A program made the translations under genes and the position numbers. Shown piece after piece: positions 1-57,281 of a stretch of DNA of 57,281 nucleotides. Source of the DNA: Candidatus Rokuibacteriota bacterium (lineage in GTDB: Bacteria; Methylomirabilota; Methylomirabilia; Rokubacteriales; CSP1-6); the NCBI GenBank assembly GCA_003220315.1, contig QHSA01000149.1, positions 1 through 57,281 of the forward strand. The letters run 5' to 3'. Position 1 is the first letter of the stretch, and every line of letters starts with the position of its first letter. The notes below the pieces were generated by a model, which worked only from the letters and a program-made list of their open reading frames with translations, did not search any database and was not told where the DNA came from.

Positions 1-307
1 CAAGGAGCGTCTTGACCTCGTCGAACGAGAACGGATCGATTGGCGCCCGGTCTTCGCGCAGCTTGCTGACGGCGCGCGCGGGGTTCCGCGTGAGCCACCC
101 GCGCAGGACCGCGCGATCGAGGACCTGGCGCAACACGTCGAGGATGATGTTCGCCCGGCGGTTCGAGAGCTTCCTACCGTGAATTCCTTCGTGGTCTTTG
201 ACCGCATTCACGTCGGCGAGCCGCCGATTCGCGACGTCGAACGACTGCGAGCGCTCGCGACGGCATGATGCCTTACGTGCCCTTCTCGAGCTTCTCCAGC
301 CAGTACG
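1..307 (-). pseudogene. tyrosine recombinase (phage integrase) fragment, runs off left edge
   Basis: Reading leftwards on the minus strand, an open frame encodes a stretch typical of the end of the core-binding domain and the start of the catalytic domain of tyrosine recombinases: a helix beginning LSNRRANIILDVLRQ, then AVLRGWLTRNPA, then DPFSFDEVKTLL. The catalytic R/H/R/Y residues would lie beyond the window. The frame is bounded upstream by a stop at about 308-310. It has no ATG and only an internal GTG near 213, so the N-terminal SAM-like domain appears truncated. It begins inside the 3' end of the neighbouring cyclase/ATPase gene, which suggests a decayed integrase abutted by that gene. 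The family call is fairly safe; pseudogene status is inferred from the missing start. Confidence 0.55.
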
Positions 308-3300
308 TCATGCCCATCTCGCCGTACATCGCCGTCGCTGTGGTCAGCTGCTCTTTCGCCTGCTCGGGTTGACCTATCCGTCCGTAGAGCCTGCCGAGGC
401 CGAGGTGGCAGTGGGCCACAAGCGGGCGCATCTCGAGCTCGGAAGCCAGGGTCATCGCGGCACCGTAGTGCGCCGTGGCCGTCGCCGCGTCGGGGCGGAC
501 TTGATGCGAGGCGATGTCGCCGAGGAGGCGAAGAGCCCACGCCTCATTGCCGCGTTCACCGCGCCCGCGAGCGAGGCTCACGGCGCGGTCGGCGCAGCCG
601 CGGGCATTCTCGAGCTGGTCGGCGAGCAGATACGCCTCGCCGAGCTGTCCGACACTGAGCGAGTGGTGATACCCAATCCCTGCGCGTTCATAGGCGGCCA
701 GCGCCCGCTGCAGGCAGGAGAGGCCTTCCGCAATGCGTCCCGACCACGCGTACACGTGCCCCAGCGCGGCCATGGCGATCGGAGTGTGACTCGTGATGTT
801 CCACTCGCGGCACTGGGCGACCGCGCGCTCGAGCAGTCGGACGGCCTGGCTTAGTTCGCCTCTGACACTCTTCAGATACGCGAGATCGAGACATCCCACA
901 ACGACGCTGAACGGGTGATCGAGCGCTTCGGCGATCCGGATCGCCTCTTGTCCGTGAGCGTTTCCCTCGTCGAAGACGCCGCGTTCGGCGAGAGCGCGCG
1001 CCAACTGGGCATGAGACCAGACGGCGGGAGACGTCAGGAGGCCGAACCGCTCACGGGTCCGGTGGTCGTGGAGCGATTGCATCAGTTTGCGGGAGAGATG
1101 TTCGGTCCCGCGATAGTCGGCCGAGAGGTGGGAGGCGGCGGCAAGGTAGAACTGAGCCGCGATCTGGAGTGGAACATCGCCGAGACGCTCGGCGATGGCC
1201 CCGACCGTCTGCGCAGACGTGCGCACCTCTGTGACGTGACCGCCCGTGTGCACGTGATGGCCACTCATGTAGGCCGACACCCATCCGAGTCGTCGCGGAT
1301 CGTCAAGCGTTCTGGCCAACGCTTCGGCTTCCCGGAGATACCCCAAGACTCTCGCGAGCTCGCCCAGCGGGAAGAGCGCCTGACGAAGGTCGAGACGAAG
1401 GTCGATCGCGCGCTCGACCTTCTGGCGCGTGTCGGGCAATGGGTGCAAGGCCGCCAGTGCCTGCTCGAACCAGCTCACCGCCTCCCGGTAGGCCGAATGC
1501 GCGAGAGCCTTGGCGCCGGCCTGCCGGAGGTACGTGACCGCCTTCGCCCACACCTCGCCCCGGAAGGCATGGTGAGCCAAGCGCTCGACCTGCTCGGCCA
1601 GCCGATCGGGATAGAACGCCTCGATGGCCTCCACAATCCGGGCATGGAGTGCGCGCCGACGGTCGTGGAGCACGCTCGCGTAGGCGACCTCGTGGGTGAG
1701 GGCGTGCTTGAAGGTGTACTCGGGATCCGGGAAGACGCTCGTCTCGTAGAGGAACTCGGCAGCCTGGAGGTTGGTGAGCCCGCGGCGAAGGCTTTCCTCA
1801 GGCACGTCGGCGATGGCTTGCAGGAGCGTGAACGGCGCCTCCTTCCCGATGACGGAGGCAGCCTGAAGCAGCGGCTTGTCCTCGGGTGGCAGTCGGTCGA
1901 TACGGGCCGCAAGGATCGCCTGAATCGTCGCCGGGATCTGCCACGCCTCCGGCGCCTTCGTGATCCGATAGGCCCCGCGATCGCCGACGAGCATCCTGGT
2001 CTCCACCAAGGTCTGCACGGTCTCTTCCAGGAAGAAGGGGTTGCCCTGGGTCCGCTCAATCAACACGCGCTTGAGGGTCTCGAGGCTCTCGTCCTGGCCC
2101 AGGAGGGCGGTGAGCAATTCTTCGGCGCCGTCGGGCGGGAACGGATCGATCCTGAGCTGGGTGTAGTAGGTCTTGCTTCCCCAGGCGTGCTGGTACTCGG
2201 GACGGTAGCTGACGACGAGCAGGATTCGCGCGGTCGGGAGGCTCTCGATCAGGCCGTCGAGCAACGCCTGGCTCTCGGAATCAGTCCAGTGGAGATCCTC
2301 GAAGAGCAAGAGGAGCGGTTGGACCCGACTTTCCCGGAGGAGGAGCCGCTTGACCGCCTCCAGGGTCCGCTGCCGGCGTTGCGGAGGGTCGAGGGCGCCC
2401 CACGCGGCGTCGTCGACGGGGACATCCAGCAGCGCCAGGAGTGGCGTCAAGAGCGGCTCCAGCGTCCGGTCCAGCGTCACAAGTTTGCCCGCGACTCGTT
2501 CGCGAATCTCCCGATGGTCGTCGCGCTCCGGGATGCTTAGATATGCCTTCAGCAGCTCGATGACGGGCAGGTACGGCGTCGCCTTCCCATAGGAGACCGA
2601 GCCGCTTTGGAGCACGAGCCAGCCGTGGGTGCGCGGCGACCGCGTGAACTCCCAGATGAGGCGAGATTTCCCCACGCCGGCCTCGCCCACGATGGCGACC
2701 GCTTGCCCGTGTCCTGCACCGGCGCGCTCGAGCGATCGGCGGAGCACCTCGATCTCGGCGTCCCGGCCGATGAACCGTGTGAGCCCGCGCCGCGCGGCGG
2801 CCTGCAGTCGCGTGCGGGCCGGACCGATGCCGGACAGCTCGTAGACCTCAACCGGCTCGGTGCGACCTTTCACCGGCACCGGACCAAGGGACTTCACGGC
2901 GACGAACCCTTCGACCAGGTCGAGCGTCGCGGGCGCGATCAGCACCGTGCCCGGGCGCGCGGCCTGTTCCATGCGCGCGGCGAGATGCGTCGTCTCACCG
3001 ACCGCCGTGTAGTCCATGTGCAGGTCATTGCCGATCGCGCGGACCACGACCTCGCCGGAGTTGAGCCCGACGCGGATCTGCACCGTCACGCCGTGCGCGC
3101 GTCGCGCCTCCTCGGCGTACCGAGTGACGGATTCCTGCATCCGGAGCGCGGCATAGCAGGCGCGGACGGCGTGGTCTTCGTGCGCGATCGGCGCGCCGAA
3201 CAGCGCCATGATCCCGTCACCCATCACCTGGTTCACCGTACCCTCGTAGCGGTGCACGGCGTCCATCATATGCGCGAGGACCGGGTCCAGGATCTTGCGC

Positions 3301-3632
3301 GCTTCCTCGGGATCGCGGTCGGTGAGCAGCTCCATCGAGCCCTTGAGATCGGCGAACAGGACGGTCACCTGCTTCCGTTCGCCTTCGAGCGCCGCCTTCG
3401 CGGTGAGAATTCGCTCGGCCAGATGTTTCGGCGTGTACGCCTCGGGAGACGCGGACGGCGACACCATCGCAGCGCCGGAGGGCGTGACTCGCTCGCCGCA
3501 TTCCAGACAGAACTTCGCGGATGGGGGCAGCTCAGCGCGGCAGTTCGAGCAGCTGACCACGAGGCGGGCACCGCACTCCAGGCAAAACTTCGCCTGCGCC
3601 GGGTTCTCGTGCCGACACGCCGGACACTGCAT
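273..3632 (-). CDS. zinc-ribbon / class III nucleotidyl cyclase / AAA ATPase / TPR regulatory protein
   Basis: About 1119 residues. Two zinc ribbons occupy residues 1-48 (CPAC...FCLECG, then CSNC...FCLECGE). A class III adenylate/guanylate cyclase domain follows at about 85-260, with metal-binding Asp in FADLKGS (about 95) and in GDGIMALFGAP (about 139). Next is a predicted ATPase with Walker A GEAGVGKS and Walker B LLLLFEDLHW, then a long TPR-like helical region to the C-terminus. The start was set at MQCPACRHEN rather than the longer frame because GAGG lies about 7 nt upstream and the zinc ribbon then begins at residue 3. This architecture is widespread in soil bacteria as a presumed signalling protein; whether it makes cAMP is not evident. 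A strong shadow frame lies on the opposite strand. The gene ends against an integrase remnant. Confidence 0.9.
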   Translation of the reverse strand: MQCPACRHENPAQAKFCLECGARLVVSCSNCRAELPPSAKFCLECGERVTPSGAAMVSPSASPEAYTPKHLAERILTAKAALEGERKQVTVLFADLKGSMELLTDRDPEEARKILDPVLAHMMDAVHRYEGTVNQVMGDGIMALFGAPIAHEDHAVRACYAALRMQESVTRYAEEARRAHGVTVQIRVGLNSGEVVVRAIGNDLHMDYTAVGETTHLAARMEQAARPGTVLIAPATLDLVEGFVAVKSLGPVPVKGRTEPVEVYELSGIGPARTRLQAAARRGLTRFIGRDAEIEVLRRSLERAGAGHGQAVAIVGEAGVGKSRLIWEFTRSPRTHGWLVLQSGSVSYGKATPYLPVIELLKAYLSIPERDDHREIRERVAGKLVTLDRTLEPLLTPLLALLDVPVDDAAWGALDPPQRRQRTLEAVKRLLLRESRVQPLLLLFEDLHWTDSESQALLDGLIESLPTARILLVVSYRPEYQHAWGSKTYYTQLRIDPFPPDGAEELLTALLGQDESLETLKRVLIERTQGNPFFLEETVQTLVETRMLVGDRGAYRITKAPEAWQIPATIQAILAARIDRLPPEDKPLLQAASVIGKEAPFTLLQAIADVPEESLRRGLTNLQAAEFLYETSVFPDPEYTFKHALTHEVAYASVLHDRRRALHARIVEAIEAFYPDRLAEQVERLAHHAFRGEVWAKAVTYLRQAGAKALAHSAYREAVSWFEQALAALHPLPDTRQKVERAIDLRLDLRQALFPLGELARVLGYLREAEALARTLDDPRRLGWVSAYMSGHHVHTGGHVTEVRTSAQTVGAIAERLGDVPLQIAAQFYLAAASHLSADYRGTEHLSRKLMQSLHDHRTRERFGLLTSPAVWSHAQLARALAERGVFDEGNAHGQEAIRIAEALDHPFSVVVGCLDLAYLKSVRGELSQAVRLLERAVAQCREWNITSHTPIAMAALGHVYAWSGRIAEGLSCLQRALAAYERAGIGYHHSLSVGQLGEAYLLADQLENARGCADRAVSLARGRGERGNEAWALRLLGDIASHQVRPDAATATAHYGAAMTLASELEMRPLVAHCHLGLGRLYGRIGQPEQAKEQLTTATAMYGEMGMTYWLEKLEKGT

Positions 3633-3760
3633 CAATCGTCCTCGCGTGGTCGATGCATTCGGTCGGAACCCTGTCGAGGGTACCCGAGTACTCGGAAAAC
3701 AGGAAGCACTGCATCGACGATGGCGCCCGGTGTCGCGAGCGGACGGCGGTATCAAGGGCA

Positions 3761-3889
3761 AGCTCGCTCCTCATCGCCCAGAAGCTGTTTCACGACGAGC
3801 CCAGGCGAAAGGTGCTGGTGCTGCTGTCGGACATGATTGAAGACACCCCCGAGTACAACTTCGAGAAGATCGCCTGGAGTCCGTCCGCC
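3761..3889 (+). repeat. 129-bp inverted duplication, left arm
   Basis: This segment is a base-for-base reverse complement of 4295-4423, which is the middle of the VWA-like gene. Identity starts at AGCTCGCTCC and ends at CCGTCCGCC, with immediate divergence on both sides. On the plus strand it would encode the same peptide (SLLIAQKLFHDEPRRKV and onward), but without a start signal or remaining domain. It replaces the rest of a GDT1-family gene whose first codons lie at 3890-4073. Confidence 0.95.
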
Positions 3890-4073
3890 TGCCGGCGAGC
3901 CCGGCGAGGGTGGTGGACAGACACAGCGCCGCCGCCGACGCCACGAGCACGCCGAGCTTGCTGATCCCAGGGTTCGCAGCGAAGAACAACGTGGCGAGCT
4001 GCGTCGTGTCCCCCAACTCGGCGAGGAACACGCTCACGAAGACCGCAACGTAGGCTCTCATCGATACCCTCAT
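3890..4073 (-). pseudogene. GDT1/TMEM165 (UPF0016) family transporter, truncated N-terminal fragment
   Basis: About 60 codons starting MRVSMRAYVAVF encode the first membrane helix and the signature ELGDTTQLATL, then a second helix. ELGD(K/T)TQ is the hallmark of the UPF0016/GDT1 cation (Mn2+/Ca2+) exporter family, whose members are about 190-220 residues with the motif repeated in the second half. Here the gene stops being recognisable exactly at 3889, the edge of the 129-bp inverted duplication, and the frame then reads junk to a stop near 3771. The ATG overlaps the upstream gene's stop as ATGA, so it was originally translationally coupled to the VWA gene. It is either a real rearrangement or an assembly junction. 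Confidence 0.7.
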
Positions 4074-4858
4074 TGCTGGTGACAGGACTGAGACGGCGGC
4101 CAATGCAGAAGGACGTGGGCATACCGGCTCGGCTGCATGTCCGCGCCGCTCCGCCGGAAGTAGCCCTCCCAGAAGCGGGCGATGTCTTCTGCGAGCGCGG
4201 CGGACTTGGCAGACGCGCCCGACACATACACACACACGCCGAGAAGCTTGGGGATGAGCGCCTTCGCCTCGAGCTCGGCGAGGAGCTTCTCGACGGCGGA
4301 CGGACTCCAGGCGATCTTCTCGAAGTTGTACTCGGGGGTGTCTTCAATCATGTCCGACAGCAGCACCAGCACCTTTCGCCTGGGCTCGTCGTGAAACAGC
4401 TTCTGGGCGATGAGGAGCGAGCTGAAGATGTCGGTGTAGGGGCTCGAGTAACGCTTCCCCATGACGCCCGCGACTTCTGTCTTGACCTTCGCCTTCAGGT
4501 CGAGGACCCGCGTCTCAACCTCTTTCACTCGACGCTTGTATGTCAAGACGTTGTCCCGCCACCCGCTGAACTCGGGTTTGGCCGGCAAGATAACCTGGAC
4601 GAGGGGACGGAACTCGGTGAGGGTCTTGTCGTGGATGGGGGCCATCAGGAGTCGGTCCCCTGCGGAGAGTGACGGCAGGATCAGCGTCTCGATCTCGCGC
4701 TGGTAGCGCGCGCGCTCGCCACTCTGTATGCTCCCAGAGAAGTCCAGAAAGATGATGACCGCTGTCCCGGTCGACGTCGCGGCAGCGCTCGGCGACGAGA
4801 GCGCCTGCGTCAGGAGAAGAACCGCAGGGGTGATCGCCCGGTAGAGCGCGCCGGGCAC
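4070..4858 (-). CDS. secreted von Willebrand factor A-like protein
   Basis: 262 residues starting from GTG. An N-terminal hydrophobic segment (about residues 5-27) ending in small residues looks like a Sec signal peptide. The mature part begins with AVIIFLDFSGSIQ, a DxSxS metal-ion-dependent adhesion site typical of VWA domains, and has a second acidic strand VLVLLSDMIED near residue 170. The GTG overlaps the stop codon of the upstream small gene (TAGTG), and the stop overlaps the next start (ATGA), so three genes form a coupled minus-strand unit. Residues around 145-187 are encoded by DNA duplicated in inverted orientation at 3761-3889. The cellular role is unknown; VWA proteins usually mediate protein-protein contacts. 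The C-terminal tail is Cys/His-rich and unremarkable. Confidence 0.7.
   Translation of the reverse strand: MPGALYRAITPAVLLLTQALSSPSAAATSTGTAVIIFLDFSGSIQSGERARYQREIETLILPSLSAGDRLLMAPIHDKTLTEFRPLVQVILPAKPEFSGWRDNVLTYKRRVKEVETRVLDLKAKVKTEVAGVMGKRYSSPYTDIFSSLLIAQKLFHDEPRRKVLVLLSDMIEDTPEYNFEKIAWSPSAVEKLLAELEAKALIPKLLGVCVYVSGASAKSAALAEDIARFWEGYFRRSGADMQPSRYAHVLLHWPPSQSCHQQ
4295..4423 (-). repeat. 129-bp inverted duplication, right arm (inside VWA gene)
   Basis: Exact reverse-complement partner of 3761-3889. The two arms are separated by 405 bp holding the end of the VWA gene and the truncated GDT1 fragment. Because this arm is in frame within an intact gene, it is probably the original copy. Confidence 0.95.
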
Positions 4859-5133
4859 TACTGATCCGGCTTGCCGGGAAGCGATGATCCTCGACGGTTG
4901 CCTCGCGCACGACTGGGGGACGGCGCACTCAGCTCAGCTCGGCATTCTATGGCGACCGCCACTTGGTTGATCATCGGATCGGTTGACAAGGCCGTCAACG
5001 ACGGCTGGCACGACGGCGCCAGTCTGAATCGCGTCCGAAGCTCGTCGACCGAGAGCCGCTGGACGTCCATGAACTCCGCGGTCGTCATCAACAGGGTCAC
5101 ACCGAGCAGAATCTGCCCGAGACGCACTCTCAC
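4858..5133 (-). CDS. small hypothetical protein, possibly exported
   Basis: 91 residues from GTG. The N-terminus (RVRLGQILLGVTLLMTTAEF) is hydrophobic enough for a signal peptide or single membrane anchor, followed by a polar segment with two cysteines and a basic, serine-rich tail. I do not recognise the family. Support comes from the tight TAGTG overlap with the VWA gene and from its divergent placement opposite the response regulator gene, leaving about 100 bp for control signals. No good Shine-Dalgarno precedes the GTG, so the exact start is uncertain. Confidence 0.45.
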   Translation of the reverse strand: MRVRLGQILLGVTLLMTTAEFMDVQRLSVDELRTRFRLAPSCQPSLTALSTDPMINQVAVAIECRAELSAPSPSRARGNRRGSSLPGKPDQ

Positions 5134-5166
5134 GGCCTGAGTGTACGAAATCGCGGCTGAAGATCC

Positions 5167-5226
5167 CCTGAAGGGAGCCTGAATTTTCCTTCAGGTTGCG
5201 CCGCGCCCTCGACCGCGCGCTAGGAT
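5167..5226 (+). promoter_or_regulatory. candidate OmpR-type operator and promoter of the two-component operon
   Basis: CCTGAA occurs at 5167 and 5178, an 11-bp spacing typical of tandem OmpR/PhoB-family half-sites, and an inverted half CCTTCAGG follows at 5188-5195. Immediately downstream are TTGCGC (5196) and TAGGAT (5221), a weak -35/-10 pair with a 19-bp spacer, ending 9 bp before the response regulator ATG. The site sits between divergent genes, as expected for autoregulation. This is inferred from spacing only. Confidence 0.4.
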
Positions 5227-5235
5227 AAGACCGCG

Positions 5236-5922
5236 ATGCGACTCCTGCTGATCGAGGACGACCGGAAAGCCGCCAGGCTCCTGGCCAAGGGACTTCAGGA
5301 GGAGGGCTTCGTCGTCGACGTTGCCCCCACCGGCGAGGACGGCGAGGAGAAGGCCGCCGTGAACGAGTACGACCTGATCGTCCTCGACTGGCTCCTGCCT
5401 GGGAAGGACGGGCTCGCGGTCTGCCGCGCCCTTCGCGCGGGCGCCACCTCCATCCCGATCCTGATGCTGACCGCGCGCGACAGCGTCGCCGACCGCGTCA
5501 GCGGTCTCAGCACCGGTGCGGATGATTACCTCACCAAGCCCTTCGCCTTCGCCGAGTTGCTCGCGCGCATCAGGGCCCTGCTCCGTCGGTCCCGCGTCGC
5601 CCAGCCCGCCGTGCTGCGGGTGGCCGACCTGACCCTCGACCCGGCGACCCGCCGGGTCACCCGCGGCGACGGCCCGGTCATGCTCACCCCAAGGGAGTAC
5701 GCGATTCTCGAAGCGCTGATGCGGAACGCCGGCGAGGTCGTGAGCCGAACGCGCCTCACCGAGCGGGTCTGGGACGACGCCTCGGAGGTGCTCGACAACC
5801 TCCTCGACGTCCACGTGAGCCACCTCCGCAACAAGATCGATCACGGGGCGAGCGTGCCGCTCATCCACACGATTCGCGGGGTCGGCTATCGGCTGGGGCA
5901 ACCCGACTCAGCGGAGCCATGA
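5236..5922 (+). CDS. OmpR-family response regulator
   Basis: 228 residues. A receiver domain (1-120) carries the acidic pocket EDD at 7-9, phospho-acceptor Asp51 in LIVLDWLLPG, Thr in MLTARDS and the conserved Lys in DDYLTKPF. A winged-helix DNA-binding domain (about 130-222) includes LTPREYAILEALM and HVSHLRNKID, and ends with the classic IHTIRGVGYRL. The length is standard for the family. The last codons overlap the sensor kinase start (ATGA), giving a textbook operon. The regulon is unknown; neighbours include a secreted protein and sulfur transport genes. The repeat-containing region upstream is a plausible autoregulatory site. Confidence 0.95.
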   Translation: MRLLLIEDDRKAARLLAKGLQEEGFVVDVAPTGEDGEEKAAVNEYDLIVLDWLLPGKDGLAVCRALRAGATSIPILMLTARDSVADRVSGLSTGADDYLTKPFAFAELLARIRALLRRSRVAQPAVLRVADLTLDPATRRVTRGDGPVMLTPREYAILEALMRNAGEVVSRTRLTERVWDDASEVLDNLLDVHVSHLRNKIDHGASVPLIHTIRGVGYRLGQPDSAEP

Positions 5923-7322
5923 GACCGCTCAGCTTCAAGACCCGGCTCTGGCTCGGACACGTCGCGGTCCTGGCCGTGATGCTCGCGGTCGCGGCGTTCG
6001 GCGCCGACTGGGCGCTCCGCGGCGTGGTCCTCGGGCACATTATCGACGACGCGATCCTGTCACTGGCCTCGACGGAGGCGGCGGCGCTTCAGGCCGACCC
6101 CGGACCATCCATCCGGGTCCACGAGATCGCGCCCAGCGCGGGCCCGCCCTCGTTCGTGCGCCTGGACAAGTTCGTTCAGATCATCGACGGGGACGGGCGC
6201 GTCGTGGCGCGGAGCGCCACGCTCGGCACGGCCCGTCTACCGACGCCGGCTGCGCTTCTCGCCCGGTTGCGCGACGGTGAGACGGTGTTCGGGACCGTGA
6301 CCGACTTCGGCGAGGAACCGATCCGGATGGTGTCTCTCCCGGTTGACGCCGGTCGGGTCCGCTACGCCATTCAGGTGGCGATGTCGCTGGACGACGCGCA
6401 TGCCGTGTTGCGGTTTGGTCGATGGCTCTTCCTCGGAATGTCACTGGTCATCCTCGCCGGGATCGGGCTGACCGGCGCCCTGCTCGCCCGCCGCGCCCTC
6501 CGGCCAATCGACGCCATGGTGACCCGGGCCCGACGCATCGGCGAGGCGAACCTCGTCGAGCGCCTGCCGCACCCGGGGCCGCGGGACGAGATCGGCCGGC
6601 TCGTCGAGACGCTCAACGACATGCTCGATCGGCTCGAGCAGGGCTTCGAGATCCAACGTCGCTTCACCGCCGACGCCTCGCACGAGCTCCGCTCACCCCT
6701 CTCACGTCTCCGGGCAGAGCTGGAGGTGACGCTCCGCCGACCGCGGCCGGCTGGCGAGTACGAGGAGACCCTGCGCTCGTGCCTCGACGAGGTCCAGCGC
6801 GTCCAGTCGCTGATCGAGGAGCTCCTCGGGCTCGCGCGCATCGACGCCCGCCAGGAGCCCGAGCCGGCCAAGCCGATTCCCGTGAGCGAGATCGTCGAGG
6901 CGGCCGTCGCGGCCGTGCGGGCCGAGGCGGAGCGGCGCGGCGTGACGGTCGCGGTCGAGCGTCCACCGGAGCTTCTCGTGAACGCGGCGCCGGGCGCCGC
7001 CAAGGTGGCGCTCGCCAACATCCTCGACAATGCCGTGAAGTTCTCGCCGACCGGTGGCAAAGTGAGGATCGTCGTCACGGCGGGTCGGGAGGACGTGGTC
7101 ATCGCCGTCTCCGACACCGGACCGGGCGTCTCGCCACAGGAGGTGGCACGGCTGTTCGAGCGCTTCTACCGGGGCAAAGCCTCGCGCTCGATGGACGTGC
7201 CAGGCTTCGGCCTTGGCCTTGCGATCTCGCAGGCACTCGTCGAGCGCCAGGGCGGGCGGATTTCCGTGGAGGCGCGGACGGAGAAGGGCGCGACGTTCTC
7301 CGTACACTTCTCGCGTGCCTGA
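5919..7322 (+). CDS. membrane sensor histidine kinase
   Basis: 467 residues. Transmembrane helices at about 11-33 and 168-190 flank a periplasmic sensor of about 130 residues. A HAMP linker (about 190-242) follows, then a HisKA dimerisation domain with phospho-accepting His255 in DASHELRSPLSRLR. The HATPase domain has N-box NILDNAVKF, G1 DTGPGV, F-box LFERFYRG and G2 GFGLGLAI. This is the common arrangement of kinases partnering OmpR regulators. It overlaps the upstream regulator by 4 nt. The sensor domain resembles the heavy-metal/QseC-like class in layout, but no ligand can be assigned. Confidence 0.95.
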   Translation: MRPLSFKTRLWLGHVAVLAVMLAVAAFGADWALRGVVLGHIIDDAILSLASTEAAALQADPGPSIRVHEIAPSAGPPSFVRLDKFVQIIDGDGRVVARSATLGTARLPTPAALLARLRDGETVFGTVTDFGEEPIRMVSLPVDAGRVRYAIQVAMSLDDAHAVLRFGRWLFLGMSLVILAGIGLTGALLARRALRPIDAMVTRARRIGEANLVERLPHPGPRDEIGRLVETLNDMLDRLEQGFEIQRRFTADASHELRSPLSRLRAELEVTLRRPRPAGEYEETLRSCLDEVQRVQSLIEELLGLARIDARQEPEPAKPIPVSEIVEAAVAAVRAEAERRGVTVAVERPPELLVNAAPGAAKVALANILDNAVKFSPTGGKVRIVVTAGREDVVIAVSDTGPGVSPQEVARLFERFYRGKASRSMDVPGFGLGLAISQALVERQGGRISVEARTEKGATFSVHFSRA

Positions 7323-7669
7323 CCTGGGTCGGCCACGATGACCGGAGCTGCCCGAAAGCGTACAGTGACTGTCGAAGGTGACACCATGTGGCACGCGCCG
7401 ATTCGACTCGACACGCCGAGCCGATTCCGCGGCGCCACTCGCCCCGCAATTTCCGGATATTGAGGCGCTGGACTCGACGCGATCCTCCCTGGCACCCCGC
7501 CTGCAAGCCCTCCATCTGCTAGCGGGGAAGACCCCTCCCGATACGTGGCACACCCGTCGTGAGACGGGGCCGCATCGTCACGGGTCAGGCACGGCGCCTG
7601 ACGGCCGGACTGCCGAAGGAGGGCACACTCGCCCCCGGGAATCGGGTCTCCCGCGAACGGAGGCCACAC
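7323..7669 (+). other. 347-bp intergenic region, no gene seen
   Basis: Between the sensor kinase and the secreted protein gene. Frames here show no recognisable protein and no good start/ribosome-site combination until GGAGG just upstream of 7670. A few GTGGCAC strings occur, but without the second half of a sigma54 promoter. No tRNA or strong hairpin terminator was found. Confidence 0.4.
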
Positions 7670-8437
7670 ATGCGTTCCGGAACGGGTTCGAGTGTTCGCC
7701 GCGCTCTCGTTCTCCTCCTTGGCGGACTGGCCATCGGCGTGCCGCTCCTCGCCACGCCGATGGTCGCGCGCTCCGAGCCGCTGCAGTTCACTACGGAGTT
7801 TCGATTCGAGGATTGCGCGTTCAAGACGACAGGGGCAAATCCCCACTTCATTCTCACACCGGGCTATCGATTGGTCTTGGAGGGGGCGGAGCGTCGAGCA
7901 TTGATCCGCCTTGTGATCACCGTTCTTGCCGAAACCGAAACCGTCCTTCTCCCGGGTCTCGGCCAGGTGGACGCCAGAGTCGTCGAGGAAAGGGAATGGG
8001 TGGACGGCGTCCTGGTCGAGGTGTCGAGAAACCTCTTCGCGATATGCGACAAGACCAACGACGTGTTCTATTTTGGAGAGGCGGTCGATATCTTCAATCC
8101 GGATGGAACAGTAAGTCACGAGGGGTCATGGCGGGCGGGCGAGCCAGATGCCAGTGGTCTGGCGAAGCCTGGCATGATCATGCCCGGAACTTTCCTTTTG
8201 GGGTCGAGATACGTCCAGGAACAAGCGGATGGCATTGCCATGGACCGCGCAGAGCACGTGAAGACGGGGCTTGAAGTCACCACGAAAGCTGGCACGTTTC
8301 TCAAGTGTGTGCAGGTCGTTGAGACCACCCTCCTCGATCCACGTGCGAAAAGCGTCAAGGTCTACTGTCCTGGAGTTGGGCTCGTCGACGACGATGGGGT
8401 GACACTCGTCGAATTCTCGACGACCACCCTCCCCTGA
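7670..8437 (+). CDS. secreted protein of unknown function
   Basis: 255 residues starting at MRSGTGSSVRR. The basic N-terminus, a hydrophobic core (about 12-30) and PMVARSEP suggest a Sec signal peptide cleaved near residue 35. The mature part alternates hydrophobic and polar residues, suggesting a beta-rich domain, with cysteines at DCAF, ICDK, FLKCVQV and VYCPGVG; the last two segments resemble the end of lipoprotein-like beta-barrel domains. The start was chosen because GGAGG lies upstream and a signal peptide then begins at residue 1. It follows the two-component pair in the same orientation after a long gap, so co-regulation is possible but unproven. I do not recognise a named family. Confidence 0.65.
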   Translation: MRSGTGSSVRRALVLLLGGLAIGVPLLATPMVARSEPLQFTTEFRFEDCAFKTTGANPHFILTPGYRLVLEGAERRALIRLVITVLAETETVLLPGLGQVDARVVEEREWVDGVLVEVSRNLFAICDKTNDVFYFGEAVDIFNPDGTVSHEGSWRAGEPDASGLAKPGMIMPGTFLLGSRYVQEQADGIAMDRAEHVKTGLEVTTKAGTFLKCVQVVETTLLDPRAKSVKVYCPGVGLVDDDGVTLVEFSTTTLP

Positions 8438-8470
8438 GGCGTCGGTAGCGTTCTCCCCTCGGTAGCGTCC

Positions 8471-8508
8471 GCCGCTCCGAGCGTCCGGGGCTGGGCACTC
8501 GGAGCGGC
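8471..8508. terminator. strong hairpin between convergent genes
   Basis: GCCGCTCCGAG at 8471-8481 pairs perfectly with CTCGGAGCGGC at 8498-8508 around a 16-nt loop; outer bases GGTAG/CTACC extend it. It lies between the secreted protein gene and the convergent TauE gene. There is no T-run, so it may be an intrinsic-like or RNA-stabilising hairpin serving both strands. Confidence 0.5.
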
Positions 8509-8610
8509 CGCCTACCGGGAGCGGTCACGCTGCCCGCGCGCTTGAGGCAATCAACCCATCGGTGCGATCCGGAAGAACGCCGCGTCACGCGCCAGGCGTG
8601 GGCCGTCTGA

Positions 8611-9432
8611 TCACCAGGGTCCGACCGCGAGCCCGTGGAGGACCATGCGGATCCCGACCAGGGCCAACGCGACGGCGAGCATGCGCCGGATCGTGACGGG
8701 GCGCGTCCGGACCGACACCCGGGCGCCGAGCTGGGCGCCGGCGAGGATGCCAGCGCCCATCAGGGCGGTTGTCGTGAGGTCCACGTGCCCGAGGGCGAAG
8801 AACGTGCCGGCGCCGACGAGCGTGGAGATCGAGAGGACGAAGTGCGAGGTCGCCGTGGCGACGTGCACCGGCAAGCTCAGCACGACGATGAGAAACGGCA
8901 CGTGGATGATCCCGCCGCCGATCCCGAAGACGCTCGAGAGGATCCCGACGAGAAGGCTGACGACCACACCCTTCCAGGCGTCCACGTGGTAGACGTGAGC
9001 CGCGCCGCTCGTGTCCACGATCCGCCGGGCGCCGGCCCGCGCCGAGGGCGCCGCGGTGATCCCCGAGAAGAGGAGCACCGCGATCAGAACGAGGAGGACG
9101 CCGAACGCAAGGCTGAACTCGTTCGAAGACATCGCGCGCGTGAGGTACGCGCCGCCGATGGCGCCGGGAATGGTGGCGGCCGCGAACTTCCAGCCGAGCT
9201 GGAGATCCACCCGGCGCTGGCGCAGGTAGGCGAAGCTACCGGAGGCGGCGTTGAGGAACACCAGCGAGAGCGAGGTGCCGACGGCGTCCGCGGGCGGGAA
9301 GTGGTACCCGATGAGCAGCAGCGGGACCAGGAGGAAGCCACCCCCCGCGCCGATCAGCGTCCCGAACGCACCGACAACGAACCCCAGGAAAACGAGCGCG
9401 GCGCCGAGGAGGATCGTGACCTCCGGAGGCAT
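8611..9432 (-). CDS. TauE/SafE-family membrane anion exporter
   Basis: 273 residues with about eight hydrophobic helices. The two-fold repeat typical of TauE/SafE (DUF81) is visible: GTLIGAGGGFLLVPLL near residue 27 and SSVFGIGGGIIHVPFL near 170. The family exports sulfite, sulfoacetate or related organosulfur anions. The start is MPPEVTILLG; the longer frame upstream has no coding character and would cross the divergent gene's promoter. The gene is divergent from the YeeE/YedE pair 25 bp away, placing two sulfur-type transporters back to back. The substrate is inferred from family and context. Confidence 0.88.
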   Translation of the reverse strand: MPPEVTILLGAALVFLGFVVGAFGTLIGAGGGFLLVPLLLIGYHFPPADAVGTSLSLVFLNAASGSFAYLRQRRVDLQLGWKFAAATIPGAIGGAYLTRAMSSNEFSLAFGVLLVLIAVLLFSGITAAPSARAGARRIVDTSGAAHVYHVDAWKGVVVSLLVGILSSVFGIGGGIIHVPFLIVVLSLPVHVATATSHFVLSISTLVGAGTFFALGHVDLTTTALMGAGILAGAQLGARVSVRTRPVTIRRMLAVALALVGIRMVLHGLAVGPW

Positions 9433-9456
9433 CGCCAGAGGATAGCGTGAGGTGGC

Positions 9457-9987
9457 ATGACTGGTCGTGAGAATATGTCGCCGATGCGTCCCTACTGGTC
9501 GCCGTACCTCGCGGGCGTCGCGCTCGGGTTGACCCTGCTCGCCACCTATCTCCTGATGGGCTTCGGCCTCGGTGCGTCGGGCGCCTTCGCCCAGGTCGCC
9601 GCGCGTCTCGAGGGGGCCGTCGCGCCTGGGCGAGCCCACGCGAACCCGTACCTCGTGGGCTACCTGGACGCAGGCCGCCTGTGGGCCCAGTGGATCGTGG
9701 TCGAGATGGTCGGCGTGATCGTCGGCGCCGTCCTGGGCGCCTGGACAGCGGGCCGCTTCGCCTGGCGGCTCGAGAAGGGGCCGCGCATCGGCGCGGGCCG
9801 CCGGCTTCTCTTCGCCTTCATCGGCGGAGCGACAGTGGGGTTCGCGAGCCGGGTCGCTCAGGGGTGCACGAGCGGCGTCGCGCTCTCCGGCGGCGCCGTG
9901 CTGGCGCCGGGCGCCTGGGCGTTCCTCGCGACGTTCATGGCCGGCGGGTTCGTCACCGCGTGGATCGTGCGGAGGGCGTGGCGATGA
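9457..9987 (+). CDS. YeeE/YedE-family inner membrane protein (first half-type subunit)
   Basis: 176 residues, about four to five helices. It contains the family signature SRVAQGCTSGVALSGG near residue 130, with the Cys used in the thiosulfate/sulfur-compound permease family. Length matches the half-size YeeE/YedE proteins that work as adjacent pairs, rather than the fused about 350-residue TsuA type. A GAGG motif precedes the ATG at 9457; a second ATG at 9475 is possible. The stop overlaps the next gene's ATG (GCGATGAG), so it is co-translated with the second subunit. Probable role: uptake of a reduced sulfur or selenium species. Confidence 0.85.
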   Translation: MTGRENMSPMRPYWSPYLAGVALGLTLLATYLLMGFGLGASGAFAQVAARLEGAVAPGRAHANPYLVGYLDAGRLWAQWIVVEMVGVIVGAVLGAWTAGRFAWRLEKGPRIGAGRRLLFAFIGGATVGFASRVAQGCTSGVALSGGAVLAPGAWAFLATFMAGGFVTAWIVRRAWR

Positions 9988-10556
9988 GCTGGCCGCTCGA
10001 TCTCGAGGGCGCGGGCGGGCTCGCGATCGGGCTCCTCGCGGGTGTGGCCTTCGGCTTCATCCTCGAGCGCGGCGGTCTGGGTGATCCGAAGAAGCTCACG
10101 GGCCTCTTCTATCTCGAAGACTTCACGATGCTCAAGGTCATGTTCGCCGCGATCGCCGTGGCTGCCGCGGGCATCGGCGCGCTTTCGCTGCTCGGCGTGC
10201 TGGACCTCTCGCGAATCGCCGTCCAGCCGACCTATCTCTGGCCGCAGGCCGTGGGCGGCTTGATCCTCGGCGTCGGGTTCGCGCTCGGCGGCTACTGACC
10301 CGGCTCCTCGGCCGTGGGTGCGGCCTCGGGTCGGCTGGACGCGCTCTTCTTCATGCTGGGTCTGATCGCGGGCGTCATCGTCTTCGCCGAGATCTATACG
10401 GCGATCGCGGCGTTCGTCTGGAGCGGCTCCCTCGAGAGCGCGACCCTCGCCGAGCTGCTCGGGCTTCCGTTCTGGCTGCTGGCCGCGCTGGTGGTGGTGA
10501 TGGCCCTCGGGACCTTCTGGCTCGTCAGGCGGCTCGAGCTCAAGGCGGGGCGGTAG
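9984..10556 (+). CDS. YeeE/YedE-family membrane protein, candidate selenoprotein (in-frame TGA at 10296-10298)
   Basis: Reading through one in-frame TGA gives a 190-residue membrane protein beginning MSWPLDLEGAGG. The TGA falls exactly in the family motif, normally GGYCPGTS: the sequence reads GFALGGY-TGA-PGSSAVGAASGRLD, so selenocysteine would replace the conserved Cys. The frame stays open to 10556 with three or so further helices (LDALFFMLGLIAG, FWLLAALVVVMAL), which also belong to this family. A hairpin fitting the bacterial SECIS consensus starts 12 nt after the TGA. The alternative is a nonsense mutation with re-initiation at GTG 10314, but a random stop precisely at the redox-active Cys codon is unlikely. 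The partner gene upstream keeps its own Cys. Selenocysteine machinery is not in this window. Confidence 0.75.
10296..10325 (+). promoter_or_regulatory. candidate bacterial SECIS element
   Basis: After the TGA at 10296-10298, GGCCG (10310-10314) pairs with CGGCC (10321-10325), closing a 6-nt loop TGGGTG that starts 17 nt from the TGA. A 2x2 internal loop and a short CC/GG lower stem extend it. Bacterial SECIS elements need a stem-loop with a G in the first two loop positions about 16-37 nt after UGA; this satisfies that. Folding was done by eye. Confidence 0.6.
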
Positions 10557-10570
10557 GCCGGGGAGGCGCC

Positions 10571-11266
10571 ATGCCGCTGACACCGCACGTCGAGCACCAC
10601 TTCACCGCGAGCGCGATCGTCAGGGACATTGTCATCGGCATGTCCGACGGTCTCACAGTGCCGTTCGCGCTGGCGGCGGGAGTCTCGGGCGCCGTGGATT
10701 CGACGGCGCTCGTCGTCACCGCCGGCGTCGCCGAGATTGCCGCCGGCGCCATCGCCATGGGCCTGGGGGGCTACCTGGCCGGCAAGAGTGACCTCGAGCA
10801 CTACATCAGGGAGCGCGCGCGGGAGGAGATCGAGATCGCGGAGAAGCCCGAGGTCGAGGCCGAGGAGGTCAGGGAGCTGCTCCAATCGCACGGTCTCACC
10901 GCCGAGGAGAGCGCGCCCGTCGTCGAGGCCCTCCGCAGGCGCCCGGAGGCGTGGCGCGACTTCATGATGCGCTTCGAGCTCGGGCTCGAGAAACCCGACC
11001 CCGCCCGCGCGCGGACGAGCGCCGTCGTCATCGGCGGGGCATACGTCGCGGGCGGGTTGATCCCGCTCACCCCCTACATGCTCGCGGCGAGCGCGCGAAG
11101 CGCCCTGCCGTGGTCGGTCCTCGTGACGCTGACGGCGCTGGCCGTCTTCGGCTGGGGCAAGGGCAACTTCGCGGGCACGACGCCGCTCAGGAGCGCGCTC
11201 CAGACCGTGCTCATCGGCGGCCTCGCGGCCGGTGCCGCCTTCCTCATCGCGCGCCTCATCGCCTAG
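10571..11266 (+). CDS. VIT1/CCC1-family (DUF125) iron/manganese transporter
   Basis: 231 residues. The N-terminal helix carries RDIVIGMSDGLTVPFALAAG, the family hallmark, with VVTAGVAEIAAGAIAMGLGGYLAGKSD next. A cytosolic helical insertion rich in Glu (REEIEIAEKPEVEAEEVREL, about 85-130) matches the metal-binding segment of vacuolar iron transporter homologues. Three C-terminal helices follow. A GGGGAGG ribosome site precedes the ATG. It is co-oriented 14 bp after the YeeE/YedE gene, so likely in the same operon. The predicted role is Fe2+/Mn2+ export or membrane storage transport. The end overlaps the convergent GNAT gene by 4 bp. Confidence 0.9.
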   Translation: MPLTPHVEHHFTASAIVRDIVIGMSDGLTVPFALAAGVSGAVDSTALVVTAGVAEIAAGAIAMGLGGYLAGKSDLEHYIRERAREEIEIAEKPEVEAEEVRELLQSHGLTAEESAPVVEALRRRPEAWRDFMMRFELGLEKPDPARARTSAVVIGGAYVAGGLIPLTPYMLAASARSALPWSVLVTLTALAVFGWGKGNFAGTTPLRSALQTVLIGGLAAGAAFLIARLIA

Positions 11267-11814
11267 CGCCCGCGCTCCTCGCGGCGCGTGAAGAGAAGCT
11301 CCGTCACACCCTGCTCCGTCTTGCGCTCGCGGACGTCGCCGAAGCGCGTGATGAGGTCGAGCATGCGGCGGTTGTCGGAGAGGACATAGGCGCGGAACCG
11401 CCGAATCCCGCGCGCGGCCGAGGAATCGAGCACCTCGCGGACGAGGATCGTGCCGAGCCCTCGGCCCTGCCAGCCGTCCTCGACGACGAACGCGACCTCG
11501 ACCGTGTCCGGCTCGTCGGTCGGCTCGTAGCGTCCGACCCCGATGATCTCGACGCCGTCGGCGCCGTCGTGCTCGGCGACGAGCGCGAGCCGCCGGCGGT
11601 AGTCCACCGTGGCCAGGACCTGTGCCCAATCGGGCGGCAACCGCTTCATGACCGTGAAGAAGCGGTGGTAGGCGGTATCGCGGCTGAGCCGGCCGTAGAG
11701 CTCCTGGAGCCGCGGCGCGTCCTCCGGACGGATCGGACGGATGTGGATATAGGAGCCGTCCCTGAGCTTGACGTCTTGGACGAGCTCCCGCGGGTACTCG
11801 GCTGGCGTGGTCAC
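11263..11814 (-). CDS. GNAT-family N-acetyltransferase
   Basis: 183 residues from GTG. The beginning VKLRDGSYIHIRPIRPEDAPRLQELYGRLSRDTAYHRFF is typical of GNAT domains related to the C-terminal acetyltransferase domain of protein acetyltransferases (Pat-like). VEVAFVVEDGWQGRGLGTILVREVL contains the acetyl-CoA pyrophosphate loop (Q/RGxGxG). The start was placed at GTG 11814, since the longer frame lacks coding character; no clear ribosome site precedes it. It is convergent with the VIT1-like gene and divergent from the membrane acyltransferase. The substrate is unknown, with lysine acetylation possible. Confidence 0.85.
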   Translation of the reverse strand: MTTPAEYPRELVQDVKLRDGSYIHIRPIRPEDAPRLQELYGRLSRDTAYHRFFTVMKRLPPDWAQVLATVDYRRRLALVAEHDGADGVEIIGVGRYEPTDEPDTVEVAFVVEDGWQGRGLGTILVREVLDSSAARGIRRFRAYVLSDNRRMLDLITRFGDVRERKTEQGVTELLFTRREERGR

Positions 11815-11911
11815 GCGAATGATTCTAATCTGCTGTTCCAGCGATTGTCGGGGGCCCCCCAACGGGGGAGATCCCATCGACCCAACCCGTCTTGATGTAG
11901 ACTCCTGGCCG

Positions 11912-13018
11912 GTGGCGACGCCGGCATCGGGACGACAGCTCTTCCTCGACGGCCTCCGGGGGCTGGCCCTGATCTTCATGGTGCTGAACCACACGGGCCG
12001 GTGGTGGATCGAGCGCCCGCTGGGGTGGCCGCGGTATCACCTGGTGTACCTCACGGTGACGCTCGCGGCACCGATCTTCCTGTTCCTCGTCGGCTTCTGC
12101 CTGCCGCTCTCCTATCTCAACTCGACCCTCACGCGCGGCGAGCGCTACGTGTCGGTCGCGTGGAAGTACGTCCGGCGCGGCGCCCGCCTCGTCGTCGCGG
12201 GCTGGTTCCTGAATCTGCTCGTGTTTCCCGACGAGCCGCTGTTCGCCGGCGGGGTGCTCCAGACGATCGGCCTCTCGATCGTCGGCCTGACGCTGCTGTT
12301 GCCGCTGCTCCGCCGGCGCGCCGCGGGGTGGGCGCTCCTGGCGGCGGCGCTCGGCGTCTACGCGAGCTTCGCCCTCGCGCACCCGTTCCTCCGCCGCTGG
12401 CTGACTCGCCATCCCGTCGTCGCCGCCGTGTGGTTTTCCGATTTTCCGCTCTGGCCGTGGCTCGCCGTGGCACTCCTCGGCGTGGTGCTCGGGTGGGTGT
12501 GGGCCGAGGGCCAGCGGCGCGGCGACGACGATCGACGGTACTTCGGGATGATGAGCCTCGCCGGCGTGCTGTGCCTCGCGGCGTTCCTCGCCCTCGAGCT
12601 CGCCGTCGGGCCGACGCCGCACTTCTACTCGGGGCGTGATCTCGTTCTCAACCAGCACTGGAACCCCGGCCCCGTCACGTGCCTCTGGATCCTCGGCATC
12701 GTGTTTTCGCTGCTGCCGGCCATGTACGACCTCATGAAGGTGCGGCGGGTCCAGGTGCCCTGGCTGGTCGTTCTCGGCCAGAACGCGCTGATGCTCTACT
12801 TCGTCCACCAGGTGATCGTCCTGACCTTCCTCCGGCAACGCTTCGGCGTGCTCTTCCACTCCTGGTGGGCCTACGTGCTGGCCAACGCGCTCCTGATCGC
12901 GGCGCTCGTCGTCCTCGCACAGGTCTGGCCCCCGTTCAAGCGGCGGGCGCTGGCGCTCGTGCGTGGAAGCGTGCAGCGGCGAACGTCGGCCGCCGAGCGC
13001 CGCCAGGAAGCCCTCTAG
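11912..13018 (+). CDS. multi-pass membrane acyltransferase-like protein (HGSNAT/DUF1624 type)
   Basis: 368 residues with about ten helices. The N-terminal LFLDGLRGLALIFMVLNHTGRWW resembles the first helix of the heparan-alpha-glucosaminide acetyltransferase catalytic (DUF1624) and related transmembrane acyltransferase families, with a conserved His after the RG motif. LFLVGFCLPLSY and LVVLGQNALMLYFVHQVIVL are further family-like segments. I chose the GTG at 11912 because the region before it is non-coding in character and the D-G-L-R-G motif then falls near residue 12. The tail after the last helix is basic. The likely role is acylation of cell-surface glycans or lipids; no partner gene is seen. 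Confidence 0.7.
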   Translation: MATPASGRQLFLDGLRGLALIFMVLNHTGRWWIERPLGWPRYHLVYLTVTLAAPIFLFLVGFCLPLSYLNSTLTRGERYVSVAWKYVRRGARLVVAGWFLNLLVFPDEPLFAGGVLQTIGLSIVGLTLLLPLLRRRAAGWALLAAALGVYASFALAHPFLRRWLTRHPVVAAVWFSDFPLWPWLAVALLGVVLGWVWAEGQRRGDDDRRYFGMMSLAGVLCLAAFLALELAVGPTPHFYSGRDLVLNQHWNPGPVTCLWILGIVFSLLPAMYDLMKVRRVQVPWLVVLGQNALMLYFVHQVIVLTFLRQRFGVLFHSWWAYVLANALLIAALVVLAQVWPPFKRRALALVRGSVQRRTSAAERRQEAL

Positions 13019-13102
13019 GGTGCTCATCGGACGCGCCGGTTCGCTTGGTCAGGACACGGGACTCGGTGACGTCAGAGCCCCAGGAGCGCTATGGGGCACG
13101 TC

Positions 13103-13131
13103 TTGCACGTCTGACAGGGTCGTATTACAAT
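13103..13131 (+). promoter_or_regulatory. candidate sigma70 promoter of vapBC (leaderless)
   Basis: TTGCAC (13103-13108) and TACAAT (13126-13131) are separated by 17 bp. The VapB ATG lies 7 bp after the -10, so the transcript would begin at or next to the start codon, consistent with the lack of a ribosome site. GTCG at 13119 and CGAC at 13133 flank the -10 and could be part of an autoregulatory operator. Confidence 0.5.
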
Positions 13132-13137
13132 TCGACA

Positions 13138-13392
13138 ATGAAAACCCTCACCGTGCGACTCCCTGAGGGGCTCGTGGCGGAGATCGAAGCCGAGTGTCGC
13201 CAACGGCAGCGCTCGAAATCCGATGTCGTTCGAGAGCGCTTGACCCTCGCCGGTGGACGACGCTCACGGCGCGTGCCTCCTGCCGTCATCGCCGATCTCG
13301 TCGGCTCCGTGGATGGGTTACCAGCCGATCTGAGTGGGCAGAAGAAGGCATATTTGAAGAGCACGGGCTATGGCCGGAAGCGTGCTCGTTGA
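13138..13392 (+). CDS. ribbon-helix-helix antitoxin (VapB-like)
   Basis: 84 residues. MKTLTVRLPEGLVAEIEAECRQRQRSKSDVVRERL is a classic CopG/RHH DNA-binding fold: a beta strand TLTVRLP followed by two helices. The C-terminal part (GSVDGLPADLSG) resembles the toxin-wrapping tail of VapB antitoxins. It overlaps the PIN toxin gene by 23 bp, the usual antitoxin-first order. It probably represses its own promoter together with the toxin. The start at 13138 matches the RHH strand and the leaderless promoter. Confidence 0.88.
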   Translation: MKTLTVRLPEGLVAEIEAECRQRQRSKSDVVRERLTLAGGRRSRRVPPAVIADLVGSVDGLPADLSGQKKAYLKSTGYGRKRAR

Positions 13393-13780
13393 CGCGGGCT
13401 TTCTAATCGCTCTGCTGAGCCGCCGCGACCGCCACCACCCGTGGGCGGCGGCCCAATCGCCGCGTCTGGCCCCACCCTGGAAGACCTGCGAGGCGGCTCT
13501 GTCCGAAGCGTTCCACCTTGTCGGGTCGCGCGGCCGACCCAGCCTCGCCGCGATTCTTCGCCGCGGCGCCGTGGTCGTCGCCTTCGATCTCGGCGACGAA
13601 CTGGACCGGGTCCTCGCTCTCATGCAGAAGTACGCCAACGTCCCGATGAGCCTGGCCGACGCCTGCCTCGTGAGGATGAGCGAAACTCTGGCCGACCCGG
13701 TCCTTGTCACTACCGATGCCGATTTCAGCATCTATCGGCGCCACAGCCGCCAGGTTGTTCCCTGCATGACCCCCTACTGA
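13370..13780 (+). CDS. PIN-domain ribonuclease toxin (VapC-like)
   Basis: 136 residues. The acidic active-site residues of the PIN fold are visible: Asp8 in VLVDAGFLIALL, Glu41/Glu46 in CEAALSEAFHL, Asp97 in MSLADACLVRM and Asp116/118 in TTDADFSIYRRH. VapC toxins cleave tRNA or rRNA when released from their antitoxin. The gene starts inside the end of the antitoxin gene, so expression is coupled. Length and motifs are complete, so the system looks functional. The region 13781-13877 after it holds nothing recognisable. Confidence 0.9.
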   Translation: MAGSVLVDAGFLIALLSRRDRHHPWAAAQSPRLAPPWKTCEAALSEAFHLVGSRGRPSLAAILRRGAVVVAFDLGDELDRVLALMQKYANVPMSLADACLVRMSETLADPVLVTTDADFSIYRRHSRQVVPCMTPY

Positions 13781-13877
13781 GTACCCCGCCGCCGCGGCGA
13801 GCGCCGGTCGCACCTAGGGGGTCAACACCATTTCGAGACCTGACACTCTAATCACGTCGCGCTCGCCAGGCGTCATC

Positions 13878-14621
13878 TCAGTGGCTCGCGTGCGCCGCCG
13901 GGAGCATGGTCTCCACCAGGGCGCGCATCTCGTCGCTGCTCCACTCGCGCGCACCGACCGCCATGCCCGCGACCTCGCCGCCGGGACGGACCAGGAACGT
14001 CGCTGGCAGCCCGGTGACCCGCCAGGCGCGTGAGGTCCGGAGCTCGGCGTCGAGCAGGATCGGGAACGTCAGCTTCTGGTTCCGCACCCACGGCTCGATG
14101 AGCGTGCGTGGCGCCCCGCGGTCCACGGACACGCCGAGGACGACGAGGCCGCGGTCGCGGTACTCGCGCCACAGCGTCTCGAGCGTCGGCATCTCGAGCC
14201 GGCACGGCTCGCACCAGGTGGCCCAGAAGTTCACGACGACCAGCTTGTCCGCGTGGTCGGCAAGCGTCGCGGCGCGTCCGTCGAGCGTCGCGAGCCGGAC
14301 GGGGGGCCCGTGCTGGCCGTCGGTGAGCTCGGTGACGCCCGCCTTCTCGAACGGGTCGAGCGGCGGGGCGGCGTGCTGCGCATGGTGGCCGCCCTCCTCG
14401 CCGGGCCGCCTCAGCGGGAGCGCCCAGAGCAGGGCGCCGAGGAGGAGGACGGCGAGCCCCGCGCGCGCGAGCGTCGGGTACCGTCGCTCGCCGATGAGAC
14501 TAAGAGCGCGTCGGGGTGACCGCCGTTCGAGCGCGGGCTCCGCCCGCGCAACCCTTCCTGGGGGTGGCTCGGAGGGGGCCGTTGAGGCCCCCTTCGATGG
14601 TCTAGACGCCCAGCTTCTCAC
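13878..14621 (-). CDS. TlpA/ResA-like membrane-anchored thioredoxin
   Basis: A hydrophobic anchor (about residues 52-70, AGLAVLLLGALLWALPL) precedes a periplasmic thioredoxin fold: KLVVVNFWATWCEPCRLEMPTL has the CxxC redox site, followed by LPATFLVRPGG with the cis-proline. Such proteins keep periplasmic cysteines reduced, for example in cytochrome c maturation. The start is problematic: no ATG/GTG/TTG lies in frame close before the anchor, and the first possible start (GTG 14621) overlaps the end of livF. About 30 N-terminal residues would then be encoded by a bipalindromic repeat element (14524-14604), so insertion of that element may have replaced the original 5' end. It is the last gene of the Liv operon. 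Confidence 0.8.
   Translation of the reverse strand: MRSWASRPSKGASTAPSEPPPGRVARAEPALERRSPRRALSLIGERRYPTLARAGLAVLLLGALLWALPLRRPGEEGGHHAQHAAPPLDPFEKAGVTELTDGQHGPPVRLATLDGRAATLADHADKLVVVNFWATWCEPCRLEMPTLETLWREYRDRGLVVLGVSVDRGAPRTLIEPWVRNQKLTFPILLDAELRTSRAWRVTGLPATFLVRPGGEVAGMAVGAREWSSDEMRALVETMLPAAHASH
14524..14604. repeat. bipalindromic repeat element, copy 1
   Basis: About 80 bp nearly identical to the reverse complement of 53345-53427. It contains two perfect or near-perfect hairpins: GCGCGGGC/GCCCGCGC around a short loop, and GGGGGCC/GGCCCCC around GTTGA. A related first hairpin occurs at about 22444-22473. It lies between livF and the TlpA coding region and is read as part of the TlpA frame. 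Confidence 0.8.
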
Positions 14622-15309
14622 GGGTCACCGGACTCTCCCGCAGCTCCGTCGCCGAGGCCGCGAACACGATCGCTCCCTTCTCCATAATATAGCCGCGGTC
14701 GCACACGGCCAGGGCCACTCGCGCGTTCTGCTCGACGAGGAGCACCGCGACGCCGAGGCGCTTGAGCTCCGTGACCATGTCGCGAATCAGGCGGATGAAC
14801 GCGGGGGCGAGCCCCTGCGTCGGCTCGTCCATCAGGATCAGCCGTGCCCCCGCCATCATCACGCGCGCGATCGCGAGCATCTGCTGCTCGCCTCCCGAGA
14901 GCGTCTTGCCCGGTTGCTCCAGCCGCTCGGAGAGGCGCGGGAAGTGATGGAACACCTCCTCGAACCGGCGACGGCGGAGCGCGGCCGAGCGGTTGGCGAC
15001 GGCCGAGAGGCCCAGCTCGAGGTTCTCGCGCACCGTCAGCCCCGGGAAGATGCGCCGGCTCTCCGGCACGAGCCCGATCCCGAGGCGCGCGATCTCGTGG
15101 GGGGTGAGTCGGGTGAGGTCGTGGCCGTCGAACTCGATCGCCCCGCGCCACGGCTTGAGAAAGCCCATCGCGGTCTTCATGAGCGTGGTCTTGCCCATGC
15201 CGTTCCGACCGAGCAGCGCGACGGCCTCGCCCGAAGGGACCTCGAGCGACACGCCGAAGAGAATCGGCGTCGCCCCGTAGCCGGCGTGGACGTCGGTGAT
15301 CCTGAGCAC
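14602..15309 (-). CDS. livF: Liv-type ABC transporter ATP-binding protein LivF
   Basis: 235 residues. Walker A LLGRNGMGKTTLMK, Q-loop region, signature LSGGEQQML and Walker B RLILMDEPTQGLAP are all intact, followed by the H-loop region LLVEQNARVALAVCD. The QNA motif and length are typical of LivF. It pairs with LivG to energise import of branched-chain amino acids or related amides and small organic acids. It follows livG by one base and precedes the TlpA-like gene. The substrate depends on the binding protein encoded upstream. Confidence 0.93.
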   Translation of the reverse strand: MLRITDVHAGYGATPILFGVSLEVPSGEAVALLGRNGMGKTTLMKTAMGFLKPWRGAIEFDGHDLTRLTPHEIARLGIGLVPESRRIFPGLTVRENLELGLSAVANRSAALRRRRFEEVFHHFPRLSERLEQPGKTLSGGEQQMLAIARVMMAGARLILMDEPTQGLAPAFIRLIRDMVTELKRLGVAVLLVEQNARVALAVCDRGYIMEKGAIVFAASATELRESPVTREKLGV

Positions 15310-15310
15310 C

Positions 15311-16072
15311 CTAGTCTTCGGCGCCCCCGAGGTACGCCTCGATCACCCGCGGGTCGCTCCGGATCGCCTCGGGCGTGCCCTCGGCGATCTTCTCACCGAA
15401 GTGGAGGACGGCGACCCGGTCGGAGATCCCCATGACGACGGACATGTCGTGCTCGATCAGGAGGACCGTGAGGCCGCGCTGGAGCGCGATCCTCCGGATC
15501 AGCGCGGTCGCGTCCTTGGTCTCGCCCGGGGTCATCCCCGCCGTCGGCTCGTCGAGCAGGAGCAGCGTCGGCTCGGTGGCGAGCGCCAGGCAGATCTCGA
15601 GGTACCGCTGCTCGCCGTGCGACAGGTTCTGGGCCGGCTCGTCGCGCCTGGTGGCGAGGCCGAACGGCTCGAGGAGCTCCGTCACCCGCGCCTCCACATC
15701 GGCCGAGCGCCACAAGGACGCGAGGCGCCCCGACTCGGGTGCGCGCGACTGCGCGGCGACGCGCACGTTCTCGCGGACGGAGATCGCGGGGAAGATGTTC
15801 GTGATCTGGAAGGTCTTCGCGATGCCCAGCCGGTTGATCCGCTCGGGCGGCCAGCCGGCGATCTCGTGGCCGCGGAAGGTCACCCGGCCGGCGCTCGGGG
15901 CGTAGAGGCCCGAGACCACGTTGAAGAGCGTCGACTTGCCGGCGCCGTTCGGTCCGATGACCGAGAAGACCTGGCCCTCGGACACGGCGAAGCCGACGCG
16001 GCTCAGCGCCGCGAGGGCGCCGAAGCTCTTGGAGACCGAGTCGACCTCGAGGACTACGCCCCGTGCCGCCAT
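15311..16072 (-). CDS. livG: Liv-type ABC transporter ATP-binding protein LivG
   Basis: 253 residues starting MAARGVVLEVDSVSK. Walker A GPNGAGKSTLFN, LivG-type AKTFQITNIFP, signature LSHGEQRYLEI, Walker B LLLLDEPTAGM and LIEHDMSVVM identify it. The ATG lies within the last codons of livM (19-bp overlap). It forms the ATPase pair with LivF. The signature has LSHGE, the usual LivG variant of LSGGQ. No unusual features. Confidence 0.93.
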   Translation of the reverse strand: MAARGVVLEVDSVSKSFGALAALSRVGFAVSEGQVFSVIGPNGAGKSTLFNVVSGLYAPSAGRVTFRGHEIAGWPPERINRLGIAKTFQITNIFPAISVRENVRVAAQSRAPESGRLASLWRSADVEARVTELLEPFGLATRRDEPAQNLSHGEQRYLEICLALATEPTLLLLDEPTAGMTPGETKDATALIRRIALQRGLTVLLIEHDMSVVMGISDRVAVLHFGEKIAEGTPEAIRSDPRVIEAYLGGAED

Positions 16073-17004
16073 TGCCGGAAGCCGACCAACCGCCGGACGC
16101 CGAGGAGCCCCGCGGGCATGAACAGCACGATCAGCACCAGGACGCCGCCGATGACGATGAAGTACCAGTCCACGAACGAGGACGCCTTGTCGCGGAGGAT
16201 CGTGAAGAACGCGCCGCCGAGGATCGGGCCCACGAGGGTCCCGAGCCCGCCGATCATCACCGAGATGATGAACTCGCCCGACTCCGTCCAGAGCATCAGA
16301 TCGGGTGTCGCGAACGCCGAGCGGATCGGGTAGATCGCGCCCGCCGTGCCCGTGAGCAGCGCGGAGATCATGCACGCCGCCATCTTGTAGCGCTGGACGT
16401 TGTAGCCGAGGAACCGCGCGCGGTCCTCGTTCTCCCGGATCGCTACCAGGACCCGGCCGAAGTGCGACGTGACGACGACGCGGCAGATCGCGTAGGCCGC
16501 GGCGAGGTAGACGAGCACGAGGTAGTACTTCCGCCGCGGCGTGTCGATCGCGACGCCGCGCCAGAGGAGGGCGTCCGGCAGACCCTGGATGCCGTCCGAG
16601 CCGCCGAAGGTCTGCGTGTAGCGGAAGAACGTGTAGACGACCTCGGCGAAGATCAGCGTCAGCAGCGCGAAGTAGATGCCCCGGCGTGCGGTGGCGAAGT
16701 AGCTCACGATCGCCGCGTAGAGCCCGACGACCACGAGCGCCGCCCCGAGGCACGCCCAGACGGAGAGGACGCCGCGCTCCAGGAGGATCGCCGTCGCGTA
16801 CGCTCCGAGCCCGTAGAAGGCCGCGTGGCCGAAGGAGACGAGCCCCGTGTAGCCCATGAGGAGGTCGAGGCTCATCGCGATCGCCCCGAAGAGGAGCGCG
16901 TCGAAGGCGAGGAGCAGATAGTACGTCGGCAGCCCGGGCAGGGCCGGCAGCGTGGCGAGCGCCGCGAAGGCGGCGAGCGCCCGCCACGCCACGACCCTAC
17001 TCAA
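16054..17004 (-). CDS. livM: Liv-type ABC transporter permease LivM
   Basis: 316 residues with eight to ten helices. GYTGLVSFGHAAFYGLGAY is the LivM signature, and GTLVGPILGGAFFTIL and LVLIVLFMPAGLLG near the end are typical. The ATG overlaps livH by 8 bp. It forms the heteromeric membrane channel with LivH. No truncation. Confidence 0.93.
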   Translation of the reverse strand: MSRVVAWRALAAFAALATLPALPGLPTYYLLLAFDALLFGAIAMSLDLLMGYTGLVSFGHAAFYGLGAYATAILLERGVLSVWACLGAALVVVGLYAAIVSYFATARRGIYFALLTLIFAEVVYTFFRYTQTFGGSDGIQGLPDALLWRGVAIDTPRRKYYLVLVYLAAAYAICRVVVTSHFGRVLVAIRENEDRARFLGYNVQRYKMAACMISALLTGTAGAIYPIRSAFATPDLMLWTESGEFIISVMIGGLGTLVGPILGGAFFTILRDKASSFVDWYFIVIGGVLVLIVLFMPAGLLGVRRLVGFRQWRHGA

Positions 17005-17875
17005 GGATGCCCTCGCGGCCGAAGAAGCCGCGCGGGCGGATGATCAGCACCACGATCATGATCCCGAAGATGGCGATCGCCACGCGCTGCGGGTTCATCC
17101 AGAGCGAGAAGAGGCTCTGGGCGGTGCCGATGACGAGCGCGGCCACGACGGAGCCACCCATCGAGCCCATGCCGCCCAGGATCACGACGATGAACGCGAG
17201 CAGGATCATCTCGACGCCCATCTGGGGGTACACCGTGAACACGGGAGCCAGGAGCAGGCCGGCGAGGGCGGCGAGCGCCGCCGAGCCGGCGAAGGTGAGC
17301 GTGAAGAGGCGCGGGACGTTGACGCCGAGCCCGTCGAGCATCTCGGCGTCCTGCACGGCCGCCCGCACGAGGACCCCCGCGCGCGTCCGCGTGAAGAAGA
17401 GCCAGATCGCCAGGAGCAGCACGGACGACGCCCCGAGGAGGAAGAGGCGGTAGTTCGGGTAGATCATCCCGAGGAGCGGCGTCGAGCCCGTGACGGGCGG
17501 CAGGATGCGGCGCATGTCGCCGCCCCAGATCTGGCGCGCGCCCTCGCGGAAGACGAGCGCGAGGCCGAAGGTGAGGATGAGGCCGTACAGGGGCGCGCGC
17601 CGGTAGATGGGGCGGAGCGTCGCGACCTCGGTGACGGCGCCGAGCGCGGCGACGAGGAGGGGTGCCAGGATCAGCGCCACCCAGAACGAGTGGGTCGCCC
17701 CGACCACCGCGATCCCCGCGTACGCGCCGAGCATGTACAGCTCGCCGTGGGCGAAGTTCATCACGCCCAGCAGCCCAAAGACCACGGTCAGGCCGAGCGC
17801 CAGCAGCCCCAGCGCGGCGCCGAAGACGAGGCCGTGCAGGAGCTGCGGCAGCAGGACCGTGACCAGATAATCCAA
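16997..17875 (-). CDS. livH: Liv-type ABC transporter permease LivH
   Basis: 292 residues. LGLTVVFGLLGVMNFAHGELYMLGAY near the N-terminus is the LivH family signature; GTLxxxMGSMGGSVVAALVIG-type sequence appears near residue 240, and IRPRGFFGREG closes the protein. It starts 5 bp after the binding-protein gene and overlaps livM. It provides the second channel half for the transporter. All expected helices are present. Confidence 0.93.
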   Translation of the reverse strand: MDYLVTVLLPQLLHGLVFGAALGLLALGLTVVFGLLGVMNFAHGELYMLGAYAGIAVVGATHSFWVALILAPLLVAALGAVTEVATLRPIYRRAPLYGLILTFGLALVFREGARQIWGGDMRRILPPVTGSTPLLGMIYPNYRLFLLGASSVLLLAIWLFFTRTRAGVLVRAAVQDAEMLDGLGVNVPRLFTLTFAGSAALAALAGLLLAPVFTVYPQMGVEMILLAFIVVILGGMGSMGGSVVAALVIGTAQSLFSLWMNPQRVAIAIFGIMIVVLIIRPRGFFGREGILE

Positions 17876-17880
17876 TGCGG

Positions 17881-19098
17881 CTAGTTCTTCTTCTTGATCT
17901 CCCAGGTGAACCCTTCCACCGGGTCTCGGCCGACCATCGGCTCACCGATCGAGTCCGTCCCGGCGATGCGCGCGATCGGGAGGTTCTTGCCGCCCTTCAC
18001 CTGGTAGAGGTGCATGTCCATCACGACCTGGTGATCCTCCTTGCGGATGCACTGGCGGCCGATGTGGGTGTCGTCGCGGCACATCCCCTCGTGGGCCTCG
18101 GCGACACGGTCGGGGTCGAACGACTGCGCCTTCTCGACCGCCGCCGCCCAGAAATGCACGGCGTCGTACGCGCCGGCCGCGATGTTGGCGTCCACGCCGA
18201 ACCTCTTCTTGAACCGGGCGTTGAACGCCTGCATGTTCTTGTCCGGGTTGTACGCGGAGAAGTGGTTGAGCTGGACGAAGCCCTCCATCGGCTCGGCGAT
18301 CGACGCGAGATCCTGTTGCAGCAGGAAGCAGTCGATCCCCGCCAGCCTGTACTTCCTCGTCATCCCGAACGAGTGGAGCTGGGTCATCAACCGCAGCGAG
18401 TCCGTGCCGGCGAACGCGAGGAAGAGGACCTCGGGGTTGGCCGTGTTGATCGCGCCGAACCACGGGCTGAAGTCCTTGGTGTCGAGCGGCGCCCCGGCCA
18501 CGCCGACGACCTCGCCGCCGAGCCGCTCGAGCGCGGTCTTGAACTGGCGGCCGTCCGACTGCCCCATGGCGTAGTCGGTGTAGAAGATGTACACGCGCTT
18601 GCCCATCCGGTCGATGATGTACTTCGCGAGCCCGTTCGCCTGCATCCGCGAGTCGGGCTGGTTCGAGAAGTAGTACTTGTGGAACTTCGTCGTCCGCATG
18701 AACTCGGCGCACGAGACCGAGTTCCAGTGGATCGTCTTGTGCTTCTTGGTGACGTCCATCACCGCCATCGTCGCGCCGCTCGAGACGACGCCGACGAGCA
18801 GCTTCACGTCGTCCTGCAGGATGAGCTTCTCCGCCTTGCGCACGGCGGGGGCCGGCTTGGTCTCGTCGTCCTCGGAGATGACCTCGATCCGGTGGCCCAG
18901 GACGCCCCCCTTCGCGTTCAGCTCCTCGACGGCCATCTGGATGCCCATCGTCTGATATTTCCCGTAACCCTCGAAGACGCCGACCTTGGAGCCGAGATCG
19001 CCGATCCTCACGACCTTCGGCTGGGAGACGGCGGGTGTCGCGACCCAGACGAGCACGGCGACCGTCGCGAGCACGACCGCACAGGTGATGCGCTTCAT
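17881..19098 (-). CDS. periplasmic binding protein of the Liv transporter (LivJ-like)
   Basis: 405 residues. A signal peptide (residues 1-25, VLATVAVLVWVATPAVSQ) precedes a type I periplasmic binding fold: VVRIGDLGSKVGVFEGYGKYQTMGIQMAVEELNAKGGVLGHRIEVI is typical of branched-chain amino acid/amide binding proteins. The ligand cannot be read from sequence; many such proteins in this kind of bacterium bind aromatic or dicarboxylic compounds rather than leucine. The ATG overlaps the upstream gene's stop (ATGA), tying it to the periplasmic and membrane genes before it. A good GGAGGGG ribosome site precedes the start. Confidence 0.9.
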   Translation of the reverse strand: MKRITCAVVLATVAVLVWVATPAVSQPKVVRIGDLGSKVGVFEGYGKYQTMGIQMAVEELNAKGGVLGHRIEVISEDDETKPAPAVRKAEKLILQDDVKLLVGVVSSGATMAVMDVTKKHKTIHWNSVSCAEFMRTTKFHKYYFSNQPDSRMQANGLAKYIIDRMGKRVYIFYTDYAMGQSDGRQFKTALERLGGEVVGVAGAPLDTKDFSPWFGAINTANPEVLFLAFAGTDSLRLMTQLHSFGMTRKYRLAGIDCFLLQQDLASIAEPMEGFVQLNHFSAYNPDKNMQAFNARFKKRFGVDANIAAGAYDAVHFWAAAVEKAQSFDPDRVAEAHEGMCRDDTHIGRQCIRKEDHQVVMDMHLYQVKGGKNLPIARIAGTDSIGEPMVGRDPVEGFTWEIKKKN

Positions 19099-19757
19099 GA
19101 GCCCCTCCTTGCTGGGGTTGACGACTCGATGAGCGTCGAGAGGACGTGCGCGATCCGGCTGAGCGGTTCCCGCAGCCGGTCCGGCGCCGCGGCGGATCTA
19201 GCGTAGCCCGTCGCCTCGTCGAAGGCGAGGCGGATGGCGACCGAGGTCGTGTCGTCGCGCTGCGCGACGGCGAAGTCGACGAGGTTGTAGTAGCGCCAGA
19301 TCGCCTCGAGGAATCGCGCGCCGATCGCCGCGCGGGCCTCGCGGGAGCGCGTCGGATCGGCCGTCTGGCGCGCGGCCTCGCGGGCCAGATCGCGGGCGCG
19401 CGCGGCGAAGAAGATCATGAGGCGGCGCTCGACCTCGGCGCCGTCGCCGCGCTCGAGGGCCGCGTGGAGCCCCGCCTCGAGCCCGGCCGGGAGCGTGGTC
19501 GCCCGCGCGCGCATGTCGGCCTGCAGCGGGCCCGTCTCGAAGAGACGGAGCGCCACGTCGAACCTGCCCGCCTGGACGGAGAACTTGATCTGCTTGAAGT
19601 TCGTCGTGATCTCGTTGTCCTTCGGAACATACGTGCCGACGTGATGGGCGGTGGCCGGGCCGAGCGTGACGAGCGCGATGGCCGCGGAGACGGAGCCGGC
19701 CGCCACCCGGGCTCCGACACGCCCGATCACGCGCGTTCTCTCCGCACCATCTGCCAT
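19095..19757 (-). CDS. exported helical protein of unknown function, Liv operon
   Basis: 220 residues. An N-terminal segment (about 16-37, VAAGSVSAAIALVTLGPATA) looks like a signal peptide with AHH after the likely cleavage site. The mature part starts HHVGTYVPKDNEITTNFKQIKFSVQAGRFDVALRLF and is otherwise alpha-helical and Arg/Ala-rich, with no cysteines. I do not recognise a family. It overlaps the upstream membrane protein gene by 31 bp and the livJ-like start by 4 bp, so the three are surely co-expressed. Two His right after the cleavage site and the HxHAEG membrane neighbours hint at metal or heme handling; this is only inference. Confidence 0.65.
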   Translation of the reverse strand: MADGAERTRVIGRVGARVAAGSVSAAIALVTLGPATAHHVGTYVPKDNEITTNFKQIKFSVQAGRFDVALRLFETGPLQADMRARATTLPAGLEAGLHAALERGDGAEVERRLMIFFAARARDLAREAARQTADPTRSREARAAIGARFLEAIWRYYNLVDFAVAQRDDTTSVAIRLAFDEATGYARSAAAPDRLREPLSRIAHVLSTLIESSTPARRGS

Positions 19758-20278
19758 GCGACGAGGCCGGCGAGCCACCAGAGGGCGACGATCGTCGCGC
19801 CGCCGAACGGGATCCACACGAGCCATTCCGCGATCGTCTTCCCCCTGTCCGGTCCGTAGTAGGGGATGAGCCCGCTCCAGAGCAGGTAGCCGAGAGGATA
19901 GCCTGCCCCGCCGACCGTGAGAAGGGCGATGATGGGCCGGCGCGAGGCGGGCGAGCCGGCGAGCGTCGCCGCGACGGTGGCCGTGGCGATGATGACGAGT
20001 CCCATGCCCTCCGCGTGCAGGTGGAAGAGGCGCAGGCCGGCGTCGAACTTCACGAGCGCCTCGTCGAGCACGCGCTCGTCCACGTCGCGCACGCCGACGA
20101 GCCCGTGCGTCCCCGGGCGCTCGAGCATCGCCTGCCGGGCCCACCGCGTCAGCTCGAGCTTGAAGCGCACCATCGAGGCGCCACCGACCTCTGCGCACAC
20201 GATCAGGACTACCGCGGTCAGGAGCACCGGGACGGGCGGAAGCCGCCATTGTAGCGGGGGCCGCGAGTCCGGGCTCAT
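19727..20278 (-). CDS. membrane protein with HxHAEG motif, paralogue 1
   Basis: 183 residues, about four helices. An N-terminal helix (VPVLLTAVVLIVCAEVGGASM), then a soluble helical segment, then GLRLFHLHAEGMGLVIIATATVAA carrying the HxHAEG motif at the start of helix 2, then YPLGYLLWSGLIPYY and a last helix. The same order, including GGASM/GGATM and the histidines, occurs in the next upstream gene, so the two are paralogues. Intramembrane His pairs often bind heme or metal. The ATG at 20278 lies within an intercistronic repeat; GTG 20227, just before the first helix, is an alternative start. Not a family I can name. Confidence 0.65.
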   Translation of the reverse strand: MSPDSRPPLQWRLPPVPVLLTAVVLIVCAEVGGASMVRFKLELTRWARQAMLERPGTHGLVGVRDVDERVLDEALVKFDAGLRLFHLHAEGMGLVIIATATVAATLAGSPASRRPIIALLTVGGAGYPLGYLLWSGLIPYYGPDRGKTIAEWLVWIPFGGATIVALWWLAGLVAWQMVRRERA

Positions 20279-20337
20279 CCCCGGGTGGCCTGCTGTAGGT
20301 GCGACCCGGCTCCGCCCCGCATGTCGCCGTTCACTCC
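20247..20337 (-). repeat. intercistronic repeat unit, locus A
   Basis: One unit in the same orientation as the flanking minus-strand genes. Recognisable blocks are GGAGCCGGGTCGCACCT, AGGCCACCC and GCGGCCCCCGCTACAATG. It spans from the stop of the upstream HxHAEG gene to the N-terminal codons of the downstream one. Confidence 0.8.
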
Positions 20338-20765
20338 ATTTTTCCTCGCACGGCGAGGGCGAGGGCGAGGCCGACGAGGCCGACGATCGCGGCGCCGCCG
20401 AGGGGCGTGAGCACCCAGCGCTCCGCGAGCTCGATACCCGCGTCGCGCCCGGCTGCGAGCACGGCGGCGCCGTAGACCAGATAGCCGAGCGGAAACAGGG
20501 CGCCCACGGTGAACGCGAGGTAGAGCGCCGCGCGAGCGCGGCGCCAGGGGACCGCGCTCGCCACGAGGGTGCTCCCGAAGAAGAGGATGAGGCCGACGCC
20601 CTCGGCGTGTGTGTGGAAGAACGACAGGCCCGCCTCGACGCTGAAGACGGCACGGTCACGCACCTCGTCGTCGTACTCCGCCGAGCCCGAGAGGCCATGC
20701 ACCCGCGCGTTCGCCGCGACGCGGGCCGCGGCATAGCGCTCGATCTCGGGGCGGAAGCGCGACAT
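20331..20765 (-). CDS. membrane protein with HxHAEG motif, paralogue 2
   Basis: 144 residues from ATG 20765. Contains GLSFFHTHAEGVGLILFFGSTLVAS, matching FHLHAEGMGL of paralogue 1, then LYLAFTVGALFPLGYLVYG and a C-terminal helix. The in-frame sequence upstream of the ATG continues the homology (a hydrophobic run ending LGETGGATM, matching CAEVGGASM in paralogue 1), yet no ATG, GTG or TTG occurs before a TAA near 20874. A CTG around 20838 may be the true start, or the first helix has been lost. It is the first gene of the Liv operon and divergent from the HpaB-like gene. Function unknown. Confidence 0.6.
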   Translation of the reverse strand: MSRFRPEIERYAAARVAANARVHGLSGSAEYDDEVRDRAVFSVEAGLSFFHTHAEGVGLILFFGSTLVASAVPWRRARAALYLAFTVGALFPLGYLVYGAAVLAAGRDAGIELAERWVLTPLGGAAIVGLVGLALALAVRGKME

Positions 20766-20897
20766 GGTCGCCCCGCCGGTCTCGCCCAGCGCGATGACGA
20801 CGACGGCGACCAGGACGACCGCCAGGGGTGGACGCCTCAGATCCAGAGCCTCCCGGGCCGAAGTTGCGAGACATTAGCACCGGCCGCGGGGTTTGTC

Positions 20898-22370
20898 ATG
20901 ACGCGGCGCCTGTGGCAAGGTTGGCGGGTGCGAACGGGAGCCGCCTACGTCGCCGCGCTGCGGGATGGCCGCGCCGTGTACCTCGACGGCGAGCGGGTCA
21001 AAGACGTCACGAGCCACCCCGGATTCGCCGAGCCGATCCGGCACATCGCCGAGATCTACGAGCGCGCCCGCGCGGTCGAGGCCGACCCCGCGCTGACCTA
21101 CGCCGATCCCGTGACGGGGACACGTCATAGCAACATGTGGCTCGTGCCGCGCTCCGCCGAGGACCTCGGCGCGCGGCGACGCGTGCACCGCTTCTGGGCG
21201 GAGCCGTCCTACGGCCTGATGGGACGCACCCCCGACCACGTGGCGTGCGTGCTCACCGCCTTCGCGGCGTGGCGGCAGCTCTTCGACCGGGGCGGCGCGC
21301 CGTTCGGCGACAACGTCGTGCGCTTCTACGAGCGCGCGCGCGGTGAGGACCTCTACCTCGCGTACGCGATCGTCCCGCCGCAGGTGGACCGCTCGCAGCC
21401 CGCGCACCGCCATCCGGAGCCGTTCCTCCATCCCGGCGTCCTCCGGGAGCGGGACGGCGGGATCGTCGTGCGCGGGGCGCAGGCGATCGCGACGTCGGCG
21501 ACGCTGGCCGACTGGCTCTTCCTCTCTTACATCACGCCCCTCGTCCCGGGCGACGAGGACTACGCGATCTCGCTCGTCATGCCGATGAACGCCGAGGGAC
21601 TCCGGCTCTATCCGCGCCGGCCGTACGCGACGGCGGCGACGAGCGTCTTCGACTACCCGCTCTCCTCGCGCTTCGACGAGATCGACACGACCGTCGTGTT
21701 CAACGACGTCTTCGTGCCCTGGGAGCAGGTCTTCATCTACCGGAGCGTCGACCTCGTCAACGCGCAGTTCCACGAGACGCCCGCGCACACGATGGCCAAC
21801 TTCCAGTCGCTCGTCCGGTTCGGCGTCAAGCTCGAGTTCATGGCCGGCCTCGCGCTCCGGCTCGCCGAGGTGCAGACGGCGGAGGGCGACCCGAGCGTCC
21901 AGGCGACGCTCGGCGGCGAGATCGCCGCGCTCTGCGCGGCCTTCGACGCCCTCGTCCAGGCGGCCGAGCGCTCCCCGCTGATCTCCGCGGGGGTGGCGCG
22001 GCCGCACCCGCAGTACGTCTACGCGGGCATGGCCCTGCAGCGCCGGTTGATCGTCGACATGATGCGCACGCTGCGCGAGCTGGCGGGCGGCGCCTTTCAG
22101 ACCGTGCCGTCCTCGGAGGCCGCCTTCACGAGCGAGGAAACGCGCGCCAACACCGAGCGGTACTACCGGTCCGCCGCCGCCGCGGCGCGCGAAAGGATCA
22201 AGCTCGTCAAGCTCGTCTGGGACTTCGTCGGCACCGAGTTCGGCGGGCGCCAGCTCCAGTACGAGATGTTCTACTCGGCGGCACAGCCCGTCGTGAACCG
22301 CCGGATGTTCCGCTCGTACGACTGGCAGGCGGCCAAGGCCCTGGTCGACCGCTGCCTCGGCGAGTACTGA
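20898..22370 (+). CDS. 4-hydroxyphenylacetate 3-monooxygenase (HpaB)-family flavin-dependent oxygenase
   Basis: 490 residues, the normal size for the oxygenase component of the HpaB/acyl-CoA dehydrogenase-like family. RTGAAYVAALRDGRAVYLDGERVKDVTSHPGF is the family start. Further blocks are a central ATSATLADWLFLSY and VVFNDVFVPWEQVFIYR, and a C-terminal ERIKLVKLVWDFVGTEFGGRQLQYEMFYS. These enzymes hydroxylate phenols using reduced FAD supplied by a separate reductase, which is absent nearby; some family members instead are dehydratases or pyrrole-2-carboxylate oxygenases. It leads a plus-strand catabolic locus with an enamidase homologue and a molybdenum hydroxylase. The ATG at 20898 is the first start after the divergent Liv operon. 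Confidence 0.88.
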   Translation: MTRRLWQGWRVRTGAAYVAALRDGRAVYLDGERVKDVTSHPGFAEPIRHIAEIYERARAVEADPALTYADPVTGTRHSNMWLVPRSAEDLGARRRVHRFWAEPSYGLMGRTPDHVACVLTAFAAWRQLFDRGGAPFGDNVVRFYERARGEDLYLAYAIVPPQVDRSQPAHRHPEPFLHPGVLRERDGGIVVRGAQAIATSATLADWLFLSYITPLVPGDEDYAISLVMPMNAEGLRLYPRRPYATAATSVFDYPLSSRFDEIDTTVVFNDVFVPWEQVFIYRSVDLVNAQFHETPAHTMANFQSLVRFGVKLEFMAGLALRLAEVQTAEGDPSVQATLGGEIAALCAAFDALVQAAERSPLISAGVARPHPQYVYAGMALQRRLIVDMMRTLRELAGGAFQTVPSSEAAFTSEETRANTERYYRSAAAAARERIKLVKLVWDFVGTEFGGRQLQYEMFYSAAQPVVNRRMFRSYDWQAAKALVDRCLGEY

Positions 22371-22401
22371 AGCCGTGAATGGAGCAGCGTCGACGCTGAC
22401 A

Positions 22402-22549
22402 GGTGGGGGGTATCGGGGAGACGCGGGGGTCGCTTCCCCGTCCCGCGTGTCGAGCGCCGGCTATGCCGGCGCAACCGGCTTTTCGGGCTCGGCCGCCGCG
22501 GGTGATCGGTGGGGGGCGTCGGGGGGAGTGGCGGTCGCTCCCCCCGACG
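22402..22549 (+). promoter_or_regulatory. hairpin-rich leader before the enamidase gene
   Basis: The 186-bp gap 22371-22556 holds two related G-rich units (GGTGGGGGG at about 22402 and 22509) around a GCGCCGGC/GCCGGCGC hairpin (about 22450-22470). The second unit forms a perfect 12-bp stem, 22517-22528 with 22538-22549, with a 9-nt loop, ending 7 nt before the ATG. The only purine-rich ribosome-site candidate (GGGGGGAG) is inside that stem. This could attenuate or gate translation; it is structure-based inference. Confidence 0.4.
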
Positions 22550-22556
22550 TGGACTG

Positions 22557-23753
22557 ATGGCGAGCCTCGGCCTCGTGAACATCGGCGCGCTGGCGACCGG
22601 CATCCTCGCGTCGCCGCGGCTCGACGCCGAGGCGATCCTGGTCGAGCACGGCCGGATCGCCGCGCTCGGCGCCGGGTCGAGGACCGGCGCCGAGGGCGCC
22701 GACGTGGTCGTGGACTGCCGGGGCACGACCGTCATCCCCGGACTCATCGACTCCCACTGCCACGTGGTGCTCGGCGACTACACGCCCCGGCAGAAGACCG
22801 TGGACTTCCTCGACTCGTACGTCCACGGCGGCATCACGTCGGTCGTCTCCGCGGGCGAGGGGGTGCACGCGCCGGGCCGGCCGCACGATTCCGTCGCCGC
22901 GAAGGCGCTCGCCATCGCGGCGGCGAAGTGCTTCGCGAACTTCCGGCCGAACGGCATGAAGGTCATCGCGGGCTCGGTCGTCCTCGAGCCGGGCCTGACG
23001 GACGACGACTTCGCCGAGATGGCCCGGCACGGCGTCCGCCACGCGAAGTACGGCTTCGGCGGCTACGCCCACCCGAAGGACGGCGAGCCCGAGATCCGGC
23101 GCGCGCAGCAGCACGGGCTCTGCGTCATGTCCCACTCGGGCGGCACCTCGATCCCGGGGTCGAGCCCGATCACCCACGACGTGCTGCTCCACCTCCGGCC
23201 CGACGTCTGCGGCCACGTCAACGGTGGGACGACATCGCTCGACGAGGCGGGGCTCGACGCGATTGTCCGCGAGACGTCGATGGCGCTGCAGGTGGTGCAG
23301 GCGGGCAACCTGCGCTCGGCGCTCTACCTCTTGCGACGCTGCCGCGAGGCCGGGGCGCTCGCGCGCCTGTGCGTCGCGAGCGACACGCCGACGGGGACCG
23401 GCGTCATGCCCATGGGCGTCGTCAAGAGCGTGTGCGAGCTCGCCTCGCTCGGCGACCTCCCGCCCGCCGAGGCGCTCGCGCTCGCCACGGGGAACAACGC
23501 CCGGATCTTCCGCCTCGCGCGCGGGACGGGCACCATCACCGTCGGCGCGCCCGCGGATCTCGTCGTCTGCGACGCGCCGGCCGCGTCGCTGGCGAAGGAC
23601 GCCCTCGACGCGATCGCGCGCGGCGACATCCCCGGGATCTCCTGCGTGGTGATCGATGGACGGGTCAGCGTCGGGCGGAGCCGCAACACGCCGCTCGCCA
23701 AGCGGCTTGCGACGTTCACGGGCGTGTCGATCGACGGCGGCGGCCACGCGTAG
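22557..23753 (+). CDS. amidohydrolase, enamidase-like
   Basis: 398 residues. The metal site DSHCHV follows TTVIPGLI, and PRQKTVDFLDSYVHGGITSVVSAGE, MSHSGGTSIPGSSPIT, GHVNGGTTSL and SDTPTGTGVMPMG closely follow the layout of bacterial enamidase, which opens the 6-oxotetrahydronicotinate ring in anaerobic nicotinate breakdown. An amidohydrolase-superfamily TIM barrel with a binuclear metal centre is expected. The adjacent molybdenum hydroxylase fits a pathway that hydroxylates and then opens an N-heterocycle, although other cyclic amides are possible. The start at MASLGLVN has no clear ribosome site, but sits just after a strong hairpin. Confidence 0.8.
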   Translation: MASLGLVNIGALATGILASPRLDAEAILVEHGRIAALGAGSRTGAEGADVVVDCRGTTVIPGLIDSHCHVVLGDYTPRQKTVDFLDSYVHGGITSVVSAGEGVHAPGRPHDSVAAKALAIAAAKCFANFRPNGMKVIAGSVVLEPGLTDDDFAEMARHGVRHAKYGFGGYAHPKDGEPEIRRAQQHGLCVMSHSGGTSIPGSSPITHDVLLHLRPDVCGHVNGGTTSLDEAGLDAIVRETSMALQVVQAGNLRSALYLLRRCREAGALARLCVASDTPTGTGVMPMGVVKSVCELASLGDLPPAEALALATGNNARIFRLARGTGTITVGAPADLVVCDAPAASLAKDALDAIARGDIPGISCVVIDGRVSVGRSRNTPLAKRLATFTGVSIDGGGHA

Positions 23754-23773
23754 ACTTCCCGCTCGAGGAGCGC

Positions 23774-23998
23774 ATGGAGACCATTCTCTACAAGAGCTAC
23801 CTGATTCGAGTCGATTCGCAGGCGCTGCGATCGGGAGGCTGGAGGCCCAGGGCGTGGGTCGTCTCACCGCGCGGGTCACGCGGAGGGCAACAGTCCGTCT
23901 TCCCTCAGACCGAGACCCGTCCGACGCTTCAGCAAGCCAACCAGTACGCGATCGAGCTGGCGAAGAAGTGGATCGATGAGCAGAGCCGAGAGCGCTGA
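23774..23998 (+). CDS. small conserved-looking hypothetical protein
   Basis: 74 residues starting METILYKSYLIRVDSQ. GAGGAG lies 5 nt upstream, a strong ribosome site. The sequence is basic and polar (WRPRAWVVSPRG, then TLQQANQYAIELAKKWIDEQ) with no signal peptide, suggesting a small cytosolic alpha/beta protein. I do not recognise a family. It is only 20 bp after the enamidase gene and just before a strong promoter, so it probably ends the enamidase transcript. Confidence 0.6.
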   Translation: METILYKSYLIRVDSQALRSGGWRPRAWVVSPRGSRGGQQSVFPQTETRPTLQQANQYAIELAKKWIDEQSRER

Positions 23999-24001
23999 CG
24001 C

Positions 24002-24031
24002 TTGACACGAACGCGCGCGGCTGACTAGAGT
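24002..24031 (+). promoter_or_regulatory. candidate sigma70 promoter of the molybdenum hydroxylase operon
   Basis: A perfect TTGACA (24002-24007) is followed after 18 bp by TAGAGT (24026-24031), 12 bp before the ATG at 24044. This implies a very short leader. Confidence 0.5.
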
Positions 24032-24043
24032 GCAGCGCCTTCC

Positions 24044-26524
24044 ATGAGTGCCACGGGCTGGATCGGAAAGCCGGTGAGGCGCGTCGAGGACGCGCGCCTC
24101 CTCACCGGCCGCGGGAGGTACATCGACGATCATCCGCCCGTCGCCAACGTCCACCACGCGGCGATCGTCCGCTCGCCCCACGCCCACGCGCGCATCCGCG
24201 GCTACGACCTGACGGCCGCGCTCGCCGTCGACGGCGTGGTCGGCGCGATCACGGGCGAGGACGTCCTCCGGCACACCAAGCCGTTCGGGGTTGGTGTCAC
24301 GGCGCCCGTTCACTACTACTGCGCCGCGACCGACAAGGCGCGGTTCGTCGGCGAGCCCGTCGCGGTCGTCGTCGCGAAGAGCCGCTACGTGGCCGAGGAC
24401 GCGGCCGAGCTCGTGCGGGTGAGCTACGAACCGCTGCGGGCTGTCGTCGATCCCGAGCGGGCGCTCGAACCCGACGCACCCGTCCTCCACGACGCCGTCG
24501 GGACGAACCTCGCGGGCCACCGGCGCCTCGTCTATGGCGATCCCGACCGGGCCTTCCGGGAGGCCGACGTCGTCCTCGAGGAGCGCTTCCGGTTCCCGAA
24601 GTACGGCTCGACGCCGATCGAGACGTACGGCGTCATCGCAACGTGGGACGCGTTCGAGGGCGTGTGTACCGTGTGGTCCAACTTCATGGGACCGTTCATC
24701 ATGCACCCGCTCACCGCGCGCGTGCTCGGGCTCCCCGAGAACCAGCTCCGCTTCATCGTGCCGCCCGACATCGGCGGCTCCTTTGGAATCAAGACGTCGA
24801 TCTACCCCTACATGGCGCTGATCGCGCTGGCCGCGCGGCTCTGCGGCGTCCCGGTCAAGTGGATCGAAGACCGTCGCGAGCACCTGCTCGCCTCCTCGAG
24901 CGGCACCGACCGCGTCGCCTACCGCGAGCTCGCCGCGAAGAAGGATGGGACGATCCTCGGGATGCGCTTCCGCTGGCTTGATAATGTCGGTGGCTACATC
25001 AGGAGCCCCGAACCTGGATGTAGTTTTCGCCCGACCGGTAATTTTGTCGGCCCGTATCGCTTTCAGAATCTGGAAGTCGACGCTTCCATCGTCATGACCA
25101 ACAAGAGCCTCACGGGGCCGAACCGCGGCTACGCGTGCGGCCACCTCTACTTCGAGAGCGAGGGGATGATCGACCGGCTCGCCGACAAGGTGGGACTGGA
25201 TCCGGCAGAGGTGCGGCGGAGGAATCTCGTCCCGTCCGACGCGTTTCCGTATCGAACTCCGACGGGTGGTCTCTACGACTCGGGCGATTACCAGGCGGCG
25301 TTCGACAAGGCGCTCGAGCTCGCGAAGTACACCGAGCTCCGTCGCGAGCAGGCGCGGGCGCGGGCGGCCGGCCGCTATTTCGGGATCGGCTTGGCGCTCG
25401 CGGTGGACCCGTCGGTCTCCAACATGGGCTACGTCGCGACCGCGCTCGACCCGCAGTTCCGCGCCAAGCCCGAGTACCTGCCGAAGTCGGGCGCCGTCGA
25501 CTCGGCGACGGTCAAGGTCGATCCGCTCGGGCGTGTCATCGCGATTCTCGGCACGACACCCCAGGGCCAGGGGCATCAGACGATCGTCTCGCAGATCGTC
25601 GCCGACGAGCTCGGGCTCACCCCCGAGGAGATCACGGTCGTGGACGAGATGGACACGTTCACGCGGGTCTGGTCCATCTCGTCGGGCACCTACTCGAGCC
25701 GCTTCGGCTCCGTGGGGACGAGCGCGGTCGTCCTCGCCGCGCGCAAGCTCAAGGGCAAGCTCGTCGAGTACGGCGCGCACCTGCTGGACGTCCCCAAGGA
25801 GCAGCTCACGTTTCGGGACGGGGCGATCCGCCCGAGGACGGGGAAGGGGCCCTCGTACTCGATCAAGGACCTCGCCGGGCGCGCCCACTGGAACACCGAG
25901 TCGCTCCCCGAGGGCATGGAGCCCGGCCTCCAGGCGACGGCGGTCTTCGGCTTCACGGTCTCGAAGGCGGTGGACGCGGAGGACCGCGTGAACTCGTCGA
26001 ACACCTACGGCTTCATCGCGGAGGTGATGGCCGTCGAAGTGGACCCGGAGACGGCGACGATCAAGATCCTCCGCTACGTCACGGTTCACGACGCCGGGAC
26101 GATCATCAACCCGATGATCGCGGAGGGCCAGATCTACGGCGGCGCCCTCCACGGCCTGGGCGGGGCGCTCTACGAGGAGCTCGCCTACGACGAGGACGGC
26201 CAGCTCCTCACCGGGACGTTCATGGACTACCTCGTCCCGACCGCGAGCGAGGCGCCGACGATCGACATCGCCCACGTCGTGTCGCCCTCGCCGCTTACGC
26301 CGCTCGGCTCGAAGGGGCTCGGCGAGTCGTCCTCGATGACCGTGCCGGCCGTCATCGCCAACGCGGTGAGCGACGCGCTGGCGCCGCTCGGCATCCGGAT
26401 CACGGAGCTCCCGATGACGCCGACGAAGCTATGGAAAACGATTGAACAGGCGGGTCGGAGCCACGCCGCACCTCGGGCAGGCCACCCACGGCCCGAACCG
26501 AACTCGGGGACCCCGCTACGATGA
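24044..26524 (+). CDS. xanthine dehydrogenase-family molybdopterin-binding large subunit 1
   Basis: 826 residues. The N-terminus GKPVRRVEDARLLTGRGRYIDD and the CoxL-like fold are evident. Molybdenum-cofactor blocks are DIGGSFGIKTS, GPNRGYACGH, TTPQGQGHQT and the catalytic Glu in GLGESSSMTVPAV. The AYRCSFR-type loop of aerobic CO dehydrogenase is absent, so this is a hydroxylase of another substrate. The last about 25 residues, after the normal family end near KLWKTIEQ, are encoded by an intercistronic repeat (AGHPRPEPNSGTPLR) and are probably functionless. It is the first gene of the L-M-S-L operon with a strong promoter. Substrate unknown; N-heterocycle hydroxylation fits the neighbouring enamidase. 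Confidence 0.88.
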   Translation: MSATGWIGKPVRRVEDARLLTGRGRYIDDHPPVANVHHAAIVRSPHAHARIRGYDLTAALAVDGVVGAITGEDVLRHTKPFGVGVTAPVHYYCAATDKARFVGEPVAVVVAKSRYVAEDAAELVRVSYEPLRAVVDPERALEPDAPVLHDAVGTNLAGHRRLVYGDPDRAFREADVVLEERFRFPKYGSTPIETYGVIATWDAFEGVCTVWSNFMGPFIMHPLTARVLGLPENQLRFIVPPDIGGSFGIKTSIYPYMALIALAARLCGVPVKWIEDRREHLLASSSGTDRVAYRELAAKKDGTILGMRFRWLDNVGGYIRSPEPGCSFRPTGNFVGPYRFQNLEVDASIVMTNKSLTGPNRGYACGHLYFESEGMIDRLADKVGLDPAEVRRRNLVPSDAFPYRTPTGGLYDSGDYQAAFDKALELAKYTELRREQARARAAGRYFGIGLALAVDPSVSNMGYVATALDPQFRAKPEYLPKSGAVDSATVKVDPLGRVIAILGTTPQGQGHQTIVSQIVADELGLTPEEITVVDEMDTFTRVWSISSGTYSSRFGSVGTSAVVLAARKLKGKLVEYGAHLLDVPKEQLTFRDGAIRPRTGKGPSYSIKDLAGRAHWNTESLPEGMEPGLQATAVFGFTVSKAVDAEDRVNSSNTYGFIAEVMAVEVDPETATIKILRYVTVHDAGTIINPMIAEGQIYGGALHGLGGALYEELAYDEDGQLLTGTFMDYLVPTASEAPTIDIAHVVSPSPLTPLGSKGLGESSSMTVPAVIANAVSDALAPLGIRITELPMTPTKLWKTIEQAGRSHAAPRAGHPRPEPNSGTPLR

Positions 26525-26612
26525 CGCGACGGGCATCGGCCGGACGGAGCCACGCCGTGCCCACAGCACGCCACCCACGGAGTGCGCCGGCCTCGCGGCC
26601 CCCGTTACAATG
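26441..26612 (+). repeat. intercistronic repeat, two tandem units, locus B
   Basis: Unit 1 runs 26441-26523 and unit 2 runs 26524-26612. Both carry CGGAGCCACGCCG-like, GCCACCCACGG and CCCCGCTACG/CCCCGTTACA blocks and end in ATGA. The first supplies the stop codon of the large subunit gene; the second ends on the ATG of the FAD subunit gene. Confidence 0.8.
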
Positions 26613-27476
26613 AAGCCGCCGAAGTTCGACTACCACGCCCCCGCGAGCCTCGACGAGGCGCTCGCGCTGCTCCGCCGCTACGGGGGCGACGCGAAGGTCC
26701 TCGCGGGCGGCCAGAGCCTGATGCCGCTCCTCAACTTCCGCCTGAGCCGTCCCGCGGCGCTCGTGGACCTGAACCGGATCCCGAGCCTCGCGTACATCGA
26801 GGAGCGTGACGGACAGGTCAGGTTCGGCGCGATGACGCGACAGCGGACGATCGAGTTCTCGCCCCTCGTCGCGCGGCGGGTCCCGCTGCTCAGAGAAGCG
26901 ACGAAGTGGGTGGGGCACCTGCCGATCCGCACGCGCGGCACGATCGGCGGCTCGATCGCGCACGCCGACCCTTCCGCGGAGTACCCGGCGGTCCTCACCG
27001 CGCTCGACGGCGAGGTGGTGGCGCGCGGGCCGAAGGGCGAGCGCGTCGTGCGGGCGAGGGACTTCTTCGTCACGTACCTCACGACGAGCCTCGAGGCCGA
27101 CGAGATCCTCGTCGAGGTCCGCCTGCCGGCGACCCCCGCGGGGGCGGGCTGGGCACTCGAGGAGTTCGCGCGGCGCCATGGCGACTTCGCGATCGTCGCG
27201 ATCGCCGCGCTGGTCGTCCGGGACGGCGCACGGTGCGGAGCGGCGCGCCTCGCCACGGCCGGCGCCGGGCCGGTGCCCGTGCGGCTCCGGGCCGCCGAGG
27301 AGATCCTCGAGCGCGACGGTCTCACCGACGCGGCGATCGACGCCGCCGCCCGGCGGGCGGCGGAGCTCGTGTCGCCCGACTCCGACATCCACGCCTCGGC
27401 CGACTACCGCCGTCACCTCACGACGGTCCTCACCCGGCGGGCGCTCACGCGCGCGCGCACGGTCGCCCATGCCTGA
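26610..27476 (+). CDS. xanthine dehydrogenase-family FAD-binding (medium) subunit
   Basis: 288 residues, CoxM size. MKPPKFDYHAPASLDEALALL is the standard start. FAD-binding blocks AGGQSLMPLLNFRLSRP and TRGTIGGSIAHADPSAEYP are intact, with a C-terminal DIHASADYRRHLTTVLTRRAL. It transfers electrons from the 2Fe-2S subunit to an acceptor. The ATG sits on the last bases of an intercistronic repeat and the stop overlaps the small subunit start (ATGCCTGA). It appears to serve both large subunits encoded around it. Confidence 0.93.
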   Translation: MKPPKFDYHAPASLDEALALLRRYGGDAKVLAGGQSLMPLLNFRLSRPAALVDLNRIPSLAYIEERDGQVRFGAMTRQRTIEFSPLVARRVPLLREATKWVGHLPIRTRGTIGGSIAHADPSAEYPAVLTALDGEVVARGPKGERVVRARDFFVTYLTTSLEADEILVEVRLPATPAGAGWALEEFARRHGDFAIVAIAALVVRDGARCGAARLATAGAGPVPVRLRAAEEILERDGLTDAAIDAAARRAAELVSPDSDIHASADYRRHLTTVLTRRALTRARTVAHA

Positions 27477-27942
27477 CGCCGTGACCGTCCGCCTCACGGT
27501 GAACGGCGTCGCGCGCGAGGGACGCTGCGAACCCCGCAAGCTCTTCGTGGATTTTCTGCGCGAGGACCTCGGCCTCACGGGTACGCACGTCGGCTGCGAG
27601 CACGGAGTCTGCGGCGCGTGCACGATTTTGATCGATGGCGAGGCCGCGCGGTCCTGCATCATGCTCGCGGTCCAGGCCGACGGCGCGGAGATCCTGACGA
27701 TCGAGGGCCTCGCGCAGAACGGTAAGCTCCACCCGCTCCAGGAGGCGTTCCGTGAGCACCACGGTCTCCAGTGTGGGTTCTGCACGCCGGGCATGCTCAT
27801 GACGGCGCTCGACCTTCTCCGGACGAACCCGTCCCCCACCGAGGCGGAGATCCGCGAGGGTATCTCCGCCGTCCTCTGCCGCTGCACCGGCTATCACGGC
27901 ATCATCCGGGCCGTCGAGGCCGCCGCGCGGGCGATGCGCTAG
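27469..27942 (+). CDS. xanthine dehydrogenase-family 2Fe-2S (small) subunit
   Basis: 157 residues. A plant-type ferredoxin cluster is ligated by C43, C48, C51 and C63 (GCEHGVCGACT...C), and a second 2Fe-2S cluster by C102, C105, C137 and C139 (CGFC...CRC). All eight ligands are present. The length is typical for CoxS/NdhS-type subunits. It overlaps the FAD gene by 8 bp and is followed 6 bp later by the second large subunit. Confidence 0.95.
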   Translation: MPDAVTVRLTVNGVAREGRCEPRKLFVDFLREDLGLTGTHVGCEHGVCGACTILIDGEAARSCIMLAVQADGAEILTIEGLAQNGKLHPLQEAFREHHGLQCGFCTPGMLMTALDLLRTNPSPTEAEIREGISAVLCRCTGYHGIIRAVEAAARAMR

Positions 27943-27948
27943 GCGCGT

Positions 27949-30318
27949 TTGTCAGGTCCCTCACACCCCACTCCGCTCATCGGCGCGTCCGTCCGCCGAG
28001 TGGAGGACGCGCGCCTCCTCCAGGGGCAGGGCCGGTTCGTCGCGGACCTGACGCTCTCCCGGATGCTGCACGTCGCGTTCCTCCGGAGCCCGCACGCCCA
28101 CGCCCGCCTCGTCTCGGTCGACACACGCCCTGCCCGCACGCTGCCCGGCGTCGCGGCGTGCGTCACGGGTGATGAGATCGCGACGCATGCGCGGCCGATC
28201 CGCGCCGAGTCGAAGATGGCGGGCTATCACGCGACCGAGTTCCCGCCGCTGGCGCGCGGCAAGGTCCGCTTCGTCGGCGAGGCGGTGGTCGCCGTCCTGG
28301 CCGAGAGCCGCTACGTCGCCGAGGACGCGCTGGAGGCGGTCGACGTCCGCTACGCGGCGCTCCCGGTCGTCGCCACACCAGAAACGGCGATGGCAGGGGA
28401 CGCGCCGCTCGTTCACGAGGCGGCCGGGAGCAACGTCCTCCTGTCGCGCGCCTTTGTCAGGGGCGACGCCGACGCGGCGATGGCGGGTGCCGCCGTGGTC
28501 GTCGGCGACCGCTTCCGCTTCCACCGCCACGCGGGCGTGACGATGGAGAATCGGGCCTGTCTCGCCGACTGGAACACGGGCGCGGGCGAGCTGACGCTCT
28601 GGTCGTCCACGCAGGTCCCGGGTCTCCTGCGCGAGGCGCTCGCCGAGCTGCTCGACCTGCCCGCGCACCGACTCCGCGTGGTCGCGCCCGATGTGGGGGG
28701 CGGCTTCGGCGTGAAGAGCGCGCTCTACCCCGAGGAGGTCGCCGTCTGCGCCCTCGCGCGGCTCACGGGGCGGCCGGTGAAGTGGGTCGGCGACCGGCGC
28801 GAGGACCTCCTGACGAGCACGCAGGCCTGGGACGAGACGATCGACGCGGAGCTCGCCGTGGACGCGGACGGGACGATCCACGCCCTCCGCGCCCGCGTCG
28901 TCGCCGACGTCGGTGCGTACTCGATCCACCCGTGGACCGCCTCGATCGAGGTCGTCCAGGTGATCAGCTTCCTCCCCGGGCCCTACCGCGTCCCGCACTA
29001 CCGGGGGGAGGCATGGGGCGTGGCGACCAACAAGGCGCCGATGGGGCCGTACCGCGGCGTCGGCCGCCCGGTCTCCACCTTCGTCACCGAAGCGCTCGTG
29101 GATCGCGCGGCGCGCCGCCTCGGGATGGATCCTGTCGCGCTCCGGCTCAGGAACCTCATCCGGCCCGACGAGCTCCCGTACCGGTCGCCGTCGGGCGTGG
29201 TGTGGGACAGCGGGAGCTTCGTCGAGTCGCTCGAGCGGGCGCGCGACGTGGTGGCGTACGAGCACGTGCGCGCCGCGCAGCGCGACCCGCGTCGGGCCGG
29301 GCGCTACGTGGGCGTCGGTGTCGCGTGCTACGTCGAGCTGACGGGCGTCGGCTCGGCGATCCCGGCGTCGCCGGGGGCCGCGATCAACACCGGGACCGAG
29401 GGCGCGACCGTCCGCGTGGACCCGAGCGGCACGGTCACGGCGAGCTTCGGTCTCGCGTGCCAAGGCCAGGGACACGAGACGACGCTCGCCCAGGTCGTGG
29501 CCGCAGAGCTCGGCGCGCGGCTCGAGGACGTGCGCGTGGTCTCCGGCGACACCGCCGCCGGGCCCGCGGGGACCGGGACGTACGCGAGCCGGAGCGCGGT
29601 CATCGGCGGCGGCGCCGCGATCCTCGCGGCGCGGGCCCTGAGGGAGAAGGCGCTCGCGATCGGGGCGCATCTGTTGGAGGTCTCCGCCGACGACCTGACG
29701 CTCGCGGACAGTCGAGCGACGGTGCGCGGCGCGCCGGACCGCGCACTCTCGCTCCGGGAGATCGCGCGTGCGGCGTACGCGGGCGCCAAGCGGCTGCCGG
29801 CGGGGATGGAGCCGGGCCTCGAGGCGACGCGGTTCTACGATCCCTACTTCGGCACGGCGTCCAACGCCACGCACATCGCCGTCGTCGAGGTGGACCCGGA
29901 GACGTGCGGGGTCGTCGTGCGCCGCTTCGTGGTCGTCGAGGACTGCGGCCGGATCATCAACCCCCTGATCGTCGAGGGCCAGGCAATCGGCGGCGTCGCT
30001 CAGGGCGTCGGCGCGGCGCTGCTCGAAGAGATCGTGTACGACGGCGACGGCCAGCTCCTCACGGGCAGCCTCATGGACTACCTCGTCCCGACGGCCGCCG
30101 AGCTCCCTCCCGTCGAGGTCGTCCACCTCGAGCGGCCGTCGCCCACGACGCTCGGGGGCTTCAAGGGGGTCGGCGAGGGAGGGACGATTGGTGCGCCCGC
30201 CGCCGTGGCCAATGCGATCGCCGATGCGTTAAAGCCGCTCGGCATCGAGCTGAGCGAGCTCCCCGTGACGCCCGACCGCCTCTTTCGTCTGCTTTCTCGC
30301 CCGCGCCAAGCGTTATAG
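27949..30318 (+). CDS. xanthine dehydrogenase-family molybdopterin-binding large subunit 2
   Basis: 789 residues from a TTG start 6 bp after the small subunit gene; no other start fits. IGASVRRVEDARLLQGQGRFVAD opens the protein. Molybdopterin blocks are DVGGGFGVKSALYPEE, GPYRGVGRPVS, ACQGQGHET and the catalytic Glu in GVGEGGTIGAPAAV. The CO dehydrogenase-specific loop is again absent. It is only moderately similar to large subunit 1, with different substrate-channel segments, so the two probably hydroxylate different molecules or successive intermediates while sharing the M and S subunits. Confidence 0.9.
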   Translation: MSGPSHPTPLIGASVRRVEDARLLQGQGRFVADLTLSRMLHVAFLRSPHAHARLVSVDTRPARTLPGVAACVTGDEIATHARPIRAESKMAGYHATEFPPLARGKVRFVGEAVVAVLAESRYVAEDALEAVDVRYAALPVVATPETAMAGDAPLVHEAAGSNVLLSRAFVRGDADAAMAGAAVVVGDRFRFHRHAGVTMENRACLADWNTGAGELTLWSSTQVPGLLREALAELLDLPAHRLRVVAPDVGGGFGVKSALYPEEVAVCALARLTGRPVKWVGDRREDLLTSTQAWDETIDAELAVDADGTIHALRARVVADVGAYSIHPWTASIEVVQVISFLPGPYRVPHYRGEAWGVATNKAPMGPYRGVGRPVSTFVTEALVDRAARRLGMDPVALRLRNLIRPDELPYRSPSGVVWDSGSFVESLERARDVVAYEHVRAAQRDPRRAGRYVGVGVACYVELTGVGSAIPASPGAAINTGTEGATVRVDPSGTVTASFGLACQGQGHETTLAQVVAAELGARLEDVRVVSGDTAAGPAGTGTYASRSAVIGGGAAILAARALREKALAIGAHLLEVSADDLTLADSRATVRGAPDRALSLREIARAAYAGAKRLPAGMEPGLEATRFYDPYFGTASNATHIAVVEVDPETCGVVVRRFVVVEDCGRIINPLIVEGQAIGGVAQGVGAALLEEIVYDGDGQLLTGSLMDYLVPTAAELPPVEVVHLERPSPTTLGGFKGVGEGGTIGAPAAVANAIADALKPLGIELSELPVTPDRLFRLLSRPRQAL

Positions 30319-30441
30319 AGCCGCCCGATCGTTCCGTCGCCGTCCTATCGCTTCTTCCGTTTGGACCGGCAGCAACCGATTGCTACGATCCGCATCTAAA
30401 TACTCAACAAGAGGTCTCAGACCGCGCGTGAGGGGGACGAT

Positions 30442-31530
30442 ATGAACCGACGTGCATTCCTGGCGACCGGGGCCGCGTCCGCGGTCGTCGCCGGTCTCGC
30501 GAGACACGGCACGGCAGTGGGTGCGGCGCCTCCGGATGCGCCGAAGTGGCGCGCGTTCGAGGTGACGACTCGGGCCGAGATCGTCAATCCGACGGGCGGG
30601 GCGCGAGCGTGGCTGCCGTTCCCGCTCATGCCGGACACGGACTACCACAAGAGCCAGGGACAGAGCTGGACGGGGAACGCGACGACCACGCGCATCTACC
30701 GGGAGCCGCGGTACGGCGCTGCGATTTTCTACGCCGAGTGGCCGGCGACCGAACCGAGTCCCCTCGTCGAGGTGACGACCCGCTTCGCCACGCGCGACCG
30801 CGCCGTGGACCTCAAGGAGCCGGGCGAGGTCCGCCGCGAGGACAAGCGCGAGCTCGCCAAATACCTCGCCTCCACCCGTCTCATCCGGACCGACGGAATC
30901 GTCCGCCAGACGGCGCTCGAGATCACGAGGGGGGCGAAGACCGATCTGGACAAGGCGCGCGCGGTCTACGCGTGGATCGTCGAGAACACGTTCCGCGATC
31001 CGAAGGTGCGCGGCTGCGGCATCGGCGACATCAGCTGGATGCTCGAGGCCAGGAGCCTCGGGGGCAAGTGCGCCGACCTCAACGCTCTCTTCGTCGGGCT
31101 GACGCGCGCCGTCGGCATCCCGTCGCGCGACATCTACGGCATCCGCGTCGCCGACTCCGCAGAGTTCAAGAGCCTCGGGAAGAGCGGTGACATCAGCAAG
31201 GCGCAGCACTGCCGGGCGGAATTCTACCTCCCGACCCACGGCTGGGTCCCGGTGGATCCCGCCGACGTGCGCAAGGTCGTGCTCGAGGAGAAGGGGGGGC
31301 TGTCGCTGGGCGACGCGACCGTCCAGCGGGCGCGGGCGAAACTCTTCGGCGCCTGGGAGATGAACTACCTCGCCTACAACTACGCGCACGACGTGAAGCT
31401 GCCGAACTCGGCGGGTGATCCGATCGCGTTCTTCATGTACCCACAGGCCGAGTCGGGTGGAGAGCGGCGCGACAGCCTCGACCCCGACACGTTCCGCTAC
31501 AGGCTGACCTCGCGCGAGCTTGCGATGTGA
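30442..31530 (+). CDS. Tat-exported transglutaminase-like cysteine protease-fold protein
   Basis: 362 residues. MNRRAFLATGAASAVVAGLA is a Tat-type signal (RRAFL) with cleavage near VGAA. After a beta-rich domain, the transglutaminase core appears: catalytic Cys in LGGKCADLNALFVGL, His in QHCRAEFYLPTHGW and Asp in PVDPADV. A GGGGGA-type ribosome site (TGAGGGGGACG) precedes the ATG. The 123-bp gap upstream shows no clear gene. Such proteins often crosslink or cleave peptides; the role here is unknown. It converges with the DinB gene. Confidence 0.85.
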   Translation: MNRRAFLATGAASAVVAGLARHGTAVGAAPPDAPKWRAFEVTTRAEIVNPTGGARAWLPFPLMPDTDYHKSQGQSWTGNATTTRIYREPRYGAAIFYAEWPATEPSPLVEVTTRFATRDRAVDLKEPGEVRREDKRELAKYLASTRLIRTDGIVRQTALEITRGAKTDLDKARAVYAWIVENTFRDPKVRGCGIGDISWMLEARSLGGKCADLNALFVGLTRAVGIPSRDIYGIRVADSAEFKSLGKSGDISKAQHCRAEFYLPTHGWVPVDPADVRKVVLEEKGGLSLGDATVQRARAKLFGAWEMNYLAYNYAHDVKLPNSAGDPIAFFMYPQAESGGERRDSLDPDTFRYRLTSRELAM

Positions 31531-31566
31531 TCCGCGACTGGCGCGACCCAGCCGATGGTCTTGCGC

Positions 31567-32037
31567 TCAGCCGGGATGCGTCGCTACGGCGATCTGCGCC
31601 GCGTGCTCCTCGGCGTGCTCGCCGACACGCCGGGCGAGAAACTCGATGGACATGACGCCGAGCGAGGGGTGGCGACCTTGGCGCGACCACTCGGCGTCGG
31701 GCAGTGTCTGGAGGAGCCGCGCGAGCTGCTCGTGCTCGGCGACGATCGTCTCCAGGAGGTCTCCGGTCTTCTCGCCGCGGACGAGGCTCGCACGCCGAAA
31801 GCCCTCCTCGTCGAAGTCGGCGAAGAGGGGAGCCTCCTCGTAGAGGAGCCGCCGGATTCGGAGCCCGTAGACGTGGACGACGACGTCGCGCAGATGGGTC
31901 AGCGTTTCCAGCGCCGACCACTCGCCTTCCCGGGGCGGCTCCGCGAACCGGCCTGACGCCGCGGCCTCCACGACGTGCCGAACGACACGGGCGGACGCTC
32001 CCATCCGCTCGAGGATCGCGCGGTGCTCGGGTGTCAT
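31567..32037 (-). CDS. DinB-family four-helix protein
   Basis: 156 residues. Metal-binding His positions typical of DinB_2 are seen in LETLTHLRDVVVHVYG and FLARRVGEHAEEHAAQI. The family includes bacillithiol or mycothiol-dependent transferases and uncharacterised thiol enzymes. It follows the DUF35 and thiolase genes with 14 bp spacing on the same strand. The start at MTPEHRAILERM matches the first helix. Confidence 0.75.
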   Translation of the reverse strand: MTPEHRAILERMGASARVVRHVVEAAASGRFAEPPREGEWSALETLTHLRDVVVHVYGLRIRRLLYEEAPLFADFDEEGFRRASLVRGEKTGDLLETIVAEHEQLARLLQTLPDAEWSRQGRHPSLGVMSIEFLARRVGEHAEEHAAQIAVATHPG

Positions 32038-32051
32038 CGAGAGCCGCCGCC

Positions 32052-32432
32052 TCAGGCGGGACCGAAGCCGACGGCGGTCTGGTCCCCCTTGACGAGCGGG
32101 CGGAAGCGGACGGGCAGGCCGACGGCAAGCTTGTCGAGGGGGATCTCGACGATCCGGCCGAGGAGCGAGACGCCTTCCTTCAGCTTCACCACCGCCACCG
32201 CGTAGGGCACGTCCGCGGTATAGGCGCGCGGCGCCACGCGGATCACGGTGTAGCTCGCGATCGTGCCCTCGCCGGCGAGCGGCACCGGCTCCCACGCGCG
32301 CTCGTAGCAAGCCGGGCACAGCTCCTTCGGCGGGATCGCGAGCGCGCCGCACTTCCCGCAGCGAACCCCGGTGAGCCGGCCCTCCCGCGCGCGCGCGAAG
32401 AAGCGCTGCAGCGTGATGACCGGTTCAGTCAC
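32052..32432 (-). CDS. zinc-ribbon/OB-fold (DUF35) protein, thiolase partner
   Basis: 126 residues. A rubredoxin-like zinc ribbon (CGKCG...CPAC at about 25-42) precedes an OB-fold domain (GTIASYTVIRVAPRAY...). DUF35 proteins form complexes with thiolases and channel acyl-CoA intermediates. It overlaps the thiolase gene by 8 bp, strengthening that assignment. All four zinc-binding cysteines are present. Confidence 0.92.
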   Translation of the reverse strand: MTEPVITLQRFFARAREGRLTGVRCGKCGALAIPPKELCPACYERAWEPVPLAGEGTIASYTVIRVAPRAYTADVPYAVAVVKLKEGVSLLGRIVEIPLDKLAVGLPVRFRPLVKGDQTAVGFGPA

Positions 32433-33579
32433 GGCCGAAGAGGCTCACGAGCACCGTGGCGGTGTTGCCGCCGAGGGTGTGGGTGAGCCCGACACGCGCC
32501 TGGTCCACCTGGCGCGGGCCGGCCTCGCCGCGGAGCTGGGTGACGATCTCGGCGATCTGCGCCGCGCCCGTCGCGCCGATCGGGTGCCCTTTCGCTTTGA
32601 GACCACCCGAGGGGTTGACGGGGATCGCGCCGCCGAGGCTCGTCATGCCCTTCTCGGCCGCCAGTCCGCCGGCGCCGGGCTCGAAGAGGCCGAGTCCCTC
32701 GGTCGCGACGATCTCGGCGATCGTGAAGCAGTCGTGCAGCTCGACCACGTCCACGTCCGTCGGCGTGAGCCCCGCCTGCTTGTACGCCGCGGCGGCGGCG
32801 CGCTCGGTCGCGGGCACGCGTGAGAGGTCGCGCTTGTCGCCGAGGAGCATCCAGTCCGAGGCGGCGGCGGAGGCGAGCACCCAGACGGGCCGGCGGCTCC
32901 GGCGGGCCACCTCCTCGGAGGTGAGCACGACCGCCGCGCCGCCGTCGGTGAAGGGGCAGCAGTCGAAGAGCTTGAGCGGGTCGGCGACGTAGGCGCTCTT
33001 GAGCACCTGCTCGAGCGTGATCTCCTTCTGGAACTGTGCCTTCGGATTCAGCGTCCCGTGCTTGTGGTTCTTCACGGCGACGGCCGCCATCTGGGCCTCG
33101 GTCGTCCCGTACTTCTGCATGTGGGCACGCGCGATGAGCGCGAAGACGCCGGGGAAGGTGAGGCCGAGCGTCTGCTCCCAGACGGCGTCGGAGGCGTACG
33201 CGAAGTACTCGGTGGACTCGGGGGTCGGCACGTTGAGCACGCGCTCGCCGCCGCCGACCAGGACGACGTCGGAGACGCCGGCCGCAACCTCCATGACCGC
33301 GTGACGGAACGCGGCGTGGGACGAGGCGCACGCGGTCTCGAAGCGCGTCGTGGGGATCGCGGGGATCCCGAGGATGGACGCGGCCTGGGGTCCGGTGTGG
33401 AGCTGGTGCTCGGTCTCGCTGCCGACGACGTTGCCGTAGTAGAGGGCCTGGACCCGGCTCGCGGAGATCTCCGCGTCGGCCAGCGCGTCCGCGGCGGCTT
33501 CCGCGAAGAGCTCTGAGGACGTGCGGTCGTGTTTGCCGAACTTCGTCACGCCCACGCCGATCACCGCGACCCGTCGCAT
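32425..33579 (-). CDS. thiolase (SCP2/acetyl-CoA acetyltransferase-type)
   Basis: 384 residues. The active-site Cys84 lies in FETACASSHAA, and the other catalytic blocks are VVELHDCFTIAE and GGLKAKGHPIGATGAAQ. The subfamily is the short SCP-x-like type that works with DUF35 proteins in breakdown of branched or steroid side chains. A GAGGAGG ribosome site precedes the ATG. It is divergent from the oxidoreductase gene across 39 bp. Confidence 0.92.
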   Translation of the reverse strand: MRRVAVIGVGVTKFGKHDRTSSELFAEAAADALADAEISASRVQALYYGNVVGSETEHQLHTGPQAASILGIPAIPTTRFETACASSHAAFRHAVMEVAAGVSDVVLVGGGERVLNVPTPESTEYFAYASDAVWEQTLGLTFPGVFALIARAHMQKYGTTEAQMAAVAVKNHKHGTLNPKAQFQKEITLEQVLKSAYVADPLKLFDCCPFTDGGAAVVLTSEEVARRSRRPVWVLASAAASDWMLLGDKRDLSRVPATERAAAAAYKQAGLTPTDVDVVELHDCFTIAEIVATEGLGLFEPGAGGLAAEKGMTSLGGAIPVNPSGGLKAKGHPIGATGAAQIAEIVTQLRGEAGPRQVDQARVGLTHTLGGNTATVLVSLFGRD

Positions 33580-33600
33580 AGCGCCTCCTCGTCTGGGCCC

Positions 33601-33610
33601 ATGCTAGCAT
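33601..33610. promoter_or_regulatory. perfect palindrome ATGCTAGCAT between divergent genes
   Basis: A 10-bp palindrome lies midway in the 39-bp gap between the thiolase and oxidoreductase starts. It could be an operator half of a small regulator, but its length makes chance occurrence plausible. Confidence 0.2.
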
Positions 33611-33618
33611 CAACATTC

Positions 33619-34596
33619 ATGGCTGCGCGAGCGCTCGTGTTGCTCGGGTGCGGGTGGATCGCGCGCCGCCACGCCGCCGCGGCGCGTCGCCTCGGGATCC
33701 CGCTGCTCGCGGCGAGCCGCGACGCCGCGCGGGCCCGCGCCTTTGCCCGCGAGTTCGCCGCCGCGGACGCCTTCGGCGCCTACGAGGACGCCGTGCGCGA
33801 CCCGCGCGCCACCGGCGCGATCGTGTGCACGCCCCACGACCGGCACCTCCCCGACGCGCTCTTGGCACTCGGAGCGGGCCTGCACGTCCTCGTCGAGAAG
33901 CCGATCGCGCCGACCTTCGCCGAGGCCGACCGGATGATCAGCGCCGCCGCCGCCGCGGGCCGGATCCTGATGGTCGCCGAGAACGTCCACTTCATGCCCG
34001 CGTTTCACCACGTTCATCGGCTGATCGCCGGCGGCCGACTCGGCGAGCTCCGCGAGCTCCATCTCGTCGCGCGCGGCTATCGGCCTCACCGCGGCTGGCG
34101 GCTCGACGCCGCGACGTGCGGGGGCGGCGTCCTCATCGACGCCGGCATCCATCATGTCCACAACCTGCGCCGCTGGGGCGGCGAGCCGCGGCGCGTCTTC
34201 GCCCTCGCGCCGCCTCGGACCGTCGCCTTCGGGGGCGAGGACGCCGTGGACCTCCTCGCCGAGCTTCCCGGCGGCGCGGTCGGGTTCCTCGCCAATTCGC
34301 TTGGCGCCCGCGGCATGCCGCGGGTTCAATGGTCTACAGTGACGGGGACCGACGGCACGTGCTTCGCGGACCACCGCGGCCGCTGGGTGCTTCTCCGCGG
34401 CGCGCACCGCACGCGGCTGTCGCTCTTCTTCCGAGACACGCGGGGCCATGTGGCCATGCTGAGCGCGTTCGACGAGGCGATGCGGACGGACAAGGCCCCC
34501 GAGACAGACGGCGCGGCGGGCCGGCGGGACCTCGCCGTCGTCCTCGCCGCGTACCGCTCGATCGCCGAGCGTCGCCCGGTCGACGTCGAATGCTGA
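33619..34596 (+). CDS. Gfo/Idh/MocA-family oxidoreductase
   Basis: 325 residues. The N-terminal Rossmann fold starts ALVLLGCGWIARRHAAAARRLG (GxGxxA-type loop). GAIVCTPHDRH and HVLVEKPIAPTFAEADRM carry the conserved EKP motif, and GGGVLIDAGIHHVHNLRRWGG contains the catalytic His region. It is an NAD(P)-dependent sugar or cyclitol dehydrogenase-like enzyme; the substrate is unknown. The start is at MAARALVLLG so that the Rossmann strand begins the protein. The stop overlaps the next gene (ATGCTGA). Confidence 0.9.
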   Translation: MAARALVLLGCGWIARRHAAAARRLGIPLLAASRDAARARAFAREFAAADAFGAYEDAVRDPRATGAIVCTPHDRHLPDALLALGAGLHVLVEKPIAPTFAEADRMISAAAAAGRILMVAENVHFMPAFHHVHRLIAGGRLGELRELHLVARGYRPHRGWRLDAATCGGGVLIDAGIHHVHNLRRWGGEPRRVFALAPPRTVAFGGEDAVDLLAELPGGAVGFLANSLGARGMPRVQWSTVTGTDGTCFADHRGRWVLLRGAHRTRLSLFFRDTRGHVAMLSAFDEAMRTDKAPETDGAAGRRDLAVVLAAYRSIAERRPVDVEC

Positions 34597-36293
34597 GCGA
34601 AGAAGCGCTGATTCTCATCGCCGTCGTGGGGGCGTGTGCCCTGCTGATCCTCGGGATCCTCGAGCTCATCTGGCCGTCCCGGCCCCGGCACCCGGTTCGA
34701 CGCTCCCCACCCTCGAAAGGGCCGGCGCCGACCCTGGCGAAGCCCACGCTCGCGGCTCCCGTCAGGGTCACGCCGCCGGTCGCCGCAAAGTTCACACCCC
34801 CGGCTCCCGCCAAGGTGACGCCGCCGGTCGAGCCGCTGCCTGCGACGCGAATGCGCCGGAGCAAGGTCTCGCCCCACGCGCGCCCTCACGCGGGACAGGT
34901 CGAGCCCGTCGCCGCGCGCGAGCCGCTTCCCGAGCGCGTTCCACCCGCGCCGCTCGCTCGCCCGGCGCCGGTCACGAACGCGCCCGCGCCAATGCCATCG
35001 GCGCCGCCGCCGATGGCGCAGACCCCGCCCGTGCCCGAGAGGGTCGAGCCCGAGGTGGCTGCGCCGGAAGTGTCGGGGCCGGCGGTCAAGCCGGAGCCTC
35101 CGCCGGAGTCGGTCGCCGCCACCGTGGCGCCGGAGCCCCCGCCGGCGACGCCCTTCGAGCCTCCGCGGCGGCCCGCGCCTGGCACGACGCTCCGGATCGA
35201 TCCGCTGCTGGTCGAGCGGTGCTTCTCGCTCTACCAGGACCGGCAGCACGACGAGGTGGTGTCGATCGGCGAGGAGGCGCTCGGGCGGCTCGGAGACGCG
35301 CCGCTCTCGACGCGGGAGGCGCGCGAGGCCGCGGCGCTCTGGTCCGTCGTGGCCCTCGCGAAGCAGGCGCTCGGCGACGATATCGGCGCCAGCATGGCGC
35401 TGGAGTCCGCGCTCCGCGTCGCGCCCGCGGACGAGCGCATGACGTACCGCCAACACATCGCCGCGCTCGCGCAGAGCGCCGCCCGGATCGCGCTGGCGCG
35501 CGCCGGCAACCAGGACACCGACGACCGCATCGCGGAGCTCCGCGGCGCGCTCGCGTGGACCGAGCGCGGCCTCGGCGCCGTGCCCTCTGACGAGCCGCTC
35601 TCCGAGACACGCGCGATCGCCCGTGCGGAGCTCTGGCCGACATACGAGCAGTCGGTGCACAAGCTCCTCCAGCGCCAGGAGTTCCGTGAGGCCCGACGCC
35701 TGCTCCGCGAGGCCCTCGACGACCCGGAGATCCCGGCGGCACGCGTGGCTCCGTTCGAGGAGCTCTTGTCGGGGACGTTCGGGGGTGAGATCGGTCAGCT
35801 CACGGCGCAGGCGATCCGCTCGATGCAGGAGGCGCGCGAGTCGGAGGCGCTCGCCTCGCTCCGCCGCGCCGAGGAGTTGCTCGAGACGATCCCTGACGAG
35901 GCGCTTCCGCCGAAACGCCGCGAGGAGGTCGACCAGCGCCTGTGGTGGGGCTACACTCGGCTCGGCGTCCGCCGCCTCGAGGCGGGCGACTACGAGGACG
36001 CGGTCGACCCCCTCGTGCGCGCGCTCAAGCTCCCCGACGTCAGCCCCGACCGCCAGTCGGAGACCCGCGCGGCCCTGGTGCGCGCGCTCGAGGGCGTCGC
36101 GGACCTCCGCGCCCTCTCGATCCGCCAGCTCAACGACGCCGGCGACCGCGACGGGGCTGTGCTGCGGACCGAGACGTTGCGCGAGCTCTTGCAGAGCTGC
36201 ACGGAGCTCGGGCTCTCGGCCGAGGAGCTGTCGGCCGTGTTCGCCCAGATCCGGCGACTGTGCGAGGAGCTCGGCATAGAGGACCACGCCTGA
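34590..36293 (+). CDS. membrane-anchored protein with proline-rich linker and helical repeats
   Basis: 567 residues. One N-terminal helix (LILIAVVGACALLILGILELIW) is followed by about 150 residues extremely rich in Pro, Ala, Val and Glu (about 35-190), a likely unstructured spacer. The C-terminal 370 residues are alpha-helical with TPR-like periodicity (VERCFSLYQDRQHDEVVSIGEEALGRLGD, LWWGYTRLGVRRLEAGDYEDAVDPLVRAL). No enzymatic motif is seen. A Pro-rich spacer plus TPRs suggests a scaffold reaching across the envelope or into the cytosol. It is coupled to the oxidoreductase gene by overlap. Not a recognised family. Confidence 0.7.
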   Translation: MLSEEALILIAVVGACALLILGILELIWPSRPRHPVRRSPPSKGPAPTLAKPTLAAPVRVTPPVAAKFTPPAPAKVTPPVEPLPATRMRRSKVSPHARPHAGQVEPVAAREPLPERVPPAPLARPAPVTNAPAPMPSAPPPMAQTPPVPERVEPEVAAPEVSGPAVKPEPPPESVAATVAPEPPPATPFEPPRRPAPGTTLRIDPLLVERCFSLYQDRQHDEVVSIGEEALGRLGDAPLSTREAREAAALWSVVALAKQALGDDIGASMALESALRVAPADERMTYRQHIAALAQSAARIALARAGNQDTDDRIAELRGALAWTERGLGAVPSDEPLSETRAIARAELWPTYEQSVHKLLQRQEFREARRLLREALDDPEIPAARVAPFEELLSGTFGGEIGQLTAQAIRSMQEARESEALASLRRAEELLETIPDEALPPKRREEVDQRLWWGYTRLGVRRLEAGDYEDAVDPLVRALKLPDVSPDRQSETRAALVRALEGVADLRALSIRQLNDAGDRDGAVLRTETLRELLQSCTELGLSAEELSAVFAQIRRLCEELGIEDHA

Positions 36294-36342
36294 GCGACCG
36301 CGCGCCTCAAGGGCGCCGTCTCGGACAGGCTCGGGCCCGCCC

Positions 36343-37395
36343 TCAGGGCTCGCCGCTCCGCCGCCGGATCTCCTCCAGCAGGGCGTCCGGCACCCGGAAG
36401 AACGACTCGACGACCGCGGGGTCGAAGTGCGCGCCGGCGCAGCGCTTGATTTCGGTCTTGGCGACGTCGAACGGCTTGGCCTTCGAGTACGGGCGGTCGA
36501 ACGTCATCGCGTCGAAGGCGTCCACGACCATGAAGATCCTGGCGCCGAGTGGGATCTCCTCACCCGTGAGGCCTCGCGGGTAGCCGCTCCCGTCCCACTT
36601 CTCGTGGTGCGACCAGACGACCGGCACCGCGCCACGCAGGAAGGGGATCCGCTCGATCAGCGCCTTGCCGATCTCCGGGTGCCGCCGCATGATCGTCCAC
36701 TCCTCCGCGGTGAGCGGCCCGGGCTTGAGCAGGATCGCGTCGGGGATGCCGATCTTGCCGATGTCGTGGAGGAGGACACCGTGGGCGAGGTCGGGCAGCT
36801 CCGCCTCGGGCACGCCGTACTCGTCCGCGGTCGCGAGGGCGTAGCCGTGCACGCGCCGCGAATGCGACTCGGTGCCCACGTCGCGCGTGTCGAGCGCCGA
36901 GCCCAGCGCCTCCAGCGTGGCGCGGTACGTCTCCTGGAGCTGGCTGTGCTTGGAGGCCAGGTCGCGCGTGGCCTCGACGACGCGACGCTCGAGGTTCTTG
37001 TGGTACTCGCGACGGTCGATGAGGAGCTGGCGGCGCTCCAGCGCGCGCTCGGTGGCGATCAGGAGCTCGTCCATGTTGACCGGCTTCATGATGAAGTCGT
37101 GGGCACCGAGCTTGAGGCTGGCGATCGCCGTCTTCACGTCGGCGGCGCCGGTCAGCACGATCACGGCGACGTCGTCGTCGACCGCCCGCACCTGCTGGAG
37201 GAGCTCGATGCCCGTGATGCCCGGCATCTTGAGGTCGGTCACCACGAGCGGCGGACGGCCCGCCTTGAACACCTCCACGCCCTCGCGACCGTCGTTCGCG
37301 AGCAGACAGTTGTAGCCAGCCGCGACGAAGATCTGGTGAAGGACTTCACGGACCTGACGGTCATCGTCAACAATCAGGATGTCCCGCTGCGCCAT
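36343..37395 (-). CDS. response regulator with HD-GYP c-di-GMP phosphodiesterase domain
   Basis: 350 residues. A receiver domain (1-120) has VDDD, phospho-Asp in PPLVVTDLKMPG and Lys in HDFIMKPVN. A coiled linker leads to an HD-GYP domain: HSRRVHGYA, the HD pair in VLLHDIGKIGIPD, and WDGSGYPRGLTGEEI with the GYP signature. HD-GYP enzymes hydrolyse cyclic di-GMP. It follows the diguanylate cyclase gene by one base, so synthesis and breakdown are co-expressed. Regulated by an unidentified kinase. Confidence 0.93.
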   Translation of the reverse strand: MAQRDILIVDDDRQVREVLHQIFVAAGYNCLLANDGREGVEVFKAGRPPLVVTDLKMPGITGIELLQQVRAVDDDVAVIVLTGAADVKTAIASLKLGAHDFIMKPVNMDELLIATERALERRQLLIDRREYHKNLERRVVEATRDLASKHSQLQETYRATLEALGSALDTRDVGTESHSRRVHGYALATADEYGVPEAELPDLAHGVLLHDIGKIGIPDAILLKPGPLTAEEWTIMRRHPEIGKALIERIPFLRGAVPVVWSHHEKWDGSGYPRGLTGEEIPLGARIFMVVDAFDAMTFDRPYSKAKPFDVAKTEIKRCAGAHFDPAVVESFFRVPDALLEEIRRRSGEP

Positions 37396-37396
37396 G

Positions 37397-38353
37397 TCAT
37401 GTGACTCTCTCCGCCGGGCCCGCCGCGGCGACCTGGTTCTTCCCAGCACGCTTCGCGGCGTAGAGTGCCTCGTCGGCGGCGCGGAAAAGGTCCTCCGAGT
37501 TGGCCGCTTCGTCGTCCGGGAGGCTCGCGACGCCGAAGGATGCAGTGATGGACTTGCCGTGCGAGAACGGGAACGTGGCGACGACCTGCCGGATCCGATC
37601 CGCGTAGAGCCGGGCGCCCGCCTTCGAGGTCTCGACGAGAAGGATCGCGAACTCGTCACCGCCGTAGCGGGAGACGACATTGATCCCGCGCGAGTGCTTC
37701 ATGAGGATCTGCGCGATCTCACGCAGGGTTTCGTCACCGACCGCGTGGCCGAACTCGTCGTTGACGCTCTTGAAGCCGTCGAGGTCGAGGAGCACGACCG
37801 ACACGGGGTGGTTGAAGCGCCGGAAGCGCGAGATCTCCTCCTCGAGACGCAAGGAGAAGAAGCGCCGGTTGTAGAGCCCGGTCACGTCGTCGCGGAACGA
37901 CGTCTCCTTGAGCCTGGCGTTCGTGACCTCGAGCTCCTTGTAGGCGGCGTCGAGGCGCGTGGCGAACGAGTTGATCTCGACCGCCTGCTGCTCGATCGTG
38001 GTGAGCATGCTGGTGAACGACTTCATGAGCGCCCCGACCTCGTCGGTCCGGGCACCGAGCGCGGTGACGTCCGGCTGCTGCGACAAGAACTCCCCCATGC
38101 GGCTGACGGCCCGACCGATGTCCCAGAGGATCCAGGCGCCGCCGACCATCGCGAGCAGCGTGAAGAACACGAGGCCCTGGAGCCCGAACAGGTTGATGCC
38201 GCTCAGCGACCTGACGTCGGCGAAGAAGTAGCGGTGCACCGCGTAGGCGAGCACAAGCACGGGGAGTACTCCGAAGAGGCCGAGCGCCAGCAGGACTCGC
38301 CGCCGCAGTCTCCGCCCTACGACCGTCACATCCAGTGACGCGTCGGTCGCCAT
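37397..38353 (-). CDS. membrane diguanylate cyclase (HAMP-GGDEF)
   Basis: 318 residues. Two helices (about 19-41 and 60-82) and a HAMP-like coiled coil precede a GGDEF domain starting DDVTGLYNRRFF, with the active site SRYGGDEFAILL. The signature is canonical; no RxxD inhibitory site appears five residues before it, so product inhibition may be absent. It makes c-di-GMP and is paired with the HD-GYP regulator downstream. A candidate promoter lies directly upstream. Confidence 0.93.
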   Translation of the reverse strand: MATDASLDVTVVGRRLRRRVLLALGLFGVLPVLVLAYAVHRYFFADVRSLSGINLFGLQGLVFFTLLAMVGGAWILWDIGRAVSRMGEFLSQQPDVTALGARTDEVGALMKSFTSMLTTIEQQAVEINSFATRLDAAYKELEVTNARLKETSFRDDVTGLYNRRFFSLRLEEEISRFRRFNHPVSVVLLDLDGFKSVNDEFGHAVGDETLREIAQILMKHSRGINVVSRYGGDEFAILLVETSKAGARLYADRIRQVVATFPFSHGKSITASFGVASLPDDEAANSEDLFRAADEALYAAKRAGKNQVAAAGPAERVT

Positions 38354-38361
38354 CTATGATC

Positions 38362-38391
38362 ATTATTCTTGTTGCTGCGACACCCTGTCAA
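38362..38391 (-). promoter_or_regulatory. candidate sigma70 promoter of the c-di-GMP genes
   Basis: On the minus strand TTGACA (38386-38391) and AATAAT (38362-38367) are 18 bp apart; the ATG at 38353 is 8 bp beyond the -10, implying a leaderless or very short-leader transcript. The plus-strand TusA gene diverges from the same 63-bp region. Confidence 0.5.
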
Positions 38392-38416
38392 TGTCAGAAT
38401 TTCAAGGGGTTTCGCG

Positions 38417-38653
38417 ATGCCCCGGGGGGCGGACAAGAAGCTCGACTGCGTGGGGCTGTTCTGTCCCATGCCGATCCTCAAGACGCGCGAGGCCATGAAG
38501 CACTTGACTCTCGGTCAGGTCCTCGAGATGACGTCCGACGACCCGGCCTCCGAGGCAGACATGAGGAGCTGGGCGGCCCGCACGGGCCACGAACTCCTGG
38601 AGATCGAGAAGAATGGCACGGTCTTTCGCTTCTTCGTCCGCAAGACCCGGTAG
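38417..38653 (+). CDS. TusA/SirA-family sulfur carrier
   Basis: 78 residues. The persulfide-carrying Cys lies in GLFCPMPILKTREAMK (CPxP motif), with the standard beta-alpha-beta-alpha-beta pattern (VLEMTSDDPASEADMRSWAARTGHELLEI). AAGGGG about 8 nt upstream supports the start at MPRGADKK. TusA-like proteins accept sulfur from a cysteine desulfurase and hand it to tRNA modification, molybdenum-cofactor or sulfur-oxidation enzymes. It overlaps the desulfurase gene by 41 bp. Confidence 0.93.
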   Translation: MPRGADKKLDCVGLFCPMPILKTREAMKHLTLGQVLEMTSDDPASEADMRSWAARTGHELLEIEKNGTVFRFFVRKTR

Positions 38654-39818
38654 CGGCCCCGCCGCGGCGGTTCCGCGCGTCTACCTGGACTACGCCGGCT
38701 TCTCCCCCGTGGACCCTCGTGTCGTCGCGGTCATGCGACCGTTCCTCGAGGGCGGCGTCGGCAACCCCGGGGCGCCCCATTCCCTGGGGCTCGAGGCGCG
38801 CGCGTCGCTCGACGGCGCGCGCGCGAAGGTGGCGCGTCTCATCGGTGGCACGCCGTCGGGAGTGATCTTCACCGCGAGCGCCACCGAGGCGAACAACCTC
38901 GCGATCAAAGGCGTCGCGGCGCGGGCCCCCGGCCGCCACATCGTGACCTCGGCGATCGAGCACGTCTCGGTGATCAACGCGTGCCGCGATCTCGAGAAGC
39001 AGGGGTTCACGGTGACCTACGTCCCGGTGGACGCCGAGGGGCGTGCGGATCCCGACGCTGTGGCGCGGTGGATCCGCGATGACACGGCGGTGGTCTCACT
39101 CATGGCGTCGAACGGCGAGATCGGCACCCTCGAACCGATCTCCGCGATCGGAAGACTCACGCGCGAGCGGGGCGTCGCCTTCCACGTCGACGCGGTCGGT
39201 GCGGCGGGGCGCGTGCCGCTCGCGGTGGACGAGGCGCACGTCGACCTGCTCACCCTCTCCTCGAACGATCTCTACGGGCCGCCGGGCGCCGGCGCCCTGT
39301 GGACGCGGGCGGGGGTCAAGCTCGCGCCCCAGATCCTCGGCGGCGGGCAGGAAGGCGGGTACCGCGCGGGGACCGAGAACCTGCCGGCGATCGTGGGGAT
39401 GGGCGTCGCCGCGGATCTCGCCCGGCTCGAGGGCCCGGCGGAGGTCGTCCGGCTCCGCGAGCTGCGCGACCGGCTGATCGCCCGGGTGCTCGAGCGGCTC
39501 CCGGAGGCGCGCCTCACTGGCGCGCGCGGGGGTGGCCGACTGCCGCACCACGCGTCCTTCGTGGTGCCCGGCGTGAAGGCGGACGGCGTCCTGCTCGAGC
39601 TGGATCTCAGAGGCATCGCCGCCTCGTCCGGCTCGGCGTGCAACGCGCTCACGGGCGAGCCCTCGCACGTGCTCCGCGCGATCGGCTGCGACCGCGAGGC
39701 GCTCGAGGGCTCCCTCTGCTTCACGCTCGGACGCTGGACCACTGCGAGCGAGATCGACGTCGCCGTCGAGACGCTGCCTGCCGTGGTCGCGCGCCTGCGC
39801 CGCCTCGCGCCGCGCTGA
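38613..39818 (+). CDS. cysteine desulfurase-family protein lacking the PLP lysine
   Basis: 401 residues with the class V aminotransferase fold: VYLDYAGFSPVDP, FTASATEANNLAIKG, SAIEHVSV (His117, stacks on PLP), MASNGEIGTLEPI, HVDAVGAAG and the persulfide Cys343 in SSGSACNAL. The Schiff-base segment, normally SxHKxxGPxG, reads SSNDLYGPPG: Asn218-Asp219 replace His-Lys, so PLP cannot be bound covalently in the usual way. The nearby Gln (DAVQAAG) is also Gly. I recall that the Archaeoglobus fulgidus IscS also has Asp at the lysine position, so the variant has precedent. It is coupled to TusA by overlap. It may work with an added partner, act as a scaffold, or use a different mechanism. The start is the only available ATG. 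Confidence 0.8.
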   Translation: MARSFASSSARPGSGPAAAVPRVYLDYAGFSPVDPRVVAVMRPFLEGGVGNPGAPHSLGLEARASLDGARAKVARLIGGTPSGVIFTASATEANNLAIKGVAARAPGRHIVTSAIEHVSVINACRDLEKQGFTVTYVPVDAEGRADPDAVARWIRDDTAVVSLMASNGEIGTLEPISAIGRLTRERGVAFHVDAVGAAGRVPLAVDEAHVDLLTLSSNDLYGPPGAGALWTRAGVKLAPQILGGGQEGGYRAGTENLPAIVGMGVAADLARLEGPAEVVRLRELRDRLIARVLERLPEARLTGARGGGRLPHHASFVVPGVKADGVLLELDLRGIAASSGSACNALTGEPSHVLRAIGCDREALEGSLCFTLGRWTTASEIDVAVETLPAVVARLRRLAPR

Positions 39819-39819
39819 C

Positions 39820-40581
39820 GTGCGGCTCTTCCTGTTCGACATCGACGGCACGCTGCTGATCGCGCGCGGCGCGGGACGCGCCGCCTTCAGGCAGGCACTC
39901 GAGCGGACCTACGGGACCGCCGGCGCGCTCGACGTCTACGACCTCCGCGGCAAGACCGACCCGCGCATCGTCTGGGACGTTCTGACCGCCGCCGGAGTCC
40001 CGGGCGAGGCGATCGAGGCGCGTCTCGGCGACTGCTTCGAGGCGTATGTCCGCGAGCTCGAGACGATCTTGGGCGACGGGCATGTGGTCGAGCTCATGCC
40101 GGGAATCCGCGAGCTCGTCGGGGCACTCAGCGCGCGCCCCGACGCGGTCGTGGGCCTCCTGACCGGCAACATCGAGGCGGGCGCGCGACTCAAGCTCCGC
40201 CCGACGGGGCTCCTCCCGCACTTTCGCGTCGGCGCGTACGGCTCGGACCACGTCGACCGCCGGCGTCTGCCGCCGATCGCACGCGAGCGGGCCGCGCGTC
40301 TGGTCGGGCGCGACATCGACGGCGCGCGCGTGACGATCATCGGCGACACGCCCCACGACGTGGACTGCGCCCGCGCCTGCGGCGCAGTCGCGGTTGCCGT
40401 GGCGACGGGGCAATACCCGCCCGACGAGCTGGCAGCGTGCGCGCCCGACCTCCTGTTCCGCGACTTCTCGGACGTCGCCTACGCCCTCGCGGCCCTCACC
40501 AGCTGCGCGGGACGGCGCCACACCGAACCCGACTCAGGCCACCCACCGATGGGGCCGGTCCCGCGGCCGACTGTGGAATGA
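39820..40581 (+). CDS. HAD-superfamily hydrolase
   Basis: 253 residues from GTG, one base after the desulfurase stop. Motif I FLFDIDGTLL (Asp7 nucleophile, Asp9), motif II VGLLTGN and motif IV IIGDTPHDVDCARA identify a phosphoglycolate-phosphatase-like HAD with an alpha-helical cap. The natural end is near YALAALTS; the last about 25 residues (RRHTEPDSGHPPMGPVPRPTVE) are encoded by an intercistronic repeat and end at its TGA. Function is probably small-molecule phosphatase or housecleaning. Confidence 0.88.
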   Translation: MRLFLFDIDGTLLIARGAGRAAFRQALERTYGTAGALDVYDLRGKTDPRIVWDVLTAAGVPGEAIEARLGDCFEAYVRELETILGDGHVVELMPGIRELVGALSARPDAVVGLLTGNIEAGARLKLRPTGLLPHFRVGAYGSDHVDRRRLPPIARERAARLVGRDIDGARVTIIGDTPHDVDCARACGAVAVAVATGQYPPDELAACAPDLLFRDFSDVAYALAALTSCAGRRHTEPDSGHPPMGPVPRPTVE

Positions 40582-40667
40582 GACGCGACATGCGGAACGG
40601 AGCCGGGTCGCGCCTCGTCTCAGGCCACCCACCGATGGGGCCGGTCCCGCGGCCCCCGCTCCAATAA
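40505..40667 (+). repeat. intercistronic repeat, two tandem units, locus C
   Basis: Unit 1 (about 40505-40581) encodes the HAD protein tail and its stop. Unit 2 (about 40582-40667) contains CGGAACGGAGCCGGGTCGC, CTCAGGCCACCCACCGATG and CGCGGCCCCCGCTCCAATA, ending at the ATG of the next gene. Both share the 29-bp core around GGCCACCCACCGATGGGGCC. Confidence 0.85.
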
Positions 40668-41116
40668 TGCGGCTCGTCTCTGTGTGGCTCCACGTGCTGG
40701 GCATCGTCGCCTGGATCGGCGGGCTCGCGTACCAGGCCCACGTTCTCGGCCCCGCGGCCCGGCGCGGCGGGGCCGGCGTCTTCGCCGAGGCCGCCCGGCG
40801 CGGGCGGCCCATCGCGTGGACCGCGGTCGCCGTGGTCGCCCTGACGGGGTTCTACAACGTGACGCGGCTCGGGCCCCTCGAGCGCGTGATTGAGAGCGGG
40901 GCCGGGCTCCTCCTGGCGGGGAAGTTCGTGCTGGTCCTCGGGGCCGTGGCTCTCGCCGCACAGCGCGACTTCGCGCTGGTGCCGAGACTCGGTCGCGCGC
41001 TCGTCGAGGGCCAGGACCCGGCGCACGCGCTCAGGCGGATCGCGTGGGTCGACCGGCTCGTGCTGCTGCTCGCGGTCGCGATCGCCTACCTGGGTGTGGC
41101 GGTGTCGCGGGCCTGA
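40667..41116 (+). CDS. CopD-like four-helix membrane protein
   Basis: 149 residues, four helices. WLHVLGIVAWIGGLAYQAHVLGPA carries the conserved His near the start of helix 1, as in the CopD/copper-resistance D and related heme- or copper-binding membrane families. The second half has AWTAVAVVALTGFYNV and a last helix RLVLLLAVAIAYLGVAV. The ATG abuts an intercistronic repeat. Copper import or heme-related function is possible but not established. Confidence 0.75.
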   Translation: MRLVSVWLHVLGIVAWIGGLAYQAHVLGPAARRGGAGVFAEAARRGRPIAWTAVAVVALTGFYNVTRLGPLERVIESGAGLLLAGKFVLVLGAVALAAQRDFALVPRLGRALVEGQDPAHALRRIAWVDRLVLLLAVAIAYLGVAVSRA

Positions 41117-41132
41117 GCACCGGCCGGAGGCC

Positions 41133-42212
41133 TCAAGCCAGCGAGGCGACGCCGAGGTCGCGCGCGATAGCGTTGCACTGGGCGACGAGGACGGGGGCGA
41201 GCGGGATACCGTCCTTTCGCCGCCGCCGCTCGCTCTCGAACTCCGGTTCTCCAGCGACGTAGATCCGCTCCTGCCCCTCGGCGCGCGGGGCCGTCTTCAG
41301 CGCCTCGAGCATGTCGTCCATGTCGCGCTTGAACTCCTCGATCGGCCGGAAGCGTGACGGGTCGATCGCTGCCAGGCAGTGGCCCGCGTTCTGGACTTTT
41401 CGCTCCTTCATGTCGCTTCGCTCAAAGAGGTTGCCGTAGACGGCACCGTTGAGGACCCCGGAGAGGATGTCCACCATGACGCCGAGGCCGTAGCCCTTGT
41501 GGCCGCCGAGCTCGCGCGAGCCCCCGAGGGGCGACAGGAGCCGGTGCCGGAGCGCGACCACGGGGTCGGTGGTCGGCCGGCCCCGGTCGTCGAGCGCCCA
41601 ACCCTCGGGAATCGGTTTCCCCCAGCGCGAGGCGACGACGAGCTTGCCGATCGCGACGGTCGTCGTCGCCATGTCGAGCACGAACGGCGCGTGGCGGCCG
41701 GCGGGCGCGGCGAAGGAGATCGGGTTCGTGCTGAGCATGCCCTTCCGCCCGAAGGTCGGCACCGCCGCGGGCACGGGCATGTTGGTCGTCGCGAGGCCGA
41801 TCATCTCGTGCTCGAGCGCCATCATCGAGTAGTTGGCGGCGGCGCCGAAATGGCTCGAGTTCCGCACGGTCGCGATGCCGATGCCGTACGCCCGCGCCTT
41901 CGCGATCGCCGTGCGCATCGCGAGCGTCGCGACGTAGTGGCCGAGGCACTGGCCCGAGTCGAAGAGCGCCATCGCGCCGTCGTCCCGGACGACCCGGGGC
42001 TCGTGCTCGAGCCGGAGATAGCCCTCGCGCCACCACTCGACGTATCGCGGCAGCATACCGATCCCGTGGGAGTCCACGCCGCGGAGGTCGGTCTGCACCA
42101 TGTGGCCGGCGGTGGTCTCGGCGGCGGTGCGGCCCATCTTCATCGCGATCAGGACGTCGACGATGAAGCCGTGGAGGCGTGTGTGCGTGACGATGACCGG
42201 CGCCTCGGCCAT
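41133..42212 (-). CDS. malate/L-lactate/ureidoglycolate dehydrogenase-family oxidoreductase
   Basis: 359 residues. TDLRGVDSHGIGMLPRYVEWW is the signature of the Ldh2/MDH2 NAD(P)-dependent family, and SSHFGAAANYSMMALEHEMIGLATTN supports it, with GGHKGYGLGVMVDILSGVLNG near residue 250. It lies at the end of the F420 cluster, 10 bp after npdG. A link to 2-phospho-L-lactate supply for F420 is tempting, but the family also covers sulfolactate and ureidoglycolate, so the substrate is open. Confidence 0.9.
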   Translation of the reverse strand: MAEAPVIVTHTRLHGFIVDVLIAMKMGRTAAETTAGHMVQTDLRGVDSHGIGMLPRYVEWWREGYLRLEHEPRVVRDDGAMALFDSGQCLGHYVATLAMRTAIAKARAYGIGIATVRNSSHFGAAANYSMMALEHEMIGLATTNMPVPAAVPTFGRKGMLSTNPISFAAPAGRHAPFVLDMATTTVAIGKLVVASRWGKPIPEGWALDDRGRPTTDPVVALRHRLLSPLGGSRELGGHKGYGLGVMVDILSGVLNGAVYGNLFERSDMKERKVQNAGHCLAAIDPSRFRPIEEFKRDMDDMLEALKTAPRAEGQERIYVAGEPEFESERRRRKDGIPLAPVLVAQCNAIARDLGVASLA

Positions 42213-42222
42213 GGCGACCTCC

Positions 42223-42867
42223 TCAGAGGCCCGTGATCTTGATGCCCGAGTTCTTGAGCTTGTAGCGGCGGTTGATCGTCGCCAGGACCGCCGTGATCCC
42301 TTCCAGTAGCCCCGCGTTCGAGAGCGGCCCGACGTCGATGGGCCGAAGCCCCATCGAGCGCCCGAACTCGGCGACCGTGTCCTTCGCCGCCTGGTCGTCG
42401 CCGCACAGGAGGAGGTCGCACTCGATCGGGTGGTCGGTCTCGGCGAGCTCGTGGGCGGCGATGTGGTGGAACGCGGCGACCACCTTCGCACCGGGCAGAA
42501 GCCCCTGGGCCTCTTCGGCGGACGAGCCCGCCGGAGGGGGGGTGTAGAGGCGCGGGCCGCCGAACGCGAGCGCCACGACCGTGCTGATCACGACCTTGTC
42601 GCGGCAGGCGTCGCTCACCTCGGGGAGCGTGGTCGCGAGCCCCGAGGCCGGGAGCGCCAGGACGACGACGGCGCCGAGCTTCGCCGCCTCCATGTTCGAC
42701 TCGCCCATGATCGGCATCTTCCGAGTGATCTCGCGCAGCTCGGCCGCCTTCGCCTTCGCGCGCTCGCGGTCGCGGGAGCCGATGATAATCGAGTGACCCG
42801 CGAGCGCCCAGCGGCGGGCGAGCCCCGCGCCCTCCTTGCCCGTGCCGCCCAGGATCGCGATGTTCAC
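42223..42867 (-). CDS. npdG: F420-dependent NADP reductase (NADPH:F420 oxidoreductase)
   Basis: 214 residues from GTG. MNIAILGGTGKEGAGLARRWALAGHSIIIGSRDRE is the NADP-binding Rossmann start, with SR for the 2'-phosphate. Later blocks VVAAFHHIAAHELAE and LLLCGDDQAAKDTV match the Npd/Fno family, which equilibrates electrons between NADPH and F420. The GTG overlaps the cofE stop as GTGA. Its place in the F420 biosynthesis operon confirms the assignment. Confidence 0.93.
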   Translation of the reverse strand: MNIAILGGTGKEGAGLARRWALAGHSIIIGSRDRERAKAKAAELREITRKMPIMGESNMEAAKLGAVVVLALPASGLATTLPEVSDACRDKVVISTVVALAFGGPRLYTPPPAGSSAEEAQGLLPGAKVVAAFHHIAAHELAETDHPIECDLLLCGDDQAAKDTVAEFGRSMGLRPIDVGPLSNAGLLEGITAVLATINRRYKLKNSGIKITGL

Positions 42868-43631
42868 CTGAAGAGGTCCCGCGCGGGGTCGCGTAAGAGC
42901 GGCTTCGAGCCCTCCTCGCTCGGCGTGAGCGGCACGCCCCGCACGATCGCCGCGGGGATCCGGTCGAGCTTGCCCATGACCGGCTCCGCCGCGGCGGCCA
43001 GCTCGTCCGCGACGGCGAGGATCGTCGCCTGGAGCGGGCGGCCCGCGGGGTCGCGTTCGCCGAGGTAGCTCCGAAGCGGCGACAGCCCGGCGAGCCCGAT
43101 CGCGACGTTGGTGAGCCCCTCGCGCCAGGGGCGCCCGAAGGTGTCGGCGACGATCACGAAGACGTCGACGCCGGCCAGAGCGCGGATCCGGTCGCGCAGA
43201 GCGCGCGCCGACCCGTCGGGATCCTCGGGCAGGAGCGCGACGCACTCGACGTCCACGTTGGACTGGTCGACGCCGGCGTTCGCGCAGACCCAGCCGTGAT
43301 GCGTTTCGGTGATGAGGACGCCCTGATCCATGCGCACGATTCGGCGCGACTCGCGGAGGATGACCTCCACGAGGCGCGGGTCTCGGCCGAGCCCGGTCGC
43401 CATGCCCAGGGCGACGGACGAGGGCGTGACGTCGGCGAGCCGGACGATTCGGCCCTCCGCCTTGGAGACGATCTTCTGGCCGACGACGAGGAGGTCGCCT
43501 CCGGCGAGCGGCGTGGACTGGCGCGCCGCCGCCTCGACGACGAGGCGCGCGATGTCGGCGCCGGGGTGCACCTCGGGGACGCCCGCGATGCCGATCACCT
43601 CGTAACGGGGCGGCCCGGAGCCGGTGCGCAT
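42864..43631 (-). CDS. cofE: coenzyme F420-0:L-glutamate ligase
   Basis: 255 residues. YEVIGIAGVPEVHPGADIARLV, GDLLVVGQKIVSKAEGR, ITETHHGWVCANAGVDQSN and IVADTFGRPWREG are characteristic of CofE/FbiB N-terminal domains, which add the glutamate tail using GTP. The start is MRTGSGPPRYEV, since the longer frame before it lies in cofC/repeat sequence. It is 5 bp after cofC and overlaps npdG. No FbiB-type nitroreductase domain is fused. Confidence 0.95.
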   Translation of the reverse strand: MRTGSGPPRYEVIGIAGVPEVHPGADIARLVVEAAARQSTPLAGGDLLVVGQKIVSKAEGRIVRLADVTPSSVALGMATGLGRDPRLVEVILRESRRIVRMDQGVLITETHHGWVCANAGVDQSNVDVECVALLPEDPDGSARALRDRIRALAGVDVFVIVADTFGRPWREGLTNVAIGLAGLSPLRSYLGERDPAGRPLQATILAVADELAAAAEPVMGKLDRIPAAIVRGVPLTPSEEGSKPLLRDPARDLFR

Positions 43632-43636
43632 CGTTC

Positions 43637-43680
43637 TCAGGCCACCCTCGGCGGTACCGGCCTCGCGGACCCCGCTCCAG
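43637..43680 (+). repeat. partial intercistronic repeat, locus G (antisense to genes)
   Basis: CTCAGGCCACCCTCGG and CCGGCCTCGCGGACCCCGCTCCAG match the right half of the repeat units, but in the plus orientation while the genes here are on the minus strand. It encodes the last codons of CofC in the opposite sense (RPVPPRVA). Confidence 0.6.
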
Positions 43681-44317
43681 CATCCGCCCACGCGCGGACG
43701 AGGCGCGCGCTCTCGGTGACCCCACCCTCAGCGGCGAGCGCCGCGAGATCCTCCGGCGCATCCACGTCGAGGGCGAGGCCGGCGAGCATCAGGACTCGCG
43801 GCTCAAGGCCGCGGGCGCGCGCCGCCGCGAGGTGGCTCTGGAACGAGGGCTCGCCGAACTTGAGCGGCATCGCGTCGGGTGGTGTCAGCGCCACACCGTT
43901 CGTGCCGAACCCCGAGCGTGACGGGGCGAACGCGGGCGCGCCCTCCCGCGCCCCGGCGACGAGTGCCTGAATCTCGTCGCCAGTCAGGCACGGGACGTCG
44001 CCGGGCACGGTGAGGAAAGCCCGCGCCCCGCGTCGCGCGGCCTCGGCCTGAGCGAAGGCGACCGCCGTGGTGTGGCTCGAGTTCGCCGCTTCACCGAGCG
44101 AGGCGAGTGGCTCGGCGCCGATCGCTACGGCGAGCTCGATGACCTCGGGATCGCGCGTCACGACCCAGACGCCGTCGAGGCGCGCGGCGCGGAGGGCGGC
44201 CAAGACGTCGCTCAGCATCGCGCGCGCGAGCTCGTGGCGCTCCCTGGGGCCGAGCGCGGGGACGAGGCGCTGCTTGGCGTTGACGAGGTCCTTGGCCGGC
44301 ACGGCACAGATGATCAT
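43637..44317 (-). CDS. cofC: 2-phospho-L-lactate (or phosphoenolpyruvate/3-phosphoglycerate) guanylyltransferase
   Basis: 226 residues. MIICAVPAKDLVNAKQRLVPALGPRERHELARAML is the standard CofC/FbiD opening with the nucleotide-binding PxK..AKxRL motif, followed by ARAFLTVPGDVPCLTGDEI. The enzyme makes the GPP-activated lactyl precursor for F420; its exact three-carbon substrate differs between lineages. The ATG abuts a repeat unit; the C-terminal codons lie in an antisense half repeat. It lies between cofD and cofE. Confidence 0.92.
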   Translation of the reverse strand: MIICAVPAKDLVNAKQRLVPALGPRERHELARAMLSDVLAALRAARLDGVWVVTRDPEVIELAVAIGAEPLASLGEAANSSHTTAVAFAQAEAARRGARAFLTVPGDVPCLTGDEIQALVAGAREGAPAFAPSRSGFGTNGVALTPPDAMPLKFGEPSFQSHLAAARARGLEPRVLMLAGLALDVDAPEDLAALAAEGGVTESARLVRAWADAGAGSARPVPPRVA

Positions 44318-44495
44318 CGTAACGGGGGCCGCGAGGGCGGGGTCACTCCGTGGGTGGCCTGAGCCAGGTGCGACCCGGCTCCGTTCTGCAACACGCGTTT
44401 CATTCCACACGGGGGCCGCGAGGGCGGGGTCACTCCGTGGGTGGCCTGAGCCAGGTGCGACCCGGCTCCGTTCTGCATCTGGCCTTTCAATCTAC
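44316..44495 (-). repeat. intercistronic repeat, two tandem units, locus D
   Basis: Two units with an 87-bp period; 44323-44390 and 44410-44477 are identical over 68 bp. On the minus strand GAGCCGGGT/ACCTGGCTC form a 9-bp hairpin with loop CGC. The left edge contains the cofD stop; the right edge is CCCCCGTTACG followed by the cofC ATG. Confidence 0.88.
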
Positions 44496-45422
44496 AGGGC
44501 CCCGCGAGTCGAGGACGACGCGCGCCAGGGCAATCTCTCGGTCACGGTCCGTCATGAGGATGTCGGCGAGCACGGCCTTGACGCCTCGGCGCGCCAGCTC
44601 GGCGGCGTGCGGCGCGTCGCTCCGGTCCATGACGAGCGTCGCGAGCCATGGTGCGTATGCCGCGGCGACCCCGACGGCGGAGACGGTCAGGCCACGGGCT
44701 CGCATGAGCTCGCCGGCCGGCCCGCTCACGGCGGCGCCGCCCACGATCGGGCTTACCGCGACGACGCGGGCGCGCGCGGCGGCGAGCGCCTCCGCGATGC
44801 CGGGTACGGCAAGCACCGGACCGACGGACGTCACGGGGTTCGACGGGCAGACGACGACCAGCTCGGCTGCGCGGATCGCCTCGAGCACCCCAGGAGCCGG
44901 CCGGGCCGCGGGGGCTCCCGCGTACTCGACGTCGAGCACCTGGACCTGGGCTTTCTCGCGCACGAAATACTCCTGGAACGAGAGCCAACCGTCGGGGGTC
45001 CGGACCCGCGTGCGCACGGGCTCGTCGCTCATCGGGAGAATGCGCGCCGCCACGCTCAGGCGACGGCACAGCTCGGCCGTCACCGCCGAGAGCGGTCGAC
45101 CCTCGCGGAGCGCGCGCGTCCGGTAGAGATGCGTGGCGAGGTCGCGGTCGCCCAGGTTGAACCACGTCTCGGCGCCGAGGTCGCCCATCGCCTCGAGGCA
45201 GCGGAACGTCTCGCCCGCGAGGCCCCAGCCGCGGGCCGCGTCGAGCCGACCCGCGAGCGCGTACATCACGGTGTCGAGGTCGGGGGAAACGTGGAGACCC
45301 CAGATCTCGGCGTCATCACCGGTGTTGCCGATCACGGTGAGCGAACTCCGAGGGACCGCGGCCGCGAGGCCGCGCAGGAGCTTCGCCGCGCCCGTGCCAC
45401 CGGCGATCGCGGTCAGGCGCAT
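44487..45422 (-). CDS. cofD: 2-phospho-L-lactate transferase
   Basis: 311 residues. [21 protein letters not shown] is the CofD start; [29 protein letters not shown] is its most conserved block, with [22 protein letters not shown] and [14 protein letters not shown] further on. It transfers the lactyl phosphate moiety to the deazaflavin Fo to give F420-0. The start follows the GNAT stop by one base. The C-terminus (DSRGPVD) ends at a repeat boundary. Confidence 0.95.
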
Positions 45423-45423
45423 G

Positions 45424-45987
45424 TCACGCGGGCCTGGCTTCCCGCAGCGTCCAGAGCGCGCTGCCGCCGCGCCACGCGTAGAGCCCCGCGCCCGCCGGGC
45501 GGGTGAGGCCGGCGGGCAGCGTGCTCTCCGGCACCGGGATGAAGCCGTAGCGGACCCACACGCGGTCGAGGCCCTGCGGCCGGGCGAACACGGTTGTGAT
45601 TCCGGACGCCGTCGCGTCGTCAAGCGCCGCCGCCACGAGCTGGGCCGCGATCTCGAGCGGGTCGGTTTCCACGATCACGACGGGGCCGTGCACCATCGCG
45701 TCGCTCCCGCTCCGATCGGCCACGAGCGCGCCGACCAGACGCTCGTCGCTGCTGGCCGCCGCGAACGCGCCCCAGGCCAAGAAGATCGCGTCGGTCGCGG
45801 GCCAGGGAAGGGCGGCGAACTCGAAGAGGGGGCGGGCGTTCCCGGCGTCCGGCAGGGGGCGATAGCCGATCCCCTGCCAGACTCTCGGGAGCCTCGAGGA
45901 GGCGGGCGTCGTGGCGGGGACGCGCCCGCCCCCGGAGCGGGCAGAGGTCGGGATCTCTGCCTTCGCCCGGGTCCTACTTCTTCCCAA
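45424..45987 (-). CDS. GNAT-like acetyltransferase
   Basis: 187 residues from a TTG. A region rich in beta strands ([11 protein letters not shown]..., [47 protein letters not shown]) resembles GNAT folds, but the acetyl-CoA pyrophosphate loop is weak. The first about 30 residues are low-complexity and may not be translated; no better start is seen. It lies between the HU-like gene (14-bp overlap) and cofD (1-bp gap), so it belongs to the F420 operon, with no known role in that pathway. Confidence 0.55.
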
Positions 45988-46261
45988 GCACCGCGTCCTT
46001 CAGGCTCTTGGCGAGGCGGAACTTGCAGACACGCTTCGCCGGAATCTTGAGCGGCTCGCCCGTCTGGGGGTTCCTTCCGATCCGCGCCTTGCGGTTGGCG
46101 AGGACGAGCTTGCCGAAGCCCGGCAGCACGAATCCGTTCTTGGCCTCTTTGCAGGCGAGGGAGAGCATCTCGTCGAGGACGTCCGCGATCTGTTTCTTCG
46201 ACAGCGTCGTCTTCTGCGCAAGGTGCCCCAGGGTCGCGGATTTCGTCATCATCTTCGCCAC
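45974..46261 (-). CDS. HU/IHF-family DNA-binding protein
   Basis: 95 residues from GTG with AGGAGG 6 nt upstream. [29 protein letters not shown] gives the two N-terminal helices, and [50 protein letters not shown] carries the beta-arm with the conserved [10 protein letters not shown]. It is a histone-like nucleoid protein. Its position between cofH and the GNAT/cofD genes is unusual. A separate promoter is possible: TATTAA lies at 46305-46310 on the minus strand in a locally AT-rich patch. Confidence 0.9.
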
Positions 46262-46330
46262 AGGCAGCCTCCTCTGGAAGGGGTGTGGGTGAACGCGAAG
46301 TGAATTAATACCACAGCGCACCGCGCACGG

Positions 46331-47596
46331 CTACCTGCGCGTATACCGGAACTCGCCCGACGCGATCAGGCGACGGTACGAGCCGAAACGCGCCTCCGCG
46401 TCGTCGATCCGGTCGAGCGGCGACTCGGGATCCTCGCCCTCTCTATAGATCTGCACGATGGCGTAGAGCGTGTCGCGCTGCGCGGGGAGCCGCCCCGCGT
46501 CGCGGACGAGACGCCGGAGCTCGGCGGGCCCGACGAGTTGCCCGTGCTGCGCGCCGGCGGCGGTCGAGATCGACTCGTTGATCAGCGTGCCCCCCAGGTC
46601 GTTGGCGCCGGCGTCGAGCAGGAGCTGCGCGAGCTTCGGCCCCTCTTTCACCCACGACGATTGGATGTTCCGCAGCGCGGCGCCCAGCATCAGGCGCGCG
46701 AGCGCGTGCAGTTTGACGACCTCGATGCCCGTGGCGCCGGGCCGTACGCCGTCCACGAGGCGCTTGGCGTACATCGGCGCCTCCGAGTGGATCAGGGAGA
46801 GCGGGACGAACTCGGTGAACCCGCCCGTGTCCTTCTGGATGGAGCGCAACAGCGCCATGTGGCGGATCCAGTGGGCGGGCGTTTCGACGTGGCCGTACAT
46901 GATCGTGGACGTCGTGCGGATGCCGAGCGCGTGCGCGGTCGTGATGACCTCGACCCACTGGTCCACGGTGATCCGGCCGCGCGAGATCCGGTCGCGGATC
47001 TCCTGGTCGAGGATCTCGGCCGACGTGCCGGGGAGGGTCCCGAGCCCCGCCGCCCGGAGCTCCGTCAGGTACTCCCGGATCGGGAGCCCCGACCTCACCG
47101 AGCCGTACAGGACCTCCTCGGGCGAGAAGGCGTGCAGATGGAGCCCGGGCAGGGCGCCCTTGATCGCGCGCGTGAGGTCGATGTAATAGCGCCCGTCGAG
47201 CTTCGGCGGCAGCCCGGCCTGGATGCAGACCTCGGTCGCGCCGAGCTCCCACGCCTCCCGCGCGCGCCGGACGACCTCGTCGAGGGGCAACAGGTACCCC
47301 TCCTCCTCGCGGTGGTCGCGGCTGAACGCGCAGAAGCCGCAGTGCTTGATGCAGACGTTGGTGAAGTTGATGTTGCGGTTGACGACGTACGTCACGACGT
47401 CGCCGACTTGCCGGCGGCGCAGCTCGTCGGCGACGAGCGTGAGGGCGTGCAGGTCGCGGCCGACCGCGCCCGTCAGCGCGATGCCGTGATCGACGGAGAG
47501 CTCGCCGCCGTCGAGGACGCCGACGAGGATGCGGCGGACGTCGCGCGACGCCCAGTCGAGGACGGCGGAGAGGCTACCAGCGGCGCCAGTGTTCAT
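46331..47596 (-). CDS. cofH: FO synthase subunit 2 (radical SAM)
   Basis: 421 residues. The radical SAM motif C82-x3-C86-x2-C89 is in NVCIKHCGFCAF, preceded by VVNRNINFTN. EVCIQAGLPPKLDGRYYIDL, GTSAEILDQEIRD and IMYGHVETPAHWIRHM are typical of CofH/MqnC-like enzymes. With cofG adjacent, the CofH assignment (joining 5-amino-6-ribitylaminouracil with tyrosine) is preferred over MqnC. The start lies inside cofG (23-bp overlap). Confidence 0.93.
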   Translation of the reverse strand: MNTGAAGSLSAVLDWASRDVRRILVGVLDGGELSVDHGIALTGAVGRDLHALTLVADELRRRQVGDVVTYVVNRNINFTNVCIKHCGFCAFSRDHREEEGYLLPLDEVVRRAREAWELGATEVCIQAGLPPKLDGRYYIDLTRAIKGALPGLHLHAFSPEEVLYGSVRSGLPIREYLTELRAAGLGTLPGTSAEILDQEIRDRISRGRITVDQWVEVITTAHALGIRTTSTIMYGHVETPAHWIRHMALLRSIQKDTGGFTEFVPLSLIHSEAPMYAKRLVDGVRPGATGIEVVKLHALARLMLGAALRNIQSSWVKEGPKLAQLLLDAGANDLGGTLINESISTAAGAQHGQLVGPAELRRLVRDAGRLPAQRDTLYAIVQIYREGEDPESPLDRIDDAEARFGSYRRLIASGEFRYTRR

Positions 47597-48716
47597 GGGA
47601 CTCCCTCACGAGGCCGTCGCCGTCGACGAGCGACGCGACGCGCGCGCGCACCGCCTCGTCCAGGAACTCCGCGCGCGTCGCGAACTCGGGATAGATCGCG
47701 AGGCGCTCGCGGAGGACGAAGCCCATGCCCTCGGTGGCGCGGCGCAGCTCTGTGATCAGCGGCCACGGCTTCTCGGGATTGATGTGGTCCGGGGTGAGCG
47801 GTGAGATGCCGCCCCAGTCGTTGAGCCCCGCAGCGAGGAGGCGCGGGTAGGCGCGCGGCGAGAGGTTCGGCGGCGCCTGGATGTTCACGTCGGGCCCGAG
47901 CAGGAGCCGCGCGACGGCGAGCGTGCGGAGCATGTCCGCGAGCGGCGGCTCGGGATGATCCCGCATCGGAATGCGCGGCTTCGCGCGGAAGTTCTGGATG
48001 ATGACCTCCTGAAGGTGACCGTACCGCTCGTGGAGGTCGCGGATCGCCGCGAGGGCGTCCACCCGCTCGCGCAGCGTCTCACCGATGCCGATGAGGATGC
48101 CCGTCGTGAACGGGATCGAGAGCTTGCCCGCGAGCGCGATCGTGCGGAGGCGCCGGGCCGGCGCCTTGTCGGGTGCCCGGTCGTGCGCCAGCCCGGGGCT
48201 GCCGAGCCGCTCCGCGACGGTCTCGAGCATGAGGCCCATGCTCACGCTCACCTCGCGGAGGGCGGCGAGGTCGCGCTCGACCATGAGCCCCGGGTTGACG
48301 TGGGGCAGGAGCGGTGACTCGCGCAGCGTGAGCTCGCAGACCGCGCGGAGGTAGCCGAGCGTGGTGCGGTGGCCGTGGCGGCGCAGGAACTCGCGGTGGA
48401 CGGGAAAGGCCGCCTCCGGCTTGTCACCGAGCGAGAAGAGCGCTTCCTTCGCGCCGAGCCGGGCGCCCGCCTGGGCGAGCGCCAGCACCTCCTCGGGCGT
48501 CATCGTGTGGGCGCCGGGCTCGCCGGGATCGCGCCGGAAGGTGCAATAGCCGCAGTAGTCGCGGCAGAGGGTCGTCAGCGGCACGAAGACCTTGGCCGAG
48601 AAGGTGACGACGCGTCCCCGGCCGCGGTCGCGCACCTCGCCCGCGCGCGCGAGGAGCTCGTCGAGCCCCGCGTCGGGGGTCTCGATCAGCGCGCACGCGG
48701 CGGCGTGGGAGATCAC
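47574..48716 (-). CDS. cofG: FO synthase subunit 1 (radical SAM)
   Basis: 380 residues from GTG. The radical SAM motif C51-x3-C55-x2-C58 is in TLCRDYCGYCTF. EALFSLGDKPE, LGYLRAVCELTLRESPLLPHVNPGLM, IIQNFRAKPRIPM and GLNDWGGISPLTPDHINPEKPWP are characteristic CofG blocks. It completes the deazaflavin ring of Fo with CofH. Separate cofG and cofH genes, rather than the fused fbiC, occur here. The GTG directly follows a tandem repeat. Confidence 0.95.
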   Translation of the reverse strand: MISHAAACALIETPDAGLDELLARAGEVRDRGRGRVVTFSAKVFVPLTTLCRDYCGYCTFRRDPGEPGAHTMTPEEVLALAQAGARLGAKEALFSLGDKPEAAFPVHREFLRRHGHRTTLGYLRAVCELTLRESPLLPHVNPGLMVERDLAALREVSVSMGLMLETVAERLGSPGLAHDRAPDKAPARRLRTIALAGKLSIPFTTGILIGIGETLRERVDALAAIRDLHERYGHLQEVIIQNFRAKPRIPMRDHPEPPLADMLRTLAVARLLLGPDVNIQAPPNLSPRAYPRLLAAGLNDWGGISPLTPDHINPEKPWPLITELRRATEGMGFVLRERLAIYPEFATRAEFLDEAVRARVASLVDGDGLVRESHEHWRRW

Positions 48717-48891
48717 TGTAGCGGGGTCCGGGAGGCCGCCACACTCCGTGGGTGGCCTGAGACGAGGCGCGACCCGGCTCTGTTCTGCCTGTCGCTCTTC
48801 ATTTCACGGGTCCGGGAGGCCGCCACACTCCGTGGGTGGCCTGAGACGAGGCGCGACCCGGCTCTGTTCTGCCTGTCGCTCTTCATTTCAC
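48714..48891 (-). repeat. intercistronic repeat, two tandem units, locus E (perfect 84-bp duplication)
   Basis: 48724-48807 and 48808-48891 are identical base for base. On the minus strand each begins GTGAAATGA, which includes the stop of the LLM gene in the first copy, and contains AGAGCCGGGTCGCGCC and AGGCCACCCACGGAGTG. The second copy ends CCCCGCTACA and then the cofG GTG. Confidence 0.92.
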
Positions 48892-49854
48892 CGCGGAGCG
48901 CTTGAGCTTCGGCCGCACGTCGTCGGCGAAGCGCGCCATGTTGGCCAGGACCGCCCTGAGGTCGGGCACCGTCGGGTCGAAGACGAAGTGCGTCACGCCC
49001 AGCGCGGCGTACTGCTGGAGGTCGGCCGCGACCTCCGCCGCCGTGCCTTGGAGCCGCGGCCGCTCGCCCCTCGCGGCCTTGGTCCCTCGCGGCCGCACCT
49101 CCATCGGCGCGCGGAACGTGAGCGTGAACGCCTTCGGATCGCGCCCCGCGCGCTGGGCCCACGCGTGGATCTGCTTGACCTTCTGCGCGTACTCGTCTGG
49201 CAGCAGCATCGCGGGCGGCCGGAGGCCGATCGGATGCCAGGCGTCGCCGAGAGTGCCAGCGCGCTTGAGCGCGGCGTCGGTGTGACCGCCGATCCAGATC
49301 GGGATCCCACCCCGCTGCGCGGGCTTCGGCAGCGCGTGGACGTCCCGGACCCGGTAGTGCTTACCCTCGAACGTGACGGGATCGGTGGTCCAGGTCGCGC
49401 GCATGAGCCGGAGGTACTCGTCGGTCACCGCGCCGCGCTCCTCGAACGCGGGGGCCGCGAGCGCCTCGAACTCCTCCCGGAGCCACCCGACGCCCGCGCC
49501 GAGGATGAGGCGCCCGCGCGAGAGCTGGTCGATCGTCGCGAGGGTCTTGGCCGTCACGAGCGGGTTCCGATAGGGGACGACGAGGACGCTCGTCCCGAGG
49601 CGCACCCGCTTCGTCGCGTGGGCGAGGTAGCCCAGCATCGCGAGCGGCTCGAGATAATCCTGCGCGGCGCCGCCCGCCAGCTGCCCCGTCGTCGAGTACG
49701 GGTAGACGGAGCGCGCCATCGAGGCGGGGAGCACCACGTGGTCGGTCACGAAGATCGAGTCGAAGCGGAGCGACTCGGCCTGCGCCGCCATCCGGAGCAC
49801 GACGTCGGGCTGGGCGAGCGGGCCGCGACCGGGAAGGGCGAAGCCGAACTCCAC
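48883..49854 (-). CDS. luciferase-like (LLM) F420-dependent oxidoreductase
   Basis: 323 residues. EFGFALPGRGPLAQPDVVLRMAAQAESLRFDSIFVTDHVVLP is the LLM-family opening. KRVRLGTSVLVVPYRNPLVTAKTLATIDQLSRGRLILGAGVGWLREEFEAL and GIPIWIGGHTDAALKRAG are core blocks. These TIM-barrel enzymes use F420 or FMN; with the F420 genes immediately downstream, F420 is likely. Start: GTG 49854 with GGAGG 6 nt upstream, rather than the longer frame. Substrate unknown. It heads the F420 operon. Confidence 0.9.
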   Translation of the reverse strand: MEFGFALPGRGPLAQPDVVLRMAAQAESLRFDSIFVTDHVVLPASMARSVYPYSTTGQLAGGAAQDYLEPLAMLGYLAHATKRVRLGTSVLVVPYRNPLVTAKTLATIDQLSRGRLILGAGVGWLREEFEALAAPAFEERGAVTDEYLRLMRATWTTDPVTFEGKHYRVRDVHALPKPAQRGGIPIWIGGHTDAALKRAGTLGDAWHPIGLRPPAMLLPDEYAQKVKQIHAWAQRAGRDPKAFTLTFRAPMEVRPRGTKAARGERPRLQGTAAEVAADLQQYAALGVTHFVFDPTVPDLRAVLANMARFADDVRPKLKRSAVK

Positions 49855-49955
49855 GACAGTCCTCCGGGAAAAGTGCACGCCTCGATCGGGACGGCGCCTA
49901 TGGTATCACTAAGCGGTATGCATTTCCCCGACGCGCAGGCGGTCTCCGCGGCGCG

Positions 49956-51242
49956 ATGATGCTCGTCGCCGTGTCGGACGCGCGCCGCGGGTGGGCGATG
50001 TGGGCCCTGCCGGCGCTCCTGTTCCTCATCGCGTTCTTCCACCGGAGCGCGCCGGGGATCATCGCGAAGGACCTCATGCACGACTTCAACACCACGGCCG
50101 CGATCGTCGGACTCCTGTCGGCGACCTACTTCTACGCGTACGCCGGCCTCATGATCCCCGCAGGGCTCTGCATCGACGCGTTCGGCGTCCGGCGCGTCGT
50201 CTCCGCCGGCGGGCTCGTCATGGGGTTCGGGACCGTCGCGATGGGGCTCGCGGCGACCCCATGGGCGCTGTTCGCCGCACGGTTCGCGGTGGGTCTCGGC
50301 GCCGCCACGACGTTCATCGGCGCCCTCAAGGTCGCCGCGACGTGGTTCCCGCCCGGACGCTTCGGCTTTCTCTCGGCCGTGACGGCGACCGTCGGTTTCA
50401 TGGGCGCCCTCGCCTCGACGGCCCCCCTCGCCCTCCTCGTCGCGGTCGCGGGATGGCGCGGCGCGCTCGGCGTCGTGGGCCTCGGCACGCTCGCGGTCTC
50501 TCTCCTCTGCTTCGCGGTCGTGCGTGATGGACCTGACGAGCGCACCACGGACGCGACGCCGGCCGTGCGGGCGGTCGTGGTCGGATTGGTCCGGGTGCTG
50601 CGCAATCCGCACACGTGGCCGCCATTCCTCGCGTTCTTCTGCCTGTACTCCGCGTTCGGCAACCTGTCGCTCTGGATCGTGCCGTACTTGCGCGACGTCT
50701 ACGGCCTCTCGGCGCGCGACGCCGCGCTCTACGCGACCGCCCCGTCACTGGCGCTGCTCGGCTCGGCGCCGCTCACGGGCTTCGTGTCCGACCGCGTGCT
50801 CGGGCGTCGGAAGCTGCCGTACGTCGCCCTCGCGTCGTGCTCCTTCGTGCTGTGGCTCGTGCTGATCACGACCCTCGGCGTGCTCCCGCTCGGCGGCGTG
50901 TACGCGCTCTTCTTCGCGATGGGCGCCCTCAGCGCCGCCTTCGTGCTCACGTGGCCGCTCGGCCGCGAGGTGAATCCGCCCCGACTCGCCGGCATCGCGG
51001 TCGCGGTCGTGAACCTCGGAGGCTTCCTGGGTGCCGCGCTCACGCAGGGGCCGCTCGGCGCGGTCCTGGACGCGCGCTGGACGGGGGTCGTCTCGGGCGG
51101 GGCGCGCGTCTACCCGCTCGAGGCGTACGCGGGGGCGTTCGCCGCCTGCGCGGCCCTCGCGCTGGCCGCCGCTCTCCTGAGCCTGCTCTTGCGCGAGACG
51201 CGCGGGCGTAACGTCTATGCCGACCTTCGCGGGGGTGAGTGA
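49956..51242 (+). CDS. major facilitator superfamily transporter
   Basis: 428 residues, twelve predicted helices. AMWALPALLFLIAFFHRSAPGIIAKDLMHDF and TYFYAYAGLMIPAGLCIDAFGVRRVV (motif A region) open the protein; ARFAVGLGAATTFIGALKVAATWFPPGRFGFLSA follows. The second half has TGFVSDRVLGRRKLP. The overall pattern resembles the hexuronate/dicarboxylate-type anion symporters. It is divergent from the F420 operon; the substrate is unknown. Confidence 0.9.
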   Translation: MMLVAVSDARRGWAMWALPALLFLIAFFHRSAPGIIAKDLMHDFNTTAAIVGLLSATYFYAYAGLMIPAGLCIDAFGVRRVVSAGGLVMGFGTVAMGLAATPWALFAARFAVGLGAATTFIGALKVAATWFPPGRFGFLSAVTATVGFMGALASTAPLALLVAVAGWRGALGVVGLGTLAVSLLCFAVVRDGPDERTTDATPAVRAVVVGLVRVLRNPHTWPPFLAFFCLYSAFGNLSLWIVPYLRDVYGLSARDAALYATAPSLALLGSAPLTGFVSDRVLGRRKLPYVALASCSFVLWLVLITTLGVLPLGGVYALFFAMGALSAAFVLTWPLGREVNPPRLAGIAVAVVNLGGFLGAALTQGPLGAVLDARWTGVVSGGARVYPLEAYAGAFAACAALALAAALLSLLLRETRGRNVYADLRGGE

Positions 51243-51243
51243 C

Positions 51244-51544
51244 GTGACGCCGGAGGAGTTCGCCCAGAAGATCAGCGCGTGGGCCCGCGGGACGATGATC
51301 GAGGCCGATGGTCCGCCCGGACCTGTTCCCGCTGACCCTCCAGCTGTCGGTCAACCGTATCCGGAACGCCAGCCGTGGGACATTGACAGCCGAGGCCCAG
51401 ATCGTGCATCGTGGTCGTACCACCCTTGTCGTCGAGGTCTCGGTATTCGACGGGCAGCGACGACTAATCGCAAAACTCGTGGCGACTCAACTGGCTCCGG
51501 CGGCCCCGCCGGCGACCGCGCCCGCCGGCCGCCCCGGTCGGTAG
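51244..51544 (+). pseudogene. decayed PaaI-like hotdog thioesterase
   Basis: A GTG at 51244 starts VTPEEFAQKISAWARGTMIEADGP in one frame. From about 51308 the +1 frame encodes LTLQLSVNRIRNASRGTLTAEAQIVHRGRTTLVVEVSVFDG, the second half of a hotdog-fold thioesterase, then a Pro/Ala tail. The two halves are out of frame and the catalytic first half of the hotdog domain (about 50 residues) is missing. It may instead be a short standalone gene from ATG 51308. The overlap region between the MFS gene and the kinase gene is otherwise empty. Confidence 0.5.
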
Positions 51545-51557
51545 GACAGAGGGGGGC

Positions 51558-52991
51558 ATGCGGCTCGGCTCGAAAATCTTCCTGACTTCCGCTCTCGTGA
51601 TCGTCGTCCTCGCGGGCGTCGGGTTTCTGAGCCTTCGCGCGCTGGGCCGTCTCGTGTCGGTCAACCGGGAGATCGCGACGCGGACGGTCCCCGCGCTACG
51701 CCTCACCGCGTCCGCGCGCGAGGCGATCGCCCCACTCGTGCGCCTCGAGGCGCGCGCGATCGTGCTGGGCGACGCGCGGTACGCCACGGCGTGGACCGAG
51801 CGGGCGGCGCGGGTCGCCGACAACCTCGATCGTCTCGCCGAGTACGCGGTGAGCGAGCGGGAGGCGTTTTACCTCCGCGAGGCGAGCGCCGCGTTCGAGG
51901 GCTACCGGCGCGTCGTCGCCGAGGAACAGGCGCTCCTCCAGCGCGGCGAGCGGGCGCGCGCGCTGCGTCTCACCGACGCCGACGCACGGGTGCTCATCGA
52001 GGACGTCCAGGAGAACCTCGACGGGCTGATGGCCGCGACCCATACGCGGGTTCTCGCGGCACAGGCCGAGGCCGCCCGCCTCGAGTCGCGCACGTGGACC
52101 GCAGTCCTGATCGCGCTCACCGCCGCCGTCTGCCTGGCGCTGCTCGGTACCGCCGTCGTCGCCCAGCGGATGACCCGCTCGCTCGCCCTCCTGTCCTCGG
52201 CGACGGCCGAGGTCGCCGCGGGCGCGTTTCGTGAGCCCATCGTGGTCGAGAGCCGTGACGAGATCGGGGCGCTCGCGCGATCGTTCAACTCGATGGCGAG
52301 CCAGCTGCGCGAGATGGACGATATGAAGCGGGACTTCTTCGAGACCGTCTCACACGAGCTCCGGTCGCCGCTCACGTCGATCCGCGGCGCCGCCGATCTC
52401 CTCCGCGACGGCGTTCCCGGACCGCTCACGGAGAAGCAGGAACGCCTCATGGACATCATCGGGCAGAGCTCCGAGCGGCTGCTCCGGCTCGTCAATCAGA
52501 TCCTCGAGACGTCGCGCCTGCGGGCGGGGCTCGTGGAGCTCGACCGTAAGCCGCTCAATCTGGCGTGGCTCGTGGACCGCGTCGTCGAGGAGATCCACCC
52601 GCAGGCCGAGGAGGCGGGCATCACCCTCGAGCGCGAGCGCCTCGGAGCGGACTTTACGTATCGCGGCGACGAGGAGCGCCTCCACCAGCTGGTCGTCAAC
52701 CTCGGCGCCAACGCGATCCGCTTCACCCCGCGCGGGGGGCGCGTCGTCGTGCGACTGATCGACACCGGCCCGGAGCTCGAGCTCCAGGTCGAGGACACGG
52801 GCGTCGGCATCCCCGCCGATGCGTTGCCGCACATCTTCGAGGCCTACCGCCAGGCCCACAGCGAGCGGGGCGGCACGGGCCTGGGCCTCGCGATCGTGCG
52901 CGGCATCGTGGACGCCCACGGCGGGCGCGTGACTGCCGAGTCGCGCGAAGGAAAAGGGAGCCGCTTCACCGTGCTCCTGCCGCGCGCATGA
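51558..52991 (+). CDS. membrane sensor histidine kinase (QseE/GlrK-like)
   Basis: 477 residues. Helix 1 (about 8-28), a periplasmic four-helix-type sensor (30-175), helix 2 (about 178-200), HAMP (200-255), HisKA with His266 in ETVSHELRSPLTSIRG, and HATPase with N-box VVNLGANAIRF, G1 DTGVGIP and G2 GGTGLGLAIV. The operon order kinase, small lipoprotein, then regulator resembles the QseE-QseG-QseF (GlrK-YfhG-GlrR) system. The stop overlaps the lipoprotein ATG. Confidence 0.93.
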   Translation: MRLGSKIFLTSALVIVVLAGVGFLSLRALGRLVSVNREIATRTVPALRLTASAREAIAPLVRLEARAIVLGDARYATAWTERAARVADNLDRLAEYAVSEREAFYLREASAAFEGYRRVVAEEQALLQRGERARALRLTDADARVLIEDVQENLDGLMAATHTRVLAAQAEAARLESRTWTAVLIALTAAVCLALLGTAVVAQRMTRSLALLSSATAEVAAGAFREPIVVESRDEIGALARSFNSMASQLREMDDMKRDFFETVSHELRSPLTSIRGAADLLRDGVPGPLTEKQERLMDIIGQSSERLLRLVNQILETSRLRAGLVELDRKPLNLAWLVDRVVEEIHPQAEEAGITLERERLGADFTYRGDEERLHQLVVNLGANAIRFTPRGGRVVVRLIDTGPELELQVEDTGVGIPADALPHIFEAYRQAHSERGGTGLGLAIVRGIVDAHGGRVTAESREGKGSRFTVLLPRA

Positions 52992-53323
52992 GGATATCGG
53001 TCGTCGCCCTGCTCCTCGCCCTTCTCGCCGGTGGCTGCGCCTCCCTGCCTCCGTGGCCGTGGTGGTATGGGCCGGAGCTCGTGAAAGCCGACCGCCTCGT
53101 CGAGCAGGGCGACTACGCGGGGGCCGTGGCCGCCTACGACGCGTACCTCGCGAGACACGGCGCGGACGCGCGGGTCCGGATGAGCCGGAACACGGTGGCG
53201 TCGATTCTCGCGCTCCAGCGAGAGATCGCGCGGCTCCGCGAGGACCTCGCCAAGCGCGAGGCGGACCTGGAGCGGCTGAAGGAGCTCGACCTCCGCATCG
53301 AGCGCCGCGGAGAGAAGAAGTGA
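52988..53323 (+). CDS. small lipoprotein, QseG/YfhG-like position
   Basis: 111 residues. A lipoprotein signal with lipobox LLAGGCAS (Cys about 17) is followed by a helical domain rich in Arg/Glu (DRLVEQGDYAGAVAAYDAYLARHG, a TPR-like helix pair) and a coiled coil (ALQREIARLREDLAKREADLERLKELDLRIERR). In the related enterobacterial system the outer-membrane lipoprotein QseG modulates the kinase. It overlaps the upstream kinase gene by 4 bp, supporting a joint role. Confidence 0.8.
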   Translation: MRISVVALLLALLAGGCASLPPWPWWYGPELVKADRLVEQGDYAGAVAAYDAYLARHGADARVRMSRNTVASILALQREIARLREDLAKREADLERLKELDLRIERRGEKK

Positions 53324-53331
53324 ACCGCGCC

Positions 53332-53569
53332 GTCTCAGGCCACCCAGATCATCGAAGGGGGCCTCGACGGCCCCCTCCGAGCCTCCCCCAGGATCGGTTG
53401 CGCGGGCGAAGCCCGCGCTCGAAGGGCGATCAGTCCCACGGCCACCCACCGATCGGGCCGGCCCCGCGGACCGCCGGTGAAGGGAACGGCGGCAGGGGGA
53501 ACGGAGCCGCGGCGCCCCTCGTCTCAGGCCACCCACCGATCGGGCCGGCCCCGCGGACCCCGCTACAGT
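53332..53569 (+). repeat. intercistronic repeat locus F, one unit interrupted by a second element
   Basis: GTCTCAGGCCACCCA at 53332-53346 is cut off, then an about 85-bp bipalindromic element intervenes, and the unit resumes with GGCCACCCACCGATCGGG at about 53440. A complete second unit follows to 53567, ending CCCCGCTACA and then the GTG of the kinase gene at 53568. Confidence 0.8.
53345..53427. repeat. bipalindromic repeat element, copy 2 (nested in locus F)
   Basis: Reverse complement of 14524-14604 with a few differences. Hairpins are GGGGGCC/GGCCCCC (loop TCGAC on this strand) and GCGCGGGC/GCCCGCGC. Its insertion splits a copy of the intercistronic repeat, showing that the element can move or be copied. 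Confidence 0.8.
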
Positions 53570-55058
53570 GACGCGGAAGGTTCTCGTTGTCGACGACGAC
53601 GCGGCGATCCTCGAGGTGCTTACGATGCGCCTCGCAGCGATGGGCTTCGACGTCACCCCGGTGGGTGAGCCGCGCCGCGCGCTGGAGGCCGCCACCGTGC
53701 AGCGATTCGATCTCGCGCTCATCGATCTGCGCATGGGACCGATGGACGGGGTCCAGCTCATGGAGGCGCTCCACGCGCAGCAGCGCCGGTTGCCGGTGCT
53801 CATCATGACCGCCCACGGCACGATCGACAACGCCGTGCAGGCGGTCAGGCGCGGCGCCTTCGACTATCTGACGAAGCCGTTCGTGCGCGACGAGCTCCGC
53901 ACGAAGATCGAGCGCGCGCTCGCCACGCGACGATGGGCGCGCGACCGCGAGCGGCTCCTCACCGTCGGTCAGACGCTCGCCTCGTCCGGGATTATGGAGC
54001 GCGTGCTCGATTCGGTCGCCCAGGCCACGGTCGAGGCGACCGAGGCTGAGCGCTGCGTCGTCTTCCAGCTCGAGCGCGGACGCCTCGTGCCGATGGCGAG
54101 CGCCGGGTCGCCCCCGCCCTCGTGGGAGGCGCTCGAGGCGGCCGCGACCACCGCGATGGAGAAGGGGGTGCCGATCACCCGCTCGGCGGGCGGCGACGCC
54201 GAGGCGGGCACGATCGTCGCGGCACCGCTCGTCGTCCAGCGCGGGCCGACGGGAGCGCTCGTCATCGAGACGCCGACGCGCGTCGAGCCCACCGACGACG
54301 ACCTTGAGCTGCTCGCGCTCTTCTCGTCGCAGGCGGCGATCGCGGTCCGCAACACGCACGAGCTCGAGCGCCTGAGGAGCGGCGCGCTCGCGGCGCTCGG
54401 CCGGATGGCGACGCAGGTCGCCCACGAGATCAAGAACCCGCTCGCCGGCCTGCGTCTGTACGCCCGCCACCTCGACCAGCGCCTCAGCCGGGCGGGCGAC
54501 ACGGAGGGTCGGGAGCTCGCGGGCAAGATCGCGGCTGGCGTGGAGCACCTCGCCGACGTGGTCGCCGAGATCACGGCATTCGGGCGCCCACCCGAGCTCC
54601 ACCGCGCGCCGACGAACGTCCACGCGGTTCTCGACGAGTGCCTCGAGCTCGCCGCCGCGCGCTTCGCTGCGACCGCGATCGAAGTGGTTCGGGGGTGGGA
54701 TCCGGCGTGCCCGGAGGCGCTCATGCTCGATCCGCGCGAGCTCCGGAAGGCCTTCCTCAACCTCATTGTCAACGCGTTCGAAGCCCTCGACGGCTCGGGC
54801 CGGCTCACCCTGGCGACCTCGTACGCGGCCGACTCCGGTATGATCACGGTGACGATCGAGGACACCGGGGCGGGCATGAGCGACGAGACGATCTCGCGGG
54901 CGTTCGACCTCTTCTACACGACCAAGCCCGACGGGACCGGGCTCGGCATGTCGATCGCGCGCTCGGTCGTCCAGCTCCACGGGGGCGAGCTCAGCCTCCA
55001 GAGCCGGCTCGGGCACGGCACGCGCGTGCAGGTGCGACTGCCGGTCGTGGCGCCGTGA
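53568..55058 (+). CDS. receiver-GAF-histidine kinase (NtrB-like class)
   Basis: 496 residues from GTG. A receiver domain (1-118; VDDDA, phospho-Asp53, KPF), a GAF sensor (about 130-270, ERCVVFQLERGRLVPMASAG) and a soluble kinase core: H-box His286 in MATQVAHEIKNPLAGLRLYA, N-box LIVNAFEAL, G boxes DTGAGM and GTGLGMSIA. The HEIKNPL form of the H-box matches kinases that partner sigma54 activators. It has no membrane helix. The stop overlaps the next gene (GTGA). Confidence 0.93.
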   Translation: MTRKVLVVDDDAAILEVLTMRLAAMGFDVTPVGEPRRALEAATVQRFDLALIDLRMGPMDGVQLMEALHAQQRRLPVLIMTAHGTIDNAVQAVRRGAFDYLTKPFVRDELRTKIERALATRRWARDRERLLTVGQTLASSGIMERVLDSVAQATVEATEAERCVVFQLERGRLVPMASAGSPPPSWEALEAAATTAMEKGVPITRSAGGDAEAGTIVAAPLVVQRGPTGALVIETPTRVEPTDDDLELLALFSSQAAIAVRNTHELERLRSGALAALGRMATQVAHEIKNPLAGLRLYARHLDQRLSRAGDTEGRELAGKIAAGVEHLADVVAEITAFGRPPELHRAPTNVHAVLDECLELAAARFAATAIEVVRGWDPACPEALMLDPRELRKAFLNLIVNAFEALDGSGRLTLATSYAADSGMITVTIEDTGAGMSDETISRAFDLFYTTKPDGTGLGMSIARSVVQLHGGELSLQSRLGHGTRVQVRLPVVAP

Positions 55059-56443
55059 AGACCAACACCGGCGCGGTCCTCGTCGTCGACGACGAGAAGA
55101 CGATCGCCGACGGGCTCCGGCTCACGCTCGAGAGCGAGGGCTACGCGGTGCACACGACCGGAAGCGTGCGGGACGCGCTCGCCGCCTTCGCGCAGTGCGA
55201 GGCCGAGGCCGCGATCGTGGACCTGATGCTCCCGGACGGCGACGGTCTCAACCTCACGCGGGAGCTCCGGCGGCGCGACCCCTCGCTCCAGGTGATCGTG
55301 ATCACCGCGTACGGCTCGGTGCGCAAGGCCATGGAGGCGACCAAAGGGGCCGGGGCGTTCCATGTCCTCGAGAAGCCGTTCGATCCGGATGAGCTCCTCG
55401 GTCTCGTGCGGAGCGCGCTCGACCACCGGAGGCTCGTCGTCGAGAACACCAACCTGCGGCGCCGCCTCGCCGACCGCGCCGCCGACAGCGAGATCCTCGG
55501 GCAGGCGCCCGGGATCCAGCGCGTCCTGGAAACGGTCGCGGCGGTCGCGGACGCCGACGCCAACGTGCTGATCATCGGCGAGAGCGGGACCGGCAAGGAG
55601 CTCGTCGCCGACGCGCTCCACGAGCGGAGCCGGCGGCGCGGCGGGCCGTGGGTGAAGATCAACTGCGCTGCGCTGCCCAAGGATCTCATCGAGTCCGAGC
55701 TGTTCGGCCACACCCGCGGTGCCTTTACGGGCGCCACCAGCGACAAGACGGGCTTGCTCGAGGAGGCGGACGGGGGCTCGCTTCTCCTCGACGAGATCAC
55801 GGAGATGCCCGCGGAGCTCCAGGCGAAGCTCCTCCGCGTGCTCGAGGAGCGTGCCGTGCGCCGGGTGGGCGCCGCCAAAGCCGTCCCGGTGGACTTCCGC
55901 CTCATCTCGTCGACGAACCGGAGCCCCGAGGCGGCCCTGCGCGAGGGCCGCCTGCGCCAGGACCTGTTCTTCCGGATCAACACCGTCTCGATCGACGTCC
56001 CGCCGCTGCGCGAGCGCCGGGAGGACATCCCGATCCTGGTCCGCGCGTTCCTGGAGCGCTATCGCGCCAAGCACGGCCGGGACGTCGGGGGCATCGAGCC
56101 GGAGGCCTACCGGAGGCTGCTCTCCTACGCATGGCCCGGCAACGTCCGCGAGCTCCAGAACGCGCTCGAGCGCGCGGTGCTCGTGACTCGTGGACCGCAG
56201 ATCACCCTCGAGGATCTCCCCGAGCCGTTCCAGGGCGCGGACACCGAGCCCGGGGTGGCGCCGACCGTCGCACCCTCCGAAGTGCCCGTCGGCTCGCTCG
56301 AGGAGATCGAGCGTGCCTCCATCCTGCGCGCGCTCGAGACGACGAAGTGGAACAAGCAGGCCGCGGCGGCGCTGCTCGGGCTCCGGCGCCCGACGCTCTA
56401 CTCGAAGATGCGCAAGCACGGCATCCCGCAACGTCGGCCGTAG
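55055..56443 (+). CDS. sigma54-dependent response regulator (NtrC/GlrR-like)
   Basis: 462 residues from GTG. A receiver (1-120, VDDE, phospho-Asp56 in AAIVDLMLPDG, KPF), a AAA+ domain with Walker A GESGTGKELVA, the sigma54-contacting GAFTGA loop in RGAFTGATSDK, Walker B GGSLLLDEI and R-finger region, then a Fis-type HTH (SILRALETTKWNKQAAAALLGLRRPTLYSKMRKHGI). It probably responds to one or both kinases encoded upstream. A strong sigma54 promoter and an inverted repeat follow directly before glnK, a likely target. Confidence 0.95.
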   Translation: MKTNTGAVLVVDDEKTIADGLRLTLESEGYAVHTTGSVRDALAAFAQCEAEAAIVDLMLPDGDGLNLTRELRRRDPSLQVIVITAYGSVRKAMEATKGAGAFHVLEKPFDPDELLGLVRSALDHRRLVVENTNLRRRLADRAADSEILGQAPGIQRVLETVAAVADADANVLIIGESGTGKELVADALHERSRRRGGPWVKINCAALPKDLIESELFGHTRGAFTGATSDKTGLLEEADGGSLLLDEITEMPAELQAKLLRVLEERAVRRVGAAKAVPVDFRLISSTNRSPEAALREGRLRQDLFFRINTVSIDVPPLRERREDIPILVRAFLERYRAKHGRDVGGIEPEAYRRLLSYAWPGNVRELQNALERAVLVTRGPQITLEDLPEPFQGADTEPGVAPTVAPSEVPVGSLEEIERASILRALETTKWNKQAAAALLGLRRPTLYSKMRKHGIPQRRP

Positions 56444-56474
56444 GCCGGTGACAACGGCCCCTCCGCGTCGTTAG

Positions 56475-56987
<513 letters not shown>

Positions 56988-57004
56988 TCCCAAAGGAGGT
57001 TGCC

Positions 57005-57281
57005 GTGAAGCGATTCAGCCTCGCACTGGCAATGGTGCTGGTCGTGAGCGCCACCGCGATCGTGGCGTGGGCTCAGCAGCCCGCGGGACCCCCGCCGTCG
57101 GCCGCGCCGGCCGCCGCGACGCCGGCTGCGCCCGCCGCGTCGAAAATCGACAAGGGCGACACCGCGTGGATGCTGACCTCCTCCGCCCTGGTCCTCCTGA
57201 TGACCGCGCCCGGGCTCGCGCTGTTCTACGGCGGCATGGTCCGGCAGAAGAACGCGCTCGCGACGCTCATGCAGAGCTTCA
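57005..57281 (+). CDS. amtB: ammonium transporter AmtB, 5' part (runs off right edge)
   Basis: The first 92 codons are present. AAAGGAGG precedes the GTG at 57005. A signal peptide (RFSLALAMVLVVSATAIVAWA) is followed by a Pro/Ala linker, then KGDTAWMLTSSALVLLMTAPGLALFYGGMVRQKNALATLMQSF, the classic first helix of the Amt family. It is 17 bp after glnK. AmtB imports ammonium and is gated by GlnK. The remainder lies outside the window. Confidence 0.95.
   Translation, partial: MKRFSLALAMVLVVSATAIVAWAQQPAGPPPSAAPAAATPAAPAASKIDKGDTAWMLTSSALVLLMTAPGLALFYGGMVRQKNALATLMQSF

Follow-up and report, generated by a model that had tools for sequence, protein, structure and literature searches.

The closest described relatives of the locus presented here are transporters of the YeeE/YedE superfamily (PF04143) that occur as one chain or as two half-size proteins. 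PmpB aligns with the N-terminal half of YeeE and PmpA with its C-terminal half, and the two have been proposed to form a heterodimer; their single cysteines correspond to Cys91 and Cys293 of TsuA, both of which are indispensable in that protein (PMC11582611). In Cupriavidus, YedE1E2 imports zero-valent sulfur and requires both halves, and serine at either of the conserved cysteines abolishes the uptake (PMC10812762). Selenocysteine (Sec) has been noticed in the superfamily as well. YeeE/YedE is listed as a selenoprotein family in two reviews (PMC9312934, PMC13188914), the listed selenoprotein being defined by the motif GUxSG with one example, WP_012471001.1 (PMC13188914), and 63 selenoprotein genes have been predicted in one genome of Methylomirabilota (PMC13188914). 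Sec in the superfamily and selenoprotein-rich genomes in the phylum are therefore already known.

The locus analysed here lies in a stretch of 57,281 nucleotides (the window), which is contig C256 of a Candidatus Rokuibacteriota genome that is 98% complete and 4.26 Mb in size. It comprises two overlapping half-size genes, the second of which would encode a selenoprotein, and a divergent neighbour:

8611..9432, minus strand: TauE/SafE-family (sulfite exporter) gene, divergent (PF01925, 176.9 bits)
9457..9987, plus strand: PmpA/YedE1-type partner half, 176 aa, with Cys137 (codon 9865-9867) in QGCTSG (C-terminal half of PF04143)
9984..10556, plus strand: PmpB/YedE2-type half of a YeeE/YedE (Sulf_transp) transporter, 190 aa, with predicted selenocysteine at residue 105 (Pfam, TGA-bearing orthologs)
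10296..10298, plus strand: predicted selenocysteine codon UGA (U105), where GGYCPG(T/S) has its invariant Cys (frame, alignments)
10310..10325, plus strand: SECIS-like hairpin GGCCGU-GGGU-GCGGCC, kept at identical spacing in 9/9 TGA orthologs

The frame 9984-10556 begins with ATG, ends with TAG and is interrupted by a single TGA, with ALGGYUPGSSAVG around residue 105 of 190. An earlier inspection of the letters without database searches (the sequence-only reading) had placed this TGA inside a frame that runs on to 10556, and its coordinates proved exact. It had also anticipated that automated annotation would split the gene, and translation table 11 does yield two ORFs, one ending at 10298 and the other covering 10314-10556. 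Both before and after the TGA, the codon positions have a coding-like base composition, and in a scan of the whole window no other TGA displayed a normal two-sided coding pattern. The other two-sided match of that scan, a TGA at 48315 (+), was rejected, its mirror base pattern being that of an antisense frame.

Both genes exceed the Pfam gathering cut-off of the superfamily. The product of 9984-10556 matches the N-terminal half of PF04143 (63.3 bits, cut-off 27; profile positions 10-149 of 310) and also DUF6691 (30.5 bits, cut-off 27), while the partner covers profile positions 174-310 of 310 (72.7 bits, cut-off 27). The stop codon of the partner overlaps the start of the second gene in the tetranucleotide ATGA, and the overlapping pair is preserved in six relatives (L060-L065). 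Two adjacent genes, one matching the N-terminal and the other the C-terminal half of YeeE, with one conserved Cys position in each, represent the arrangement of PmpA/PmpB (YedE1E2), with the difference that the residue in the PmpB half is predicted from its UGA to be Sec. The counterpart of U105 in Spirochaeta thermophila TsuA/YeeE is Cys91 (by the family profile, counted along the 6LEO alignment), and that of the partner's Cys137 is the GCNIG cysteine, Cys293; the U105 half contains no further cysteines. An AlphaFold2 model of the protein, built from 11 rows, reached a mean pLDDT of 57 and was set aside. The description of the gene as a sulfur/selenium permease stands as far as a YeeE/YedE selenoprotein is concerned, but the product is half of a two-gene transporter rather than a complete permease. 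Likewise, the notion of an unusual transport selenoprotein has to be narrowed, as the family already appears in published selenoprotein lists; the motif given there is GUxSG, whereas this protein has YUPG.

Relatives were searched for in 95 genomes of the same phylum. Eight Methylomirabilota orthologs, 88 to 56% identical, were found, and 8/8 carry TGA at codon 105 with the frame open behind it. Codon 105 is accordingly TGA in nine assemblies and TAA or TAG in none. A read error, i.e. TGC misread as TGA, had been named as something that would overturn the proposal; since the TGA is kept in eight other assemblies, such an error is excluded. The nine TGA sequences share 74% protein identity before the TGA and 69% after it, and third codon positions differ most on either side. 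The near-equal identity together with the third-position differences shows that the protein beyond the TGA is under selection. The residues PGSSA, which follow the TGA and precede the next codon that could serve as a start, are conserved too.

Homologs without TGA have cysteine at the same place. One relative within the phylum (G028) has Cys at position 105, as do relatives from Thermoanaerobaculia, HR40 and Campylobacterota, and TGC or TGT was found in 30/30 checked loci assigned to Acidobacteriota, a label deduced from L066, which is a Thermoanaerobaculia genome. Across 17 aligned homologs C/U105, P106 and G107 are invariant, which bears out the original assignment of the TGA to the cysteine of the family motif GGYCPG(T/S). 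Thus the gene has an in-frame UGA that lies opposite the Cys of homologs and is kept in orthologs, as is required of a bacterial selenoprotein. Among homolog matches in two other phyla (57/396 and 13/398 homolog-bearing genomes) TGA was not seen at all; one of these matches carries a TAA, yet has TGC at the site. The search of the phylum genomes did not recover the gene from several relatives of the same genus, and a TGA in L049 was discarded as preceding the protein start. Viral contigs searched contained no relative of the gene and the plasmids searched contained three, all of them distant.

A stem-loop at the right distance and with a loop G had been postulated downstream of the TGA, and it is present. 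Its arms, 10310-10315 and 10320-10325, form 6 bp around the loop GGGU (10316-10319), which in every one of the nine TGA sequences begins 17 nt past the UGA. The last pair is U-G, C-G or U-A and the loop GGGU, GGGC or AGGU, so in 9/9 orthologs a hairpin just 3' of the UGA has G within the first two loop positions, as bacterial SECIS elements do. In the Cys homolog G028 (L039) the hairpin is lost and the third positions there are changed. Codons +4 to +10 form the peak of synonymous constraint in the gene (same-codon fraction 0.94 vs 0.65 gene-wide), with a permutation p of 0.00015 at the hairpin, corrected for amino acids, and of 0.008 for any place. In a comparable scan, 6 bp arose by chance in 5/30 Cys homologs. 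The folding energy of the region is no better than that of shuffled sequence (z 0.42), and stability is therefore not evidence for a SECIS; it is conservation that supports the element. Covariation on both sides of the stem was absent, with a single varying pair whose count did not exceed that of shuffles, as one would anticipate for a small set of sequences with GC-rich codons. An Rfam search of the region returned nothing above chance. From its position, loop and conservation we predict that the hairpin 10310-10325 is a bacterial SECIS.

The genome also harbors the complete machinery whose presence had been set as a check, namely selA, selB, selC and selD. The genes selA and selB are adjacent and share contig C281 with tRNA-Sec (anticodon TCA), and selD, itself with an in-frame UGA (YAACAGUASK), is located on contig C231. 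This selD (L026, G000:C231:16606-17541) is a selenoprotein gene in its own right, its UGA being followed by a hairpin of 8 bp. Within the phylum, selA was found in 19/20 tested genomes; it was not found in the TGA-bearing genome G076, the assembly of which is 77% complete.

By the standards of sequence analysis, it is close to certain that 9984-10556 is a real selenoprotein gene, and we infer insertion of Sec in vivo. We propose that SelB and tRNA-Sec would decode UGA 105 with the aid of the hairpin directly 3' of it. Sec would take the place of the relay cysteine within the membrane, the counterpart of TsuA Cys91, in a PmpB/YedE2-type half, which would pair with the upstream Cys-bearing half. 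The two halves likely form one channel and import reduced sulfur (zero-valent or sulfane sulfur, or thiosulfate), which would be passed along Sec and Cys. As a hypothesis, the relay would be covalent and involve Sec, whose selenol would accelerate sulfur exchange. This account as a whole, from the selenoprotein PmpB half and its hairpin-aided decoding by SelB to the Sec/Cys relay and the import of reduced sulfur together with the partner, appears to us highly probable.

The divergent TauE/SafE gene (8611-9432) adjoins the pair in L060 and L061 and was not seen next to it in other relatives; it is likely a functional neighbour. The TauE/SafE family is also among the genes near yedE1E2 (PMC10812762). 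Directly behind the pair lies a VIT1-family (iron/manganese) transporter gene, 10571-11263 (+), a position kept in the nearest relative, L060, and not seen in the others. At 38369-39815 (+), 28 kb from the pair, a TusA gene overlaps a gene for a class V aminotransferase (cysteine desulfurase-like). Elsewhere, the TusA-family protein YeeD takes thiosulfate from YeeE.

Several other explanations deserve to be weighed against this one. The TGA might be a true stop, in which case the locus would be a pseudogene, the product of a sequencing error or two separately translated short ORFs. The two ORFs of table 11, into which automatic annotation would divide the gene, are what such an explanation would predict; against it speak the recurrence of TGA, never TAA or TAG, at the same codon of nine assemblies and the conservation of the frame and of PGSSA, and we regard it as very improbable. 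The open frame alone would allow the UGA to be read as another amino acid, through a changed code or non-specific read-through. This is hardly credible, given that the partner gene itself terminates with TGA here, that the genome has SelA, SelB and a tRNA-Sec whose anticodon is TCA, that the non-TGA homologs checked all have Cys and not Trp or Gly at the position, and that the downstream hairpin is specifically conserved.

A different kind of objection accepts the selenoprotein and concerns its cargo: the pair might move selenium, or export excess selenium or sulfur, instead of importing reduced sulfur. Links of the superfamily to selenium handling exist in YedE of the model TIGR04112 (PMC5322559) and in a YedE-like protein of Methanococcus (PMC11582611), and the TusA and class V aminotransferase genes on the same contig would suit such a role. 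The window protein, however, scores 28.5 bits against TIGR04112, a putative selenium transporter model with a cut-off of 200; import of zero-valent sulfur has been demonstrated for pairs of PmpA/PmpB architecture; the genes selA, selB and selD are on other contigs; and the near neighbour is a gene of TauE/SafE type. We therefore consider this alternative unlikely, and prefer the import of reduced sulfur by a Sec/Cys pair.

Further UGA-bearing members of the superfamily occur in the phylum. A second clade of PmpB halves with UGA has the motif GFUPGT (G058, G007, G018), and in G007 and G018 the PmpA half has a UGA too (ADGUTSGH). These PmpA-type halves, L116:437-955 (+) and L115:7055-7588 (-), were observed directly before the GFUPGT PmpB halves of the two genomes. 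UGA in both halves was also found in G093 (L114), with GGUTSGH and GTUPGT. As judged from these reading frames, both subunits of one transporter are predicted to be selenoproteins in G007, G018 and G093. In G020 the UGA is in PmpA and the contig ends before the PmpB site. The pairs with both motifs readable amount to 10 Cys/Sec, 3 Sec/Sec and 4 Cys/Cys, and in each UGA pair clade the UGA is followed by a separate hairpin carrying a loop G. In the same phylum, full-length YeeE/TsuA-like proteins (L100-L109, L111-L113) have UGA at the Cys91 position, in GGU(A/G)SG or GGUTTG; most of them, but not every one, come with a suitable hairpin. The GGU(A/G)SG forms are about 27-32% identical to the window protein, with UGA at the same aligned position. 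One full-length paralog, L110 (+), with UGA at a Cys22-type motif (RGRFUM), was rejected: it is without a suitable hairpin, has lost Cys293 and could be decaying.

On a tree of 54 PmpB-type sequences, four switches between Cys and Sec have to be assumed, of which at least three are forced by well supported branches. It is conceivable, with about an even chance in our judgement, that the phylum has repeatedly swapped the YeeE/YedE relay cysteine for Sec, at the Cys91 position in several PmpB lineages and in full-length proteins and at the partner Cys293 in some genomes, so that some pairs have selenols in both halves and operate a selenium-based relay. If this is true, a channel with two selenols would move sulfane sulfur (or selenium) across the membrane.

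Selenoproteins are mostly soluble redox enzymes. When Sec occupies a position of a membrane sulfur channel at which relatives have an essential residue, this suggests that relay residues do chemistry, such as persulfide or selenylsulfide exchange, beyond lining a pore. The natural Cys/Cys, Cys/Sec and Sec/Sec pairs offer a ready series for testing covalent transport of the YeeE type, and the Sec half-transporter exemplifies a type of gene that automatic annotation splits in two. Neither the half-size YUPG PmpB nor the Sec/Sec pairs are in the published list, and no paper describing them was found in the literature searched; both may have been predicted already in papers or supplements beyond that search, among which is the groundwater survey with the 63 genes.

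Taken together, the comparison with known systems is as follows. The window protein shares with the listed Sec-YeeE/YedE the superfamily and the use of Sec for a conserved Cys, but it is half-size and of PmpB type, and its YUPGSS (in full GGYUPGSS) does not fit the motif GUxSG, which the full-length GGU(A/G)SG forms of the phylum do fit. YedE of TIGR04112 is a distant superfamily relative, described with Cys and not Sec (PMC5322559). In the thiosulfate transporter TsuA/YeeE (PDB 6LEO, 8J4C), Cys91 and Cys293 match U105 and the partner Cys137, but TsuA has its three relay cysteines on a single chain, while the U105 half is without an equivalent of Cys22; scores against the TsuA models remain far below their cut-offs (NF041049, 34.2 bits, cut-off 645; NF052577, 29.3 bits, cut-off 400). 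The two-gene zero-valent sulfur transporters, PmpA/PmpB in Serratia and YedE1E2 in Cupriavidus, likewise consist of two adjacent half genes with one essential chalcogen residue each. The halves in the window are longer (176 and 190 aa vs about 130), and where the published pairs have Cys in both halves, this pair is predicted to have Sec in its PmpB half.
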